DNA of 50,557 nt. It comes from an uncultured Cytophagales bacterium. Lineage in GTDB: Bacteria > Bacteroidota > Bacteroidia > Cytophagales > UBA9547. The translations under genes were made by a program, and so were the position numbers. The stretch covers positions 1 to 50,557 of the forward strand of contig CAMFLX010000016.1 of the NCBI GenBank assembly GCA_945957555.1, in the 5' to 3' direction. Position 1 is the first letter of the stretch. Each line of letters opens with the position of its first letter. This document shows, one piece after another, positions 1 to 50,557 of this stretch. Under the pieces are notes generated by a model. That model did not search any database, had not been told where the DNA came from, and saw only the letters and a program-made list of their open reading frames with translations.

Positions 1-102
1 ATTTTTCATGAATCTTTAAACAATTATACCAAAAGCATGGTAAACAGGGAGTTACGGAATAAAAAAAAAACAAAGAAAACCTCATCATTGATAAAATTTA
101 CG

Positions 103-110
103 TATTTTTG
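103..110 (+). promoter_or_regulatory. Putative -7 promoter element of mtaB
   Basis: TATTTTTG matches the Bacteroidota TAnnTTTG -7 element and lies 23 nt before the mtaB start. No convincing -33 TTG is seen at the usual distance, so this is a motif match only. Confidence 0.4.
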
Positions 111-133
111 CATCCAGAACAATATATTCAACA

Positions 134-1453
134 TTGAAAAAGGTAGCATTTTATACATTAGGGTGTAAATTAAACTTCTCGGAGACGTCAACCATCTCAA
201 GATTATTCGAAGACAAAGGATACAAGAAGGTAGAGTTTACGGATACACCAGACATATATATTATAAATACATGTTCCGTAACCGATAATGCAGACAAGAA
301 GTGCAAAAAGATAGTACGTGAAGCCAAAAAAATAGCACAACACAGTTATATAGTTATCATAGGTTGTTATGCACAATTAAAACCGACCGAGATATTAAAT
401 ATAGAAGGAGTAGATGCGGTACTAGGGGCTTCAGAGAAATTCAGACTTCTTGAACTATTAGATGGATTCACAAAAGAAAAAGGGAAACAGATTTTTGCTA
501 GTGATATTAAGGATGTAAACGAATTTGAATCATCCTATTCTATTAATGACAGAACCAGAACGTTCTTAAAGGTTCAAGATGGTTGTGATTACACTTGCAG
601 CTTTTGTACCATCCCGCTAGCAAGAGGTAAAAGTAGAAGTGAATATATAGACAAAGTAGTGGCTCAAGCAAAGGCTATTGCCGAAACAGGTGTGAGGGAA
701 ATCGTGCTAACTGGTGTAAACATTGGAGACTTTGGTTTGCATAATGGAGAGAGAGAAGAAAAGTTTATTGACCTCATTAAGGAACTTGACAAAGTAGAGG
801 GTATTGAAAGAATTCGGATTTCCTCAATTGAACCCAATCTACTTACGGACGAAATTATTGAGTTTGTTGCCCAATCCTCTAGGTTTGTTCCACATTTCCA
901 TATTCCCTTACAATCTGGCAATGATAAAATTTTGGCTTTGATGAGGAGACGTTATAAAAGAGATGTCTATCAAAGTAGAATTACTAAAATTAAAAGTCTG
1001 ATACCTCATGCTTGTATTGGCGTAGATGTGATTACCGGCTTCCCTGACGAAACGGAAGAGGACTTCAAGATAACTTATGAGTTCGTAAACAATTTGGATG
1101 TAAGCTACCTACATGTGTTTACTTATTCTGAAAGGGCTAATACAACCGCTTTAACGATTAAAAACAAAGTGGCGACCGCCGATAAAAACGACAGAACTCG
1201 TATGCTTCGTATCCTGTCTGAAAAGAAGAGACGCGCATTTTACGAAAATCAGATCGAGCAGAATGAAGTCGTACTATTTGAAAGTGATGTTGAGAATGGA
1301 AATATGTTTGGATATTCTCGAAACTACGTTAAGGTAAAAATCAAATTCGACCCATTGATGATTGGCGAAACGAAGATGATAAAATTCAAAGAGATTGATG
1401 AGGAAGGTAATATGCTAGTTGAAGAGGTAATAACAGAAGAGGTGCATCATTAA
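134..1453 (+). CDS. mtaB: tRNA (N6-L-threonylcarbamoyladenosine(37)-C2)-methylthiotransferase MtaB
   Basis: This radical-SAM methylthiotransferase adds a methylthio group to C2 of t6A37 in ANN-decoding tRNAs. The 439-residue length fits the family. The N-terminal UPF0004 domain carries the three cluster cysteines (C11, C47, C78), and the radical-SAM motif CxxxCxxC is at C151, C155 and C158 within GCDYTCSFCTIP. A C-terminal TRAM-like region follows. The chosen start is a TTG at 134, because the conserved MKKVAFYTLGCKLN begins there and no upstream ATG is in frame. The gene appears monocistronic and converges on the minus-strand gene ending at 1456. MtaB is preferred over MiaB because of the CKLNFSE and INTCSVT signatures. 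Confidence 0.93.
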   Translation: MKKVAFYTLGCKLNFSETSTISRLFEDKGYKKVEFTDTPDIYIINTCSVTDNADKKCKKIVREAKKIAQHSYIVIIGCYAQLKPTEILNIEGVDAVLGASEKFRLLELLDGFTKEKGKQIFASDIKDVNEFESSYSINDRTRTFLKVQDGCDYTCSFCTIPLARGKSRSEYIDKVVAQAKAIAETGVREIVLTGVNIGDFGLHNGEREEKFIDLIKELDKVEGIERIRISSIEPNLLTDEIIEFVAQSSRFVPHFHIPLQSGNDKILALMRRRYKRDVYQSRITKIKSLIPHACIGVDVITGFPDETEEDFKITYEFVNNLDVSYLHVFTYSERANTTALTIKNKVATADKNDRTRMLRILSEKKRRAFYENQIEQNEVVLFESDVENGNMFGYSRNYVKVKIKFDPLMIGETKMIKFKEIDEEGNMLVEEVITEEVHH

Positions 1454-1455
1454 GA

Positions 1456-2226
1456 TCACTTCTTCAACACTTTCTCTCTTTTATTATCAAAATTAAGGTA
1501 ATAGAGACCTTCCTTAAGATCACTCATATCAACCTCGGCACCATATCCTTTTTTCACACTATTTCCGAAATTGTCAATTACTTCATAAGATACCTCTCTT
1601 GAGAATTTAACAATACTTGTAACACGCTTAGGATAAAAGCTTACTGGTGGTCTATTGGAATAAAATTCTTTTACCGCAGAATAAAACACAAGACCATCTT
1701 TCTCCTCATATTTTATTCTGTACTTATTTTTACCAGAACAATGGGTTTCGTTTTGTGTATATGTATTATGTGTAGATGAGCCCTTAGCCGGTAATTCTAC
1801 CACTACAGACCACATATTATTTAGATATTGTTCCACATAAACCTTCCCTGAGGTCTTTTCTCCCCTCGTTTCCCAAGACAACTTTTTTTCATCAACAGTA
1901 AAGGAGATAAATTTAAAGGCACTATTTACTTTTATGACATGAGGGTTGAGAATTTTAGGGGAACAACCCGCCTCATGCACAATTCTAATATTAACACTAT
2001 CGCCAAGACTTAGTTTGGTCAACTTGATTTCAAATACGGAAGATTTAATATTGGTCAGGATTTTTTCATTGTTAAGAAAAACTTCCCTTGTACAATAATC
2101 TTTTTGATTGTCAGAAAGTGGGTTTTGAACATATATGTCTTTACCCTGATACATTCCAGTAAGCACTACAACCCCTGCTTGTAGATTTCCTACAAAAAAC
2201 AATACAAAAAAGAATACTTTGAGCAT
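1456..2226 (-). CDS. Secreted protein with C-terminal T9SS sorting domain
   Basis: A 256-residue protein with a clear signal peptide (MLKVFFFVLFFVGNLQAG). The last ~65 residues look like a type A T9SS sorting tail: a beta-rich stretch with YEVIDNFGNSVKKG, then LKEGLYYLNF and a basic end (REKVLKK). The middle is beta-strand-rich with no recognised catalytic motif. It would be exported by Sec and then through the outer membrane by T9SS. The gene starts at 2226, divergent from the gene at 2324, so the two share a short promoter region. Function is unknown. Confidence 0.75.
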   Translation of the reverse strand: MLKVFFFVLFFVGNLQAGVVVLTGMYQGKDIYVQNPLSDNQKDYCTREVFLNNEKILTNIKSSVFEIKLTKLSLGDSVNIRIVHEAGCSPKILNPHVIKVNSAFKFISFTVDEKKLSWETRGEKTSGKVYVEQYLNNMWSVVVELPAKGSSTHNTYTQNETHCSGKNKYRIKYEEKDGLVFYSAVKEFYSNRPPVSFYPKRVTSIVKFSREVSYEVIDNFGNSVKKGYGAEVDMSDLKEGLYYLNFDNKREKVLKK

Positions 2227-2310
2227 ATTTATGAGTCAAACATATAATGTTGCTATCTACAAATTTATTATTTTTTTACTAGAAACCAATTTCCTTGCTC
2301 AAATAAATCT

Positions 2311-2318
2311 TATCTTTG
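2311..2318 (+). promoter_or_regulatory. Putative -7 element directly before the gene at 2324
   Basis: TATCTTTG matches TAnnTTTG and ends only 5 nt before the ATG at 2324. A transcript starting about 7 nt downstream would be leaderless or nearly so. Confidence 0.45.
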
Positions 2319-2323
2319 CTCTT

Positions 2324-3580
2324 ATGAGAATTGTTATATTTTGTATATTCTTTGCATTGAATTGTTTTGGAAACAAAATCTTGATTCCAATGGATGCAAG
2401 TCAAGCCAACCACTTGAAAGCCTACGGTGTAGCGTTTTGGCTCCTGCAAAACAACAGAGAAGTAGACTGGATGCTTAACTTCAAGGGAGGTGCTTTTGCT
2501 AGTGATTTTGATATCGCAACCACTAATGAGCTCACGATCAGAGGAGTTTCTTATACTGTTTTTTCAGATGCCGATTATGCCAATATTGTGTCTCAAATTA
2601 GTAGCCCCGATATTAACATGGAGATTATGAAACTTGAAAAGACACCTAAGATTGCTGTTTATTCTCCGAAAAACAAACTACCTTGGGACGATGCAGTTAC
2701 TCTAGTACTCACCTATGCTGAAATACCCTATACAGTTGTGTATGATGACGAACTCTTAGCAAATGAACTCCCCAAATATGATTGGTTACACTTACATCAT
2801 GAAGATTTTACGGGCCAATATGGAAAGTTTTACAGATCATATAGTTATGCACAATGGTACAGGGATCAACAATCGGCGTATGAAGAATCTGCCAAAAAAC
2901 ATGGGTTTTCTAAAGTATCGGAACTCAAACTAGCTACAGTAAAAAAAATAAGAGAATTCTGCCTTGGAGGAGGATTTCTGTTTGCTATGTGCTCTGCAAC
3001 AGATACTTACGATATAGCCTTATCTGCAGAAGACACCGACATCTGTTGGGACATGTACGATGGAGATCCCGCCGACCCTAACTTTCAAAAAAAATTGAAT
3101 TTTAACAACACCTTCGCCTTTAGAGACTTTAGAATACTTAACGATCCATTAGAATACGAATATTCTGATATTGACAGTAGACCTAATAATAAACCCAAAA
3201 TCATGGAAGAAAAAAATGACTATTTTTCTCTTTTTGAGTTTTCAGCCAAATGGGATCCCCTTCCAACCATGCTAACACAATGTCACGAAACCACAATAAA
3301 AGGATTTATGGGGCAAACTACTGCATTCAAAAAGACGCTTATTAAGCCTGAAGTATTAATTATGGGAGAAAACAAGTCAATAGGAGAAGCTAGATACATA
3401 CATGGTACGATAGGTAAAGGTACTTGGACATTTTATGGGGGCCATGATCCTGAAGACTACGAACATTTTGTTGGGGAAGAACCCACAGATATGAACTTAC
3501 ATCCGAATTCTGCGGGTTATCGACTGATTCTTAATAATGTATTGTTCCCCGCAGCTAAAAAGAAAAAACAAAAAACATAA
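2324..3580 (+). CDS. Conserved exported Bacteroidota protein (often labelled 'asparagine synthetase B')
   Basis: The ATG at 2324 gives 418 residues with a signal peptide (MRIVIFCIFFALNCFG) followed by NKILIPMDASQANHLKAYGVA. An upstream in-frame ATG at 2219 would overlap the divergent gene and hide the signal peptide inside the protein, so 2324 is preferred. The family is widespread in Bacteroidota and often carries the name asparagine synthetase B, but no glutaminase or ATP-pyrophosphatase motif is visible and an exported synthetase makes little sense. The GGGFLFAMCSATDTYD stretch around the middle recalls glutamine-amidotransferase-like folds, a weak impression only. It is followed after 2 nt by the TrpF-like gene and leads a three-gene unit. 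Confidence 0.75.
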   Translation: MRIVIFCIFFALNCFGNKILIPMDASQANHLKAYGVAFWLLQNNREVDWMLNFKGGAFASDFDIATTNELTIRGVSYTVFSDADYANIVSQISSPDINMEIMKLEKTPKIAVYSPKNKLPWDDAVTLVLTYAEIPYTVVYDDELLANELPKYDWLHLHHEDFTGQYGKFYRSYSYAQWYRDQQSAYEESAKKHGFSKVSELKLATVKKIREFCLGGGFLFAMCSATDTYDIALSAEDTDICWDMYDGDPADPNFQKKLNFNNTFAFRDFRILNDPLEYEYSDIDSRPNNKPKIMEEKNDYFSLFEFSAKWDPLPTMLTQCHETTIKGFMGQTTAFKKTLIKPEVLIMGENKSIGEARYIHGTIGKGTWTFYGGHDPEDYEHFVGEEPTDMNLHPNSAGYRLILNNVLFPAAKKKKQKT

Positions 3581-3582
3581 AA

Positions 3583-4170
3583 ATGAGCTTAAGGTATCCT
3601 ATCAAGATAAACCGAGTAAACAATCTCTCAGATGCACGCTACTGTGCAGGTATGGGAGTGGACATGATCGGCATCACTAATGAGATTTCAATAGAAGAAT
3701 ATGTGGCAATAACTAATTGGATTACTGGGATAGAAATCTGTTTTGATATTTATAAACCTACTCCCAATGTAGTTGATATTATAAGACAAATCAATCCAAC
3801 ATGTGTTGAAACTAGTGACAAGGAACTCCTCCATTCGCTTAAGAACCATAGCGATATTAGGCTCATTTACAGAATTGAATCAGGTAACTTTGTCGAGATT
3901 TCGAACATATGTCTAGAGCTCAATTCTATAGTATCACTATTTAGTATCGAAGGAACACAATTGTCTAGAGAAGAACTGAAGGGTCTAGCAACGAAATATG
4001 ATATTATTATGAACATTGATGGCAATTCTGGAGAAGAAAGCGAGTCTCTATTTGAGGAAATCTGCCCGAAATACCTTGCGTTAAGTGGTGGCAGCGAAAT
4101 CGCCCCTGGTCTAAAAAACTTTGACAAGATGGCTGAAATCTTGGAATTCTTAGAAACAAATGAAGACTAA
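3583..4170 (+). CDS. Phosphoribosylanthranilate isomerase (TrpF)-like protein, probably degenerate
   Basis: A 195-residue TIM-barrel-type protein. The N-terminus IKINRVNNLSDARYCAGMGV follows the TrpF pattern KICGxTxxEDA, but the catalytic cysteine position holds Asn. The second catalytic residue, an Asp, may be kept in MNIDGNSG. The phosphate-binding end is recognisable (LALSGGSEIAPGLKNFDKM). It is shorter than usual TrpF, about 200-210 residues. The trpD and trpC genes lie 10 kb away, not adjacent. It may be a divergent isomerase or a non-catalytic paralogue. It sits 2 nt after the previous gene and overlaps the next by 11 nt. Confidence 0.6.
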   Translation: MSLRYPIKINRVNNLSDARYCAGMGVDMIGITNEISIEEYVAITNWITGIEICFDIYKPTPNVVDIIRQINPTCVETSDKELLHSLKNHSDIRLIYRIESGNFVEISNICLELNSIVSLFSIEGTQLSREELKGLATKYDIIMNIDGNSGEESESLFEEICPKYLALSGGSEIAPGLKNFDKMAEILEFLETNED

Positions 4171-4909
4171 AATGACTAGGCTGGTTTATCTAAATATAAT
4201 TGTTTTATTGCTTCATTTAGAAGCCCATACACAAGTAGCACCTCCAAAAGAAACGATTTTAGAAGAGCCCAATGAATTAAATTTGGGTATCAATCTCAAT
4301 ACTCAAGCCAGTCTATTAGGGGGATTTACATTTAAATTTAACAAACAGGTAACTACTACAAAAGCTTCTAGCTTTACTGCTGAATTTGTCAATATTAGAC
4401 ATCCCAAAGAAATAAGAATATCCAATACCTCTTTCAAAAACAGCTCATCTTTTGTATATGGCAAGTACAACAGCTTATTGGCAATAAGAACTCTTTACGG
4501 AAAACAATTCTTATTATTTAACAAAGCAAAGGACGAGGGAATCGAATTCTCAATGAATACATCTGCAGGAGTTATTTGGGGACTAGAGAAGCCATACTAT
4601 GTCTTATTAGATGGAACTAGCAGAGATAGTACTGGCTATTTCCCATACAAGAATGTAACAGAACCAGACAAAATAACTGGTCAGGGGAATTTATTTATGG
4701 GCTTAAACCAAGCCAAGCTCGTTCCTGGCGCTAGTTTTAGGTTGTCTGCTATTATCGAATTTGGTGCAGACAGATCAACTCCATTTGGAATAGAAATCGG
4801 AAGTCAAGTTGATGCCTTTGGCCGGAAAATACAAATTTTACCATACGCAGGCGATAAACAAGTCTTTATTAGTGGCTTTTTAGTGGCTTATATGGGTATC
4901 AGGTGGTAA
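4160..4909 (+). CDS. Exported protein of unknown function, probable outer-membrane or periplasmic
   Basis: A 249-residue protein with a hydrophobic N-terminus (RLVYLNIIVLLLHLEAHTQ) that looks like a signal peptide. The rest is rich in alternating hydrophobic/polar beta strands (NLGINLNTQASLLGGFTFKFN) and ends in [10 protein letters not shown]. An aromatic last residue and beta-rich pattern suit a small outer-membrane beta-barrel, which is inference. The start is 4160, overlapping the TrpF-like gene by 11 nt, with 4172 as an alternative ATG. Translational coupling with its neighbour is likely. The 3' end overlaps the convergent ABC gene by 11 nt. Confidence 0.6.
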   Translation: MKTKMTRLVYLNIIVLLLHLEAHTQVAPPKETILEEPNELNLGINLNTQASLLGGFTFKFNKQVTTTKASSFTAEFVNIRHPKEIRISNTSFKNSSSFVYGKYNSLLAIRTLYGKQFLLFNKAKDEGIEFSMNTSAGVIWGLEKPYYVLLDGTSRDSTGYFPYKNVTEPDKITGQGNLFMGLNQAKLVPGASFRLSAIIEFGADRSTPFGIEIGSQVDAFGRKIQILPYAGDKQVFISGFLVAYMGIRW

Positions 4910-6728
4910 TCTTTCTTAATTTCTCTTCCCTTAAAAAAGAATTACGTATGATATTCTCCATGGTAGCCTTCGGAATAGCCTGAATCAACTTTTGAGTATA
5001 TTCTGCTTTAGGATTTTTGTACAACTCTTCAGAATAACCAGACTCAACAATTTTACCTCTCTGCATTACAAAAACTCTGTCTGAAATAAATTTAACAACC
5101 GACAAATCGTGAGATATAAAAATAGTGGTAAAATTGAATTCATCCTTAATTTTATTGATCAAATTAAGTACTTGAGCCTGTACAGACACGTCCAAGGCTG
5201 ATACAGATTCGTCACAAATAATAAATTTAGGCTTCATTGCAAGTGCTCTTGCAATGCAAATACGCTGTCTCTGTCCTCCCGAAAACTCCAAGGGATATCG
5301 ATTAAAGTGAGTTTTTCTCAAATTAACGGTCTCCAAAAGCTCTATTGCATATTTTTTCCTTGCAAAATCAGAATCAAAAATCCCATGTATACGCATAGGC
5401 TCCACGATAGCCTCACCTATAGTAATTCTAGGGTTTAAAGAAGAATATGGATCTTGAAAGATGATTTGGATATCCTTACGAAGTTTTCTCATGTCTTTGG
5501 TCCCTAATTCATGAATCTTCTTCTCATCAAAAATAATTTCCCCAGAGGTCGGCTCCTCCAACCGTAGAATACTGCGTCCTAATGTAGTTTTGCCACAGCC
5601 TGATTCTCCTACTAGACCCACAATTTCCCCAGGATAAACCTCTAATGAAACATCATCAACTGCTTTTATATAATCAACGATCTTACCAAATAGCCCCCTT
5701 TTTACAGGAAAATATGTTTTAAGGTTGTTGATTTTCAAAATGGGCTCTTGGGTCCTTAATACAGAATTTCTATTTTCTATCTCATCGTCAGTAATAAAAT
5801 TAGCCAACAATATATCCCCAGAAGCCTTAAATCTTTTCTCTTGCGAATCAGATACCGTAATAATTCCATTATCATCAGTGTCCATGAAATCAGAAACTAC
5901 AGGTAAACGCTTTAGTTTTACTTCCAGTCTTGGTCTACAAGCCAATAAGCCTTTGGTATAGGGGTGTTTCGCATCATTAAAAATGTCTACAACTTTCCCT
6001 TCCTCAACCTGCTTACCCCTGTACATGACCAAAACTCTATCAGCAAACTCCGCAATAACCCCTAAATCATGTGTAATAAATATAATAGACATCCCATACT
6101 CATCCCTAAGGTGACTAAGAAGTTCCAACACAGTAGCTTGAACGGTTACATCAAGTGCTGTAGTCGGCTCATCTGCAATTAAAAGTTTCGGGTTACAAGA
6201 CAAAGCCATTGCAATCATCACCCTTTGCTTTTGACCTCCAGATATTTGATGTGGATAAGAATCAAATATTGCCTCAGGACGAGGCAATAATACTTTATTA
6301 AACAACTCTATTGTCTTTTCTTTGGCTTGTGCATAATTAAGCTTTTGATGCAAAATGATCGCCTCTGCAACCTGATCCCCACATGTATAAACCGGGTTTA
6401 AGGAAGTCATCGGCTCTTGAAAGATCATCGCAATATCATTGCCTCTGATATCCAACATTTCCCTTTCAGAAATTTTGGCCAAGTCAACTACACCTTTATT
6501 CTTAGAGTCAAACAAAATCTCTCCTCCCTCTATGACACCAGGTTTATTTATTAATCTCATAATAGAAAGCGAGGTAATAGATTTCCCCGAACCAGACTCT
6601 CCGACAATACCTAGAGTCTCTCCCTTCTTTAAGTGGAAACTTATGTTGTCAACACTCTTTACAGTGTCTTCATCTGTATAAAAATACGTTCTTAAATTAT
6701 TTACGCTAAGGATTATATCTTTATCCAA
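4899..6728 (-). CDS. Fused dual-domain ABC transporter ATPase (dipeptide/oligopeptide type)
   Basis: A single 609-residue chain carries two complete ATPase domains, like a DppD-DppF or GsiA/YejF fusion. Domain one has Walker A GESGSGKS (43-50), signature SGGQKQR and Walker [10 protein letters not shown]. Domain two has [16 protein letters not shown] and [12 protein letters not shown]. Both domains show the OppD/OppF pattern of Q-loop QEPMTSLNP and QDPYSSLNP. It would power uptake of peptides or related solutes. No permease or binding-protein gene is beside it. The start is a TTG at 6728, as no upstream ATG is in frame. It is the last gene of the seven-gene minus-strand operon, 21 nt after the exonuclease gene. 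Confidence 0.9.
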
Positions 6729-6749
6729 ACTTTTGTTGATTAAAAAATA

Positions 6750-7457
6750 CTATAAAATTGTTACGTTTTTACTTTCAATTGGTTGCAACTGTATTAAATT
6801 AAGATATAATTGAACCAATACAAGTACGTCGTTTTTGCAGTAATCGGCTATTCGGTTTAAGGCTTGATGTTCATAGTAGTATTTATTTACTAAACTTCCA
6901 TCAATATCATTTTTACTTGTTGGAATATCAAACACCGTTGCAAGTGTCTCAAGGGACGTATAGTTTTTCCAATCACCAAACTTCCACATCTCCAAGGTAT
7001 CTATATGAGGGATCTCCCATGGCTTTAGGTTCGATATGTTCAGTATAGGAGGCAGTTTAATTTTATTTACCAACATTCTTCGGCATAAATATGGAAAATC
7101 AAATTCTTTTCCGTTGTGAGCACAGAGCCTTTTTATGAATTTGTTATCTGAAACAAATTGGACAAAATCACTTAACAGCTGGTATTCGTCATCAGATGCA
7201 AAGGCCTTGATTCTTAGCTTCGCTTCACCGTTTTGATAATGAATTAACCCAATACCTATTACAATTACTTTTCCATATTCTGCATATATCGCAGATTTAT
7301 CAAAGTAATTTTTCTCCGGATCGGCATCCTTCGCAACAATTTGCGACTTTTTAGACCAAATCTGCTTAAACCGCTCAGGAAGTTCGTCATAGTCTTTGTA
7401 TTGAGAAACTGTTTCTATATCAAGAAACAAAATTTCGTGAATCTGCTCTGGCAACAT
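6750..7457 (-). CDS. Predicted 3'-5' exonuclease, DnaQ/PolB-like fold
   Basis: A 235-residue stand-alone DEDDy-type exonuclease. The first acidic pair is LFLDIETV (D13, E15), the second motif is CAHNGKEFDFPYL, and the third region is ADYCKNDVLVLVQLY with Tyr and Asp placed as in DEDDy enzymes. It belongs to the predicted 3'-5' exonuclease family related to the PolB proofreading domain. It probably acts on single-stranded DNA or RNA ends. It lies 2 nt after the small conserved gene and is part of the seven-gene operon. Confidence 0.85.
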   Translation of the reverse strand: MLPEQIHEILFLDIETVSQYKDYDELPERFKQIWSKKSQIVAKDADPEKNYFDKSAIYAEYGKVIVIGIGLIHYQNGEAKLRIKAFASDDEYQLLSDFVQFVSDNKFIKRLCAHNGKEFDFPYLCRRMLVNKIKLPPILNISNLKPWEIPHIDTLEMWKFGDWKNYTSLETLATVFDIPTSKNDIDGSLVNKYYYEHQALNRIADYCKNDVLVLVQLYLNLIQLQPIESKNVTIL

Positions 7458-7459
7458 AA

Positions 7460-7849
7460 CTACACATGTAAAACGCCCTTAAGCTGTAATTCAGGAATCG
7501 AAGTAAAATTCTCTTCAATGATGCTTCCCTGAATAAAAACAAATTTTTTGTCAAATATTTGATTACCTATATAATAGCTCACCCAATATTCATTGTTCAA
7601 TATGAAGACTTGAGGATCTATGGGTTCTATGAGAATACTGGCTTCAGAGACTACATTACCGAGTCGATGTCTTAGTACTGACGTTTCCCGTCGTTCTTGT
7701 TCAACTATACCATATCCTCTAGATGTGACGAGTACATTTTCTATGACAAAGGTATTTTTATTAATTAAGTATACATACCAACCATCCTCTTTGCGAACGA
7801 CAGCAACTTGTACGCCTTCAACTTTTGGAAAATCAATATCCCTCTTCAT
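7460..7849 (-). CDS. Conserved small Bacteroidota protein (often mislabelled PheRS alpha)
   Basis: A 129-residue cytosolic protein (MKRDIDFPKVEGVQVAVV). It belongs to a family common in Bacteroidota that is sometimes annotated as phenylalanyl-tRNA synthetase subunit alpha, but none of the class II synthetase motifs are present and it is about a third of the length. It is beta-rich with TSVLRHRLGNV and WVSYYIGNQIFDKKFVF as the most distinctive stretches. The gene lies between lipB and the exonuclease gene with gaps of 10 and 2 nt. Function is unknown. Confidence 0.75.
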   Translation of the reverse strand: MKRDIDFPKVEGVQVAVVRKEDGWYVYLINKNTFVIENVLVTSRGYGIVEQERRETSVLRHRLGNVVSEASILIEPIDPQVFILNNEYWVSYYIGNQIFDKKFVFIQGSIIEENFTSIPELQLKGVLHV

Positions 7850-7859
7850 GCTCTAAAGT

Positions 7860-8564
7860 TTAATCGTTAATTACGTCACAATCAAAAACCTCCTTGAAAT
7901 GCCCCTTAATTCTAGCCTTAACTAACTCAATATCTTGTTTAGCACCTAACTCGTTTTCCATCGAGGTAACTGCTTTATCGCTTATTCCACAAGGAATTAT
8001 ACTATTAAAAAAATCTAAATCTGTGTTAATATTAAATGCCAAACCATGCATGGTAACCCATCTACTAGTCTTTACGCCCATCGCACAAATTTTTCTGTAT
8101 TCCTTTTCATTATCCCCTAGCCATACGCCAGTAAGACCCGCCACACGATTGGCTTTAATTCCAAAATCATTGCAAGTCCTAATCACTATCTCCTCCAAAA
8201 ATCTCATATATTTGTGGATATCTGTAAAAAAGTTGTCTAAATCAAGTATTGGATATACCACAAGCTGCCCAGGTCCATGATATGTAATATCACCACCTCT
8301 ATTGATTTCATAATAGCTAGCACTCTTTTTATATAATTCATCACTATTGATCAACAAGTTTTCCTTCTTTCCAGTTTTACCCAGAGTATATACGTGTGGG
8401 TGTTCACAAAAGACAAGGAAATTGTCAGTATTTTCTGTAGCGGCGGTTTCTCTATTCCTTACCTTAGTTGCTATGATTTCCTCAAATATCTGGGTTTGAT
8501 AATCCCAAGTGGCTTTATAGTCGACTATTCCTAAATCTCTAAATTTAACTATCCTATCCTGCAT
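7860..8564 (-). CDS. lipB: Octanoyl-[ACP]:protein N-octanoyltransferase LipB
   Basis: LipB transfers octanoate from octanoyl-ACP to the lipoyl domains of 2-oxoacid dehydrogenases and GcvH, the first step of lipoate synthesis. The 234 residues include the family motifs EHPHVYTLGKTG, NRGGDITYHGPGQLVVYP and MHGLAFNIN. The catalytic lysine lies in CAMGVKTSRWVTMHG and the catalytic cysteine in IIPCGISDKAVTS. The length is typical. It sits in the minus-strand operon 1 nt after the MORN-repeat gene. No lipA is in the window. Confidence 0.95.
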   Translation of the reverse strand: MQDRIVKFRDLGIVDYKATWDYQTQIFEEIIATKVRNRETAATENTDNFLVFCEHPHVYTLGKTGKKENLLINSDELYKKSASYYEINRGGDITYHGPGQLVVYPILDLDNFFTDIHKYMRFLEEIVIRTCNDFGIKANRVAGLTGVWLGDNEKEYRKICAMGVKTSRWVTMHGLAFNINTDLDFFNSIIPCGISDKAVTSMENELGAKQDIELVKARIKGHFKEVFDCDVIND

Positions 8565-8565
8565 T

Positions 8566-9594
8566 TCATTTTGGATTGGCTATAACTTCTTTTGTGGGCT
8601 TATTTTGGTTTAGGTTGCTATCAGGCTGTGTTTTATCTAAGGTCTCATTCTCCTCCCTGTCCATTTCATCAAATATCTCATCGTCTTCATCTATCGCCTC
8701 CTCTTTCTTGCCCTGCTTTTTGCCCGTAGGGTTATTTTTTTTCACACCATACTTATTCTTTACATCAGGATATTTACTAAAAGTTTCCTTCCCTTTAGGA
8801 TTCCATTTTTTTAAAATCTCTGGATTAGCAGAATCAGGACTATACTTGTATTCAACTTTCTTCTGACCTTTTGAATCGTAAAAATCTAACCAAATACCGA
8901 TCCTTTGGCCATGTTTGTAAACCCCTTCTACTTCTGGCAAACCGCTTTTATAGAACTTTACATAGCGACCATGCTCTTCTCCATCGATGATAGGTAGTAC
9001 TTCTTTAATTTTAAGTTTCGTCTCTGGATCCCAATATTCCATTTTGGAATCTTTAGGCCAGCCTTTGTAATACTTTGTTTTTTCCATTAGGATATTGTTC
9101 TTGTCAACAACCTCCCAACGCCCGTGTTTAGAGCCTATGTAAAACTGGCCCTCTTCAACCAAAAGTTTGCCGATGTATCTTTTATAAGGACCGTGTAAAA
9201 TAAGTGCATAAGGTCTTAACTTATCAGTTATTGGCTTTGATGTTATTTTTTTTGTGCGTAGATCAAACCAAAAAATTTCAGCAACGGCTTGATCTGGTTC
9301 TTGGTACTTTTTTAATACAAAAAAAAGTTCTGTTTGAATCCTATTCCCTGAGCCTTTCTTGGTAAAAGCACGTCTAGTTTTTATTCCATAGAAAACATTC
9401 TTCTTCTGTTTTTTTTTCTTCTCTTTAAACTCATCCTTTTTCTTGTACATCGACTTCACATCTATAGTGCTGTCTCTGTTTAGGAGTGAATAGTTTTCAT
9501 ATTTACTTTCTTCTCCTAATATCTCCTCTTGAGCATAACTTTTACTCAAAAGCAATATAAAAGATATAAGTACTATTTTAACCGAATTAGCCAA
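8566..9594 (-). CDS. Exported MORN-repeat protein
   Basis: A 342-residue protein with a signal peptide (MANSVKIVLISFILLLSKSYAQ). Residues ~130-250 hold MORN/YwqK-type repeats of the G-x-W/Y type: YIGKLLVEEGQFYIGSKHGR, KYYKGWPKDSKMEYW, IDGEEHGRYVKFYKSG, YKHGQRIGIWLDFYDSKG. The basic region around residues 53-65 and the acidic, low-complexity C-terminus (EEAIDEDDEIFDEMDREENE) flank the repeats. It is probably periplasmic or surface located. It lies 2 nt from gldH, so a role linked to the envelope is a reasonable guess, without further proof. Confidence 0.75.
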   Translation of the reverse strand: MANSVKIVLISFILLLSKSYAQEEILGEESKYENYSLLNRDSTIDVKSMYKKKDEFKEKKKKQKKNVFYGIKTRRAFTKKGSGNRIQTELFFVLKKYQEPDQAVAEIFWFDLRTKKITSKPITDKLRPYALILHGPYKRYIGKLLVEEGQFYIGSKHGRWEVVDKNNILMEKTKYYKGWPKDSKMEYWDPETKLKIKEVLPIIDGEEHGRYVKFYKSGLPEVEGVYKHGQRIGIWLDFYDSKGQKKVEYKYSPDSANPEILKKWNPKGKETFSKYPDVKNKYGVKKNNPTGKKQGKKEEAIDEDDEIFDEMDREENETLDKTQPDSNLNQNKPTKEVIANPK

Positions 9595-9596
9595 TG

Positions 9597-10082
9597 TTAT
9601 TTTTTTATTTCATTAAATTTTTCCAGCCTAAAACCTACGTGATCAATCTCTTCTAGATTGGAGTCTCTCATATATTGTTTAAACTTAATCTTGTACTGTC
9701 CCGCCTTTGGAAACCTATAATTTTTTAGAAAATCAAACTTATGAGTAAAAGAACCGCCAATACCACTACCTTGAGGTCTTCCTGTTTTTACATCCATCAA
9801 AAACACCTCTGGCATTTCTGTTTTTAACTTTGTACCTTTTTCATCATATAGAAAATACCTGTAGTACAAATTACAATATTTATAATTTGATGTATTTCTA
9901 ATATCAATACTCAAATTATAAGTCTGACTTTCATCAGGCACAGAAAACGTAAATGACACCAAGCTATCTTGATGCCATCCTTTTTTGTCAATCTCTTTGA
10001 AATCCTCAAACACTCTATTTTTATCGCAAGACATCATAAATGTAATAACGAAAAAAAGTAATAAAATATTGTTGCGTTTCAT
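9597..10082 (-). CDS. gldH: Gliding motility lipoprotein GldH
   Basis: A 161-residue lipoprotein of the GldH family, needed for gliding and envelope function in Bacteroidota. The signal peptide ends in the lipobox FMMSC, with the acylated Cys near residue 18. The mature part has the family stretches FEDFKEID, FSFTVPDE-like FTFSVPDESQTYNLSIDIRNT, YYRYFLYD and VGFRLEK. The start is the ATG at 10082; the longer open frame would overlap the PSP1 gene and bury the signal peptide. It follows the PSP1 gene by 4 nt, an arrangement usual in Bacteroidota. Confidence 0.9.
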   Translation of the reverse strand: MKRNNILLLFFVITFMMSCDKNRVFEDFKEIDKKGWHQDSLVSFTFSVPDESQTYNLSIDIRNTSNYKYCNLYYRYFLYDEKGTKLKTEMPEVFLMDVKTGRPQGSGIGGSFTHKFDFLKNYRFPKAGQYKIKFKQYMRDSNLEEIDHVGFRLEKFNEIKK

Positions 10083-10086
10083 TTTT

Positions 10087-11367
10087 TTATTGATGTCTCC
10101 TTCTATTCGGCGAATTTGGATTTGGCTTGGCATTTCTATTGCTATTGGTTGGTTTACTACTACCACCTTGTGGAGCTTGACCTTGTTGGGAGGATAAGCT
10201 TTGACCTTCGCCAACAGGTTTATTGGTATTATTACCTGGTTTTTTCTTTTTCTTTTTCGTAAAGTTCCGTCCTCCACCGTTAGATCTATCAAACTTCTTG
10301 ATATCTATTTCGAGGTTCTCAGGACTCTTGTTTTTAACCTTTTCCTCTTTAGTCTCAGTTTCAACTAAATCAGCTGGTCGTATGCCTTGTTTATTTAATT
10401 CAATGATTAACTTTACTTGATCCACAGTAAGAGGAATCCAAGTGCTTTCTTCTTGGTAGCCAAACCACATGATCCTTTTGAAAATATCTGTCTTTTGAAG
10501 TTTTGCCTCACCCTTTTCTGTCAACAGCGGCCTTTCTACTTCAGGAATTCCTTTTAAAGCTTCCATGTAAGTATCCAATTCATAATTCAAACAACATTTA
10601 AGCCTACCGCATTGTCCAGAGAGTTTTACGGGGTTTAAGGATAGATTTTGATATCTAGCAGCATTGGTGTTAACGTTTTTAAAGTCTGTAAGCCATGTGG
10701 AACAACAAAGTTCTCGCCCACAAACGCCTATCCCTCCTATCCTACCAGCTTCTTGCCTGAGGCTGATCTGCTTCATTTCCACCCTAATCTTAAATTCAGA
10801 TGCCAAGACCTTAATGAGTTCCCTGAAATCTACCCGCTCCTCTGCAGAATAGTAAAATGTAGCTTTGGTATTATCCGCCTGATATTCAACATCGGAAAGC
10901 TTCATTTCAAGTTTTTGTTCAATAACAATCTCCCTCACTCTATACATTGTTGCCATTTCACGAGCTTTGGCTTGATCAAACTTTTCAAGATCCTTTGCAC
11001 TGGCTATCCTCTGAATGGTCTTTATTTCATAATCATCGGGAAGGTTTTTCTTTTTAATCTGTAACTTAACAAGCTCGCCTTGCATCGATACATATCCAAT
11101 ATGGTATCCAGAGGGCATCTCAACCACAACCGCATCTCCAGTCGTAAGCACATGATTTTGTGAATTCCTGAAATATTCTTTGCGTCCTCCTTTGAACCTG
11201 ACTTCAATTATATCATATCTCGTATTTGACTCAGGTATCCCCATATGGGATAACCAATCAAAAGAGTTTAAGCGATTACAACCACCAGTAGCACAGCCAC
11301 CATTGCTATTGCAACCACTTGCTTTGCTGCTTCCACAGCCCGAACTACTACAAGATGAGCATCCCAT
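10087..11367 (-). CDS. PSP1 domain protein, RicT (YaaT)-like
   Basis: A 426-residue cytosolic protein with a PSP1 core at roughly 50-290. The diagnostic motif GVCGRELCCSTWL, followed by SGQCGRLKCCLNYE, holds paired cysteines seen in RicT/YaaT. In Bacillus RicT is part of a complex bearing Fe-S clusters that affects RNase Y; whether it does so here is unknown. The first 30 residues are unusually rich in Cys, Gly and Ser (CSSCSSSGCGSS, GGCATGGC), a possible metal-binding tail. The last ~100 residues are low complexity (Lys, Asn, Gln, Pro). It is the first gene of the minus-strand operon and precedes gldH. Confidence 0.85.
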   Translation of the reverse strand: MGCSSCSSSGCGSSKASGCNSNGGCATGGCNRLNSFDWLSHMGIPESNTRYDIIEVRFKGGRKEYFRNSQNHVLTTGDAVVVEMPSGYHIGYVSMQGELVKLQIKKKNLPDDYEIKTIQRIASAKDLEKFDQAKAREMATMYRVREIVIEQKLEMKLSDVEYQADNTKATFYYSAEERVDFRELIKVLASEFKIRVEMKQISLRQEAGRIGGIGVCGRELCCSTWLTDFKNVNTNAARYQNLSLNPVKLSGQCGRLKCCLNYELDTYMEALKGIPEVERPLLTEKGEAKLQKTDIFKRIMWFGYQEESTWIPLTVDQVKLIIELNKQGIRPADLVETETKEEKVKNKSPENLEIDIKKFDRSNGGGRNFTKKKKKKPGNNTNKPVGEGQSLSSQQGQAPQGGSSKPTNSNRNAKPNPNSPNRRRHQ

Positions 11368-11398
11368 TTTTCTTCTAAAACCTAATTTTATTAATCTA

Positions 11399-11427
11399 CA
11401 AAATTACCCTTTTTCTTATCAATTCAA
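11399..11427 (-). promoter_or_regulatory. Candidate promoter of the PSP1-gldH-lipB operon
   Basis: On the minus strand a TTG (11425-11427) is followed after 18 nt by TAATTTTG (11399-11406), a good fit to the Bacteroidota -33/-7 pattern. It lies about 30 nt before the PSP1 start and would drive the whole seven-gene operon. Confidence 0.5.
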
Positions 11428-11496
11428 AATAACGAGAAAGATGCTAAGTTAAAGTATAACATTTAAATTAAAAGTTAAGTTATTAATCCGAATTAT

Positions 11497-11504
11497 TATA
11501 TTTG
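11497..11504 (+). promoter_or_regulatory. Putative -7 element of the DUF420 gene
   Basis: TATATTTG matches TAnnTTTG and ends 9 nt before the ATG at 11514. The implied leader is only a few nt long. Confidence 0.45.
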
Positions 11505-11513
11505 CATACGATT

Positions 11514-12050
11514 ATGGCAGATTTAGTTTTAAACCAGAAAGACAAACTGTTTATTCCAGTAATAGCAGGACTTTCATTAGCTGTGGCAGTGGCTGTAGCT
11601 GTCTTGTTTTATATACCACAAAAGGGTGGGTTGGATGTAGGTTTTTTACCTCCATTGAATGCTGTTTTAAATACAGGAACAGCAATGGCACTCATAATTG
11701 GGTTTTATTTTGTAAAAACCAAAAATATTAAAATGCACAGGATGGCAATGTTGACAGCTTTTTTGCTTTCTTCTGTTTTCCTTATTTCCTATGTCGTTTA
11801 TCATTTTAACGCGGAAAAAACAACTTTCCCCGCAGACAATCCCACACGTCCGATATATTTGACAATATTATTGACACATATTTTGCTTGCTGGTATAGTA
11901 GTTCCGCTTGTGCTTACCTCGATTTACTTCGGATTGAGCAACCAAGTTGAAAGACACAAAAAGATAGTTAAGTTCACCTTCCCGATTTGGCTATACGTAT
12001 CTATAACAGGAGTAATCGTTTACTTAATGATAAGTCCATACTATAAATGA
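11514..12050 (+). CDS. DUF420 integral membrane protein
   Basis: A 178-residue membrane protein with about five TM helices (IPVIAGLSLAVAVAVAVLFYI, AVLNTGTAMALIIGFYFV, AMLTAFLLSSVFLISYVVYHF, LTHILLAGIVVPLVLTSIYF, IWLYVSITGVIVYLMI). It matches the DUF420/YozB family, which is often near cytochrome oxidase genes and includes proteins needed for haem-copper oxidase assembly. Conserved histidines fall in KMHRMAM, VVYHF and THILLAG. The ATG at 11514 is chosen; a TTG at 11502 is in the promoter motif. It overlaps the next gene by 4 nt (ATGA). Confidence 0.85.
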   Translation: MADLVLNQKDKLFIPVIAGLSLAVAVAVAVLFYIPQKGGLDVGFLPPLNAVLNTGTAMALIIGFYFVKTKNIKMHRMAMLTAFLLSSVFLISYVVYHFNAEKTTFPADNPTRPIYLTILLTHILLAGIVVPLVLTSIYFGLSNQVERHKKIVKFTFPIWLYVSITGVIVYLMISPYYK

Positions 12051-12313
12051 AAAGACTATTTCATATTATCGCTTTAATATGGCTATCTGCCAATAGTTTG
12101 CTTGGCCAATGCGCCATGTGTAGAGCAACGGTAGAAACTCATGCCAGAACAGCCGAAAACAAAGCTGCGGGCTTGAATTCTGCCATATTATTTTTACTTG
12201 TTATCCCATATGTATGTGCAGCAATCTTTTGGTACGTATGGAAAACCAACAAAAAGAAGACCGAAATTCAGAATAGGAAGATTAAGGAAGGACTTCTCGC
12301 AACAGAAAAATAG
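12047..12313 (+). CDS. Small exported membrane protein with a CxxC motif
   Basis: An 88-residue protein with an N-terminal signal peptide (LFHIIALIWLSANSLLGQ), then CAMCRATVETH, then a TM segment (AILFLLVIPYVCAAIFWYVW) and a basic tail. The CAMC motif just after the predicted cleavage site could bind copper or haem or act in redox chemistry. Its start codon overlaps the stop of the DUF420 gene, so the two are probably translated together. The link to cytochrome oxidase assembly is an inference from that neighbour. Confidence 0.65.
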   Translation: MKRLFHIIALIWLSANSLLGQCAMCRATVETHARTAENKAAGLNSAILFLLVIPYVCAAIFWYVWKTNKKKTEIQNRKIKEGLLATEK

Positions 12314-12364
12314 ACAACCATTTAGATTGTCGAAACGTAATACTAACAATATAATTTTTTCAAA

Positions 12365-13768
12365 TTGAGTAGTCAGTTAGATAAGAAATCGGTATATCTT
12401 GAAATTCTAAACCTTAGCTGGCCAATCATCTTATCACAGATTGGAAACATTGCGTTTGGTTTTTCAAACATGGTTATGGTTGGCCGTGTGAGCCCCACTG
12501 CTATGGCAGCAGTGAGTCTTGCTAACTCAATTTATATACTGTTCCTGGTAATAGGCATGGGGACCTTGGCAGCAACAGCCCCAATGATCGCCTCCTCCAA
12601 AGCTGCCAGAAACAATAGCGAATGTGGTGAAATATTAAGAACAGGAATTGAGCTGAGCTTTATTATCTCCATTATCATTTCGATCATTATGTTTGTGATC
12701 GGCGAAAACATTCACCTCTTGAACATCAGCTCTGCCAATACCGAGGTCGTTGAACTTGTAAGGGTTTACCTTCGAGTGGTTATTGTATCAACAATACCTT
12801 ATATGCTCTTTTTGGCAGTAAAACAATTTGGCGATGGCTTATCGATCACCAAACCTGCCATGATTGTAACATTTGTGGGTGTCATTTTCAATATCGTACT
12901 CAACTATATACTGATGTATGGCAAGTTTTCTTTTCCAGAACTTGGTATCAAAGGATTAGCTATCTCGACATTGACAACCAGAACATTAATGGCACTTGCC
13001 ATTATCGTATACATATTTAATCACAAAAGCTTTAGGGAATACCTCCCCCCTCTTATCTCTAAATTTAATACTTGGCCCGTACTTTTAAAAATAGTAAAAG
13101 TCGGTTTCCCCGGTGGACTTCAATTGTTCTTTGAAGTTGGAGCATTTACTGTTGCAGGATTTTTTGCCCTTAAATTGGATGGGGAGAATTATATTGCAGC
13201 TCATAGTATTGCACATACCTTGTCTGCCATTACCTACATGCTAGCCATGGGGATATCTATAGCAGGCTCCATACTTGTTGGACAATCGTTTGGCGACGGC
13301 AACAAAGCTAAAATCATATCTACCGGAAAGTCAGTGATCGTTAGTGGCATCATATTTATGGCTTTTTGGGCATTTGTATTCTTTGTGTTTGGCGAAAATC
13401 TTACCAATATCTTTATAGACCCTAAACATCCAAATCCAGAATTGGTAGAGCTGAGCAAATGGGTCCTTATTATAGTAGGAATTTATCAACTGTTTGATGG
13501 ATTACAGGTAATAGGCCTAGGTATTCTACGCGGCATTGAAGATGTAAACAAACCAACCATCATTACGTTGATTGCTTATTGGTTAATCGCCCTCCCCTTC
13601 AGTTACTTTTTAGGAATTTACATGGAATACAAGCTTATTGGGATATGGATAGGACTCATGATTGGTCTTATTGTCTCTGCACTCTTGCTGAACATTAGAT
13701 TTTTCAGACTTGTGCTAGGCAATAAAATGGCTGAGTACAAAGCTACTGACCTTAAGCAGCTAGACTGA
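12365..13768 (+). CDS. MATE-family multidrug/cation efflux transporter
   Basis: A 467-residue inner-membrane protein with twelve TM helices in two six-helix halves, the MATE (NorM-like) layout. Characteristic stretches are SWPIILSQIGNIAFGFSNMVMVGRVS near the N-terminus and GGLQLFFEVGAFTVAGFFALKL at the start of the second half. These transporters expel organic cations using Na+ or H+ gradients. Start is a TTG at 12365; no better upstream ATG exists. It stands alone between the DUF420 pair and trpD. Confidence 0.92.
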   Translation: MSSQLDKKSVYLEILNLSWPIILSQIGNIAFGFSNMVMVGRVSPTAMAAVSLANSIYILFLVIGMGTLAATAPMIASSKAARNNSECGEILRTGIELSFIISIIISIIMFVIGENIHLLNISSANTEVVELVRVYLRVVIVSTIPYMLFLAVKQFGDGLSITKPAMIVTFVGVIFNIVLNYILMYGKFSFPELGIKGLAISTLTTRTLMALAIIVYIFNHKSFREYLPPLISKFNTWPVLLKIVKVGFPGGLQLFFEVGAFTVAGFFALKLDGENYIAAHSIAHTLSAITYMLAMGISIAGSILVGQSFGDGNKAKIISTGKSVIVSGIIFMAFWAFVFFVFGENLTNIFIDPKHPNPELVELSKWVLIIVGIYQLFDGLQVIGLGILRGIEDVNKPTIITLIAYWLIALPFSYFLGIYMEYKLIGIWIGLMIGLIVSALLLNIRFFRLVLGNKMAEYKATDLKQLD

Positions 13769-13874
13769 TTCTTCTCTAGATATTATCCTTTAGCCCTCAA
13801 AGAAAATTTTCCCTTCAACTTATAAAGAAACTTGTTTAGTAAAATAAAAGACAATAGTTATTTATAAAATTCCC

Positions 13875-13882
13875 TACCTTTG
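13875..13882 (+). promoter_or_regulatory. Putative -7 element of trpDC
   Basis: TACCTTTG matches TAnnTTTG and lies 17 nt before the trpD ATG. No clear -33 TTG and no leader peptide with Trp codons was found upstream. Confidence 0.4.
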
Positions 13883-13899
13883 TCGTTTTATCATTTGCA

Positions 13900-14895
13900 A
13901 TGAAAGACGTTTTAATTAAGCTTTTTGAACACAAAAACCTTTCGAAGGAAGAAGCTAAGGCCTCATTATTAAGAATAGGCAAAGGAGATATTAATCCAAC
14001 ACAGATTTCATCATTTATGACCGTGTATTTGATGCGCAGCATTACTGTTGATGAATTGGAAGGATTTAGGGAAGCAATGTTAGAAATGTGCATCCCTGTT
14101 GATTTCTCTGGCTTTGATGCCATTGATGTATGTGGAACTGGGGGTGATGGTAAAAACACGTTCAACATTTCTACAATTTCCGCCTTCGTAGCAGCAGGTG
14201 CTGGTGTAAAAATTGCAAAACATGGCAACTATGCAGTGTCTTCCGCCTCTGGTTCATCCAATGTATTAGAAGCGGCAGGTGTTAAATTTACTAGCGACAT
14301 TGACAAGCTCAAAACTAGTATTGAAAAAAGCAACATAGCTATCCTGCACGCCCCTTTGTTTCATCCAGCTATGAAACATGTTGCCCCTATCAGAAAAGAG
14401 CTAGGTATCAAAACCTTCTTCAACATCTTGGGACCAACTACAAACCCATCAAAACCACAAAGGCAATTATCGGGGGTATACAACTTGGAACTTTCGAGAT
14501 TATACGGACATTTGTTTTACAATGTATTCAAGAAGTTTGCCATTATCCATTCCTTAGACGGATACGACGAAATCTCTCTAACCTCAGACTTTAAAATGAT
14601 CACTCATCAAAATGAGAGTATTTTAAGTCCTGAGCAATTAAAAATACCAAAACTAGAGCAAAATGACTTACATGGTGGCGACACGATTGCAGATTCCGTA
14701 GCAATTTTCAATAAGATCTTAAACTTAGAAGGAACTAAAGCGCAAAACGAAGTGGTTTATGCCAATGCTGGCGCTGCCATTTGGGTGGCCAATGACCACC
14801 TGAGCCTTGAAGAGTGTATGGCACAAGCTAAAGAATCCCTTCTTTCAAAAAAGGCTAAAAATACTTTTGAGACATTCTTATCCTTAAATTCTTAA
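13900..14895 (+). CDS. trpD: Anthranilate phosphoribosyltransferase
   Basis: TrpD joins anthranilate and PRPP to give phosphoribosyl-anthranilate in tryptophan synthesis. The 331-residue protein has the glycine-rich PRPP site DVCGTGGDGKNTFNIST, followed by KHGNYAVSS, and the family motifs HAPLFHPAMKHVAPIRKELG and NILGPTTNPS. Length is typical. It is followed after 5 nt by trpC. The other trp genes are not adjacent, apart from the TrpF-like gene 10 kb upstream. Confidence 0.96.
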   Translation: MKDVLIKLFEHKNLSKEEAKASLLRIGKGDINPTQISSFMTVYLMRSITVDELEGFREAMLEMCIPVDFSGFDAIDVCGTGGDGKNTFNISTISAFVAAGAGVKIAKHGNYAVSSASGSSNVLEAAGVKFTSDIDKLKTSIEKSNIAILHAPLFHPAMKHVAPIRKELGIKTFFNILGPTTNPSKPQRQLSGVYNLELSRLYGHLFYNVFKKFAIIHSLDGYDEISLTSDFKMITHQNESILSPEQLKIPKLEQNDLHGGDTIADSVAIFNKILNLEGTKAQNEVVYANAGAAIWVANDHLSLEECMAQAKESLLSKKAKNTFETFLSLNS

Positions 14896-14900
14896 CAGAT

Positions 14901-15689
14901 ATGAAGAATATTTTAGCAGAAATCATTGACCACAAATACAAAGAAGTAGCCATTGCTCAAAAGACATTGCCTGTTTCTAAATTAGAGAAAAGCATTTTTT
15001 TTGAAAGAAAAACAATATCTCTCAAGAAGGCTTTGCTCGACAGCAAACAGCATGGCATTATTGCAGAATTCAAAAGAAAGTCTCCTTCCAAAGGTGCGTT
15101 TAACGACAAGTTTAGTGTAGAAGAGATTACGACTGGCTATGTGGAAGCAGGCGCTGCGGGACTTTCGGTGCTTACCGATACTGATTACTTTGGTGGCGAC
15201 TTAGGAGATTTGGCTTTATCAAGAACACTCAACTCTTGCCCCATCCTTAGAAAAGATTTCATGGTAGACGAATACCAGATCCTTGCTGCCAAAGCTTGTG
15301 GTGCTGATGTGATCCTACTTATCGCGGCAGGAATTGACTCAGTACTGCTCAATAGGTTGGCGAAGTTTGCAAAATCTTTTGGGTTAGAAACGCTGCTGGA
15401 GATTAAAGAGCGTGAAGAGCTTGAAGGAAACCTTAGCGAATACATCGATATTGTGGGTGTAAACAACAGAAACCTCAAGAACTTTACAGTGGACATAAAC
15501 AGTTCTATTGAGCTTTCAGAACACATCCCATCACAGTTTGTGAAGATTTCAGAGAGTGGCATCAATAAAGCGGAAGTGATTCATCAACTAGAGTCCTATG
15601 GTTACAAAGGATTCTTGATGGGTGAGGCATTTATGCAAACTCCTGACCCAGTGAATTCGATCAAAGAGTTCATCAAAAGCATAGGATAG
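14901..15689 (+). CDS. trpC: Indole-3-glycerol phosphate synthase
   Basis: TrpC converts CdRP to indole-3-glycerol phosphate. The 262-residue TIM barrel has the catalytic lysine region IIAEFKRKSPSKG, ISVLTD-like LSVLTDTDYFGG, ILRKDFMVDEYQI, VGVNNRNLKNF and SESGI. It is not fused to TrpF, which makes the nature of the TrpF-like gene in this window of interest. It ends trpDC and is followed by a strong hairpin terminator. Confidence 0.96.
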   Translation: MKNILAEIIDHKYKEVAIAQKTLPVSKLEKSIFFERKTISLKKALLDSKQHGIIAEFKRKSPSKGAFNDKFSVEEITTGYVEAGAAGLSVLTDTDYFGGDLGDLALSRTLNSCPILRKDFMVDEYQILAAKACGADVILLIAAGIDSVLLNRLAKFAKSFGLETLLEIKEREELEGNLSEYIDIVGVNNRNLKNFTVDINSSIELSEHIPSQFVKISESGINKAEVIHQLESYGYKGFLMGEAFMQTPDPVNSIKEFIKSIG

Positions 15690-15710
15690 ATTTAAAAAAT
15701 CACACCAAAC

Positions 15711-15744
15711 AAAAAGGCTCGCAAACAGTGTTTGCGAGCTTTTT
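15711..15744. terminator. Bidirectional intrinsic terminator between trpC and the reductase gene
   Basis: A perfect 10-bp stem, GCTCGCAAAC (15717-15726) with GTTTGCGAGC (15730-15739), has a 3-nt loop. It is flanked by five A on the left and five T on the right, so it can end transcription of both convergent genes. Confidence 0.9.
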
Positions 15745-15765
15745 GTTTACATATTATTTATGTGC

Positions 15766-16833
15766 CTAGCTATTTACAAACTCAACCTCTACTTCTGCAG
15801 TAGTGGGGTGTGACTGGCAACAAAGAATGTACCCCTCTGCCAATTCCTTTTCGGTGAGACCTGTAATGACATCCATAGTCACCTTGCCTTTGATCAGCTT
15901 GGCGATACAAGAGCTACACGCACCCGTCCTACAGCTATAAGGTGGCTCTATGTTGGCTCTGATAGCTGCCGCAATAATATTTTCCTTCTTATTCAGGATC
16001 AGTTCATGTCTTTTTCCATCAATCCAAGCGATCACTTGCTTCTTGGCATTTTCATCGACACTTGCCTCTTCCTCGACTGTACTACTTTGTGGTAATACTG
16101 TAAAATATTCAAGATTAATATTCCCCTTGTCAACGCCTGCGGTCTTTAAACTGGCCTGTACCTCATCCATCATGGCCTGAGGGCCGCAGATGTAGTACTT
16201 GGCCTTTTGTACGGACTTCACATACTTCTGAAGCAATTGCTGACAGGTCGCCTGATTCATAATGCCTTGCACTCCTTGCCAATTAGCGGGAGGAGTATTT
16301 AGTACATGTACCAAAGTAAGCTTGCCGGAGTATTTTGCATGAAGCTGTTCCAATTTCTCTTTATAAATGATATTCTGCTGATCTTCATTACCATAAAACA
16401 AGACCACTTTTGCAAAAGATTCTTTGAGCAATACTGCTTGAATCATAGATAGAACGGGTGTGATGCCGCTACCTCCCGCAAAAAACACATAATTATTAAA
16501 AGATAAAAATCCCCCAACTTTGATCTTGAAATTACCCAAAGGCTTTTCTACAGTAAGGGTATCCCCCACTTTCACCGTATCGGTCAAATAATTAGAGATC
16601 AAACCTCCCTTTACCCTCTTAACCGCTATGGTCAGATCTGGCTCTGTAAAAGGGCAACTACTGATCGAATAACAACGCTTATGTTTCACCCCATCAATCT
16701 CAAAAACCAATGTCAAATATTGGCCTGGCTGAAACTTATAGGCTTCTTTTAGATTTGAAGGGATTTTGAATGTAATGGATCTACTAGAGGAGGTTTCTTC
16801 TGTAATGTTGACGATTTCTAATGTATTGGACAT
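15766..16833 (-). CDS. Flavin/2Fe-2S oxidoreductase, ferredoxin-NADP reductase type (PaaE-like)
   Basis: A 355-residue electron-transfer protein with an N-terminal FAD domain (CYSISSCP), a NAD(P)H domain (FFAGGSGITPVLSMI, YICGPQAMM) and a C-terminal plant-type 2Fe-2S ferredoxin domain (PPYSCRTGACSSCIAK...CCQSH). This order matches PaaE/HmpX-like reductases that feed oxygenases. The ATG at 16833 (MSNTLEIVN) is preferred over 16878, which adds 15 residues not typical of the family. No oxygenase gene is nearby, so the partner is unknown. Confidence 0.87.
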   Translation of the reverse strand: MSNTLEIVNITEETSSSRSITFKIPSNLKEAYKFQPGQYLTLVFEIDGVKHKRCYSISSCPFTEPDLTIAVKRVKGGLISNYLTDTVKVGDTLTVEKPLGNFKIKVGGFLSFNNYVFFAGGSGITPVLSMIQAVLLKESFAKVVLFYGNEDQQNIIYKEKLEQLHAKYSGKLTLVHVLNTPPANWQGVQGIMNQATCQQLLQKYVKSVQKAKYYICGPQAMMDEVQASLKTAGVDKGNINLEYFTVLPQSSTVEEEASVDENAKKQVIAWIDGKRHELILNKKENIIAAAIRANIEPPYSCRTGACSSCIAKLIKGKVTMDVITGLTEKELAEGYILCCQSHPTTAEVEVEFVNS

Positions 16834-16981
16834 GAACTTGATGAATGATAATACACCAAATATCTCAATAAATTGCATGAAATCAAAGATTGTGCCACCT
16901 AAAACCTATATTCCCGACACCTCAAGTATGGCTCAGCATGAATCTTTACAGCAATCTCATTCTCTAATTGCCAATTAATAC

Positions 16982-16989
16982 TATATTTG
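16982..16989 (+). promoter_or_regulatory. Putative -7 element of polA
   Basis: TATATTTG matches TAnnTTTG and ends 5 nt before the polA ATG, implying a leaderless or near-leaderless transcript. Confidence 0.45.
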
Positions 16990-16994
16990 TTACC

Positions 16995-19847
16995 ATGAAA
17001 AAACTTTTTCTTCTCGATGCCATGGCTCTGATCTATAGGGCCCACTTTGCTTTGAGTAAATCTCCGCGAATCAGTTCCAAAGGCGTGAACACCAGTGCTT
17101 CCTTTGGCTTTACCAATACATTACTAGAAGTTCTACAAAAAGAGAAACCGACCCATATTGCGGTAGGTTTTGACCTTTCTGGCCCCACGGTACGCCACGA
17201 GCAGTTTGCAGACTACAAAGCACACCGTCAAGAACAACCTGAAGACATTACAACCAACATCCCCATCATTAGAAAAATCATAGAAGGTTTTGGTATCCCT
17301 ATCTTGCAAATGCAGGGCTATGAGGCGGATGACATCATAGGCACAGTCGCCAAACTGGCAGCGACCAAAGGATTCCAGACCTACATGATGACTTCCGACA
17401 AAGACTATGGGCAACTGGTGGATGAAAACATATTTGTATACCGTCCTGCTTTCATGGGTAATGCTGCAGAGGTTTTGGATGTAGAAAAGGTGAAAGCCAA
17501 GTTTGGAATTTCACACGTAGACCAAGTACGCGATATTCTAGGCTTGCAAGGGGATGCGGTTGATAATATCCCAGGGATCCCAGGGATTGGAGAAAAAACG
17601 GCTCAAAAACTCATTGAAGAATATGGCTCGGTAGAAAACCTGATCGCCAATGTGGACAAGCTCAAAGGCAAGATGCAGGAAAACGTCCGCAACTTTGCAC
17701 AACAAGGCATCATGAGCAAGGAACTGGCCACGATCATCACCAATGTACCCGTCGAGTTCAACGAAGAGGCTTTACTGTACAGCGGGCCAATTCGCGAGAA
17801 ACTAGAGCCTCTATTTGAGGAACTGGAATTCAGAACCATGAAGAAAAGAATCTTTGGTGATGATAACACCCCAGATGCATCGAATTCAGAATCCAAAATA
17901 AAAAGCAAGTCGTCTAAGAAGGTAGATGCCGCACAAATGGATATGTTTGGTACCCCAGTGGAGGCACTAGACACAAGCAGTAAAATGGCAGATATTGAAG
18001 ACGAGGGCACTTTTGAGTTTCAACACTCAAAACTCAACACGATCAATACGCAAAAACATCTATACAAAACGGTAGACACACCCGAGCTGTGCCAAAGCTT
18101 AGTTGAGTACTTGATGGTACAAGACGAGATTTGTTTTGACACAGAAACCGATAGTTTGGATGCACTTACAGCAACCTTGGTCGGAATCTCTTTTGCCTAC
18201 AGGGCCGGCGAGGCCTTCTACATACCCGTACCAGAAGACTCTAAAGAGGCTCAGAAAATCGTAGAGATCTTCAGGCCTGTCTTTGAAAACGAAAAGATTA
18301 CCAAAATAGGGCAGAACATCAAGTATGATCTCTTGGTTTTGGAAAGTTATGGTGTAGAAGTCAAAGGCATATTATTTGACACTATGCTTGCCCACTACCT
18401 TATAGACCCAGACACGCGTCACAATATGGATGTGTTGTCAGAGAACTATCTCGGGTACACGCCAGTATCCATTGATGAACTCATTGGCAAAAAGGGTAAG
18501 AACCAAGGCACTATGCGTGATGTAACTATAGACAAAATCACCGACTATGCTGCGGAGGATGCGGACGTGACCTTCCAACTCAAACAGATCTTTGCGCCAA
18601 AGATCAAGCAGCTAGAGGTTGAGAAACTATTTTTTGAAGTAGAAACACCACTTGTACCTGTACTGGCACAAATGGAACGCGAAGGTGTAAGAATCGACAG
18701 CAATGCACTCAATGAATTCTCGGACATTTTACAAAAAGATATCTCTGAACTGGAACTGGTGATCTACAAAGAAGCTGGCGAAAAGTTCAACATCTCCTCT
18801 CCCAAGCAATTGGGTGAAATCATGTTTGAGAAGCTGAAGCTAGACCCTAAAGCCAAAAAGACCAAAACGGGCCAATATGCAACAGGTGAAGAAATTCTTT
18901 CCAAGATGGCCTATGAGCACCCGATAGCACAGCACATCTTAGAGATTCGTGAGTTGCAAAAGCTAAAATCTACGTATGTGGATGCTTTACCATTACTGAT
19001 CAGCCCTGTGGACGGACGTGTGCACACTTCTTATAACCAAGCGGTGGCGGCAACGGGCAGGTTGAGCTCAACCAATCCCAACTTGCAAAACATTCCAATC
19101 CGCACCGACCGTGGCAAGGAAATCCGCAAGGCTTTTGTACCTCGTAACGATGATTATACCATACTCAGTGCCGATTATTCACAAATAGAACTGCGTATCA
19201 TGGCTGAATTCAGCCAAGACGCCTCTATGATTGCAGCTTTCCGCAATGGTATCGACATTCATACCAATACCGCCAGCAAAGTGTTTAAGGTAGCCATTGA
19301 AGAAGTTACTTCCGAAATGCGCCGCAAGGCCAAAATGGTGAACTTCGGAATCATCTACGGTATTACTCCTTTTGGGCTAGCGCAACGTTTGTCTATTCCT
19401 CGTAAAGAAGCGGCTGAGATCATCGACGCTTACTTTGCAGAATTCTCTACCATTAAGGCCTTTATGGACAGATCCATTAATGACGCCCGCGAGCATGGTT
19501 TTGTAAGTACGATCTTGGGCAGACGCAGGTACTTGCGTGACATCAATTCGGCGAATATTACACTACGTGGGTTTGCAGAACGTAACGCCATCAATGCTCC
19601 GATTCAAGGTTCTGCCGCTGACATGATCAAAGTGGCGATGATCCAGATCCACCACCGCATGAAGGCTGAAAACATGAAGTCAAGGATGATCCTACAGGTA
19701 CATGATGAATTGATCTTCGACGCACACAAAGACGAGGTGGAAGCCTTGAAACCGATCGTGGAAGACCTCATGAAAAACGCCCTTAAGCTCAAAGTTCCTA
19801 TGGAGATTGGCTTGGGTACAGGCGTGAATTGGTTGGATGCACATTGA
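16995..19847 (+). CDS. polA: DNA polymerase I
   Basis: A 950-residue full-length Pol I with a role in repair and Okazaki fragment processing. The 5' nuclease domain (about 1-300) shows LFLLDAMALIYRAHFA, GYEADDIIG and GDAVDNIPGIPGIGEKTA. The middle 3'-5' exonuclease domain appears active, with CFDTETDSLD, NIKYDLLVLE and YAAEDADVT. The polymerase domain has motif A DYSQIELRIMAEFS, motif B RRKAKMVNFGIIYG and motif C QVHDELIF. The ATG at 16995 is chosen; the upstream TTG at 16968 lies before the promoter motif. A low-complexity linker rich in Ser and Lys joins the nuclease and exonuclease domains. Confidence 0.96.
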   Translation: MKKLFLLDAMALIYRAHFALSKSPRISSKGVNTSASFGFTNTLLEVLQKEKPTHIAVGFDLSGPTVRHEQFADYKAHRQEQPEDITTNIPIIRKIIEGFGIPILQMQGYEADDIIGTVAKLAATKGFQTYMMTSDKDYGQLVDENIFVYRPAFMGNAAEVLDVEKVKAKFGISHVDQVRDILGLQGDAVDNIPGIPGIGEKTAQKLIEEYGSVENLIANVDKLKGKMQENVRNFAQQGIMSKELATIITNVPVEFNEEALLYSGPIREKLEPLFEELEFRTMKKRIFGDDNTPDASNSESKIKSKSSKKVDAAQMDMFGTPVEALDTSSKMADIEDEGTFEFQHSKLNTINTQKHLYKTVDTPELCQSLVEYLMVQDEICFDTETDSLDALTATLVGISFAYRAGEAFYIPVPEDSKEAQKIVEIFRPVFENEKITKIGQNIKYDLLVLESYGVEVKGILFDTMLAHYLIDPDTRHNMDVLSENYLGYTPVSIDELIGKKGKNQGTMRDVTIDKITDYAAEDADVTFQLKQIFAPKIKQLEVEKLFFEVETPLVPVLAQMEREGVRIDSNALNEFSDILQKDISELELVIYKEAGEKFNISSPKQLGEIMFEKLKLDPKAKKTKTGQYATGEEILSKMAYEHPIAQHILEIRELQKLKSTYVDALPLLISPVDGRVHTSYNQAVAATGRLSSTNPNLQNIPIRTDRGKEIRKAFVPRNDDYTILSADYSQIELRIMAEFSQDASMIAAFRNGIDIHTNTASKVFKVAIEEVTSEMRRKAKMVNFGIIYGITPFGLAQRLSIPRKEAAEIIDAYFAEFSTIKAFMDRSINDAREHGFVSTILGRRRYLRDINSANITLRGFAERNAINAPIQGSAADMIKVAMIQIHHRMKAENMKSRMILQVHDELIFDAHKDEVEALKPIVEDLMKNALKLKVPMEIGLGTGVNWLDAH

Positions 19848-19892
19848 TGAGTTTTCAGTTTAGAGTTAACAGATAGGATCGAAGCTCATAAT

Positions 19893-20474
19893 ATGGATAA
19901 GAGTATTTATGTAATAGCGGGATGTAATGGAGCAGGCAAAACAACTGCTTCGTTTACGCTTTTACCTGAGATTCTTAACTGTAAGGAGTTTGTTAACGCC
20001 GACGAAATCGCGAGGGGCCTGTCCCCTTTCCAGCCCGAAAAGGTGGCTCTTGAGGCGGGTCGTCTCATGTTGACACGCATCAATCATTTGCTACACTCTG
20101 GCGAAAACTTTGCTTTTGAAACCACTCTTTCCACGAGAAGCTATGTGAGCTTCTTGAAGAAAGCCAAACAAGAGGGTTACAATGTAGTACTCTTGTTCTT
20201 TTGGCTGAGAGATGTCAATCTAGCTATAGAAAGGGTAAAAGTACGCGTACAAGAGGGTGGACATTATATCCCTGAAGAGACGATCAGAAGACGATACTTC
20301 AACGGTATAAAAAACCTTTTTGATTTGTATTTGGATGTTGTGGACGAGTTTATGATTATTGACAATTCAAATGAACAACCAATCATTATAGCTTCTGGGG
20401 CACCCAACTCGTATAGCATTATAGACAAACAGAGATTTGAAGAATTAAAAAAATATAATGATGAAAAACTATAA
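19893..20474 (+). CDS. Zeta-toxin-family P-loop kinase
   Basis: A 193-residue ATPase/kinase of the zeta-toxin type. It has Walker A AGCNGAGKTT near residues 9-18, the NADEIARGLSPFQPE motif, FETTLSTRSY with the acidic and Thr residues typical of the family, and a C-terminal RRRYFNGIKNLF helix. Zeta toxins phosphorylate UDP-N-acetylglucosamine or nucleotide sugars and are held by an antitoxin; many chromosomal relatives remain uncharacterised. It overlaps a 50-residue gene at its 3' end and is followed by an AbiH-family gene, which supports a toxin-antitoxin or defence role. Confidence 0.8.
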   Translation: MDKSIYVIAGCNGAGKTTASFTLLPEILNCKEFVNADEIARGLSPFQPEKVALEAGRLMLTRINHLLHSGENFAFETTLSTRSYVSFLKKAKQEGYNVVLLFFWLRDVNLAIERVKVRVQEGGHYIPEETIRRRYFNGIKNLFDLYLDVVDEFMIIDNSNEQPIIIASGAPNSYSIIDKQRFEELKKYNDEKL

Positions 20475-20610
20475 ACCAACTGAGACGCATACTAAAGTAG
20501 AGAAAGGCTTGAAACTCGTTACCATTAAACTACTTGAATTCAAAAAACGAATGAATAGCGAATTGGTGGTTCTTGAGAACGATAAGATTGTGAGAATCAA
20601 GCCAGAGTAA
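20458..20610 (+). CDS. Small protein overlapping the zeta-toxin gene, candidate antitoxin
   Basis: A 50-residue open frame starts ATGATG at 20458, overlapping the last 17 nt of the zeta-toxin gene in another frame. The product is basic and probably helical with a beta end (KGLKLVTIKLLEFKKRMNSE, then LVVLENDKIVRIKPE). The overlap suggests translational coupling. Size and position fit a cognate antitoxin, although epsilon-type antitoxins are longer and normally upstream. The alternative is a spurious frame. Confidence 0.5.
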   Translation: MMKNYKPTETHTKVEKGLKLVTIKLLEFKKRMNSELVVLENDKIVRIKPE

Positions 20611-20647
20611 AACAGATATAAGACTACAAACAAATTAATCTTTAAAT

Positions 20648-21700
20648 ATGAATCACCTCGTTATCATTGGTAATGGCCTAGACTTAGCTTATGGCTTAAA
20701 AACTAGCTACATGGATTTTATTCTTTGGTACCTGAATAAAGCAATCAATATTTATAACAATTCTAACATACATGAAGACGACCTATTAGTTATAAAACCA
20801 ACACATTCAAATCCGATAATTAAACAGTTAGAGCCTATTAAAACCTTGGATGAATTCCAAAAGATTATTAACTATTCAAGTATAAATTCTTTATCAGTAC
20901 TACCAAATAACTTCCTATCGGGACTAATCAAAAAAGGTATTGATACAAAATGGATCGACATAGAAACACATTATTTCGGATTATTAAAAGCTGCATATAG
21001 ATTTTACAAAAATGGAGACATCCCAACAGGCCACGAACTTTTGATAAATATAAATAAGTCATTAAGTACAATGACAAAAGAGCTAGAGAAATACCTTACC
21101 GAAATTGATGCAACAGGCAAGCATATCACTCAAAAAAAGTTTAATAGACTGTTTCAGAGATTTAACCCTCACGAAAATAAAAACAATTACAATGAAGTTT
21201 ATTTCTTGAATTTTAATTACACATCAACCATAGAACCCTATATGAAAAATCTCAACTGGACACCAACGACTAATTACATTCATGGACAATTAAATAATCC
21301 TGAAAACCCCATTATATTTGGCTATGGCGATGAAACAGATGAGCATTATGAAGAAATGGAAAAGTTAAATATCAACGAATTCTTAACCCATTTTAAATCT
21401 TTTGGCTATTTCAACACTCCAAACTACCAACAACTGTTAAAATTTATAGGCGGTAATGCATTCACTGTATCAATCATTGGCCACTCCTGTGGACTATCTG
21501 ACAGGGTACTATTCAAAAGTATTTTTGAACACCCACACTGTCATTCTATTGAAATACATTTTAGAGAGAGAGCTGACGGCACTAACAATTACATCCAACT
21601 TACCCACGAAATTTCAAGACACTTCAGTGACAAATCAAAGATGCGCAAGATCGTAAAGAATATAAAGGATTGTAGATCCCTGAAACAACTTTTCGAATAA
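20648..21700 (+). CDS. AbiH-family (phage abortive infection) protein
   Basis: A 350-residue protein of the AbiH family, first described in lactococcal abortive infection. The N-terminus HLVIIGNGLDLAYGLKTSY is the family's glycine-rich motif, and later blocks are EVYFLNFNYTSTIEPY, IHGQLNNPENPIIFGYGDE and VSIIGHSCGLSDRVLFKSIF. The biochemical activity of AbiH is not known. It lies 37 nt after the small gene of the zeta-toxin pair and is followed by a strong terminator. Codon use is AT-rich and unlike polA, which suggests acquisition. Confidence 0.85.
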   Translation: MNHLVIIGNGLDLAYGLKTSYMDFILWYLNKAINIYNNSNIHEDDLLVIKPTHSNPIIKQLEPIKTLDEFQKIINYSSINSLSVLPNNFLSGLIKKGIDTKWIDIETHYFGLLKAAYRFYKNGDIPTGHELLININKSLSTMTKELEKYLTEIDATGKHITQKKFNRLFQRFNPHENKNNYNEVYFLNFNYTSTIEPYMKNLNWTPTTNYIHGQLNNPENPIIFGYGDETDEHYEEMEKLNINEFLTHFKSFGYFNTPNYQQLLKFIGGNAFTVSIIGHSCGLSDRVLFKSIFEHPHCHSIEIHFRERADGTNNYIQLTHEISRHFSDKSKMRKIVKNIKDCRSLKQLFE

Positions 21701-21710
21701 TACAAAAAAA

Positions 21711-21747
21711 ACACAAAAGGCTCGAAACAACTCCGAGCCTTTCGTGT
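21711..21747. terminator. Bidirectional intrinsic terminator after the AbiH gene
   Basis: The stem AAAGGCTCG / CGAGCCTTT has a 9-nt loop and is extended by ACAC / GTGT outside. It sits between two convergent genes with A-rich and T-rich flanks. Confidence 0.82.
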
Positions 21748-21770
21748 TAAACTATTATAAAGAGTTCTAC

Positions 21771-23312
21771 TTATCTCTTCTCAAACTTCAACACCTTCAC
21801 TGCATCGTTTTTCTGTAACTTGAGCACATATACACCTGCTTCTATGTTTGCCGCAATCACACCTGTGCTGGTATTACCTTTGGCAACCACTTGACCTTGC
21901 ATATTCACTACGCTATAAGCTACATCGGTACTGATCCCTTGTACTCTGACCACATGGTCCGTTACTGGATTAGGGCTCACGACTGTTTCAGCAAGGATCA
22001 AATTATCACCCACTGCACTAGCCACATCGGTCCTTGCCGATACTGTTGGTGAAGGAGCAACATCTTCTCTAAATGCAGCAATGAAGTATTCATATTCTTC
22101 GCCTTCAGTCACATCTGTATCAGTATATTCTGTCTCATTAGGACCTGCCTGATAGAGCAAGGTAGGAGTATCAGCAGAACCCACCACTTTTCTGTAAATC
22201 TTAAAGCCATCCTCGTTATCAGACTCATCTTTCCAAGTAAGTTTGTAGCCAGGAGTCGCATCAGCAGATGTTCTCAACAAGTCCAACAGGTTAATCGCAG
22301 AGAAGTCTGTAGGTGCCTTAGGAATCGGATTACCCTTTTTAAACAAGAACCCTTTGGAGGTATAGCTTATAGCAGAAAGACCAAATTCCTCTGTCAGTAC
22401 ATCATATTCGTAAGTCTTAGTTATATTACTAACCGAATCTGCCTCGTAAATAGTAGAATCGACGGACTGTAAAGACCATTGCTTCAAATCAAGGTCATAT
22501 TTGTAGTTTGAATCCACTTCAATCAAATTACTGAGATCCGAGAAACTAACATACTTCGTTTTTCCAGTCACATCACCACCTTCTTCATAAGTAGTGGTAG
22601 TGGTTGCAACAAGTCCATCAGAAATTTTAACTGTGGCCGATTCCTGATACAAGTAAACACTACCCAAATCTCCAAAGTTGTAAGTATACTCTAACGAATC
22701 ACTACCATCTTTGGCTAAAATGGAAACTATAGAGTCTGATTTCTCATAATCCTCCACCGTGCTGAGTGCCGAACCTTTGCGTTTTGTGGTTACAGCGGTG
22801 ACCTTATTACCATCTGTTGTTAGTGCTTCGGTACTGTAGAGAAACAATCCTTTGGGATAGTTGAACATGTTGAGATAGAAATCTTCAATGAAATAAGAGA
22901 AATCCATATAAGTTTCTGTGGTTACGGAACTTTTATTCGGACCAAATTTCGAATAGGCCTTATCATATACTTGCCAATCCAAAGAGCCATCCTTTTTGGG
23001 AAAATAAATAGCTTGAGAATCTGCATAATAGTTAGAACCTCTCACGTCAAAAATAGCACCAGTGATAGACATTTTATAGCCCTGTTCGAATTTTCCACTT
23101 CGATAATTATACTGTTCCAGTTCCAGCCCAGCCTGCTTCGGTTTTACGATACTACCAGTATAATCGTATTTAACCACTTCCACCGAAGCCGTGTCCATAG
23201 TTTCCGTAAGCGGTGATTTTTCGAGTCTCAAGGTATAACCCTCATACCTTTTTGATTGTGCCAACATTGCCAAGGCACCAGCCATAGCTGTCATTAGTAA
23301 AGTTTTCTTCAT
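21771..23312 (-). CDS. Secreted T9SS protein with a fibronectin type III-like domain
   Basis: A 513-residue protein with a signal peptide (MKKTLLMTAMAGALAMLAQS). Residues ~25-320 are a beta-rich region of unknown role. Residues ~345-425 look like a fibronectin type III domain (PGYKLTWKDESDNEDGFKIYRKV ... TEYTDTDVTEGEEYEYFIAA). The final ~75 residues are a type A T9SS tail (VVSPNPVTDHVV, YSVVNMQGQVV, GVYVLKLQ, ending LKFEKR). No catalytic motif is recognised, so it is probably a surface or secreted structural or binding protein. Confidence 0.8.
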   Translation of the reverse strand: MKKTLLMTAMAGALAMLAQSKRYEGYTLRLEKSPLTETMDTASVEVVKYDYTGSIVKPKQAGLELEQYNYRSGKFEQGYKMSITGAIFDVRGSNYYADSQAIYFPKKDGSLDWQVYDKAYSKFGPNKSSVTTETYMDFSYFIEDFYLNMFNYPKGLFLYSTEALTTDGNKVTAVTTKRKGSALSTVEDYEKSDSIVSILAKDGSDSLEYTYNFGDLGSVYLYQESATVKISDGLVATTTTTYEEGGDVTGKTKYVSFSDLSNLIEVDSNYKYDLDLKQWSLQSVDSTIYEADSVSNITKTYEYDVLTEEFGLSAISYTSKGFLFKKGNPIPKAPTDFSAINLLDLLRTSADATPGYKLTWKDESDNEDGFKIYRKVVGSADTPTLLYQAGPNETEYTDTDVTEGEEYEYFIAAFREDVAPSPTVSARTDVASAVGDNLILAETVVSPNPVTDHVVRVQGISTDVAYSVVNMQGQVVAKGNTSTGVIAANIEAGVYVLKLQKNDAVKVLKFEKR

Positions 23313-23362
23313 ACTTCTTTTGATTTAAAATAATTTATTAGTTCCTAATACTTTTAGGTACC

Positions 23363-23390
23363 CAAATTTAGGATTTATTCTTGAAGTCAA
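23363..23390 (-). promoter_or_regulatory. Promoter of the T9SS/Fn3 protein gene
   Basis: On the minus strand TTG (23388-23390) is followed after 17 nt by TAAATTTG (23363-23370), a good Bacteroidota promoter. The leader to the ATG at 23312 is about 45 nt. Confidence 0.55.
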
Positions 23391-23521
23391 CAACATTCAT
23401 CGTTTTTTGCTCAAAATCAAATTATTTATGGTCTCCTAAATCAAGAAACACATTATCGACTAATAATCTCATAACTCAAAAATAATACAACTTCTCACCA
23501 AAACTTACTTACGATTTTTCT

Positions 23522-23529
23522 TATATTTG
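23522..23529 (+). promoter_or_regulatory. Putative -7 element of the gene at 23557
   Basis: TATATTTG matches TAnnTTTG and lies 27 nt before the ATG. No clear -33 TTG is seen. Confidence 0.4.
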
Positions 23530-23556
23530 ACATACTAAATTAAAACAATTCATTTT

Positions 23557-23928
23557 ATGTACTATTATAATGCTAACGACAACAATGCCGCTGTAACAAC
23601 AGGGGCCAACAATCCGATTGTTTATGCAGGTGTCATACAAGCCAACGACGGCTACGGCGGTTACAACACTCGATTCACAGTAACGGGTACACTTGCAGAA
23701 TATCACATTCACTTTGCCGCCGGTGGCACTAGAGTAAAAGTCATTCGCTATAAAAGTTCTGCAGGCCTTGAAGGTACCAATATCATCAGTCATGGTGATG
23801 GAGACACCAAAACCCTGAGCAACTTGATTTATGAGTGCCAAGGATTTGCCAACCATGTTGCATTGCTCACTAATCTCAAAGACTCCTTGAATGGTGCAGA
23901 ACGCTTACCCAATGGACAGCTTGCCTAA
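23557..23928 (+). CDS. Unrecognised 123-residue protein
   Basis: A soluble protein without signal peptide or TM segment. It begins MYYYNANDNNAAVTTGANNP and is rich in Asn, Gly, Ala and Tyr in the first half. I cannot place it in a family. Three things support it as a real gene: a TAnnTTTG promoter element upstream, regular codon use, and a hairpin terminator at 24131. The shadow frame on the minus strand is weaker. A palindromic repeat element lies between its stop codon and that terminator, so it would be in the transcript's 3' region. Confidence 0.55.
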   Translation: MYYYNANDNNAAVTTGANNPIVYAGVIQANDGYGGYNTRFTVTGTLAEYHIHFAAGGTRVKVIRYKSSAGLEGTNIISHGDGDTKTLSNLIYECQGFANHVALLTNLKDSLNGAERLPNGQLA

Positions 23929-23952
23929 TCACTGACCAAAAACATTAGTTTT

Positions 23953-24129
23953 AACCCAGATTAAGCATTAGACTTTGTAGCGAGACGAAATGATAGAAAA
24001 AAGTCATGAGACTCGGAGTTTTTCTGAATGAAAAGCTAGTAGTGCTAGCTTGAATGAAGAAAAACGAGTATCGAAATGAATTTGAGGTAGCATTTTGTCA
24101 TAGTAAATTTCTAATGATTAATCTGGGTT
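23953..24129. repeat. Long imperfect-palindrome element, copy 1 (MITE-like)
   Basis: A 177-bp element with terminal inverted repeats: AACCCAGATTAAGCATTAGA at the left and TCTAATGATTAATCTGGGTT at the right. The inverted symmetry continues imperfectly to a central AAGCTAG / CTAGCTT pair around a 5-nt loop, so a single strand could fold into one long hairpin. TTAA lies at the left boundary and within 1 nt of the right boundary. A nearly identical copy in reverse orientation is at about 43864-44034. With the region to 24353 this covers the gap between genes; from 24160 to 24353 nothing else is seen except a TATTTTTG motif at 24291. Confidence 0.8.
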
Positions 24130-24130
24130 T

Positions 24131-24159
24131 AAAAGCCATCGAATTGATCGATGGCTTTT
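24131..24159. terminator. Hairpin terminator
   Basis: The 12-bp stem AAAAGCCATCGA / TCGATGGCTTTT has a 5-nt loop and is followed by TAATTTTC. It immediately follows the palindromic element and probably ends transcription from 23557. Confidence 0.75.
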
Positions 24160-24353
24160 AATTTTCATTCATAACATTAACTAAAAATATATATCAAACT
24201 AAACAGTTATGCATTCTTGCTTATAGGAAAAAGCACTACTAGCGCCCCAAAACTCCGATATCCTACCCCTTAAAAAAGAGACTAGAGTTCTATTTTTGAC
24301 ACTAAAGTTGTAATTTTGAGGTTGAGTTTAGTATTTATATCAATAGACGCCTT

Positions 24354-24899
24354 ATGGAGATCACATTTTTAATCATTCCCGGCCTTGGCGACTCGGGGCA
24401 GGAACACTGGCAAACCTACTGGCTTAGAAAATTCAACAACTCGGTAAAGGTGGTACAAAACAACTGGGATGCACCCCAACTGGAGGACTGGATCACCACA
24501 CTAGACAAAGCGATCCAAAATATTAATGGCAACATCGTACTCGTGGCCCACAGTTTGGCGGTCTCATTGGTCTTGCACTGGACCAAGCGTTACAATAATC
24601 CCAAAGTTATCGCCGCACTACTCGTAGCACCCGCAGATGTAGACTCCCCCGATCATACCCCAGAGGAGGTCAGAAACTTCGCCCCCATGCCCTTACACAA
24701 GCTACCTTTCCCAGCCACGGTAATCGGCAGTACCAACGACCCATTTGCCACACTACAAAGAGTGGAATATTTTGCCAAAAACTGGGGCAGTAACTTTCTA
24801 AGTATTGGTGCCAAAGGGCACATCAATACCGCCTCAAAACTTGAATATTGGGAAGAGGGTCAAGAGATCTTGGAGCAGCTTTTGGTAGCAGTTAAGTAA
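24354..24899 (+). CDS. RBBP9/YdeN-family alpha/beta serine hydrolase
   Basis: A 181-residue single-domain hydrolase. The first strand and oxyanion region read LIIPGLGDSGQEHWQTYW, the nucleophile elbow is LVAHSLAVSLVLHW (Ser in AHSLA), the acid is in GSTNDPFA and the histidine in AKGHINTAS. This is the family of RBBP9-like serine hydrolases. The substrate is unknown. It ends 5 nt before the convergent gene at 24905. Confidence 0.85.
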   Translation: MEITFLIIPGLGDSGQEHWQTYWLRKFNNSVKVVQNNWDAPQLEDWITTLDKAIQNINGNIVLVAHSLAVSLVLHWTKRYNNPKVIAALLVAPADVDSPDHTPEEVRNFAPMPLHKLPFPATVIGSTNDPFATLQRVEYFAKNWGSNFLSIGAKGHINTASKLEYWEEGQEILEQLLVAVK

Positions 24900-24904
24900 T
24901 AACC

Positions 24905-25405
24905 TTAGCTTTCGGTGGTGATAAAATCTACCTTACCCTCGGCGTCGGTAGTAATTACTAGTAGGTAGTTAGTATACTCGCTACCCACCGTATAGTCATA
25001 AGTCACAAAATAGTCCTCGCTGTCGGGATAAAAACCAATCCTATCTATTTTCAAACCATTGAGTAGTTGTATCTCGGGGCTGAGCTCCGGATGGTTCACA
25101 TTCACCAGCTTCTTGAGTGTATCTGCGTCCAAGTCCGACAGCAGGTGCTCCACATAAAACAAGGCTGAGTCATCCTCTCCGCCCTCAAAGTTATCCTTGA
25201 TCGCCACCCTGTTCATTAGATCATATTTTGCCAAATGATCAATGATGTTTTTCACCTTTCCTAGGTTGTCCACATTGGCATTGTTGTTTTCAAAATTTAC
25301 ATCCACAGAGATTTCATAACCGCTATAGGGGATTACAAAATCATAATAATCTTCCGGATTGGCAAGACTAATGGCACAAGAAGGGGAAACATTAAAAGTA
25401 TTCAT
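24905..25405 (-). CDS. Acidic protein of unknown function, possibly DUF2004
   Basis: A 166-residue acidic cytosolic protein without signal or TM segment. The pattern of YEISVDVNFENN near the N-terminus and FYPDSEDYFVTYDYTVG...LLVITTDAEGKV near the C-terminus resembles DUF2004-type proteins, but the match is by memory and weak. It stands alone, convergent with the hydrolase gene. Confidence 0.5.
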   Translation of the reverse strand: MNTFNVSPSCAISLANPEDYYDFVIPYSGYEISVDVNFENNNANVDNLGKVKNIIDHLAKYDLMNRVAIKDNFEGGEDDSALFYVEHLLSDLDADTLKKLVNVNHPELSPEIQLLNGLKIDRIGFYPDSEDYFVTYDYTVGSEYTNYLLVITTDAEGKVDFITTES

Positions 25406-25565
25406 GGCACAAATTAAAGTAAATACAGGAAAAAAAATGCCCTACTACAGATTTTATGTTTAAAGACTCAAAATACTGATACTTCATCCATCCACTTGAT
25501 AGCACGAAGAGCTCTCTTTACGTACGATCTGTTTCAAAAAATGGGGCGCGGACATTTATTTTGTT

Positions 25566-28190
25566 TTAATTTTTACTCACCCTTGTCTTAGATTTACCTT
25601 GAGGGCTAAGTGTTTCTATAATATAAATACCTTTTGACAATCTAGCTCCCACTTCACAACTACCATTACAGACACCTGCTTCAACCTCCACCCCTCTTAT
25701 GTCATAAATATGGTAAGACCCATTTAACTCCAGCCTCATCCCTTCCGAAAATGGATTAGGGTAGTAGCTTATTGCTTTGTTGTCCAATATCGGGGCTTCA
25801 TATATTTCAGTCACAATTTTGTTATTATATTGATTTGTAATGGTCGAGCCGAGAGAATCACCAATTGGCATGTTCGCAGTGATAATAGTTGTGTACGTAT
25901 ACGCAATGGCATTACTGCCATTAAGCAATTTGTTTACCCTTACTTTAATAGTATTATTATCAAGATAATATGGGTCTGAAACGGAAACCATATATCCATT
26001 TATGTTTTTTTCAACATAAACCAAAGCGGCTTTATCTACATATATCGAGAAACCATCTCCAAAATCACAAGTACCTGTTTTGTAAAATACAGCTGCATAA
26101 GTATTGTTTTTAATACTTCTCACGGCTTGAATCGTATCGGTGTTGATGATCTCTGAAAATTCATTCGCAAGTGAAGTATATCTCGTTGCCAAATCATTGG
26201 CACTGATGTTGGGGATTACTATATATTGATAATCTTTATTAGAAGGGACATTGCCATGATCAATCCAAACACTAAACATGGAATCAGCTGCTTGAATATC
26301 TCCACTATTGGCAGGACCGACATGGTCTCCAGTATTGAAGAAACCCGTTTGGATATTGTTTTTTACAACTACATTTTGTTTTTGAGGAAACATATAACCA
26401 ATCTGATCATGGTGTATCCAATTCAATGTGTTGGCAAATGTTTGTTGCGTTGCCGAAAACGTAGAAGTTGTCCCAGAATTCCGAACCGTAACTTTACCTG
26501 AAGTCAGATGTTGATTGACAGTTGTTACAATATTATTGTCAGTTGAAGAAATGGACGCTCCCATACACAACATGGCATCTCCGATAAAAAAATAAGCTTT
26601 TTTAGCTTTTACCAATTGGTCTGTATATTTCACTTTTGGGTATGCATTTCCTCCATTATCGGTTATATCTAATTGATCTTGGATATATGCTGCAATTCCT
26701 CCTTTACCAATATTTAAGCCTCCACCCGCATTCAATCCCCCACCAAATGTATTTGTTCCTTTTTGCTTGTTAAAAACAGACTTGTCAGCTGTAATTTCGG
26801 CTAATTTACCAATGGTAGGCACATCACCAGTAGGAGAATAGATCGATGTCGTTCCTGGAATTAATGAATAATTCAGAATTGGAATTGCCTCTCCTTTAAG
26901 TGGTCTTAAATTGATGTCTCTATCAGGCCGCATAAACTCATTACCATCGGCCATGATATAGGTGCCTCCTAAAGCCAAATAATACTCTTCCAATCCCTGT
27001 CCATTGCCGCATTCATTACTAAAAAAACGCGAAGATGGGAATTTTACAGACATATAGGAGTTTGCTCCTCTATGCACATTCATATTGGCTGTATAAAAAT
27101 GTTTATGGCCAACATGTGTAAAAGGAGTTCCATTTATCATATGGTTTTTAAAGTCATTATATTGGCTTGCTCTTGTTTTATCATAAACAGCGAGTGTGTC
27201 TAGCACCCATGGTGCAACCAATTGACTATGCTCGGTACCAATACGAATGTATTGGCGACCCATAATCTGAAAGTCGACCGCTTTTCTATACTGAAACCAA
27301 TATTGACCATTTAAGACATAATCACCCATTTTATTGATGGCACTTGTATTATAAAATGAGGTGCCTTTTACATAAGTAATACAGTAGTCTATTACGATTG
27401 ATTCATTGCCTGCACCATATAAGCCATTATACAATTGATGATGCGCATAAAATGCGAAATCAACCATGACACCATCGTCGTCTGCATTTTTGTCGAACAT
27501 GGTAGAAAATGCTTTGATGGAGTTGTTTAAATCTGTTGCATTTTTCAAAATCACACCTCTTCTAAAAACACATAAGGCATTTTGCATCAAATTAGCACCA
27601 GTATAAGGAAGATTTTGCCCCACATAGTTCGTCACCTTTGCATCATGAGTATGGTCAGGAATCATGGCAAAATACAATTGAAGTTGTTGTGGTGTTAAAG
27701 CATTTCTTAACATTACTAGTGCAGCAGTATATTCACGAGGATAATCAATAAATTTATAAGTAAAATTGCCTAATGGGTCTAATGTAGATTGATTAAGTCT
27801 GTAATATTCCAAGGCTCCTACAATTGCCGACAAAACTCTAGGACTATTTTTGTATTTATTAACGCCTCCTACTGAATTTTTATCACTAATATAAGTTCGA
27901 GCCAAATCTTGAATTCTTCTTAAATGAAAAAGAGTTCTAAAACCAGTTAGTCCATATTTAATGGTATAGTTGATATCTGAAAAATAAGGATTCGTAAGTC
28001 CAACAGTAGGGGTATTTATCGAGTCTCTTAGTCGAAGTACTGATTCGGTCGAAGCATCGCTGACAATAGAATTAATACGCACCACATCAGGAAGAACTCG
28101 TGATAAAATAATATCATAGTCATCTGCAAATATAGATGGAGCCAAAAGACTAAAGATTAGGACTATGAAGATTCTTTTCATTATTTTCAA
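25566..28190 (-). CDS. Secreted polysaccharide lyase family 8 with T9SS tail
   Basis: An 874-residue secreted enzyme. A signal peptide (IFIVLIFSLLAPSIFA) is followed by an alpha/alpha-toroid domain (about 30-370) and a beta-sandwich region. Family features are FAFYAHHQLYNGLYG with His and Tyr expected at the active site, VDFQIMGRQYIR, HRGANSYMSVKFPSSRFFSNE, GQGLEEYYLALGGTYIM and YFFIGDAMLCMGASIS. PL8 enzymes cleave chondroitin, hyaluronan or xanthan by beta-elimination; the exact substrate is not clear. The last ~80 residues are a T9SS tail (YYPNPFSEGMRLELNG, KGIYIIETLS). It stands alone and no sulfatase gene is near. Confidence 0.87.
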   Translation of the reverse strand: MKIMKRIFIVLIFSLLAPSIFADDYDIILSRVLPDVVRINSIVSDASTESVLRLRDSINTPTVGLTNPYFSDINYTIKYGLTGFRTLFHLRRIQDLARTYISDKNSVGGVNKYKNSPRVLSAIVGALEYYRLNQSTLDPLGNFTYKFIDYPREYTAALVMLRNALTPQQLQLYFAMIPDHTHDAKVTNYVGQNLPYTGANLMQNALCVFRRGVILKNATDLNNSIKAFSTMFDKNADDDGVMVDFAFYAHHQLYNGLYGAGNESIVIDYCITYVKGTSFYNTSAINKMGDYVLNGQYWFQYRKAVDFQIMGRQYIRIGTEHSQLVAPWVLDTLAVYDKTRASQYNDFKNHMINGTPFTHVGHKHFYTANMNVHRGANSYMSVKFPSSRFFSNECGNGQGLEEYYLALGGTYIMADGNEFMRPDRDINLRPLKGEAIPILNYSLIPGTTSIYSPTGDVPTIGKLAEITADKSVFNKQKGTNTFGGGLNAGGGLNIGKGGIAAYIQDQLDITDNGGNAYPKVKYTDQLVKAKKAYFFIGDAMLCMGASISSTDNNIVTTVNQHLTSGKVTVRNSGTTSTFSATQQTFANTLNWIHHDQIGYMFPQKQNVVVKNNIQTGFFNTGDHVGPANSGDIQAADSMFSVWIDHGNVPSNKDYQYIVIPNISANDLATRYTSLANEFSEIINTDTIQAVRSIKNNTYAAVFYKTGTCDFGDGFSIYVDKAALVYVEKNINGYMVSVSDPYYLDNNTIKVRVNKLLNGSNAIAYTYTTIITANMPIGDSLGSTITNQYNNKIVTEIYEAPILDNKAISYYPNPFSEGMRLELNGSYHIYDIRGVEVEAGVCNGSCEVGARLSKGIYIIETLSPQGKSKTRVSKN

Positions 28191-28488
28191 AATTTAAAAC
28201 TAGTTATGTTAATGATATATTCGACCTATGCAAACAATTTATCATGAACATTCAGTATTGAAGCCTATTCATAATGGCAATTAAACGGAAACATGAACTT
28301 TAATGTTTACGTTAATCATCGGTATCTTATCCAATATTAATTGTAAAATATAGTTTAGGCTTTGCCAACCCTATTTGACCATAGCAACCCAGGCGCCTTT
28401 TACCTCGCTTGGAAACGATCAATTCCTCTCAATTCTCGCGACCAAACCAATAGATTAAATGTTTGAAAAATAACTAAAATATCATTCA

Positions 28489-28929
28489 TCAATAAGGTCT
28501 TTGGTTGAGCAACATCCAATACATACCTAGCTCCGATACGGTAGACATGAAGTTGTCGAAACCCACAGGTTTCACAATATAGCTATTAGCACCTAGTGCG
28601 TAGCACTTTGCTATATCAGGATCCTGATTTGAGGAGGTAAGCACCACCACAGGTATCGCCTTGGTGCGATCATCTGATTTTATCTTCTCTAATACCTCGA
28701 TACCATTAACCCTTGGCATCTTTAAGTCTAACAAGATTACCTTTGGTTTATCTATGATCGCATTGGGATCCTCATCGAGCTGCCCAAAGATATACTCCAA
28801 GGCTTCGGCTCCATCCTTTAAGTGATGGATATTATTAGAGAGATTTTTTTTCTTTAATGCGCGGATGGTCAAGAGGGCATCGTCCATGTTGTCTTCCACT
28901 AAAAGGATTTCTATCGCGTCGGGTTTCAT
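28489..28929 (-). CDS. Rcp1-type single-domain response regulator
   Basis: A 146-residue CheY-like receiver with no output domain. Acidic residues are in LLVEDNMDDA (E12, D13), the phospho-acceptor is D68 in ILLDLKMPRVNG, and the Thr/Ser and Lys are in VVLTSSN and SYIVKPVGFDNF. It is of the Rcp1 type, usually paired with PAS or phytochrome-like kinases. It lies 32 nt downstream of the kinase gene and is probably its partner. The 298 bp between it and the PL8 gene hold no recognisable feature. Confidence 0.9.
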   Translation of the reverse strand: MKPDAIEILLVEDNMDDALLTIRALKKKNLSNNIHHLKDGAEALEYIFGQLDEDPNAIIDKPKVILLDLKMPRVNGIEVLEKIKSDDRTKAIPVVVLTSSNQDPDIAKCYALGANSYIVKPVGFDNFMSTVSELGMYWMLLNQRPY

Positions 28930-28961
28930 TTACTATAAATTGTTTGCAGTTCTAAAATTAA

Positions 28962-31631
28962 CTAATTCAAACGTTTTGGCAAAGTGAAAAAGAAACTCGA
29001 GCCTTCGTTAAGCTTAGCTTCGGCCCATACCTTACCCTTATGGCGCGTGATGATTCGGTGTACAATAGCCAGCCCAACCCCTGTACCCTCAAACTCCCTA
29101 TCAGAATGCAGGCGCTGAAAAACCCCAAAGAGTTTGTCGTAATACTGCATGTCAAAGCCCACACCGTTGTCTTTGACATAATAGGTAACCCCGTTCTCCT
29201 CATCGAAACAGCCTATCTCAACCCTAGGGTTATGGGCTTTGTGTGAATATTTAAAAGCATTGGTGATTAGATTAAACCAGACCTGTTTCAAAAGGGCATA
29301 ATCCCCAAAAACAGATAAAAGCTCCCCCTGCACTACAATCGTGTTTTCGTCAGGATATTGGTCCCGCACTTCAAGCAATACATTGGCCACTAGATTCCTC
29401 ATGCTTACCTGCGTTTTCGAAATCTCCTTCCTTCCCAAATGTGAAAAGCTCAGCAGATCGTCGATGAGGTTGCCCATCCTCTGTGCATTTCTACAGATCG
29501 CATCTATGGTCAACTTCAGCTCCTCGTTCATGTTTTCCGAAAAGTCTTCCAAAAGAATGGTCGCATGTCCATTAATAGCCCGCAAGGGCGCACGCAAGTC
29601 ATGCGAAACAGAATAAGAAAAAGACTCCAGTTCTTTATTGGCCGCTTCCAGCTCCAAGCTTCGCTTACGAAGCTGCTCCTGGGCATACTTACTTTCTGTA
29701 ATGTCCCAATTGGTACCAATCATACGCATGGGGTAGTTGGCCTCATTGCGCTCTACATAAGCAAGCCCATGAATATAATGTACCGTACCATCTGGCCATA
29801 TCACCCTAAACTCCGTGTCGAATTCCTTCCCTACAGAGAGCGCATTTTCAATGGCATCACTTACCGTCTCCACATCGTCAGGATGTAAGCTTTTTTGCCA
29901 TGTTTCATAAGCGTTGCCATACGGGCCCACATTGAACCCAAACAAGCGATACATTTGCGTATCCCACACCATTTGGTCATTTGTCAAATCCCAGTCCCAG
30001 ATCCCTACCCCACCAGCGCGTGTGGCTATAGAGAGACGTTCGGTCATTTTATGAAGCTCTTCTTCCGCCTCCTTTCGTGGGGTAATATCCTGATGCGTAC
30101 CATACATCATAAGAGGTTTACCATCGGCAGTCCATGAGAACACCTTGCCCCGATCCAGCACCCATACCCAAGTCCCGTTCTTGTGTTTGATCCTCGACTC
30201 ACATTCGTATACTGCAGTTTTACCCTCAAAACACTCCTGAAGCCGTTGCTGCGCAAGTTTTAAATCTTCTGGGTGCACGATATCAAACCAGGTTTTGATA
30301 GTAATTGGAGCAAGCTCTTCAGGGGTATAACCTACCATCTGAGCCCATTGTTTATTAAACACCGTTTCCCCTGTTTGTACGTTCCACTCCCAAGTACCCA
30401 TATAAGTACCCTCTATCACGTTGTTGAGTTTCTGCTTTTGCAGAGCAAGTTTTTCTTCATGGATCTTTTGTTCGTGAATATCCTGAAAGGTACCATAGAG
30501 GCGCTCACATTTTCCATTCTTAAACTCAGTTTTGCAGATTGCCCTTACCCAGCGTTCATTGCCCTTGGCCGTAACCATAAACAACTGAGCATCAAACCCA
30601 TCCCCTGTTTCTACGGCCCTAGCAACCAACTGAGCTATTTTTTCACGACTTTCATCCCTATAAAACCCAATACCCGTCTCCCTATTGGGCACAAAATCTT
30701 CAGGTACTTCATAGATTTCTTTAGTCACCGGCGACCAAAAAACGGTGTTATTGATCAGGTTCGTTTCAAACGTCCCCACACGAGCCATCCGTCCTGCCTG
30801 TTCTAGAAGTTCCTTGGTTTTCACCAAGGCCTCTTCCGACTTCTTGCGTTCAGTGATATTGATGGTCATAGCGGTTACGCCCGTCACCTCGTTGCGTTCA
30901 TTGAAGATCGGCGTATACCTTGTCTCAAAAAACGAATCTTTCATCACTTCATTGCCGTGATACACCACATAAGTTTCTCCAGTAAGGGCCCTATCAAAAT
31001 TACCCTTTACCCTTTCCCTACTTGCTGCATTGGTAAGGCAGTCGAGCATATTCAAGCCTTGGGCGATTTCCACACCGTAGTTTTTCTGAATAGCAGCCTT
31101 TAATGTAGTATTGAATACCAAAAAGCGATACTCCTTATCTACAGAGAAAAAGGACATGTCCCTATGGCTCTCCAATACAGCTTCTAAGATATTGTTTTTA
31201 TACCTGAGTTGTTCCTCTTGTTCTTTTTCTTTGGTTACATCTATGTGCACCCCTAGCATGCGTATGGCCTTGCCCTCACTGTTTCTGATAACCTTGCCCC
31301 TGCACCTCACCCAGACTATAGATCCCTTTTTATGAGTATATCGAACTACCTGATCATAAGCATGGCTCGGGTTTTCGCAATGTTTGTTGAAATTGTCTAT
31401 CGCAACTATTAAATCGTCGGGATCTATAATGTTTTGCCAGGCAGACACCTTATGTGGCATTTCGTTAGGATCATAGCCCAAAATCGTCCAAAACTTGGGA
31501 CTCATCCATTCGTTTTCTGGATTTTCAAGATCCCAATACCATAGGCCGTCCAAAACCGCATCTTGAATAAATTCAAAGACTTTGCCATCTGTTTTGATTA
31601 GTTGATAAAGCTCTTTTTCTAGATAGTTCAT
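28962..31631 (-). CDS. Multi-PAS sensor histidine kinase
   Basis: An 889-residue soluble kinase without TM segments. Five PAS domains can be counted, starting near residues 15, 145, 275, 400 and 530 (e.g. GLWYWDLENPENEWMSP, VGTFETNLINNTVFWSP, GTWEWNVQTGETVFN, GIWDWDLTNDQMVWD), each with PAC-like segments. They are followed by a HisKA domain with H in FSYSVSHDLRAPLRAI and a HATPase domain (NLITNAFKYS, DNGVGFDMQY, GTGVGLAIV). The ATG at 31631 (MNYLEKEL) is preferred over the longer frame from 31670. Cytosolic multi-PAS kinases of this type sense redox, light or small ligands; none is identified here. Confidence 0.9.
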   Translation of the reverse strand: MNYLEKELYQLIKTDGKVFEFIQDAVLDGLWYWDLENPENEWMSPKFWTILGYDPNEMPHKVSAWQNIIDPDDLIVAIDNFNKHCENPSHAYDQVVRYTHKKGSIVWVRCRGKVIRNSEGKAIRMLGVHIDVTKEKEQEEQLRYKNNILEAVLESHRDMSFFSVDKEYRFLVFNTTLKAAIQKNYGVEIAQGLNMLDCLTNAASRERVKGNFDRALTGETYVVYHGNEVMKDSFFETRYTPIFNERNEVTGVTAMTINITERKKSEEALVKTKELLEQAGRMARVGTFETNLINNTVFWSPVTKEIYEVPEDFVPNRETGIGFYRDESREKIAQLVARAVETGDGFDAQLFMVTAKGNERWVRAICKTEFKNGKCERLYGTFQDIHEQKIHEEKLALQKQKLNNVIEGTYMGTWEWNVQTGETVFNKQWAQMVGYTPEELAPITIKTWFDIVHPEDLKLAQQRLQECFEGKTAVYECESRIKHKNGTWVWVLDRGKVFSWTADGKPLMMYGTHQDITPRKEAEEELHKMTERLSIATRAGGVGIWDWDLTNDQMVWDTQMYRLFGFNVGPYGNAYETWQKSLHPDDVETVSDAIENALSVGKEFDTEFRVIWPDGTVHYIHGLAYVERNEANYPMRMIGTNWDITESKYAQEQLRKRSLELEAANKELESFSYSVSHDLRAPLRAINGHATILLEDFSENMNEELKLTIDAICRNAQRMGNLIDDLLSFSHLGRKEISKTQVSMRNLVANVLLEVRDQYPDENTIVVQGELLSVFGDYALLKQVWFNLITNAFKYSHKAHNPRVEIGCFDEENGVTYYVKDNGVGFDMQYYDKLFGVFQRLHSDREFEGTGVGLAIVHRIITRHKGKVWAEAKLNEGSSFFFTLPKRLN

Positions 31632-31916
31632 AGTGCATACATTTACTCGATAATACGAATAGGCGTTCAAAGCTTTATGCGGTGGTACCTATCTCCGAAT
31701 GACACGAAGGCTTTCCGTAGGGTTTTATTTCAAGATAAATAATCTAAGGGTCGTCGTTTCGGTCACCATGTACACAAGGTTACTATTTTTTGCTTAGAAT
31801 TCCAAGCACTGATTTAGTGTTAAGTTTTGGGGTTTGAATGTTGGATTTTGGATGAAATGAATTTCACTCACTAGCCCATTAAAGACATTCTAAGTCTTCG
31901 AGACTTCGCAACCCGC

Positions 31917-32105
31917 GGAAACTCCCCCGCAGGTTATGGAAACTCCCCCGCATGTTATGGAAGCTCCTCCGCAACTTATGGAAGCTCTCCCGCAGGTTAT
32001 GGAAACTCTCCCGCAACTTATTGAAACCCTTCCGCATGTTATGGAAACTCCCCCGCAACTTATGGAAGCTCCTCCGCAACACATGGAAACCCTTCCGCAG
32101 TACTT
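31917..32105. repeat. 21-bp tandem repeat (minisatellite), nine units
   Basis: Nine consecutive 21-bp units, each of the form GGAA, CYCYYCCGCA and TTAT with limited variation. A period of 21 keeps all frames open. The plus strand reads Met-Glu-(Thr/Ala)-x-Pro-(Gln/His)-x heptads and the minus strand reads (Leu/Met)-Arg-x-Ser-Phe-His heptads. No promoter or ribosome site is seen for either, so it is treated as non-coding. It lies in the 918-bp gap between the kinase gene start and the pectate lyase gene. Confidence 0.85.
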
Positions 32106-32121
32106 AGCCATGGATCAATTG

Positions 32122-32319
32122 CCACGGGTTTCAACCTGTGGACTAAAAACAAAACTCCAATGGGCTTTAGCCCAGCTGTGCTGGAATTATAAATTATAAA
32201 TGTTAAGTTTTGAATTTATCATAAGTATGCTCATTTTAACCTAGAGACAAGGTCTTGGTTCGCTCCAAGCCCCGAAGTGGGCGCCCTATACGAGCGATGG
32301 GTGTAGCCCATCGTCTCTA
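32122..32319. repeat. Cluster of hairpin-forming repeats
   Basis: Three palindromic pieces lie in line. CCACGGGTT / AACCTGTGG at 32122-32141; TGGGCTT / (T)AGCCCA at 32161-32174; and a 78-bp block bounded by TAGAGAC (32242) and GTCTCTA (32313) that holds CTTGG/CCAAG and GATGGG/CCCATC hairpins. They look like dispersed Bacteroidota intergenic repeats. The remaining stretch to 32549 shows no other feature. Confidence 0.55.
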
Positions 32320-32549
32320 TCAATAAATGCTAACAATTTGGTAATTGCATAGTTAGTCTTGTGGTCACCGTTCCTCTTGTATCTTGGCTCTTGTGTCTTG
32401 CGTCTTGACTCCTACCTTTAAACTCCTGTTTTCCAGCAATAATGTAAAAATCCATTAAAATACTTTGATGTAAATGTTACCATATCCCGAGTGGATTGTT
32501 TTCGGAAAAACTCGATGAGTACCATCGACTGAACAAAATAGATTATCAA

Positions 32550-34823
32550 ATGTCAAAGAAACACTTATTATTCTTCGTATTCATTATTTCCTATTGCTTA
32601 GGTGCGGCACAGGTAACAATTACCAAATCTGGTGGCTGGTACGAAGCTGCTTTTGTAGAGTGGACACCTCTCTCTGGTGCCGATAGCTACAATGTATATG
32701 TATCAGGCCAAAGTCTGAGCAATGTAAAACTGGACAATCCGCTCATCAGGAGTTATGGTTCTTATTTAAGAGCTGACGCCATTGGACTTACAGCTGGCAC
32801 CTATACCTTAAAGGTCGTACCTGTAGTGGCTGGCAAAGAGCAAACTGCCGCTACCACTGGCTCATTGAGCGTGATCGCACACGATCGCTCAGGATTCGCT
32901 TTTTCTAACGGCAGAATCCCTGGTGCCTACAAAGCCGACGGCAGTCCGAAAGAAGGGGCGGTGATTGTATATGTATCTGAAGGCACCAAAAACACGGTTT
33001 CTCTAGAGGTCACTGGAGCTACTGCCAATCCTTGCGTAGGGCTACAGAACATCCTCGACGGATTCAAGAAAGGAAAAGATACCAGACCACTCATCATTCG
33101 CATGATCGGGCAGATCACCGACCTCACTTATATGTTGGGTGGTGATATTGTTATTGAAAACAACAATACCGTCAATAGTTATATCACACTAGAAGGAGTG
33201 GGCAAAGATGCCGTGGCTGATGGCTGGGGCATTCGTCTCAAAAATGCTTCCAATATAGAAGTGAGAAATATCGGCACCATGAACTGCAATAGTGATGAGG
33301 GCGATAATATCGGTTTGCAACAAACAAACGACTACATATGGGTACACAACTGTGATCTCTTCTACGGCAATGCGGGCAGTGATGCAGACCAAGTAAAGGG
33401 TGATGGCAGTTTGGACTGTAAAAAATCCACCTACGTTACGTTTTCATACAATCACTTTTGGGATTCGGGCAAGTGCAATCTTTTAGGCCTTAGTGAAGGC
33501 ACTACTGATGGCTTATACATTACCTATCATCACAACTGGTACGACCACTCCGACTCTCGACACCCTAGGGTGAGGTACTATTCTGCACATGTATATAACA
33601 ACTATTATGATGGCAATTCTAAATATGGAGCTGGATCGACCTTGGGTTCATCTGTATTTATGGAAGCCAATTATTTCCGTCATTGCAAGTACCCAATGCT
33701 TACTTCTTTACAGGGCTCGGATGTGTATAACGAAACCACAGGCACCAACGACTATGTAAATCTGGGCACATTTTCTGGTGAAGATGGTGGAAGCATCAAG
33801 GCCTTCAACAACTATATGGAAGGCGAAAAACGTTTTGTGCCCTATGGTGCTGCTGCATATCCTAATGCCACGGTCGATTTTGATGCCTATGTGGTTTCTA
33901 ACAGAACTCAAACTGTACCCAATACCGTAAAATCGGCCTATGGGGCTAATGTATACAACAATTTCGACACCAATACCTCCTTGATGTATGGATATACGCC
34001 TGACGCTCCTGCAGCTGCCAAGACTCAAGTAATTCAATATGCAGGAAGGATGAATGGAGGTGATCTAACTCATACCTTTGACAATGCCGTGGACGATGAA
34101 TCGTCATTAGTCAATACCGTGTTAAAGGCCAAGCTGAGCACTTACAAGACGAGCTTGGTCTCGATCCAAGGACTGGTCACTGTACCTGTGGATTCCACGG
34201 GTGGCGATACTACAGTGGTTAATCCTAGTGACATGATTCATAACTTCACTACATCGGGAAGCAGCAGCACTTTTTATACCATCACAGGTGCTTTATCCAC
34301 TTCTAAAGGTACCGTGAGTTATGCTGGACTTACTTTGACACAATGCCTCAAAATGGAATCAGCAACGAATATTGCCTTCACTTCTACTGAAACAGGAAAC
34401 TTGACTTTAGTATTCAACTCAACCTTTACGGGACCTGTAATGGTCGACGGCAACAGCAAACAGGTAACTAATGGCATATTAACCACGAGCCTAAATGCAG
34501 GCGCCCATAGTATTACCAAAGGGGACGCCACCAATCTATATTACATACAACTTGAATACATCCCATTAGCCATAAATGATCAATTGGAAAACATGGAAAT
34601 CCACGCTTATCCAAATCCAATAAAAAACAAATTGGAACTGTCTTCAAATGAGATCATGGAAAAGCTAGAACTGTTTGACTTGAACGGCGCTTTGCAAGGA
34701 CGCTTTGTGGCTGGTCATTCCTCTGAAACACTTTACTTGAACGACCTAAGGGCTGGAACTTATTTGTTAAAAATCCATACCTCTTCAGGCATTAAGAACA
34801 AATTGATCGTAAAAGCAGAGTAA
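32550..34823 (+). CDS. Secreted pectate lyase, polysaccharide lyase family 1, with T9SS tail
   Basis: A 757-residue secreted enzyme. Signal peptide ends after LGAAQ. A short beta domain (about 22-100, Fn3-like) precedes the PL1 right-handed beta-helix (about 105-450), with DYIWVHNCDLFYG, GSLDCKKSTYVTFSYNHFWD, and YDHSDSRHPRVRYYSAHVYNNYYDG, which holds the catalytic Arg region. Residues ~550-650 are a small beta domain (SSSTFYTITGALSTSKGT) seen next to PL1 domains in related secreted lyases. The end (HAYPNPIKNKLELSSN, GTYLLKIHT) is a T9SS tail. It cleaves polygalacturonate by beta-elimination. The ATG at 32550 is chosen because it starts the signal peptide. Confidence 0.9.
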   Translation: MSKKHLLFFVFIISYCLGAAQVTITKSGGWYEAAFVEWTPLSGADSYNVYVSGQSLSNVKLDNPLIRSYGSYLRADAIGLTAGTYTLKVVPVVAGKEQTAATTGSLSVIAHDRSGFAFSNGRIPGAYKADGSPKEGAVIVYVSEGTKNTVSLEVTGATANPCVGLQNILDGFKKGKDTRPLIIRMIGQITDLTYMLGGDIVIENNNTVNSYITLEGVGKDAVADGWGIRLKNASNIEVRNIGTMNCNSDEGDNIGLQQTNDYIWVHNCDLFYGNAGSDADQVKGDGSLDCKKSTYVTFSYNHFWDSGKCNLLGLSEGTTDGLYITYHHNWYDHSDSRHPRVRYYSAHVYNNYYDGNSKYGAGSTLGSSVFMEANYFRHCKYPMLTSLQGSDVYNETTGTNDYVNLGTFSGEDGGSIKAFNNYMEGEKRFVPYGAAAYPNATVDFDAYVVSNRTQTVPNTVKSAYGANVYNNFDTNTSLMYGYTPDAPAAAKTQVIQYAGRMNGGDLTHTFDNAVDDESSLVNTVLKAKLSTYKTSLVSIQGLVTVPVDSTGGDTTVVNPSDMIHNFTTSGSSSTFYTITGALSTSKGTVSYAGLTLTQCLKMESATNIAFTSTETGNLTLVFNSTFTGPVMVDGNSKQVTNGILTTSLNAGAHSITKGDATNLYYIQLEYIPLAINDQLENMEIHAYPNPIKNKLELSSNEIMEKLELFDLNGALQGRFVAGHSSETLYLNDLRAGTYLLKIHTSSGIKNKLIVKAE

Positions 34824-34896
34824 GACAAGGGGGCTATTCTACCCTCGTATGACCCTCCTTGGCAATTATTAATGAAAAGAGTGGAATGAAAATCAA

Positions 34897-34922
34897 AAAA
34901 GCCTCGTATGTACGAGGCTTTT
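34897..34922. terminator. Bidirectional terminator between the PL1 and GH43 genes
   Basis: AAAAGCCTCGT / ACGAGGCTTTT forms an 11-bp stem around a 4-nt loop, flanked by A and T runs, between two convergent genes. Confidence 0.85.
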
Positions 34923-34946
34923 GATTTGTTTGATATTTTGGAGCTT

Positions 34947-37541
34947 TTAGTCTTTTACCAATTTGATCAACTTTGAATAATCCCCCTTATCGATCTTAAG
35001 AAGATATAATCCTTTTGGCAATTTGCCCGCTAAGGCAATTTTACCTTCAGCCTTACCCTCCTCAAGCACAACCCCACTGGTACTCATAAGCCGAAACTGA
35101 AAGCCACCATTCACATCAACAAACAAATGGTCTTTGAACGGATTAGGATATACTTGCGAGGATTCCAAAACCTGGTCTTCATCGAGGTTAGTAATCACAC
35201 TACTCCTAAAATCGAGGTAGTTAATATTTACATAATCCGTGGCACCTACAGTAAATCTCAATATTTGTTGCCCCACTTTAAGGGGTACGTTCTTTAAAGA
35301 GGTAGTTACCCATGTTTGCCAGCCACCCGTATTGGCTATGGCTATATTACTAGCAATACTTACACCATCCATAGCAAGCGATACCGTACGACCGTCACCG
35401 TTACATGCCGAACGAATGTCTATGTCATAATTACCAGCTGCTTGCACATTTACGGTATATTCCAGCCATTCACCTGCAGTTGCATAGCCAAGATTATAAC
35501 CAGCACCTGCATCCGTGCAGTTCTCCAAGTCTATATCCTCATCAGTCCTAAATGAAGCACCTCCAGTATTACCAGCAGAGGCATCATTGTAAGCCACACC
35601 ATTACCACCAAGATCATATTCTTCTATTTGAATGAGCCCAGGTATCTGATGCACAAGGCCATTGTATGGCCCCTGGGGTACGTTTACTTTCATGGACAGC
35701 ACAGAGGAGGTGGTCTTGTTTCCGAGGTTATCTGTGGCTACAGCCGTAATGTTATAGGTGCCTGCTGCCACATTTGCCCAAGAGTAGGTGTAAGGTGCAG
35801 TCGCATCTTCTCCTAGTTTGGTAGTACCATTGTAAAACTCAACTTTAGCAATAGTCCCACCTGAAACAGTAGTGGTTGCAGTAAGATTTATAGTAGCTGG
35901 TGCTGTATAGGAAGTATTGTCAGAAGATGTTGAAATCGTAACCACCGGACTATTATTGGCCGAATTTTGAGCATCAGTGATATTAGTTCCAACTCTAAAA
36001 TAGTCAAAATCAGCGTAGCCCCCGCTAGACTTGGTCGCATAGGTAAACAAGCCAAAACGGTACCCCATGAAATGGGTCAAATCATAATTCATCTGTAATG
36101 TACTGCCTATAGCCGTCCAAGTGGTGCCATTCAAACTATAATAGAAGTAGGCTTTATCGGTCTTATTGGTAAAATCAAAATCAATGCGAAAGTACACTGT
36201 ATTTTGAGTCAAGGAGACATTCCCTGATTCCGTAGCAGTCGCATCAAAACCTTTGGCTGTTCCCATGACAATGGATTTGTTGGTGCCAGACATTTTCACA
36301 CCCACAAAACCATAGGTGTTTTGCAAGGCCAATAAACCCGCATAGTCTCCGTCTTTCATGCCTGATACATCAACAGCTACATATCCAGAACATTTGGGAC
36401 CAAATGTCCTTTGTGTCAATGTATTGGTCGTACGCAAGACATTAGGATCCGTACGTTCGTTGGTCAAGCGTAGATAGCCTGCCTTTTGGGTCAACGACCA
36501 GTAGTTGTTCTGTGGGTTATGGTTCCACTGCCATTGAAGTTTTAGGGGTGGTGCGGTGCTGAATTCATCAGAATCTACAATACCACGAATAGAGCCACTT
36601 CCCTTAGGGATATCAAGTGTAGCTGGCACCTGCCCATTTACCCCTACGGTAGGCCAACCATCTGTGCCCCAAGTCACGGGCATTAGATCTGGAATACGCC
36701 CCACAGAACCATTGTCTTGAAAAAAAAGAGCATACCATTTGCCACTCGGTGTATCTACATATTCCCCTTGTGCAGCACCATTGGAGGATTGAAAAGCTAC
36801 TTTGCCTGTATAAGTGCCCGTAAGGGTGCTCGATTTCCAAATCGTTTGGCTACGGCCTTTTCCATTAGGCCAACAGATGTTAGACACATAATAAGTACCA
36901 TTGATCTTTTGAAGATGCGTACCCTCTGCAGTAAGGATAAAACTTGTACCTGCCACCGATGAGGCTTTGGGCACGATGATCTTGTTCACACCTCCCGACT
37001 TCTCACCACTTAGATCTGCATTCATCTCAGTAAGCTGAATATCATCATGACCATAAGCCATATAAACCTTACCATCGTCGTCAAAGAACAGAGAATGATC
37101 GTGGTACACTTTATTGAGGACAGTGGTAGTCCATGGACCTTTTTCTATATCGGCTGTTTTGTAGATATAGGTTTTATTTGTGGTGTAGGAAAAAGTAGTA
37201 ACGTAATAGGTACCCTTGTTGTAGTTAATACTACTGGCCCAAGAGCCACCACTGTAAGCCTCTTTTCCATTGGCCAAATTAAACTCATCGTTATTGACCA
37301 TAGTGGCGTAACAATAGTTCACGAGAGACCAATTCACCAAGTCTGTTGACTTCATGATCGGCACCCCTGGGTTGCAATGCATGGTGGTGCTGGTCATGTA
37401 ATAGTTGTTACCCACCCTCAATATGTCAGGATCTGGCACATCCGCATAGATGAGCGGATTGCTAGCCATTTGGGCAGACAGCCTATTTGCAAAAAGGCAA
37501 AGAGAGATTGCCCACCATATTATATATGTAGTCCTTTTCAT
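34947..37541 (-). CDS. Secreted GH43 glycosidase with Ig-like, CBM6 and T9SS domains
   Basis: An 864-residue secreted enzyme. After the signal peptide (ends LSAQ) comes the five-bladed GH43 domain (about 28-320): the base Asp is D37 in ADVPDPDIL, the second Asp in [15 protein letters not shown] and the acid Glu in [13 protein letters not shown] concanavalin-like domain (about 330-520, [21 protein letters not shown]), a bacterial Ig-like domain ([19 protein letters not shown]) and a CBM6 ([15 protein letters not shown]...[10 protein letters not shown]) follow, then a T9SS tail ([16 protein letters not shown]). The architecture is that of beta-xylosidases/arabinofuranosidases acting on xylan side chains. 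Its CBM6-tail part is closely similar to that of the GH43 gene at 39240. Confidence 0.88.
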
Positions 37542-37572
37542 ATCAAAATATTTTAGAGATTTTAAGAGCTTT

Positions 37573-37614
37573 AACTGTTAGCACCAAACCATACTTACTT
37601 TGATGCTAACAGTT
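37573..37614 (-). promoter_or_regulatory. Intergenic hairpin between GH30 and GH43 genes
   Basis: AACTGTTAGCA (37573-37583) pairs with TGCTAACAGTT (37604-37614) across a 20-nt loop, right after the GH30 stop codon and 32 nt before the GH43 start. It has no clean T-run, so it may be a mild terminator or an mRNA-stability element. Confidence 0.5.
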
Positions 37615-37619
37615 CTATT

Positions 37620-39146
37620 TTACTTCTTTATAATTTTGTGCGTATGCGTACTATGGCTATCACTGATTACCAAACCATACACGCCAGTTGTGAGGTGTTC
37701 ACCAATAGTCTTTTTGTCGATCCCAGCTCCCTCTTCCACAAGCCTGCCGTGCATGTCTGTGATATGATATTGAAAATCTCCCTTATGGGTAATCTCAAGT
37801 CCTTTATCATCAAATGGATTGGGGCAGAGAGTTCCTTCTTCTATTTGTTCCACATCTTTTGTATCCGTTACTACTCCCTTTCCTACAAATGTGGTAACAC
37901 TCGCGGCATCTAATGTTACTTGAAAAGAGGTACTGGCATTAATAGTGCTTCCCTTTGCAATATTTTTAGATGCTGAAGTTGTATATTGATCCCATGAAGT
38001 AACTTGAGCACCAGGAATTGACAGTGTAATTGTTTTGGCGGAAGTAGTTTTGTTTACTGCAACTATTACTACATCGTTTCCTTTTTTGTATGCTGAAACA
38101 AAAACATTGGTTACGGGTTGCTTGGTAGCATCAACTCTCACAAAACCAGGACGCACCCATTTTGAAAACTGTGCCATACAATACCCTCTTTTAGTGGCAG
38201 TACCTGCAGCTGCTGGTGTGTTACCTTGATTATCAGAATTACCATCATGAATTAAAGCATAATATCTTCTCAGTGGCCAGAACACATAAGCTTGAAAATT
38301 CCCATCTGTCATCGCATAATGAATATGTTCTGCTACTTTCAAAGCATGTCGCGCATCGTTAATATAGGTATCAGACCAAATGTTACCATCATATTTGCTG
38401 TCGGTGTATACTTCCGTCATCCAAAGTTCTTTCCCTGCACCCTTTTGTACAAACAGTGGGTATGGGAAATTACTGTATGAAGTACCGTATAGGTGTGTTC
38501 CGAAAACATCCACATTGTTGAGCGCCGCTGCGTCATTCAAGATGGGGTCATACAGGTTTTTCAAATATTGAAACGATTCGGCGCTCATCATTTTGCAATT
38601 GATCCTGCTGCGATAACCCTTAAGAAACGTTACAATTTCCGAAGCACTCCATTCTGTCCAGTCGTGTGCATAATCAGGTTCATTTTGAACTGATATTGCA
38701 TACAAGTTAACCCCCTGATTTTTCATGTAGGTCACATAACTATTCAGGTGATCGGCATATTGAGAGTAAGTGGCAGGATTTATTCTTTTTACTCCATTTA
38801 CAGTGATCCACTGACCTGAAGGTGGATTCCACGGAGAAGCAAAAACATAGGCGCCTTGGTTATAGGCATATTGTGCCGTTTGTATCCCCTTACTAAAATT
38901 GGCACTATTATCTGAAACAAACGTACGTAATACGGTAAAGCCCAATTGACCAGTACCATTCCCAAAAGCGAGTGCTCTTTCGTTTGCATTTAAATCAGAA
39001 TACCACTCTGGGTGGTTTATTCCCCCAAAGCCCCTGATCACCTGCTTCTCCGAAGTAAGCGTTACGGTTGCAGTTTGTGCGGATGCATTTGAGAGACCCA
39101 TTGCTAAGAGCACCAGCAAACCCTTGTAAGTACTTTTTCTGTTCAT
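37620..39146 (-). CDS. Secreted GH30 glucuronoxylanase with T9SS tail
   Basis: A 508-residue secreted enzyme of the GH30 subfamily 8 type (glucuronoarabinoxylan endo-1,4-beta-xylanase, XynC-like). The signal peptide ends at ASA. The catalytic pair is E156 (acid/base in SVQNEPDYAHDW) and E245 (nucleophile in LWMTEVYTDS). The block VFWPLRRYYALIHDG keeps the paired Arg of the YIRRSYGP motif, where one Arg binds the glucuronate branch. RGYCMAQFSKWVRPGFVRVDAT is also typical. The beta-sandwich side domain ends near residue 425 and a T9SS tail follows (LCPNPFDDKGLEITH). It would cut xylan next to MeGlcA branches. Confidence 0.92.
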   Translation of the reverse strand: MNRKSTYKGLLVLLAMGLSNASAQTATVTLTSEKQVIRGFGGINHPEWYSDLNANERALAFGNGTGQLGFTVLRTFVSDNSANFSKGIQTAQYAYNQGAYVFASPWNPPSGQWITVNGVKRINPATYSQYADHLNSYVTYMKNQGVNLYAISVQNEPDYAHDWTEWSASEIVTFLKGYRSRINCKMMSAESFQYLKNLYDPILNDAAALNNVDVFGTHLYGTSYSNFPYPLFVQKGAGKELWMTEVYTDSKYDGNIWSDTYINDARHALKVAEHIHYAMTDGNFQAYVFWPLRRYYALIHDGNSDNQGNTPAAAGTATKRGYCMAQFSKWVRPGFVRVDATKQPVTNVFVSAYKKGNDVVIVAVNKTTSAKTITLSIPGAQVTSWDQYTTSASKNIAKGSTINASTSFQVTLDAASVTTFVGKGVVTDTKDVEQIEEGTLCPNPFDDKGLEITHKGDFQYHITDMHGRLVEEGAGIDKKTIGEHLTTGVYGLVISDSHSTHTHKIIKK

Positions 39147-39195
39147 AATTAATAAATTTTTATATTTAAAATCCCATTGTATGCTATGCTTGTTT

Positions 39196-39226
39196 GGGCA
39201 TCATAAGCATGAATGCTCTGATGCCC
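39196..39226 (-). promoter_or_regulatory. Intergenic hairpin between the second GH43 and GH30 genes
   Basis: GGGCATCA (39196) pairs with TGATGCCC (39219-39226), and within it AGCAT pairs with ATGCT around a 2-nt GA turn. It lies in the 93-bp gap just downstream of the GH43 stop and upstream of the GH30 start. No T-run is seen, so it may control mRNA processing rather than end transcription. Confidence 0.5.
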
Positions 39227-39239
39227 GATTGTATCATGC

Positions 39240-42212
39240 TTAGTCTTTCACGAATTTCACTATTTTGCTTTGATTCCCTTGCGTTATTTTCATCACATAC
39301 ACACCTTTGAGACAGTTTCTCCCAAGGGCTACTTTGCCCTCAGATTTGCCTGCTTCAATTACTTGGCCTTCTTGGTTCATCAATTGATAAGCAAATTCCC
39401 CAGACATCTCCAAATGCAACTGATCGGTAAATGGATTAGGAAACAAAACCAATTGTTCCATTTTGTCATCATTCAAATTAGTAATAGTAGAAGTTGAAAA
39501 CTGCACGTAATTAAGGTTTACATAATCAGTGGCGCCAATAGTCAACCTCATGATTTGTTGACCAGCCTTGAGAGGAATGTTTTTAACCGAAATAGTGGTC
39601 CATGTCTGCCAGCCGCCCGTGTTAGGTATCGCCACATTGTTGGCAAATATAGTTCCATCCATGGCTAGTGATACTGTGCGTCCGTCGCCATTACACGCAG
39701 CCCTAAGGTCCATGTCATAGTTTCCAGCCACTTGTACGTTTACCGTATACTCCAACCATTCTCCGTTGGTAGCGAAGCCAATATTGTAACCGCCTCCTGC
39801 ATCTGTACAAGTTTCTATATCTACATCTTCTGTAGTTCTATAATTAACTACTGGTGTTACTTCACTACCCGGAGTATTATCCAAGTAAGCAACACCAGTA
39901 CCTCCTAAGTCGTACTCTTCAAACTGTATGGTGCCAGGAATAGAAGCAGCGGTTCCTTTGTAAGGCGCCTGAACGCCCTGTACTGTTACTGTAATAGCAG
40001 TAGAGGTGGTACTCAAACCCATATTGTCTGTAGCAACAGCAGTGAGGGTATGTGTACCCGCAGACATGCCTGTCCATGAGTAACTATAAGGAGAAGTGTT
40101 ATCGCTGCCCAACAAAGTAGTACCATCGTAAAAATCCACCTTACTCACTGTGCCATCAGCATCGGCTGCTGTAGCGGTAAGCGTAACAGTTTCTAATGTA
40201 GTGTAGGTGCTATTATTAGCTGGAGCCGTAAGGGTAACCGTAGGTGGGGTACCCACTATACTTGCAAACTGAATCGTACTTACAAAAAACGAGCTGCCAG
40301 CACCTACCCATCTCAAATAAACATCGTGCTGCCCAGACTCTGCTATAGTTGCCGATACCGTTTTCCATGTATCTGCACCACCAGTTGCCGCTATAGCTAT
40401 GGTGGCAATTTTTTTACCGTTGCCACTGATGTTGTCTAGCCATACCTCTAAGCTGGCATTGCCACTAGCCGACGCTACGTTTACATCTATTCTATTAGCA
40501 ATGCTATTGCCTGAACCCAGATCTACACCAGCCAACATTAACCAATCACCTGTGGCGCCATTGGTCATTACCGTTCCTGGAGTTTTACTTGAGGTAGTGG
40601 TCCCATACCAGTTGTTTCTTCCCACCGCTTTAATAGGAACAAAGCCATATCGGTAGCTATATAAGTCGAAATCTGCAGTGGCTGCACTTGCATATAATCC
40701 CACGGAATTACCCACCCAAGCATTATAGTCATGTTGCGAGGCATCTAGGGTAGTAATGTCTTTAGTACCCAACTGAGTCCAGCTTTTACCATCTGCACTG
40801 TAGTAACAAGTAAGAATGTGCAGCTCACGTTCAATTCTCAACCAAACTGTATTGCCAATGTTATTGGCGACTTCGGTCTTGGTACCGGTGAGATTCATAC
40901 CTATTTTTTTCCCGCCATTATAACCAGTATACAAAGTAAAGTAGGCGTCGTCCCAACCATTCATGAGTCTTAATCCAGCTTCTTGGCCATTTGCAGTCGC
41001 GTTCAGATCCACCTTTGTGGTTAATGAATAATATTTGCCTTTATCCTTTTGCAGAATGTGTGTGGTGCCACTTCCTGGTTTTAATCGCATATAGCCGGGC
41101 TTCTCACTAAGGCTAAATTTGCCATAATTTGCTTTATTAAACACATGCCAATCCAACTTCAAGGTTGTGGACTCGAAATAATCCGCCTTTCCAAAATCGT
41201 AAATATAACCTGAAGTATTGGCCAAATTCGGCCCCAAGACAGGATTGGTATTCACGGGTTCGCCCTTGGGCACTCCATTTGCATCCCAATTCACCTTGTG
41301 GAGGTGACTTTGGCGACCTTGCGAATAATAGCCACTATTATCATAAGCATGGGAAAGACACCACCAAGTACCATCGGCCAACATTACGGGATTGGTCACG
41401 TGGTTTGGACCTGTAAAACCACCAGGACTAGCTGCATTAGCCCAAAAGTTGCCATGACGCGTCCAGTCTGACTCTACATTAGAAAGCTTAGCAGAACTCA
41501 ATACATATTGCCCTCCTGTCACATTGCCTGCTACAAACATATAATAACGTCCATTGCGCTTGCACATCACCGGCCCTTCAGCCCAGCTATAAGGATGGCC
41601 ATTTGCGTTAATCCAATTCATATTCAAGGCTGTTCCTGAGGGCTGACCTGTGCTAGGATCCAATTTCTGTAGGCCGTTATTATCTTGGCCATTTTTCAAG
41701 AGCATGTATGGTGTACCATCATCGTCCACAAAAACAGAGTTATCATACCCATACACACCAGTGTTGGTATTTACTTTTACAGGCGAAGACCAAGGTCCTG
41801 CAGGATTCGTGGCATTGCAGAAATACTGTCCGCCACCCGCATTGTTGGAAAAATACACCCAAAACTTATTACCGAAATACACGATAGAGCCTTGCCATGT
41901 ACCAGCTTGTGGTGCATCATTGTTGGGAATGCTTGATGAAGTGGGGATGACTCTACAGATCACCTTCCAGTGCATCAAATCAGTGGAATGCAGGATCGGC
42001 AAATAGGGAGCAAAATGGAAGTTGGAACCTGTAGTATAGAAATCATTCCCTTGTTTCCATATAGTTTGGTCGGGATGGTCACCAGGAAGTGTGGGATTCA
42101 CATAGGTTTGGATACCGTTTGTACCTGGTTGATTTGACTGCGCTATCCCCCTTCCTACAAGAAGGAATATAAGGCTCGTGCAAATAATTGCTTTTATATT
42201 TTTATTTGACAT
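39240..42212 (-). CDS. Secreted GH43 glycosidase with Ig-like, CBM6 and T9SS domains
   Basis: A 990-residue secreted enzyme. Signal peptide ends near GRGIAQ. The GH43 domain (about 35-340) has the base Asp in PTLPGDHPDQTIW, a second Asp in YDNSVFVDDDGTPY, and the acid Glu in SWAEGPVMCKRNGRYY. A concanavalin-like domain (about 350-540), a further CBM-like beta domain (about 545-690, IANRIDVNVASASGNASLEVWLD), an Ig-like domain (VTLTAPANNSTYTT), CBM6 (IQFEEYDLGGTGVAY) and T9SS tail (LFPNPFTDQLHLEMSG) follow. The product is probably a beta-xylosidase or arabinofuranosidase. It heads the minus-strand trio GH43-GH30-GH43. Confidence 0.88.
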   Translation of the reverse strand: MSNKNIKAIICTSLIFLLVGRGIAQSNQPGTNGIQTYVNPTLPGDHPDQTIWKQGNDFYTTGSNFHFAPYLPILHSTDLMHWKVICRVIPTSSSIPNNDAPQAGTWQGSIVYFGNKFWVYFSNNAGGGQYFCNATNPAGPWSSPVKVNTNTGVYGYDNSVFVDDDGTPYMLLKNGQDNNGLQKLDPSTGQPSGTALNMNWINANGHPYSWAEGPVMCKRNGRYYMFVAGNVTGGQYVLSSAKLSNVESDWTRHGNFWANAASPGGFTGPNHVTNPVMLADGTWWCLSHAYDNSGYYSQGRQSHLHKVNWDANGVPKGEPVNTNPVLGPNLANTSGYIYDFGKADYFESTTLKLDWHVFNKANYGKFSLSEKPGYMRLKPGSGTTHILQKDKGKYYSLTTKVDLNATANGQEAGLRLMNGWDDAYFTLYTGYNGGKKIGMNLTGTKTEVANNIGNTVWLRIERELHILTCYYSADGKSWTQLGTKDITTLDASQHDYNAWVGNSVGLYASAATADFDLYSYRYGFVPIKAVGRNNWYGTTTSSKTPGTVMTNGATGDWLMLAGVDLGSGNSIANRIDVNVASASGNASLEVWLDNISGNGKKIATIAIAATGGADTWKTVSATIAESGQHDVYLRWVGAGSSFFVSTIQFASIVGTPPTVTLTAPANNSTYTTLETVTLTATAADADGTVSKVDFYDGTTLLGSDNTSPYSYSWTGMSAGTHTLTAVATDNMGLSTTSTAITVTVQGVQAPYKGTAASIPGTIQFEEYDLGGTGVAYLDNTPGSEVTPVVNYRTTEDVDIETCTDAGGGYNIGFATNGEWLEYTVNVQVAGNYDMDLRAACNGDGRTVSLAMDGTIFANNVAIPNTGGWQTWTTISVKNIPLKAGQQIMRLTIGATDYVNLNYVQFSTSTITNLNDDKMEQLVLFPNPFTDQLHLEMSGEFAYQLMNQEGQVIEAGKSEGKVALGRNCLKGVYVMKITQGNQSKIVKFVKD

Positions 42213-42671
42213 ATTCTATGATGTTTAATTCGTTAACAATAAATCTATGAAACCGCGTGTCTAACTCAATTCCATGATTATTCAATTGTCAGCAGTCCAC
42301 TAGCTATTTGTTTCACTGAGTGGCTCGCAGATCGAAGTGAGGCTCCCTGTCCAACCCAAGGTGGGAGAACGTTAACAAAGCGTATTAATGCAATCATTAC
42401 ATGTAGATCTTTTTTCATCTTACCCTATTTTTTAGAATTGCGCACCTACAAAACAGCGCCCCAAATGGTAAGCATTTTTAGAAAAAAAATAATATAAAAT
42501 TGTAATTTGTCGTGATCACTAGATGATTCCTCCCATATTATGTGGGAAAAGCCTTCATCGACAATAATAAAAATTTTGCTGATCAGATAACTTGTGCTGA
42601 TATGAGAATCTGTCTAACTTTGATATTGGTCTTCTGCAAGTGGATATATCAAAACGAAATTATAACTCTTA
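42213..42671. other. Divergent intergenic region between GH43 and AraC-type regulator genes
   Basis: A 459-bp AT-rich gap between two divergently read genes, so it is the likely control region of the xylanolytic trio. The only recognisable signal is the promoter of the regulator gene. No operator repeat could be named by eye. Confidence 0.6.
42592..42622 (+). promoter_or_regulatory. Promoter of the AraC-type regulator gene
   Basis: TTG at 42592-42594, a 20-nt spacer and TAACTTTG at 42615-42622 fit the Bacteroidota -33/-7 pattern. The leader to the ATG at 42672 is about 45 nt. Confidence 0.55.
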
Positions 42672-43793
42672 ATGGCAATGAATCCATCTCTTCTTAAAAA
42701 GAGTTTTATTCTCCTAATCAAAAATAGGGTAACTTTTTTATTACTTGGTTCTTCCTTACTATTAATCACAGGGTGTTTTTATGGGTTTGTCAAAGTGGAC
42801 CCAATAGAAATCCTAATGCCTAACAGTAAAAATAAGATTTCTTTTTTCACCGATATAACCGATGGTGGAAAGTCCCAATTGATCAATACCAGCTTTACGG
42901 ATTCATCAGTGATTATGAAGTACAGACTAAACAATGGCTTTGTAACACCCTATGCAGGCATGACCATCAACAACTTAGGCAACTTGAGAGATTTCTCCAA
43001 ATATAACAAAATACACCTGATACTCAGAGGCAGAGGCATTGACAATGTGTACATACATGTGACCACCACAGACCCGAATGTCAAAGACAAATCCCATAGA
43101 CTTGCCGATAGAATATCAGCCGTTAACGTGTCGTTGAAAAATGGACTCTATGACAAAGACATCTCCTTTAACCAATTTGAAACGCCCACGTGGTGGACCA
43201 ATGCTATACATCAATCTATTAACGATTTTGGGCCTATCACATGGGATCAACTTCGTACGGTTGCTGTAGTTACGGGTACTTCCTATAACCAATACATAGA
43301 TCAGGAGCTGGAATTGATCTCTATTAAGTTTTACAATGATTACTCACGATTCATCACCATCAGTATTGTTATAGAACTGCTGATGGTCTTGGCCCTATAT
43401 GTGTATTATTTCATCATCACCGTCAAATCTGTTCGAAAAAATATTACCATCGAGTACAAGCCTACATTAGAAAGGAGTAAGACGGGTGATGAGATGGATG
43501 CTGTACTAAACTATATCTATGAAAACTACGCCGATTCGGAACTTAGTCTTTCAAAAGTAGCCAAATCAGTAGGTATGTCGGAGCGGAATATTTCAAAATT
43601 TATCACCGACAAACATCTATGTAATTTTAGAACTTACATCAATAACATTCGAATAGCGGAAGCTGAAAGGCTCCTCAAAAGTTCCGATTTTAGTGTTAGT
43701 GAAGTTGGCTACAAAGTAGGCTTTAATGATCCAAGTTCGTTTAGTAAAACATTTAAAAAGATAACCGGCAAATCTCCATCAGACCTATTATAA
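42672..43793 (+). CDS. Membrane-anchored AraC-family transcriptional regulator
   Basis: A 373-residue regulator of unusual build. TM1 is near residues 19-39 (RVTFLLLGSSLLLITGCFYGF), a ~185-residue domain that would face the periplasm follows (50-225), TM2 is at 227-249 (ITISIVIELLMVLALYVYYFII), and the AraC DNA-binding domain is at 275-373 (ELSLSKVAKSVGMSERNISKF; VSEVGYKVGFNDPSSFSKTFKKITGKSPSDLL). The periplasmic part is beta-rich (YAGMTINNL, IHLILRGRGIDNVYIHVTTTD) and recalls galactose-binding-like/CIA30-type folds, so direct sugar sensing is plausible. It is divergent from the GH43-GH30-GH43 genes, which it likely controls. The start is ATG 42672 with 42678 as alternative. Confidence 0.82.
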   Translation: MAMNPSLLKKSFILLIKNRVTFLLLGSSLLLITGCFYGFVKVDPIEILMPNSKNKISFFTDITDGGKSQLINTSFTDSSVIMKYRLNNGFVTPYAGMTINNLGNLRDFSKYNKIHLILRGRGIDNVYIHVTTTDPNVKDKSHRLADRISAVNVSLKNGLYDKDISFNQFETPTWWTNAIHQSINDFGPITWDQLRTVAVVTGTSYNQYIDQELELISIKFYNDYSRFITISIVIELLMVLALYVYYFIITVKSVRKNITIEYKPTLERSKTGDEMDAVLNYIYENYADSELSLSKVAKSVGMSERNISKFITDKHLCNFRTYINNIRIAEAERLLKSSDFSVSEVGYKVGFNDPSSFSKTFKKITGKSPSDLL

Positions 43794-43863
43794 CTTAATG
43801 ACAAAGAACATATTGCACTTTCCTACAAGTATTTTTCACTTTTTGACATGCGATAATAGTAGA

Positions 43864-44034
43864 ATAATCATTAGAAATTTACTGCGACAAAATACTACCT
43901 CAAATTCATTTCGATACTCGTTTTTCTTCATTCAAGCTAGCATTACTAGCTTTTCATTCAGAAAAACTCCGTGCCTCATGACTTTTTCCTATCATTTCGT
44001 CTCGCTACAAAGTCTAATGCTTAATCTGGGTTAA
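43864..44034. repeat. Long imperfect-palindrome element, copy 2 (inverted)
   Basis: Nearly the same sequence as 23953-24129 in reverse orientation, with only a handful of mismatches by eye. The outermost part of its left end is degraded (ATAGTAGAATAATCATTAG in place of the AACCCAGATT end), while the right end CTTAATCTGGG is intact and is followed by TTAA. It lies between the AraC gene and the integrase island. The gap up to 44247 also holds a perfect palindrome at 44033, two GTTTACCC copies near 44178 and 44190, and a promoter motif. Confidence 0.8.
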
Positions 44035-44064
44035 ACCTATAAGGTTTTAAAACCTTATAGGTTT
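44033..44064. repeat. Perfect 32-bp palindrome
   Basis: The half AAACCTATAAGGTTTT is followed directly by its exact reverse complement. It abuts the palindromic element copy 2 and precedes the integrase gene by about 180 bp. It could end transcription from the AraC gene, although no T-run follows, or be a dispersed intergenic repeat. Confidence 0.7.
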
Positions 44065-44215
44065 AATTAAATCTCAATCAATTTTCTTTAATATTGCTTT
44101 ATTTGTACTTTAAAAGGCATTTTTGTCTATTTTAAATTGAATCACAATAAGGAATAATAGCCCTAAAAGGCCTAAAAGTTTACCCCATAGTTTACCCTTT
44201 GTATTGATTTTTGCT

Positions 44216-44223
44216 TATATTTG
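44216..44223 (+). promoter_or_regulatory. Putative -7 element of the integrase gene
   Basis: TATATTTG matches TAnnTTTG, 24 nt before the integrase ATG. Confidence 0.45.
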
Positions 44224-44247
44224 CAGTAGTAAAACACAACGGATATT

Positions 44248-45444
44248 ATGGCAACACTAAAGATCGTATTCAGGAAGGACAAAATCAACAAGCGGGGCGA
44301 ATGCCCGATCCACTTCCGCATCACCAAGGACAGAAAGCCTAGGTACATAGCCTCTGGCATCATGGTTCCCGAGCAAGCATGGGACGAGAAGAACACAAGG
44401 GTAAGGCCGAGCGTCCAGAACAGCGCAAGGCTCAACGCCCTGCTACAGACAAAGTTTGCCGAGGTACAGGCTATGTTTCTGGAATCCGAGACCGTGGACA
44501 GGTCTTTGTCATCCACACAGATCAGAGACAAGGTAAATGGAAAAGCAAGCATAGGGTTCTTTCCCTTTGCCGACAGAATGGTGAACCGTTTCAAGGATCA
44601 GAAGAAAATCGGAACGTACAGGGACAGGATGGGCATCATAAACAAGCTGGAACGTTTCCTTGGGAACAGGAACGCATCGTTCTCCGACATCACCCATGCC
44701 GTTCTGGAACGTTTCACCGAGTATATGCGTACCGAACTGGGCAACAAAACGAATACCATCACCCACAACCTCAAGTTCCTGAAGGCCGTCTACAACGAGG
44801 CACTGCGCAAAGAGGTGATAGAGTACCACCACAACCCTTTCAGGCAGATCAAGTTCCAGACGGAAAAGACCCAAAAGGGCTTCCTTACCGAACCAGAACT
44901 GGAATCACTGGTAAAACTGGAACTTTCGGGCAATCCCCAGCTTGAAATGTACAGGGACATGTTCCTTTTTGCCTCCGAGACTGGCGGTGTAAGGATTTCA
45001 GACCTACTACAGCTCAGGTGGGAAAAGATCGACGGATCGCACGTACACTTTACCACACGCAAGACCAAGGGGCAGATGTCGTTGAAATTGCCGAACAGGT
45101 CTTTGGAGATCATTGAGAGGTATAGGCGCAAGACTGGCTACCTGTTCCCAGTACTTGACGAGGAAATGGATACGGAAGATGCGGAACTGCTCCACGATTC
45201 CATACAGGAGGCAACATCGAAGGTGAACAAAGGTCTCAAGGAACTCTCCAAACTCGCAGGGATCGACAAAAAGGTGACCACCCACATAGGAAGGCACACT
45301 TGGGCAACGAGGGCATTGAGAAAGGGCATACCCGTGGAGAAGGTATCGAAGCTCATGGGACACTCTACGATCCTTATGACCTTGGACTATGCCAAGATCG
45401 TGAACGAGGATCTGGACAGGGCAATGGACGTGTTCAATTCATAG
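44248..45444 (+). CDS. Tyrosine recombinase (integrase) of Bacteroidota mobile elements
   Basis: A 398-residue site-specific recombinase. It has an N-terminal arm-type DNA-binding domain (about 1-90, IVFRKDKINKRGECPIHFRI), a SAM-like core-binding domain (about 105-200) and a catalytic domain (210-398). Catalytic residues are all visible: R249 (GGVRISDLL), K274 (RKTKG), H346 and R349 (HIGRHTWATRAL), H372 (GHSTILM) and Y381 (LDYAKI). It appears intact. Its GC-rich codon use differs sharply from the neighbouring chromosome and from the RiPP genes downstream but resembles that of the HTH gene at 47907, so these two are probably one module. Confidence 0.93.
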   Translation: MATLKIVFRKDKINKRGECPIHFRITKDRKPRYIASGIMVPEQAWDEKNTRVRPSVQNSARLNALLQTKFAEVQAMFLESETVDRSLSSTQIRDKVNGKASIGFFPFADRMVNRFKDQKKIGTYRDRMGIINKLERFLGNRNASFSDITHAVLERFTEYMRTELGNKTNTITHNLKFLKAVYNEALRKEVIEYHHNPFRQIKFQTEKTQKGFLTEPELESLVKLELSGNPQLEMYRDMFLFASETGGVRISDLLQLRWEKIDGSHVHFTTRKTKGQMSLKLPNRSLEIIERYRRKTGYLFPVLDEEMDTEDAELLHDSIQEATSKVNKGLKELSKLAGIDKKVTTHIGRHTWATRALRKGIPVEKVSKLMGHSTILMTLDYAKIVNEDLDRAMDVFNS

Positions 45445-45451
45445 TGACAGT

Positions 45452-45493
45452 CCAAAGATGGCAGTCCTATTGATTTAGGCTTGTCATCTTTGG
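45452..45493. terminator. Hairpin after the integrase gene
   Basis: CCAAAGATG (45452-45460) pairs with CATCTTTGG (45485-45493), with an inner CCTA/TAGG pair. It starts a few nt after the integrase stop and separates it from the RiPP operon. There is no clean T-run. Confidence 0.5.
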
Positions 45494-45555
45494 ATATTCA
45501 AGAAATATGAGAGAGTGATTTTATGATTCCAAGCCAATAATTCACCAAAAAACAA

Positions 45556-45563
45556 TAACTTTG
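45556..45563 (+). promoter_or_regulatory. Putative -7 element of the graspetide operon
   Basis: TAACTTTG matches TAnnTTTG, 23 nt before the precursor ATG. No -33 TTG at a normal distance. It suggests the RiPP genes have their own promoter. Confidence 0.45.
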
Positions 45564-45586
45564 ATACATGATCTGAATAATAAGAA

Positions 45587-45865
45587 ATGAGACCATTGAT
45601 TTTTGAATTTGCGGAACAGCCATCTTCTGAGAGTATGGACTTCTCTATCATAGAATACGACAACAACCTCAATCTGTCTATTGTTAAAAGCAATGGTTTG
45701 CCAGCCATAGAATGCTTGAATATGGAGACAGAGACATTCACGAAAACACAGTATGAAAGTTCGGATTCAGATAGGGATAGTTTAAGATTCTTAATGGATA
45801 CAGAAACCAGAACCTTTACCCAACAGGAATCCTCAGATAGTGACAGGGATAGGATCTATGCCTGA
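45587..45865 (+). CDS. Graspetide-type RiPP precursor peptide with two core repeats
   Basis: A 92-residue acidic peptide with no signal sequence. The leader (1-46) ends in a hydrophobic/PAIE stretch (NGLPAIECLNM). Two 18-residue cores align without gaps: residues 48-65 and 72-89, period 24, both of form TET-x-T-x-TQ-x-ESSDSDRD. Thr fall at every second position (48, 50, 52, 54 and 72, 74, 76, 78) and Asp likewise (60, 62, 64 and 84, 86, 88). Such Thr/acid pairing is the hallmark of omega-ester peptides made by ATP-grasp ligases, and the ligase gene follows after 32 nt. The microviridin core TxKxPSD is absent. Identification rests on core repeat plus neighbour; the family name is an inference. 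Confidence 0.78.
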   Translation: MRPLIFEFAEQPSSESMDFSIIEYDNNLNLSIVKSNGLPAIECLNMETETFTKTQYESSDSDRDSLRFLMDTETRTFTQQESSDSDRDRIYA

Positions 45866-45897
45866 TCGGTTTGTCAGAACTTCTCAACAATCCAAGG

Positions 45898-46824
45898 ATG
45901 ATATTGATAATAACCCATAAACTTGATTTTACGGCTGACTTTGTGGTCAACAAACTAAATCAAAGAAATCTGAACTACAAAAGATTCAATTGTGAGGACA
46001 TCCTAGGTTTGGACTGTAGTATCAGTTTGGACAAATCCTTACGTTTTTCAATTCTTGGCGAAGAAGGATACTCCTCTATTTGGTTCAGAAGGACTAAGCT
46101 TCCAGAAATTAAAGGGATGTCGTTACAAGATAAGAGATACGTCCTTAATGAAACAGATAGTTTGATGAGCAATCTATACTCAATCTTGGATGCCAGATGG
46201 CTAAGTCACCCTTTCGCAATCCAAAAAGCCGAGAACAAGCTTTTGCAGTTAAAAATTGCCAAAGGAATCGGATTTGATATCCCACCAACGCTTATTACAA
46301 ATTCCAAAACCGAACTCTCAGATTTCTATAGGGAACATGGTGGCACAATAATAGTTAAGCCAATGGCTCAAACCAGAGTCAATGATACCGAAGCCCCACG
46401 TTTTGTCTTTACAAACCTGCTTACCCAAAAACATATAGACAACTTGGATATGTTTTCGCTGACTCCTAGTATCTATCAAAGGGAAATTAAGAAAGATTAT
46501 GAAGTCAGGGTTACAGTTGTAGGTAGAAAAGTGTTTGCAGCAAAAGTTGATTCTCAAGCAAATTCAGAAACAAGAATTGATTGGAGGAGGAAAAAGTTAG
46601 AATTTTTGCCAATAGAGCTTCCAAAACAGATATGCGATTATTGTATACAGCTCGTAGAGTCACTTGATTTGAAATTTGGAGCCATAGACTTGATAAAGGA
46701 AAGGAACGGAGCCTATGTTTTTTTAGAAATAAATCCTAATGGGCAATGGGCTTGGATTGAAACACAGACAGGGTTAAAAATATCAGATGCAATTATCAAT
46801 GAGCTTTCTAATGAAGAAAATTAA
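45898..46824 (+). CDS. ATP-grasp peptide macrocyclase (MvdC/MvdD-like graspetide ligase)
   Basis: A 308-residue ATP-grasp ligase that would join Thr/Ser hydroxyls to Asp/Glu side chains of the precursor, using ATP. The N-terminal part (MILIITHKLDFTADFVV) matches the start of MvdD-like and grasp-with-spasm ligases. Later blocks are RWLSHPFAIQKAENKLLQLKIA, the ATP-binding lysine in IIVKPMAQTR (K154), YQREIKKDYEVRVTVVGRKVFAAK, DSQ...RIDWRR, and the metal-binding end FGAIDLI...YVFLEINPNGQWAWIE. The ATG at 45898 gives the canonical start; a TTG at 45871 is in frame. Its stop overlaps the next gene's start. No protease or ABC exporter gene is adjacent. Confidence 0.9.
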   Translation: MILIITHKLDFTADFVVNKLNQRNLNYKRFNCEDILGLDCSISLDKSLRFSILGEEGYSSIWFRRTKLPEIKGMSLQDKRYVLNETDSLMSNLYSILDARWLSHPFAIQKAENKLLQLKIAKGIGFDIPPTLITNSKTELSDFYREHGGTIIVKPMAQTRVNDTEAPRFVFTNLLTQKHIDNLDMFSLTPSIYQREIKKDYEVRVTVVGRKVFAAKVDSQANSETRIDWRRKKLEFLPIELPKQICDYCIQLVESLDLKFGAIDLIKERNGAYVFLEINPNGQWAWIETQTGLKISDAIINELSNEEN

Positions 46825-47584
46825 AGAACTTTTTATCCCTTTTGGTTTTTTTGTTAAACTCCCAGAAGCAACAGAAAGTACCTATAAGTCTGATGACTAT
46901 ATAACCGTTGATAAAGGGAAATCAGAGCAACACAAAAACTATCTAAAAAGTATTGAGCAAGAAGAGGCCAATAGACTTAACATTATAGAAAACAAGACTG
47001 CCCAGTTAATTTCACAGACAGGGATAATATTCTCCCTACTTAGTCTTTTTGTTCCCATTCTAATTGATAAAGTTACGGATCTGTCATGGAAAGCAAAAAT
47101 TACAATACTTGTATTTTTACTTGGCGCATTCTTTTTCTACATGGCGACCATTTGGAATGCCTTAAAAAACTTTAATGTAAAAAAATTCAACTATTCTATG
47201 CCATCCCCAAAAAATGTGATAAAATACCAAGATAAGGAGTTGGGATTCTTCTTTGCAGAAGAGGTAAAGGACTTACTTTATTGTATAGGAACAAACATAA
47301 AGATTACAAACATAAAGGCAAACAATTTACTTTATTCTTATAATTCATTTAAGTTAGCAAATGTCTTAACGGGTGTTTTAGTTTTTGTATTTTGTATAGC
47401 CCTTTTGTTTTTTGAACCGAAAAAAGATCCTGTCACGATTCAGAATCCTATTGAAATTAAAAATTTTAACACTACAACCGAAAAAATAGTGGATGCAATC
47501 AATAGCATTCATGATACTATTTATATACAAAAACCTGATACCGCAAAACTACATATATTACCGAAGTCAAAAAGAAAGCACTAA
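46811..47584 (+). CDS. Three-TM membrane protein coupled to the graspetide ligase gene
   Basis: A 257-residue protein I do not recognise. The ATG at 46811 overlaps the ligase gene by 14 nt, so the two are probably co-translated. A charged, helical N-terminal part (about 35-65, HKNYLKSIEQEEANRLNIIENK) leads into TM1 (66-86), TM2 (96-117), an ~60-residue loop and TM3 (181-201), then a ~56-residue tail with many Asn, Ile and Thr. The KTAQLISQTGIIFSLLSLF pattern resembles 2-TM proteins of SLATT/Pycsar-effector style, weakly. It has no ABC or protease motif. Possible roles are immunity, export help or a membrane effector. Confidence 0.6.
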   Translation: MKKIKELFIPFGFFVKLPEATESTYKSDDYITVDKGKSEQHKNYLKSIEQEEANRLNIIENKTAQLISQTGIIFSLLSLFVPILIDKVTDLSWKAKITILVFLLGAFFFYMATIWNALKNFNVKKFNYSMPSPKNVIKYQDKELGFFFAEEVKDLLYCIGTNIKITNIKANNLLYSYNSFKLANVLTGVLVFVFCIALLFFEPKKDPVTIQNPIEIKNFNTTTEKIVDAINSIHDTIYIQKPDTAKLHILPKSKRKH

Positions 47585-47673
47585 ACTTAAGTGTTCCTTC
47601 CCCTGCAAAATCCCGCAAAACCCACGATAGTTCGACATATTTCTACATAACTCCACATAAGACCGCAAAACAC

Positions 47674-47891
47674 GGAAAGTGTTCCAGACATTTTCCGTTG
47701 ATTTGAACCATGTTTGAAAAGGACAGGGTCAACATAAATGTCAAATACTCAAACGGGATAAAAAATGCACCCTCAAAATGGTACAGATCAGGCAAAGTTG
47801 GGCAAAGTTGAAACCGATCGATCCCGACCGTTCCCGAAAGGGGAAAGCATGTCGGACATTTTTTGTTGATTTGAACATGTTCAAATCAGGC
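47674..47891. repeat. Two ~50-bp direct repeats and a 22-bp palindrome upstream of the HTH gene
   Basis: Repeat 1 (47674-47724) and repeat 2 (47842-47891) share GGAAAG, GACATTTT and GTTGATTTGAAC in the same order. Repeat 2 holds a perfect 22-bp palindrome (47867-47888), half-site TGATTTGAACA, whereas repeat 1 has an imperfect version. Between them is an exact tandem pair of GGCAAAGTTG (47791-47810). The palindrome ends 18 nt before the HTH ATG, as expected for an operator. This covers most of the 322-bp gap from 47585. Confidence 0.7.
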
Positions 47892-47906
47892 ACAGAGCAT
47901 AATATC

Positions 47907-48200
47907 ATGAATGTACAACTAATGACGGAAGACCAGTACAAGGTACTGATCTCCAAGATCGACAGCCTCGCAAGGGCTAACGCAACCGCAGAACTGAAAA
48001 GGGATGCAGAAAGGCTTCTGGACAGTGCATCGTTCGAGAAGCTCATGGGCGTATCTAAGCCCACCGCACAGGCCTGGCGTGACGAGGGATTGATCGCCTT
48101 CTCACAGGTAGGCCACAAGATCTACTACAGGATGGAGGATATAGAGGCCTTCCTCAAAGCCCACAGGAATCCTGCCTTCAAAAAGGGTTACAAAGGGTGA
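47907..48200 (+). CDS. HTH (MerR/excisionase-like) DNA-binding protein of mobile elements
   Basis: A 97-residue protein with a C-terminal winged-helix motif: KLMGVSKPTAQAWRDEGLIAFSQVGHKIYYRMEDIEAFLK. The pattern of SKPTAQ-WRDEGLI-x-VGHKIYYR-DIEAF is typical of the small excisionase/HTH_17-type proteins of Bacteroidota integrative elements. The N-terminus is a helical segment. It has GC-rich codon use like the integrase at 44248. The ATG at 47907 is preferred over the longer frame from 47778, because it starts just downstream of the palindrome. It may regulate excision and its own gene. Confidence 0.8.
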   Translation: MNVQLMTEDQYKVLISKIDSLARANATAELKRDAERLLDSASFEKLMGVSKPTAQAWRDEGLIAFSQVGHKIYYRMEDIEAFLKAHRNPAFKKGYKG

Positions 48201-48360
48201 CCATTTCCAATCAGGAAGGTGCCAACGGAACACAAGCCCGAGCCCTTCCCACTTTTTATAAAATTTGGTAGCCCAAGAGCTTCATTTCAATGATAGATCG
48301 CTTTCATCCCAACCTTTACTGGATTAATTCCTGTTTTGAACTATGCTAGAATCTCGATCG

Positions 48361-50310
48361 CTAGTTCTCAAATTTCATTTTTTGTACCCTCATTGCGTTT
48401 ATTACAGCCAATAATGCTACTCCTACATCAGCAAAAACGGCCTCCCACATGGTGGCGATGCCACCAGCTCCAAGAATCAGCACGACCAACTTAACCCCAA
48501 ATGCCAAGAAGATGTTTTGTATGACGATTCGCTTGGTTGCCTTGCCTATTTTGATGGCTGTAGCGATTTTGGAAGGCATGTCGTTCTGGATTACGATGTC
48601 TGCTGTTTCGATGGTGGCATCGGAGCCTAAGCCTCCCATTGCGATGCCTATGTCCGAAAGGGCTACGACAGGTGCATCATTTACGCCATCGCCCACAAAG
48701 GCTACAGGGCTTATGGTGCTTTTGAGTTCCTGTACTTTGGTTACTTTGTCTTCAGGAAGCAAATCGCCATAAGCTTTTGCGATTTTTAAATGGCTTGCTA
48801 CATGGTTGACGACTGCCGTTTTATCGCCCGAGAGCATAACGGTCTCAATTCCCAGTTTGGTCAATGTCTCGATGGCTTGCTGTGCATCTTCTTTGACTTC
48901 ATCCGCAATGGTGATGTGGCCCGCAAACTTTTTATCTACTGCAATGGCTACGACAGTAAGAGGGATTTCCCTTAGTTCGATATCGTACGAAATGGTGAAT
49001 TTATCCATCAGACGGAAGTTTCCTGCCAAGATTTCTTTGCCATTGATCGTACCTTTTAATCCATGTCCCGCTATTTCCTCGGTATTGTCCAACTGGTAGT
49101 TGTTCGCGTCATTCCCTACGTAATCAGCAATGGCCTTGGCTACGGGATGGGTGGATTTGCTTTCGACCAGTGCCAGCATGGCAAGCACTTCTTTTGGGTC
49201 AAAACCTTCCGTTATTTTCACATCTTGGACTTTGAACACGCCTTTGGTAAGTGTACCTGTTTTGTCCATGACTATACAGCGAACGTTAGCCATCAGGTCG
49301 AGGTATGAAGACCCTTTGAACAAAATGCCGTTTCGTGAACCTGCCCCAATGCCTCCAAAATAACCTAGCGGTATTGAAATGACCAAGGCGCAGGGACATG
49401 AAATCACCAAGAAAATCAATGCCCTGTATAACCAATCATTGAAGACATAAGCATTCACAAAAAAGTAAGGCAAAATGACAATTGCTACCGCCAAAAAGAA
49501 CACGATGGGTGTATAGATTCGGGCGAATTTTCGGATGAACAGTTCGGTCGGTGCTTTCTTGGTGGTGGCATCCTGAACGAGATTTAGAATTTTGGACAGT
49601 TTACTATCTGCAAACGCAGAAGTGACTTTTACCTCGCAAAGCTGGTGTTGGTTTATCATCCCTGCCAATACCTTTTCACCCTTTTGTTTGGTGTCGGGCT
49701 TGCTTTCGCCTGTGAGTGCTGCGGTGTTGAAGCTGGCTTGTTCTGACAGCAGTTCACCGTCCAAGGCTAGTTTGTCTCCTGGGCGGAGTTGGATGATTTC
49801 TCCGATTGTCACGGCTTCTGCTTTCTTGGTGATGGTCTTGCCGTCTTGCAAAATGGTGACTTCATCAGGGCGTTGGTCTAGCAATGCCTTGATGGAACTT
49901 TTGGCTTTACGCACTGCTGCGCCTTGGAAGAGTTCGCCAATGGCATAAAACAACATCACGGCAACGCCTTCGGGATATTCGCCAACAAAGAACGCCCCCA
50001 ATGTGGCGATGCCCATGAGTACAAACTCGTTGAAGACATCTCCTTTCAAGGTGGTGGTAACCGCACTTTTCCAGACTGGCCAGCCTACGGGTAGGTAGGC
50101 TACGAGATAGAAGCCCAGGCGGAAATAAGGGTGCATTTGGTCTTTCAGGAAATAGTCCAAGGCTATTCCCGTTAGCAATAATACCAAGCTGATCCCTGCC
50201 GAAATGTATTCGCTGTTTTGGGTAATCCAGCTTTTGGAGGTTTGTTTTTCGGTAGAACAACAATTGCCTTCGTGGGTATGCTCGTCTGAATGTTCGTGTA
50301 TATGAGCCAT
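48361..50310 (-). CDS. Zn/Cd/Co-translocating P1B-type ATPase
   Basis: A 649-residue inner-membrane metal pump of the CadA/ZntA type. The N-terminus is His-rich (HIHEHSDEHTHEGNCC), in place of a GMxCxxC metal-binding domain. The ion-binding CPC motif is at residues 305-307 (VISCPCALVIS), the phosphorylated Asp is D349 (MDKTGTLTKG), the HP motif is in ESKSTHPVAKA and the hinge GDGVNDAPVVA. The last TM contains FADVGVALLAVINAMR, whose Asp is typical of Zn2+/Cd2+/Pb2+ pumps. It expels metals into the periplasm and lies 10 nt after the membrane gene that precedes it. Confidence 0.93.
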   Translation of the reverse strand: MAHIHEHSDEHTHEGNCCSTEKQTSKSWITQNSEYISAGISLVLLLTGIALDYFLKDQMHPYFRLGFYLVAYLPVGWPVWKSAVTTTLKGDVFNEFVLMGIATLGAFFVGEYPEGVAVMLFYAIGELFQGAAVRKAKSSIKALLDQRPDEVTILQDGKTITKKAEAVTIGEIIQLRPGDKLALDGELLSEQASFNTAALTGESKPDTKQKGEKVLAGMINQHQLCEVKVTSAFADSKLSKILNLVQDATTKKAPTELFIRKFARIYTPIVFFLAVAIVILPYFFVNAYVFNDWLYRALIFLVISCPCALVISIPLGYFGGIGAGSRNGILFKGSSYLDLMANVRCIVMDKTGTLTKGVFKVQDVKITEGFDPKEVLAMLALVESKSTHPVAKAIADYVGNDANNYQLDNTEEIAGHGLKGTINGKEILAGNFRLMDKFTISYDIELREIPLTVVAIAVDKKFAGHITIADEVKEDAQQAIETLTKLGIETVMLSGDKTAVVNHVASHLKIAKAYGDLLPEDKVTKVQELKSTISPVAFVGDGVNDAPVVALSDIGIAMGGLGSDATIETADIVIQNDMPSKIATAIKIGKATKRIVIQNIFLAFGVKLVVLILGAGGIATMWEAVFADVGVALLAVINAMRVQKMKFEN

Positions 50311-50320
50311 GTTTTTTTGT

Positions 50321-50557
50321 TTAGAATTTTATAAAAAAGGATGCGATTCCCACTAGTACCAACATGCTGCCGATGATGGTATGTTCGTGGTGTTCGAGAA
50401 AATGAAAGTTAAGCCTGTTGATGCCCAACAGGCCCAAATAAACGAGTAAGACCATCATGCCAACGGTCATGACTAGATAGACGAGCGACACTCCCAGAAT
50501 GCCGTACCAACCATACATTCCCGCAGTGAAATAATAGGTTTCGAGTTCTATGCAGGG
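50321..50557 (-). CDS. C-terminal part of an integral membrane protein, possible metal transporter
   Basis: The frame runs past the window edge, so only the last 78 residues are visible. Two TM helices can be seen (GWYGILGVSLVYLVMTVGMMVLLVYLGLL and HTIIGSMLVLVGIASFFIKF) with HFLEHHEHT between them. The visible Met is internal, as reading continues upstream (ELETYYFTAGMYGWYG). The His-rich loop and position beside a Zn/Cd ATPase suggest a metal-related permease such as a UreH/NiCoT-type family; not proven. Confidence 0.45.
   Translation of the reverse strand, partial: PCIELETYYFTAGMYGWYGILGVSLVYLVMTVGMMVLLVYLGLLGINRLNFHFLEHHEHTIIGSMLVLVGIASFFIKF

What the first reader, a model, noticed from the sequence alone, without database searches (positions are those of the whole stretch)
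19893..20610. Zeta-toxin kinase with an overlapping 50-aa gene
The small gene starts 17 nt before the toxin gene stops. Known zeta antitoxins are longer and upstream, so a tiny downstream partner would be a new arrangement. AbiH follows, so the two pairs may form a defence patch.
Basis: partly seen in the sequence, partly recalled or inferred. Interest (0 to 1): 0.58.

Follow-up and report, generated by a model that had tools for sequence, protein, structure and literature searches.

The report
Zeta-type kinase with tiny partner
A bacterial kinase of the zeta-toxin family overlaps a 50-residue gene that is kept beside it in its close relatives and in a few relatives is even welded onto it, so the tiny protein is most likely the kinase's built-in brake (antitoxin), a design that existing protein-family libraries do not name.

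Summary
The kinase (19893-20474) passes Pfam's Zeta_toxin cut-off. The 50-aa frame (20458-20610) overlaps its end by 17 nt; the start usual in relatives would give 14 nt. The small gene is real: all 80 nearest relatives fetched carry a homologue at the kinase's 3' end, 78 of 80 overlapping it, with pN/pS 0.18. It is predicted as one helix plus a beta-hairpin and has no credible Pfam, NCBIfam, PADLOC or PDB relative.

Beyond the finding: related helix-hairpin partners lie upstream of other zeta-type kinases and are fused to the C-terminus of three. The kinase tree suggests one change of gene order and two fusions. Several kinases are broken beside an intact partner. Best explanation: a type II toxin-antitoxin module whose tiny protein inhibits the kinase by direct binding; toxicity is untested.

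Corrections: a downstream partner is not new for zeta-fold kinases (AvrRxo1:Arc1), although that partner is all-helical and lacks this motif; AbiH is not part of the conserved unit (0 of 80). Verdict: new variant of a known kind.

The parts
19893..20474 (+). Zeta-family P-loop kinase, 193 aa (putative toxin): P-loop 10-GCNGAGKT-17, Asp37, Glu76, Arg118, His124
   Evidence: Pfam PF06414 E 3.8e-12, 46.5 bits against cut-off 22.3; those residues invariant in 49 aligned relatives except C11 and A14; AlphaFold pLDDT 91.3; Foldseek and VIA matches to AvrRxo1, zeta, PezT and Pnkp kinases
20458..20610 (+). Small partner, 50 aa (49 aa if started at the second ATG, 20461): helix 9-31 plus beta-hairpin 36-47; putative antitoxin
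   Evidence: homologue in 80 of 80 kinase loci; pN/pS 0.18; AlphaFold pLDDT 90.7
20458..20474 (+). 17-nt overlap of the two genes (14 nt from the second ATG), fitting translational coupling
   Evidence: direct reading; start overlaps the kinase in 78 of 80 relatives
20648..21700 (+). AbiH-family gene, 37 nt downstream on the same strand; neighbour, not part of the conserved unit
   Evidence: Pfam PF14253 E 9.9e-28; absent near the kinase in 80 of 80 relatives; the only AbiH match in its own genome
21710..21748 (.). Terminator-like inverted repeat after AbiH; the three genes could share one transcript (inference)
   Evidence: number of terminator-like sites not above shuffles (1 found, mean 1.3)

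Best explanation
A type II toxin-antitoxin module in which the zeta-family kinase is the toxin and the 50-residue helix-hairpin protein is its antitoxin, made from the same message by translational coupling and holding the kinase inactive by binding it directly. Shown: two conserved overlapping genes, purifying selection on the small one, an intact kinase active-site set, homologous partners in upstream, downstream and fused positions, and partners that outlast broken kinases. Inferred: that the kinase is toxic when free; that the small protein inhibits it, probably by covering the nucleotide or substrate cleft as epsilon, PezA and Arc1 are reported or predicted to do; that the antitoxin is the less stable component. 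The substrate is probably not UDP-N-acetylglucosamine, because the GTXR motif of zeta is absent.
For: 80 of 80 relatives carry the partner, including one titled Ignavibacteria (L023). In a separate sample of 395 genomes, 31 small-protein hits at E up to 3e-5: 22 beside an intact kinase, 6 beside a broken kinase, 3 without one; of the 25 kinases with E up to 1e-70, 24 have a recognised partner. C-terminal fusions L160, L168, L169 without a separate homologous partner ORF; fused domain against the Bacteroidota partner family hhalign E 7.8e-6, 0 of 60 column shuffles as high. Partner homologous to upstream partners elsewhere. Kinase broken with partner intact in six cases: L025, L038/L115, L108, L191, L195, L196. 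The same pattern, arc1 intact behind all avrRxo1 homologues including pseudogenes, is reported for AvrRxo1:Arc1 (PMC4938570, passages). PezT-Mtb (Rv0366c), similarly short and without GTXR, is reported as a bacteriostatic toxin (PMC6362051, section 6 and passages). Kinase acidic (pI 6.0), partner basic (pI 9.8).
Against: No toxicity, binding or inhibition was measured. The broken-kinase pattern is weak by itself: the kinase gene is about four times longer, so six of six has probability about 0.25 by length alone (my arithmetic), and in a seventh locus (L132/L197) both genes are damaged. Three partners have no kinase within about 1.5 kb (L122, L126, L130), so the partner can persist alone. L089/L156 has only a helix-like ORF in that place. 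The small protein has no recognised DNA-binding domain, unlike many type II antitoxins.
Confidence: 0.66

Rival explanations
1. The small protein is an activating or specificity subunit (or folding partner) of a non-toxic metabolite or polynucleotide kinase; the pair is an enzyme, not an addiction module.
For: The UNAG-binding GTXR motif is absent in 80 of 80 relatives. Fusions fit a subunit as well as an inhibitor.
Against: Zeta-family assignment by Pfam; patchy occurrence and differing genes after polA in relatives fit accessory, toxin-like genes; partner retained without a working kinase.
Confidence: 0.2
2. The pair is a phage-defence (abortive infection) toxin-antitoxin unit working together with the adjacent AbiH.
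For: AbiH lies 37 nt downstream on the same strand; toxin-antitoxin modules often act in defence (general knowledge).
Against: AbiH absent beside the kinase in 80 of 80 relatives; no PADLOC match for kinase or partner. Other defence genes near the relatives were not scanned.
Confidence: 0.1
3. An effector and its chaperone, as AvrRxo1 and its partner were first described.
For: Closest Foldseek match is AvrRxo1 with its downstream partner.
Against: 193 aa with no N-terminal extension; the VIA match covers only residues 151-370 of AvrRxo1. The conserved partner is not Arc1-like.
Confidence: 0.03
4. The 50-aa frame is a chance ORF in the kinase's 3' region.
For: None found.
Against: 80 of 80 conservation and pN/pS 0.18.
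Confidence: 0.01

Closest known systems
AvrRxo1:Arc1 (zeta-fold kinase with downstream antitoxin; PDB 4z8q-4z8v)
   Same: Zeta-fold kinase (Foldseek E 4.2e-9, rank 1); antitoxin gene directly downstream; antitoxin kept when the toxin gene is broken (PMC4938570)
   Different: AvrRxo1 is 414-422 aa in the table rows shown and a type III effector; Arc1 is 81-98 aa (up to 121), 3-4 helices with a KExFD...YExxYY motif; here 193 aa, and 50 aa helix plus hairpin without that motif
epsilon/zeta and PezAT (1gvn, 3q8x, 2p5t)
   Same: Kinase fold (VIA Z about 15), P-loop, catalytic Asp, conserved Arg
   Different: Antitoxin upstream (order recalled), about 90 aa epsilon; PezA joins an HTH to a three-helix bundle (PMC4803016, passages); kinase about 270 aa with the UNAG-binding GTXR motif
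PezAT-Mtb, Rv0366c-Rv0367c
   Same: Short (197 aa) zeta-family kinase, P-loop GPNGAGKS, Asp36, Glu75, Arg116, His122, no GTXR (PMC6362051); the window kinase has the same set at 10-17, 37, 76, 118, 124
   Different: Antitoxin upstream, 129 aa with predicted RHH. I did not align the two sequences
EzeT (E. coli)
   Same: Zeta-like kinase with the antitoxin in the same chain, as in fused relatives L160, L168, L169
   Different: EzeT's antitoxin domain is N-terminal (PMC4826407, passages); here C-terminal in the fused relatives, and separate in the window

Membership tests
Zeta toxin family (Pfam PF06414) | Score above Pfam gathering cut-off | tested here: met
   46.5 bits against 22.3
Zeta toxin family (Pfam PF06414) | P-loop, substrate Asp, conserved Arg | tested here: met
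   G10, K16, D37, R118 invariant among 49 relatives; Asp-containing motif in 80 of 80, P-loop pattern in 76 of 80, R..GGH pattern in 79 of 80 (two of the P-loop misses are stop codons)
epsilon/zeta - PezAT module | UNAG-binding GTXR motif in the kinase | tested here: not met
   pattern EGT.R in 0 of 80; the window reads ETTLSTRS at that place
epsilon/zeta - PezAT module | Upstream three-helix-bundle antitoxin of about 90 aa | tested here: not met
   upstream gene reads as polA; partner downstream, 50 aa, helix plus hairpin
AvrRxo1:Arc1 | Partner gene immediately downstream | tested here: met
AvrRxo1:Arc1 | All-helical Arc1 with KExFD...YExxYY motif | tested here: not met
   motif absent by reading; model has a beta-hairpin
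EzeT-type fused toxin | N-terminal antitoxin domain in the kinase chain | tested here: not met
   193-aa kinase without N-terminal extension; relatives L160, L168, L169 fused at the C-terminus
Type II toxin-antitoxin system | Two adjacent co-oriented genes conserved as a pair | tested here: met
   80 of 80
Type II toxin-antitoxin system | Toxicity of one protein, neutralised by binding of the other | not testable with these tools
   needs expression and binding assays
AbiH (neighbour) | Score above Pfam gathering cut-off | tested here: met
   98.4 bits against 30.9

The most novel reading that the evidence does not exclude
An unnamed, widespread family of tiny (about 50-70 aa) helix-hairpin antitoxins serves zeta-like kinases that act on a substrate other than UDP-N-acetylglucosamine. 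The family sits upstream of the kinase in many lineages, moved downstream once in the ancestor of a large clade in Bacteroidota and beyond, and was fused to the kinase's C-terminus at least twice, so the same inhibitor works from three genetic positions.
Probability: 0.42. Interest if true: 0.68.

Novelty: new variant of a known kind. Interest (0 to 1): 0.52.

Why it matters
Kinases annotated 'zeta toxin family' are common (597 plasmid records match this one alone), yet the sampled relatives have no epsilon or PezA recognised beside them, so whether they are toxins and what restrains them is open. A conserved partner of about 50 residues, found upstream, downstream and fused, gives a direct test: express the kinase with and without it. 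If it inhibits, it would be an unusually small protein antitoxin for a kinase, and natural fusions offer a ready single-chain target for solving the inhibited structure. It would also let annotation pipelines name a gene now left as 'hypothetical' or missed.

Tried and rejected
Chance ORF: rejected. Defence patch with AbiH: not supported. Membership in epsilon/PezA or Arc1: not met (membership table). Foldseek search of the small model against PDB gave nothing below E 2.4, and the A1 profile against PDB sequences nothing better than E 0.69: no fold claim is made. The profile of kinase alignment A4 finds PezT in PDB sequences only at E 1.2, so the kinase-zeta link rests on Pfam and on structure. 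The decay asymmetry was considered as strong evidence and downgraded because of gene length.

Orientation claim: the upstream partner sets U/Us used were picked by eye for the hairpin motif, so I repeated the test with profiles built only from downstream and fused members on 1,858 frames of 28 loci. With the all-downstream-and-fused profile, domains at E below 0.5 fell on the kinase's strand just upstream of it in 4 loci (L185 8e-4, L170 0.008, L099 0.13, L103 0.46) and just downstream in one (L188 0.48). The profile of three downstream members gave 6 loci at E up to 0.58, all just upstream (best L099, 6e-10). The Bacteroidota-only profile gave nothing convincing (best 0.32, L188 downstream; one hit, L097, was on the other strand). 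Upstream partners of L171, L173-L176, L180, L182 and L097 look purely helical and L098 is annotated prevent-host-death; I left these out of the partner family. Tree support for the single order change is 92 (SH-aLRT, quick search), below the tool's star.

Literature: ten searches of open-licence PMC papers found no report of this small partner; most subscription papers are not in that library. Passages only were read of the papers opened, plus one section of PMC6362051.

Full report
What is there. A 193-aa kinase gene (19893-20474, +) is followed by a 50-aa gene (20458-20610, +) that overlaps its end by 17 nt. The small gene starts ATG ATG; relatives most often overlap by 14 nt (32 of 80) or 17 nt (15 of 80), so the second ATG may be the start. 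The kinase passes Pfam's cut-off for Zeta_toxin (46.5 bits against 22.3); it has no useful NCBIfam match and no PADLOC match. The small protein has no match in Pfam, NCBIfam or PADLOC; scanning 53 family members against Pfam gave only scattered weak hits (best E 0.0032 in one member), and nothing credible turned up in PDB.

Is the small gene real? I scanned 84,980 species genomes with the kinase alone. The best 80 of 540 confirmed loci were kept. All 80 have a homologous small ORF at the kinase's 3' end, and in 78 of 80 its start overlaps the kinase. The record titles are mostly Bacteroidota (Flavobacterium, Chryseobacterium, Cyclobacterium, Pedobacter, Bacteroides and others) with one titled Ignavibacteria; I did not classify every one. 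Small ORFs evolve as proteins: pooled pN/pS 0.18 over 135 non-independent pairs (the 89 of 94 small ORFs with profile E below 1e-6 were used). These 80 are close relatives (58-68% identity), so the number describes that clade, not all zeta kinases.

A second, separate sample of 395 genomes of the phylum was searched with both profiles. The small-protein profile gave 31 good hits (E up to 3e-5). Checked against the kinase hits and by reading the loci, 22 lie beside an intact kinase, 6 beside a broken one and 3 without a kinase within about 1.5 kb. In the other direction, of the 25 kinases with E up to 1e-70, 24 have a recognised partner; the exception (L156, also seen as L089) has a 47-aa ORF in the same place that reads as a helix without the hairpin.

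What the partner looks like. AlphaFold with 52 aligned sequences gives one helix (residues 9-31) and a beta-hairpin (36-47) with mean pLDDT 90.7. The kinase model (pLDDT 91.3) matches AvrRxo1, zeta, PezT and bacterial polynucleotide kinase; VIA Z-scores of 16.6 (Pnkp), 15.7 (AvrRxo1) and 15.5 (zeta) are about tied. The P-loop Lys, Asp37, Glu76, Arg118 and His124 are invariant among 49 sequences. The zeta GTXR motif for UDP-N-acetylglucosamine is absent in 80 of 80. The same combination was described for the M. tuberculosis toxin Rv0366c, whose authors infer another substrate (PMC6362051, section 6).

Three positions for one partner. Among distant kinases the partner also occurs downstream in L166 and L167 (IMG/VR contigs), L161 and L164, L090 and L091, and on a Persephonella plasmid (L190). 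In Paenibacillus, E. coli, Vibrio and several Bacteroidota-phylum kinases a small gene upstream ends in a similar hairpin. Profile comparisons support one family: Bacteroidota downstream against other downstream E 8.8e-10; against the fused domain E 7.8e-6; downstream L090/L091/L190 against upstream E 1.4e-8; Bacteroidota downstream against upstream directly only E 0.0025. In every comparison 0 of 60 column shuffles reached the score. The upstream set was picked by eye, so I repeated the search with profiles lacking it; the hits concentrated just upstream of the kinases (details in Tried and rejected). On the kinase tree the downstream and fused kinases (with two kinases of unassigned partner, L188 and L189) fall on one side of a branch (SH-aLRT 92), the fusions arise in two places inside it (L160; L168/L169), and three changes suffice for the three positions. 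The upstream part of the tree has long branches, so the direction of the change is not shown.

Function. A gene pair kept together, overlapping, with one partner an intact zeta-fold kinase, is the anatomy of a toxin-antitoxin module. Fusions argue that the two proteins touch. Kinases are broken beside an intact partner in six cases: L025 (stop codon at P-loop Gly13), L038/L115 (the same codon; the two loci read alike and are counted once), L108 (stop at Ser20), L191 (internal deletion), L195 (several frame breaks) and L196 (N-terminal remnant). In L197 both genes are damaged. I found no intact kinase with a visibly broken partner. Gene length alone would give six of six with probability about 0.25, so this only leans towards toxin and antitoxin; but the same pattern is reported for avrRxo1:arc1 (PMC4938570).

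Setting. In the relatives of the same family whose fetched sequence runs past polA, the next gene differs and the kinase is not there, and the window kinase groups with Flavobacterium-type kinases rather than with two kinases of its own family (L085, L088): an accessory, probably transferred module. G+C falls from 0.45 in polA to 0.40 (kinase), 0.35 (small gene) and 0.32 (AbiH). AbiH is 37 nt downstream and a terminator-like repeat follows it, so one transcript is possible, but AbiH is beside the kinase in 0 of 80 relatives.

Novelty. Downstream antitoxins of zeta-fold kinases are known (AvrRxo1:Arc1) and so is a cis antitoxin (EzeT, N-terminal; PMC4826407). New as far as my ten searches of the open library show are the tiny helix-hairpin partner family, its presence in three positions, and its near-universal pairing in this clade. 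I therefore call it a new variant of a known kind. Its role as antitoxin is an inference that one expression experiment could settle.

Noticed in passing
L205 (G003), downstream of polA: A second copy of the last 84 codons of polA lies downstream of the full gene with a 145-aa ORF between them, as if something inserted at the polA 3' end and regenerated it. No such duplicate in the window.
   Followed up: partly
L025, L038/L115: Two isolates of different genera (Flavobacterium denitrificans, Algoriphagus boritolerans) have a TGA stop at the same P-loop glycine codon of the kinase, with the partner intact.
   Followed up: partly
L122/L193, L126/L192, L130/L194: Small-partner genes with no kinase within about 1.5 kb; possible orphan antitoxins.
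   Followed up: partly
L171, L173-L176, L180, L182: Other zeta-type kinases have a short upstream partner (about 53-65 aa) that reads as purely helical; possibly another antitoxin type.
   Followed up: no
L102:2073-2276: A Cupriavidus plasmid zeta-type kinase is followed, with overlap, by a short gene annotated DUF6884 domain-containing protein.
   Followed up: no
window 44248-45444: ORF that reads like a tyrosine recombinase (by eye, not searched), suggesting a mobile element near the window's right end.
   Followed up: no

Follow-up and report, generated by a model that had tools for sequence, protein, structure and literature searches.

The window analysed here, a stretch of 50,557 nucleotides from an uncultured Cytophagales bacterium (contig CAMFLX010000016.1), contains only one long inverted repeat, the arms of which (23946-24124 and 43861-44039) are 95% complementary and lie 19,736 nt apart. 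The two palindromic copies in opposite orientation, about 20 kb apart, that were noted in the initial annotation were thereby confirmed. The core of copy 1 is a 173-bp palindrome at 23955-24127 (CCCAGATTAAG...TTAATCTGGG), and copy 2, at 43858-44030, is inverted and 95% identical to copy 1. The 20-bp end occurred three times in the window at three or fewer mismatches, compared with 0.00 expected, so that chance can be dismissed and the finding is genuine. The features of the two copies are as follows.

23950-23954, + strand: left target duplication TTTAA; the same 5 bp flank both sides of the core
23955-24127, + strand: MITE copy 1, 173-bp core; subfamily 1, with six differences from the consensus; full-length imperfect hairpin
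23955-23972, + strand: left terminal inverted repeat CCCAGATTAAGCATTAGA; an end of this kind is found about 137 times genome-wide and also on IS1380 elements elsewhere
24110-24127, - strand: right terminal inverted repeat CCCAGATTAATCATTAGA, matching the end
24128-24132, + strand: right target duplication TTTAA, equal to the left flank
43858-44030, - strand: MITE copy 2, in inverted orientation; AGT in place of the outer CCC at the low-coordinate end, flanks unmatched
44013-44030, - strand: intact terminal inverted repeat of copy 2, an exact match
44031-44035, + strand: flank TTAAA of copy 2; the flank at the other end, ATAAT (43853-43857), does not match

Both window copies belong to subfamily 1, and each carries 5-6 changes from the subfamily consensus. 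Because they are 95% identical and each differs from the consensus in this way, the copies are related but were not freshly duplicated from one another. Copy 2 has lost the outer CCC and the target duplication and is therefore probably immobile. It is flanked by a gene for an AraC-type regulator on one side and a tyrosine integrase gene on the other. The integrase, which has an Arm-DNA-bind_5 domain (44248-45444), directly adjoins copy 2 and may mark where an integrated element ends.

Homologous recombination between the copies could invert the 20-kb segment. It is extremely unlikely, however, that the pair constitutes an inversion switch for this segment: the copies are inverted, 95% identical and 19.7 kb apart, and an integrase gene lies beside copy 2, as would suit a switch, but the genome holds about 70 similar copies, so that this pair is not singled out, and one end of copy 2 is damaged. 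Elsewhere in the window, a 21-bp tandem repeat (CGCAACTTATGGAAGCTCTCC type) lies between divergent genes at 31886-32121 and can be read as a short open frame with a repeating unit of seven residues.

The host assembly comprises 6.25 Mb in 413 contigs, the smallest of which are about 2.56 kb. When the whole assembly was searched at three or fewer mismatches, the end AACCCAGATTAAGCATTAGA was found 69 + 68 times and the reversed-pattern control was not found; BLAST scored 40 copies. At two ends per copy, these 137 ends suggest about 70 copies. A count across the genome had been proposed as a check on mobility, and the window pair proved to be two of many. We extracted 43 start-end pairings; those of 182 and 209 bp are probably mispaired. 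The core was 173 bp long in 33 pairings, 172 bp in three, 177 bp in one and 53 bp in four. The terminal inverted repeats are 18 bp long, mostly with 0-2 differences between the two ends, and the 173-bp element has no coding capacity for a transposase. The 53-bp forms retain both ends and look like internal deletions between the TTTGT motifs of the two arms. By alignment, subfamily 1 comprised 23 copies (mean 1.4% from the consensus), subfamily 2 eight copies (0.7%) and subfamily 3 four copies; there were also two singletons, one of them aligned in the opposite orientation. Many contigs terminate about 50 bp inside the element, indicating that the element itself broke the assembly. At the end of one contig (L060, G000:C238), an apparent Nextera adapter sequence inside the MITE is an assembly artefact.

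Identical 5-bp flanks were present in 27 of the 43 host pairings (TTTAA in 13, TTAAA in nine, TTCAA in three, and TTGAA and GTAAA in one each). In other genomes the duplication was exact in 43 of 80 pairings and was again mostly TTWAA. The exact identity of the 5-bp flanks indicates that the element proper extends from CCC to GGG and that the target is TTNAA. The initial annotation had described a palindrome of 177 bp; the palindrome is correct, but the length is 173 bp, because the outer AA/TT are part of the target duplication.

One interrupted gene was found among the insertion sites. Copy L016 (contig C6) sits within a gene, and excision of the core together with 5 bp restored an open frame of 138 + 74 residues (212 aa). 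Across the junction, the restored frame matched positions 2-97 of the PF13640 (2OG-Fe(II) oxygenase) profile with an E-value of 2e-21. The left piece alone had no PF13640 match, and the right piece matched only from position 25. This restoration is the most direct sign of insertion.

Among the 27 duplications that differ at one base, from the host and other genomes, 10 differ at the centre compared with 5.4 expected (one-sided p 0.03; the comparison is post hoc and one pairing may be wrong). The excess could arise from a 4-bp TTAA duplication, from chance or from a piggyBac-like donor overhang, and it carries no weight in our conclusion. We rejected a 4-bp TTAA duplication for the centre-mismatched copies, as the frame of L016 is restored by removal of 5 bp, not 4. 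Further, a TnpA-REP/IS200-type REP element, for which no target duplication is expected, was rejected on account of the clear 5-bp duplications.

The initial annotation had suggested a search for a transposase gene with the same ends. In the host assembly, neither IS1380 (PF13701) nor other DDE_Tnp_1 (PF01609) transposases were matched; as the smallest contigs are about 2.56 kb, a collapsed insertion sequence of 1.4 kb could be missing from the assembly. Such genes were found in other genomes. In a scan of the phylum, contig C70 of genome G387 carried a frameshifted transposase gene enclosed by the two ends at a distance of 1398 bp, and a 1398-bp element (L117, in genome G221) encoded an intact transposase of 442 aa, which was assigned to the IS1380 family (NF033539, E 1.2e-78, above the cut-off; PF13701, E 2.7e-50). 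The 18-bp ends CCCAGATTANGCAWTAGA are common to the MITE and the IS1380 elements L117, L119, L287 and L288. L287, in a Cytophagales MAG, is 1405 bp long with both ends; L288, in a Calditrichota MAG, has one end, the other lying beyond the contig; and a Kapaibacterium MAG has a decayed IS1380 copy with such ends (L291). These IS1380 transposases are 46-66% identical to each other, and PF13701 matches were found in six of eight further genomes carrying the ends.

When GTDB contigs were scanned for the exact 18-mer, 31 stretches were returned. Because about seven hits were expected by chance (estimated as 2 x 257 Gb / 4^18), isolated hits (such as L077, L088 and L094) were left out of the count, which was confined to genomes having many hits and to hits that showed paired ends and duplications. 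The MITE has little in common with the IS1380 elements beyond 18-20 bp of the end and 12-16 bp of subterminal sequence, suggesting that its direct parent is not among the elements found. L117, L119 and L288 each have, near one terminus, a further partial copy of the end (TTCTAATGCGTAGCAATAGA type) that faces inward; 12-16 bp of these copies also match the right end of the MITE.

Two other protein families were considered as mobilisers and rejected. The host has six genes of the 23S-IVP four-helix-bundle type, none with these ends, and GxxExxY/PDDEXK_3 (PF13366) genes were absent from the host and gave no convincing case near the ends elsewhere. The six 23S-rRNA-IVP-like genes (PF05635; L105-L110) are located at C10:60262-67302 and C38:17139-17453. 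Five cluster on C10, with FtsW-like and MurG-like neighbours in L107, and the sixth has a dehydrogenase-complex gene on either side (L106); imperfect inverted flanks accompany some of the six.

Two members of the IS1380 family, IS1247 (PMC3281130) and ISEcp1 (PMC2887853), duplicate 5 bp, TATGA in the latter case. As its ends match those of IS1380-type transposons, the MITE probably moves by borrowing such a transposase, and an IS1380-family transposase is the likely mobiliser. The absence of an IS1380 transposase from the host assembly might instead point to a transposase of another family that happens to recognise similar ends. We consider this very unlikely, because at least four other genomes hold IS1380 elements delimited by the same 18-bp ends and a duplication of 5 bp suits this family; in addition, PF01609 and PF13366 proteins are absent from the host and its 23S-IVP genes do not have these ends. 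As judged from sequence, therefore, the copies are a mobile palindromic MITE family with IS1380-type ends. The earlier proposal of a TTAA-targeting MITE stands as regards the MITE, given about 70 copies, exact duplications, an interrupted gene and IS1380 ends elsewhere, and was nearly right as regards the target, which is a duplicated TTNAA.

ERIC and similar repeats are whole-length imperfect palindromes, mostly intergenic, with a stable hairpin. The MITE resembles these ERIC-type repeats (prokaryotic MITE review, PMC10969869) in all three respects but has its own ends and a 5-bp TTNAA duplication, and it occurs in Bacteroidota and Calditrichota, not in enterobacteria. MITECca01 of Cardinium, which derives from ISCca4 of the IS982 family (PMC9769881), is likewise short and gene-less, with terminal repeats of an IS family and many copies in a Bacteroidota host; in contrast, the present MITE has IS1380-type ends, is a whole-length palindrome and has no parent in the assembly. 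With IS1380 insertion sequences (NF033539/PF13701; IS1247, ISEcp1) it has the 18-bp ends and the 5-bp A+T-rich duplication in common; it differs in the lack of a transposase gene, its length of only 173 bp and an interior that is an unrelated palindrome. The eukaryotic piggyBac elements have ends that begin with CCC and a TT..AA target similar to that of the MITE, but the duplication is the 4-bp TTAA and not the 5-bp TTNAA. In studies of piggyBac, IS1380 transposases have served as a prokaryotic outgroup and are treated as distant relatives (PMC10813416, PMC10140906).

The predicted RNA fold of a 185-nt stretch containing the element was -59.8 kcal/mol compared with -31.6 for shuffled sequences (z -8.3), and the DNA fold was -37.1 (z -9.3 relative to shuffles). 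The window contained no match to an Rfam family at the gathering score. A 172-bp element of Saprospiraceae Bin_11_1 aligned with the host element over its whole length, and structures predicted separately for the two groups had 47 pairs in common. The host structure has 61 pairs, of which the Saprospiraceae group kept 51 (shuffled null mean 39), 12 of them with two-sided compensatory changes (null mean 2.9); none of 5000 shuffles reached either value. None of the 12 double changes falls in the terminal repeats; all are in the inner arms. A pair-count test agreed, with two-sided changes in 16 of 44 pairs and three or fewer when the partner was slid. Divergence between the host and Saprospiraceae groups was 0.34 at paired and 0.32 at unpaired sites, and five of the 12 double changes were transversional. 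The equal divergence and these five double changes, for which there is no single G-U intermediate, make arm-to-arm copying a serious alternative to selection.

Among the subfamily 1 copies in the host, no structural constraint on individual copies was seen: the ratio of paired to unpaired change rates was 0.79, GT-making changes numbered six and AC-making changes five, and there were no compensatory doubles. These values bear on whether the element is mainly a host RNA or DNA hairpin (a terminator, mRNA stabiliser or regulatory site) that spread only secondarily. The very stable fold, the compensatory changes between two genomes and the more stable folding of one strand than the other in almost all members agree with such a role, but the rates within subfamily 1 do not, and one copy interrupts a gene. 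Further, tandem, divergent and convergent gaps were occupied in proportions (21/9/7) similar to the window background (15/5/4). We therefore regard a mainly host-serving hairpin as very unlikely. The lack of constraint within subfamily 1 and the unbiased gene context suggest that the structure matters, if at all, to the element lineage and not to each host locus. With two genomes and few changes per subfamily compared, the palindrome seems to be kept within the amplifying lineage, whether through selection or through copying between its arms, and not as a host RNA. The initial annotation had set a mobile element against a conserved RNA structure; this division was too sharp, as the sites are mobile, yet compensatory change between genomes has preserved the hairpin.

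We thus consider it highly probable that the element is a non-autonomous palindromic MITE, that it was mobilised by an IS1380-family transposase and that its hairpin is maintained in the amplifying lineage. An IS1380-family DDE transposase, since lost from the genome or missing from the assembly, would have acted by binding to the terminal repeats and placing the elements at A+T-rich TTNAA targets. The hairpin may be maintained either by a benefit of foldback to the element, in transposition or in tolerance once transcribed, or by copying of one arm onto the other during replication or repair. A stronger proposal, which appears unlikely, is that amplification of IS1380-type MITEs needs whole-element foldback, for example as a hairpin or cruciform intermediate, so that the palindrome would be under selection within the element both in Bacteroidota and outside that phylum. 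Centre-base differences would then be in excess because of a piggyBac-like joining step, with a TTNAA overhang from the donor pairing with the target and leaving duplications that differ only at the centre base. For the non-autonomous MITE favoured here, the compensatory evolution of the hairpin makes it testable why many bacterial MITEs are whole-length palindromes. Such elements also fragment short-read assemblies, disrupt genes and provide inverted repeats that can serve in rearrangement.

A search of 58 further genomes from the host's family and order did not find the element, except for one 31-bp partial match in another family; the nine genomes of the host's own family that were covered lack it. 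In viral contigs, the exact end had no match and the degenerate pattern had one match at a contig edge. A literature search for the end sequence returned unrelated matches only, and in the literature searched we found no description of MITEs with IS1380-type ends in these phyla. Degenerate ends numbered 612 in the Calditrichota MAG (G447), 105 in the Cytophagales MAG, 96 in Saprospiraceae Bin_11_1 and 66 in F. columnare NBRC 100251; some assemblies from Cytophagales, Saprospiraceae, Flavobacterium and Calditrichota thus contain from tens to hundreds of such ends each. The interiors of the elements in the Calditrichota MAG (L079, L083, L098 and L101) carry CACGAATTACACGAATTAACAC motifs.
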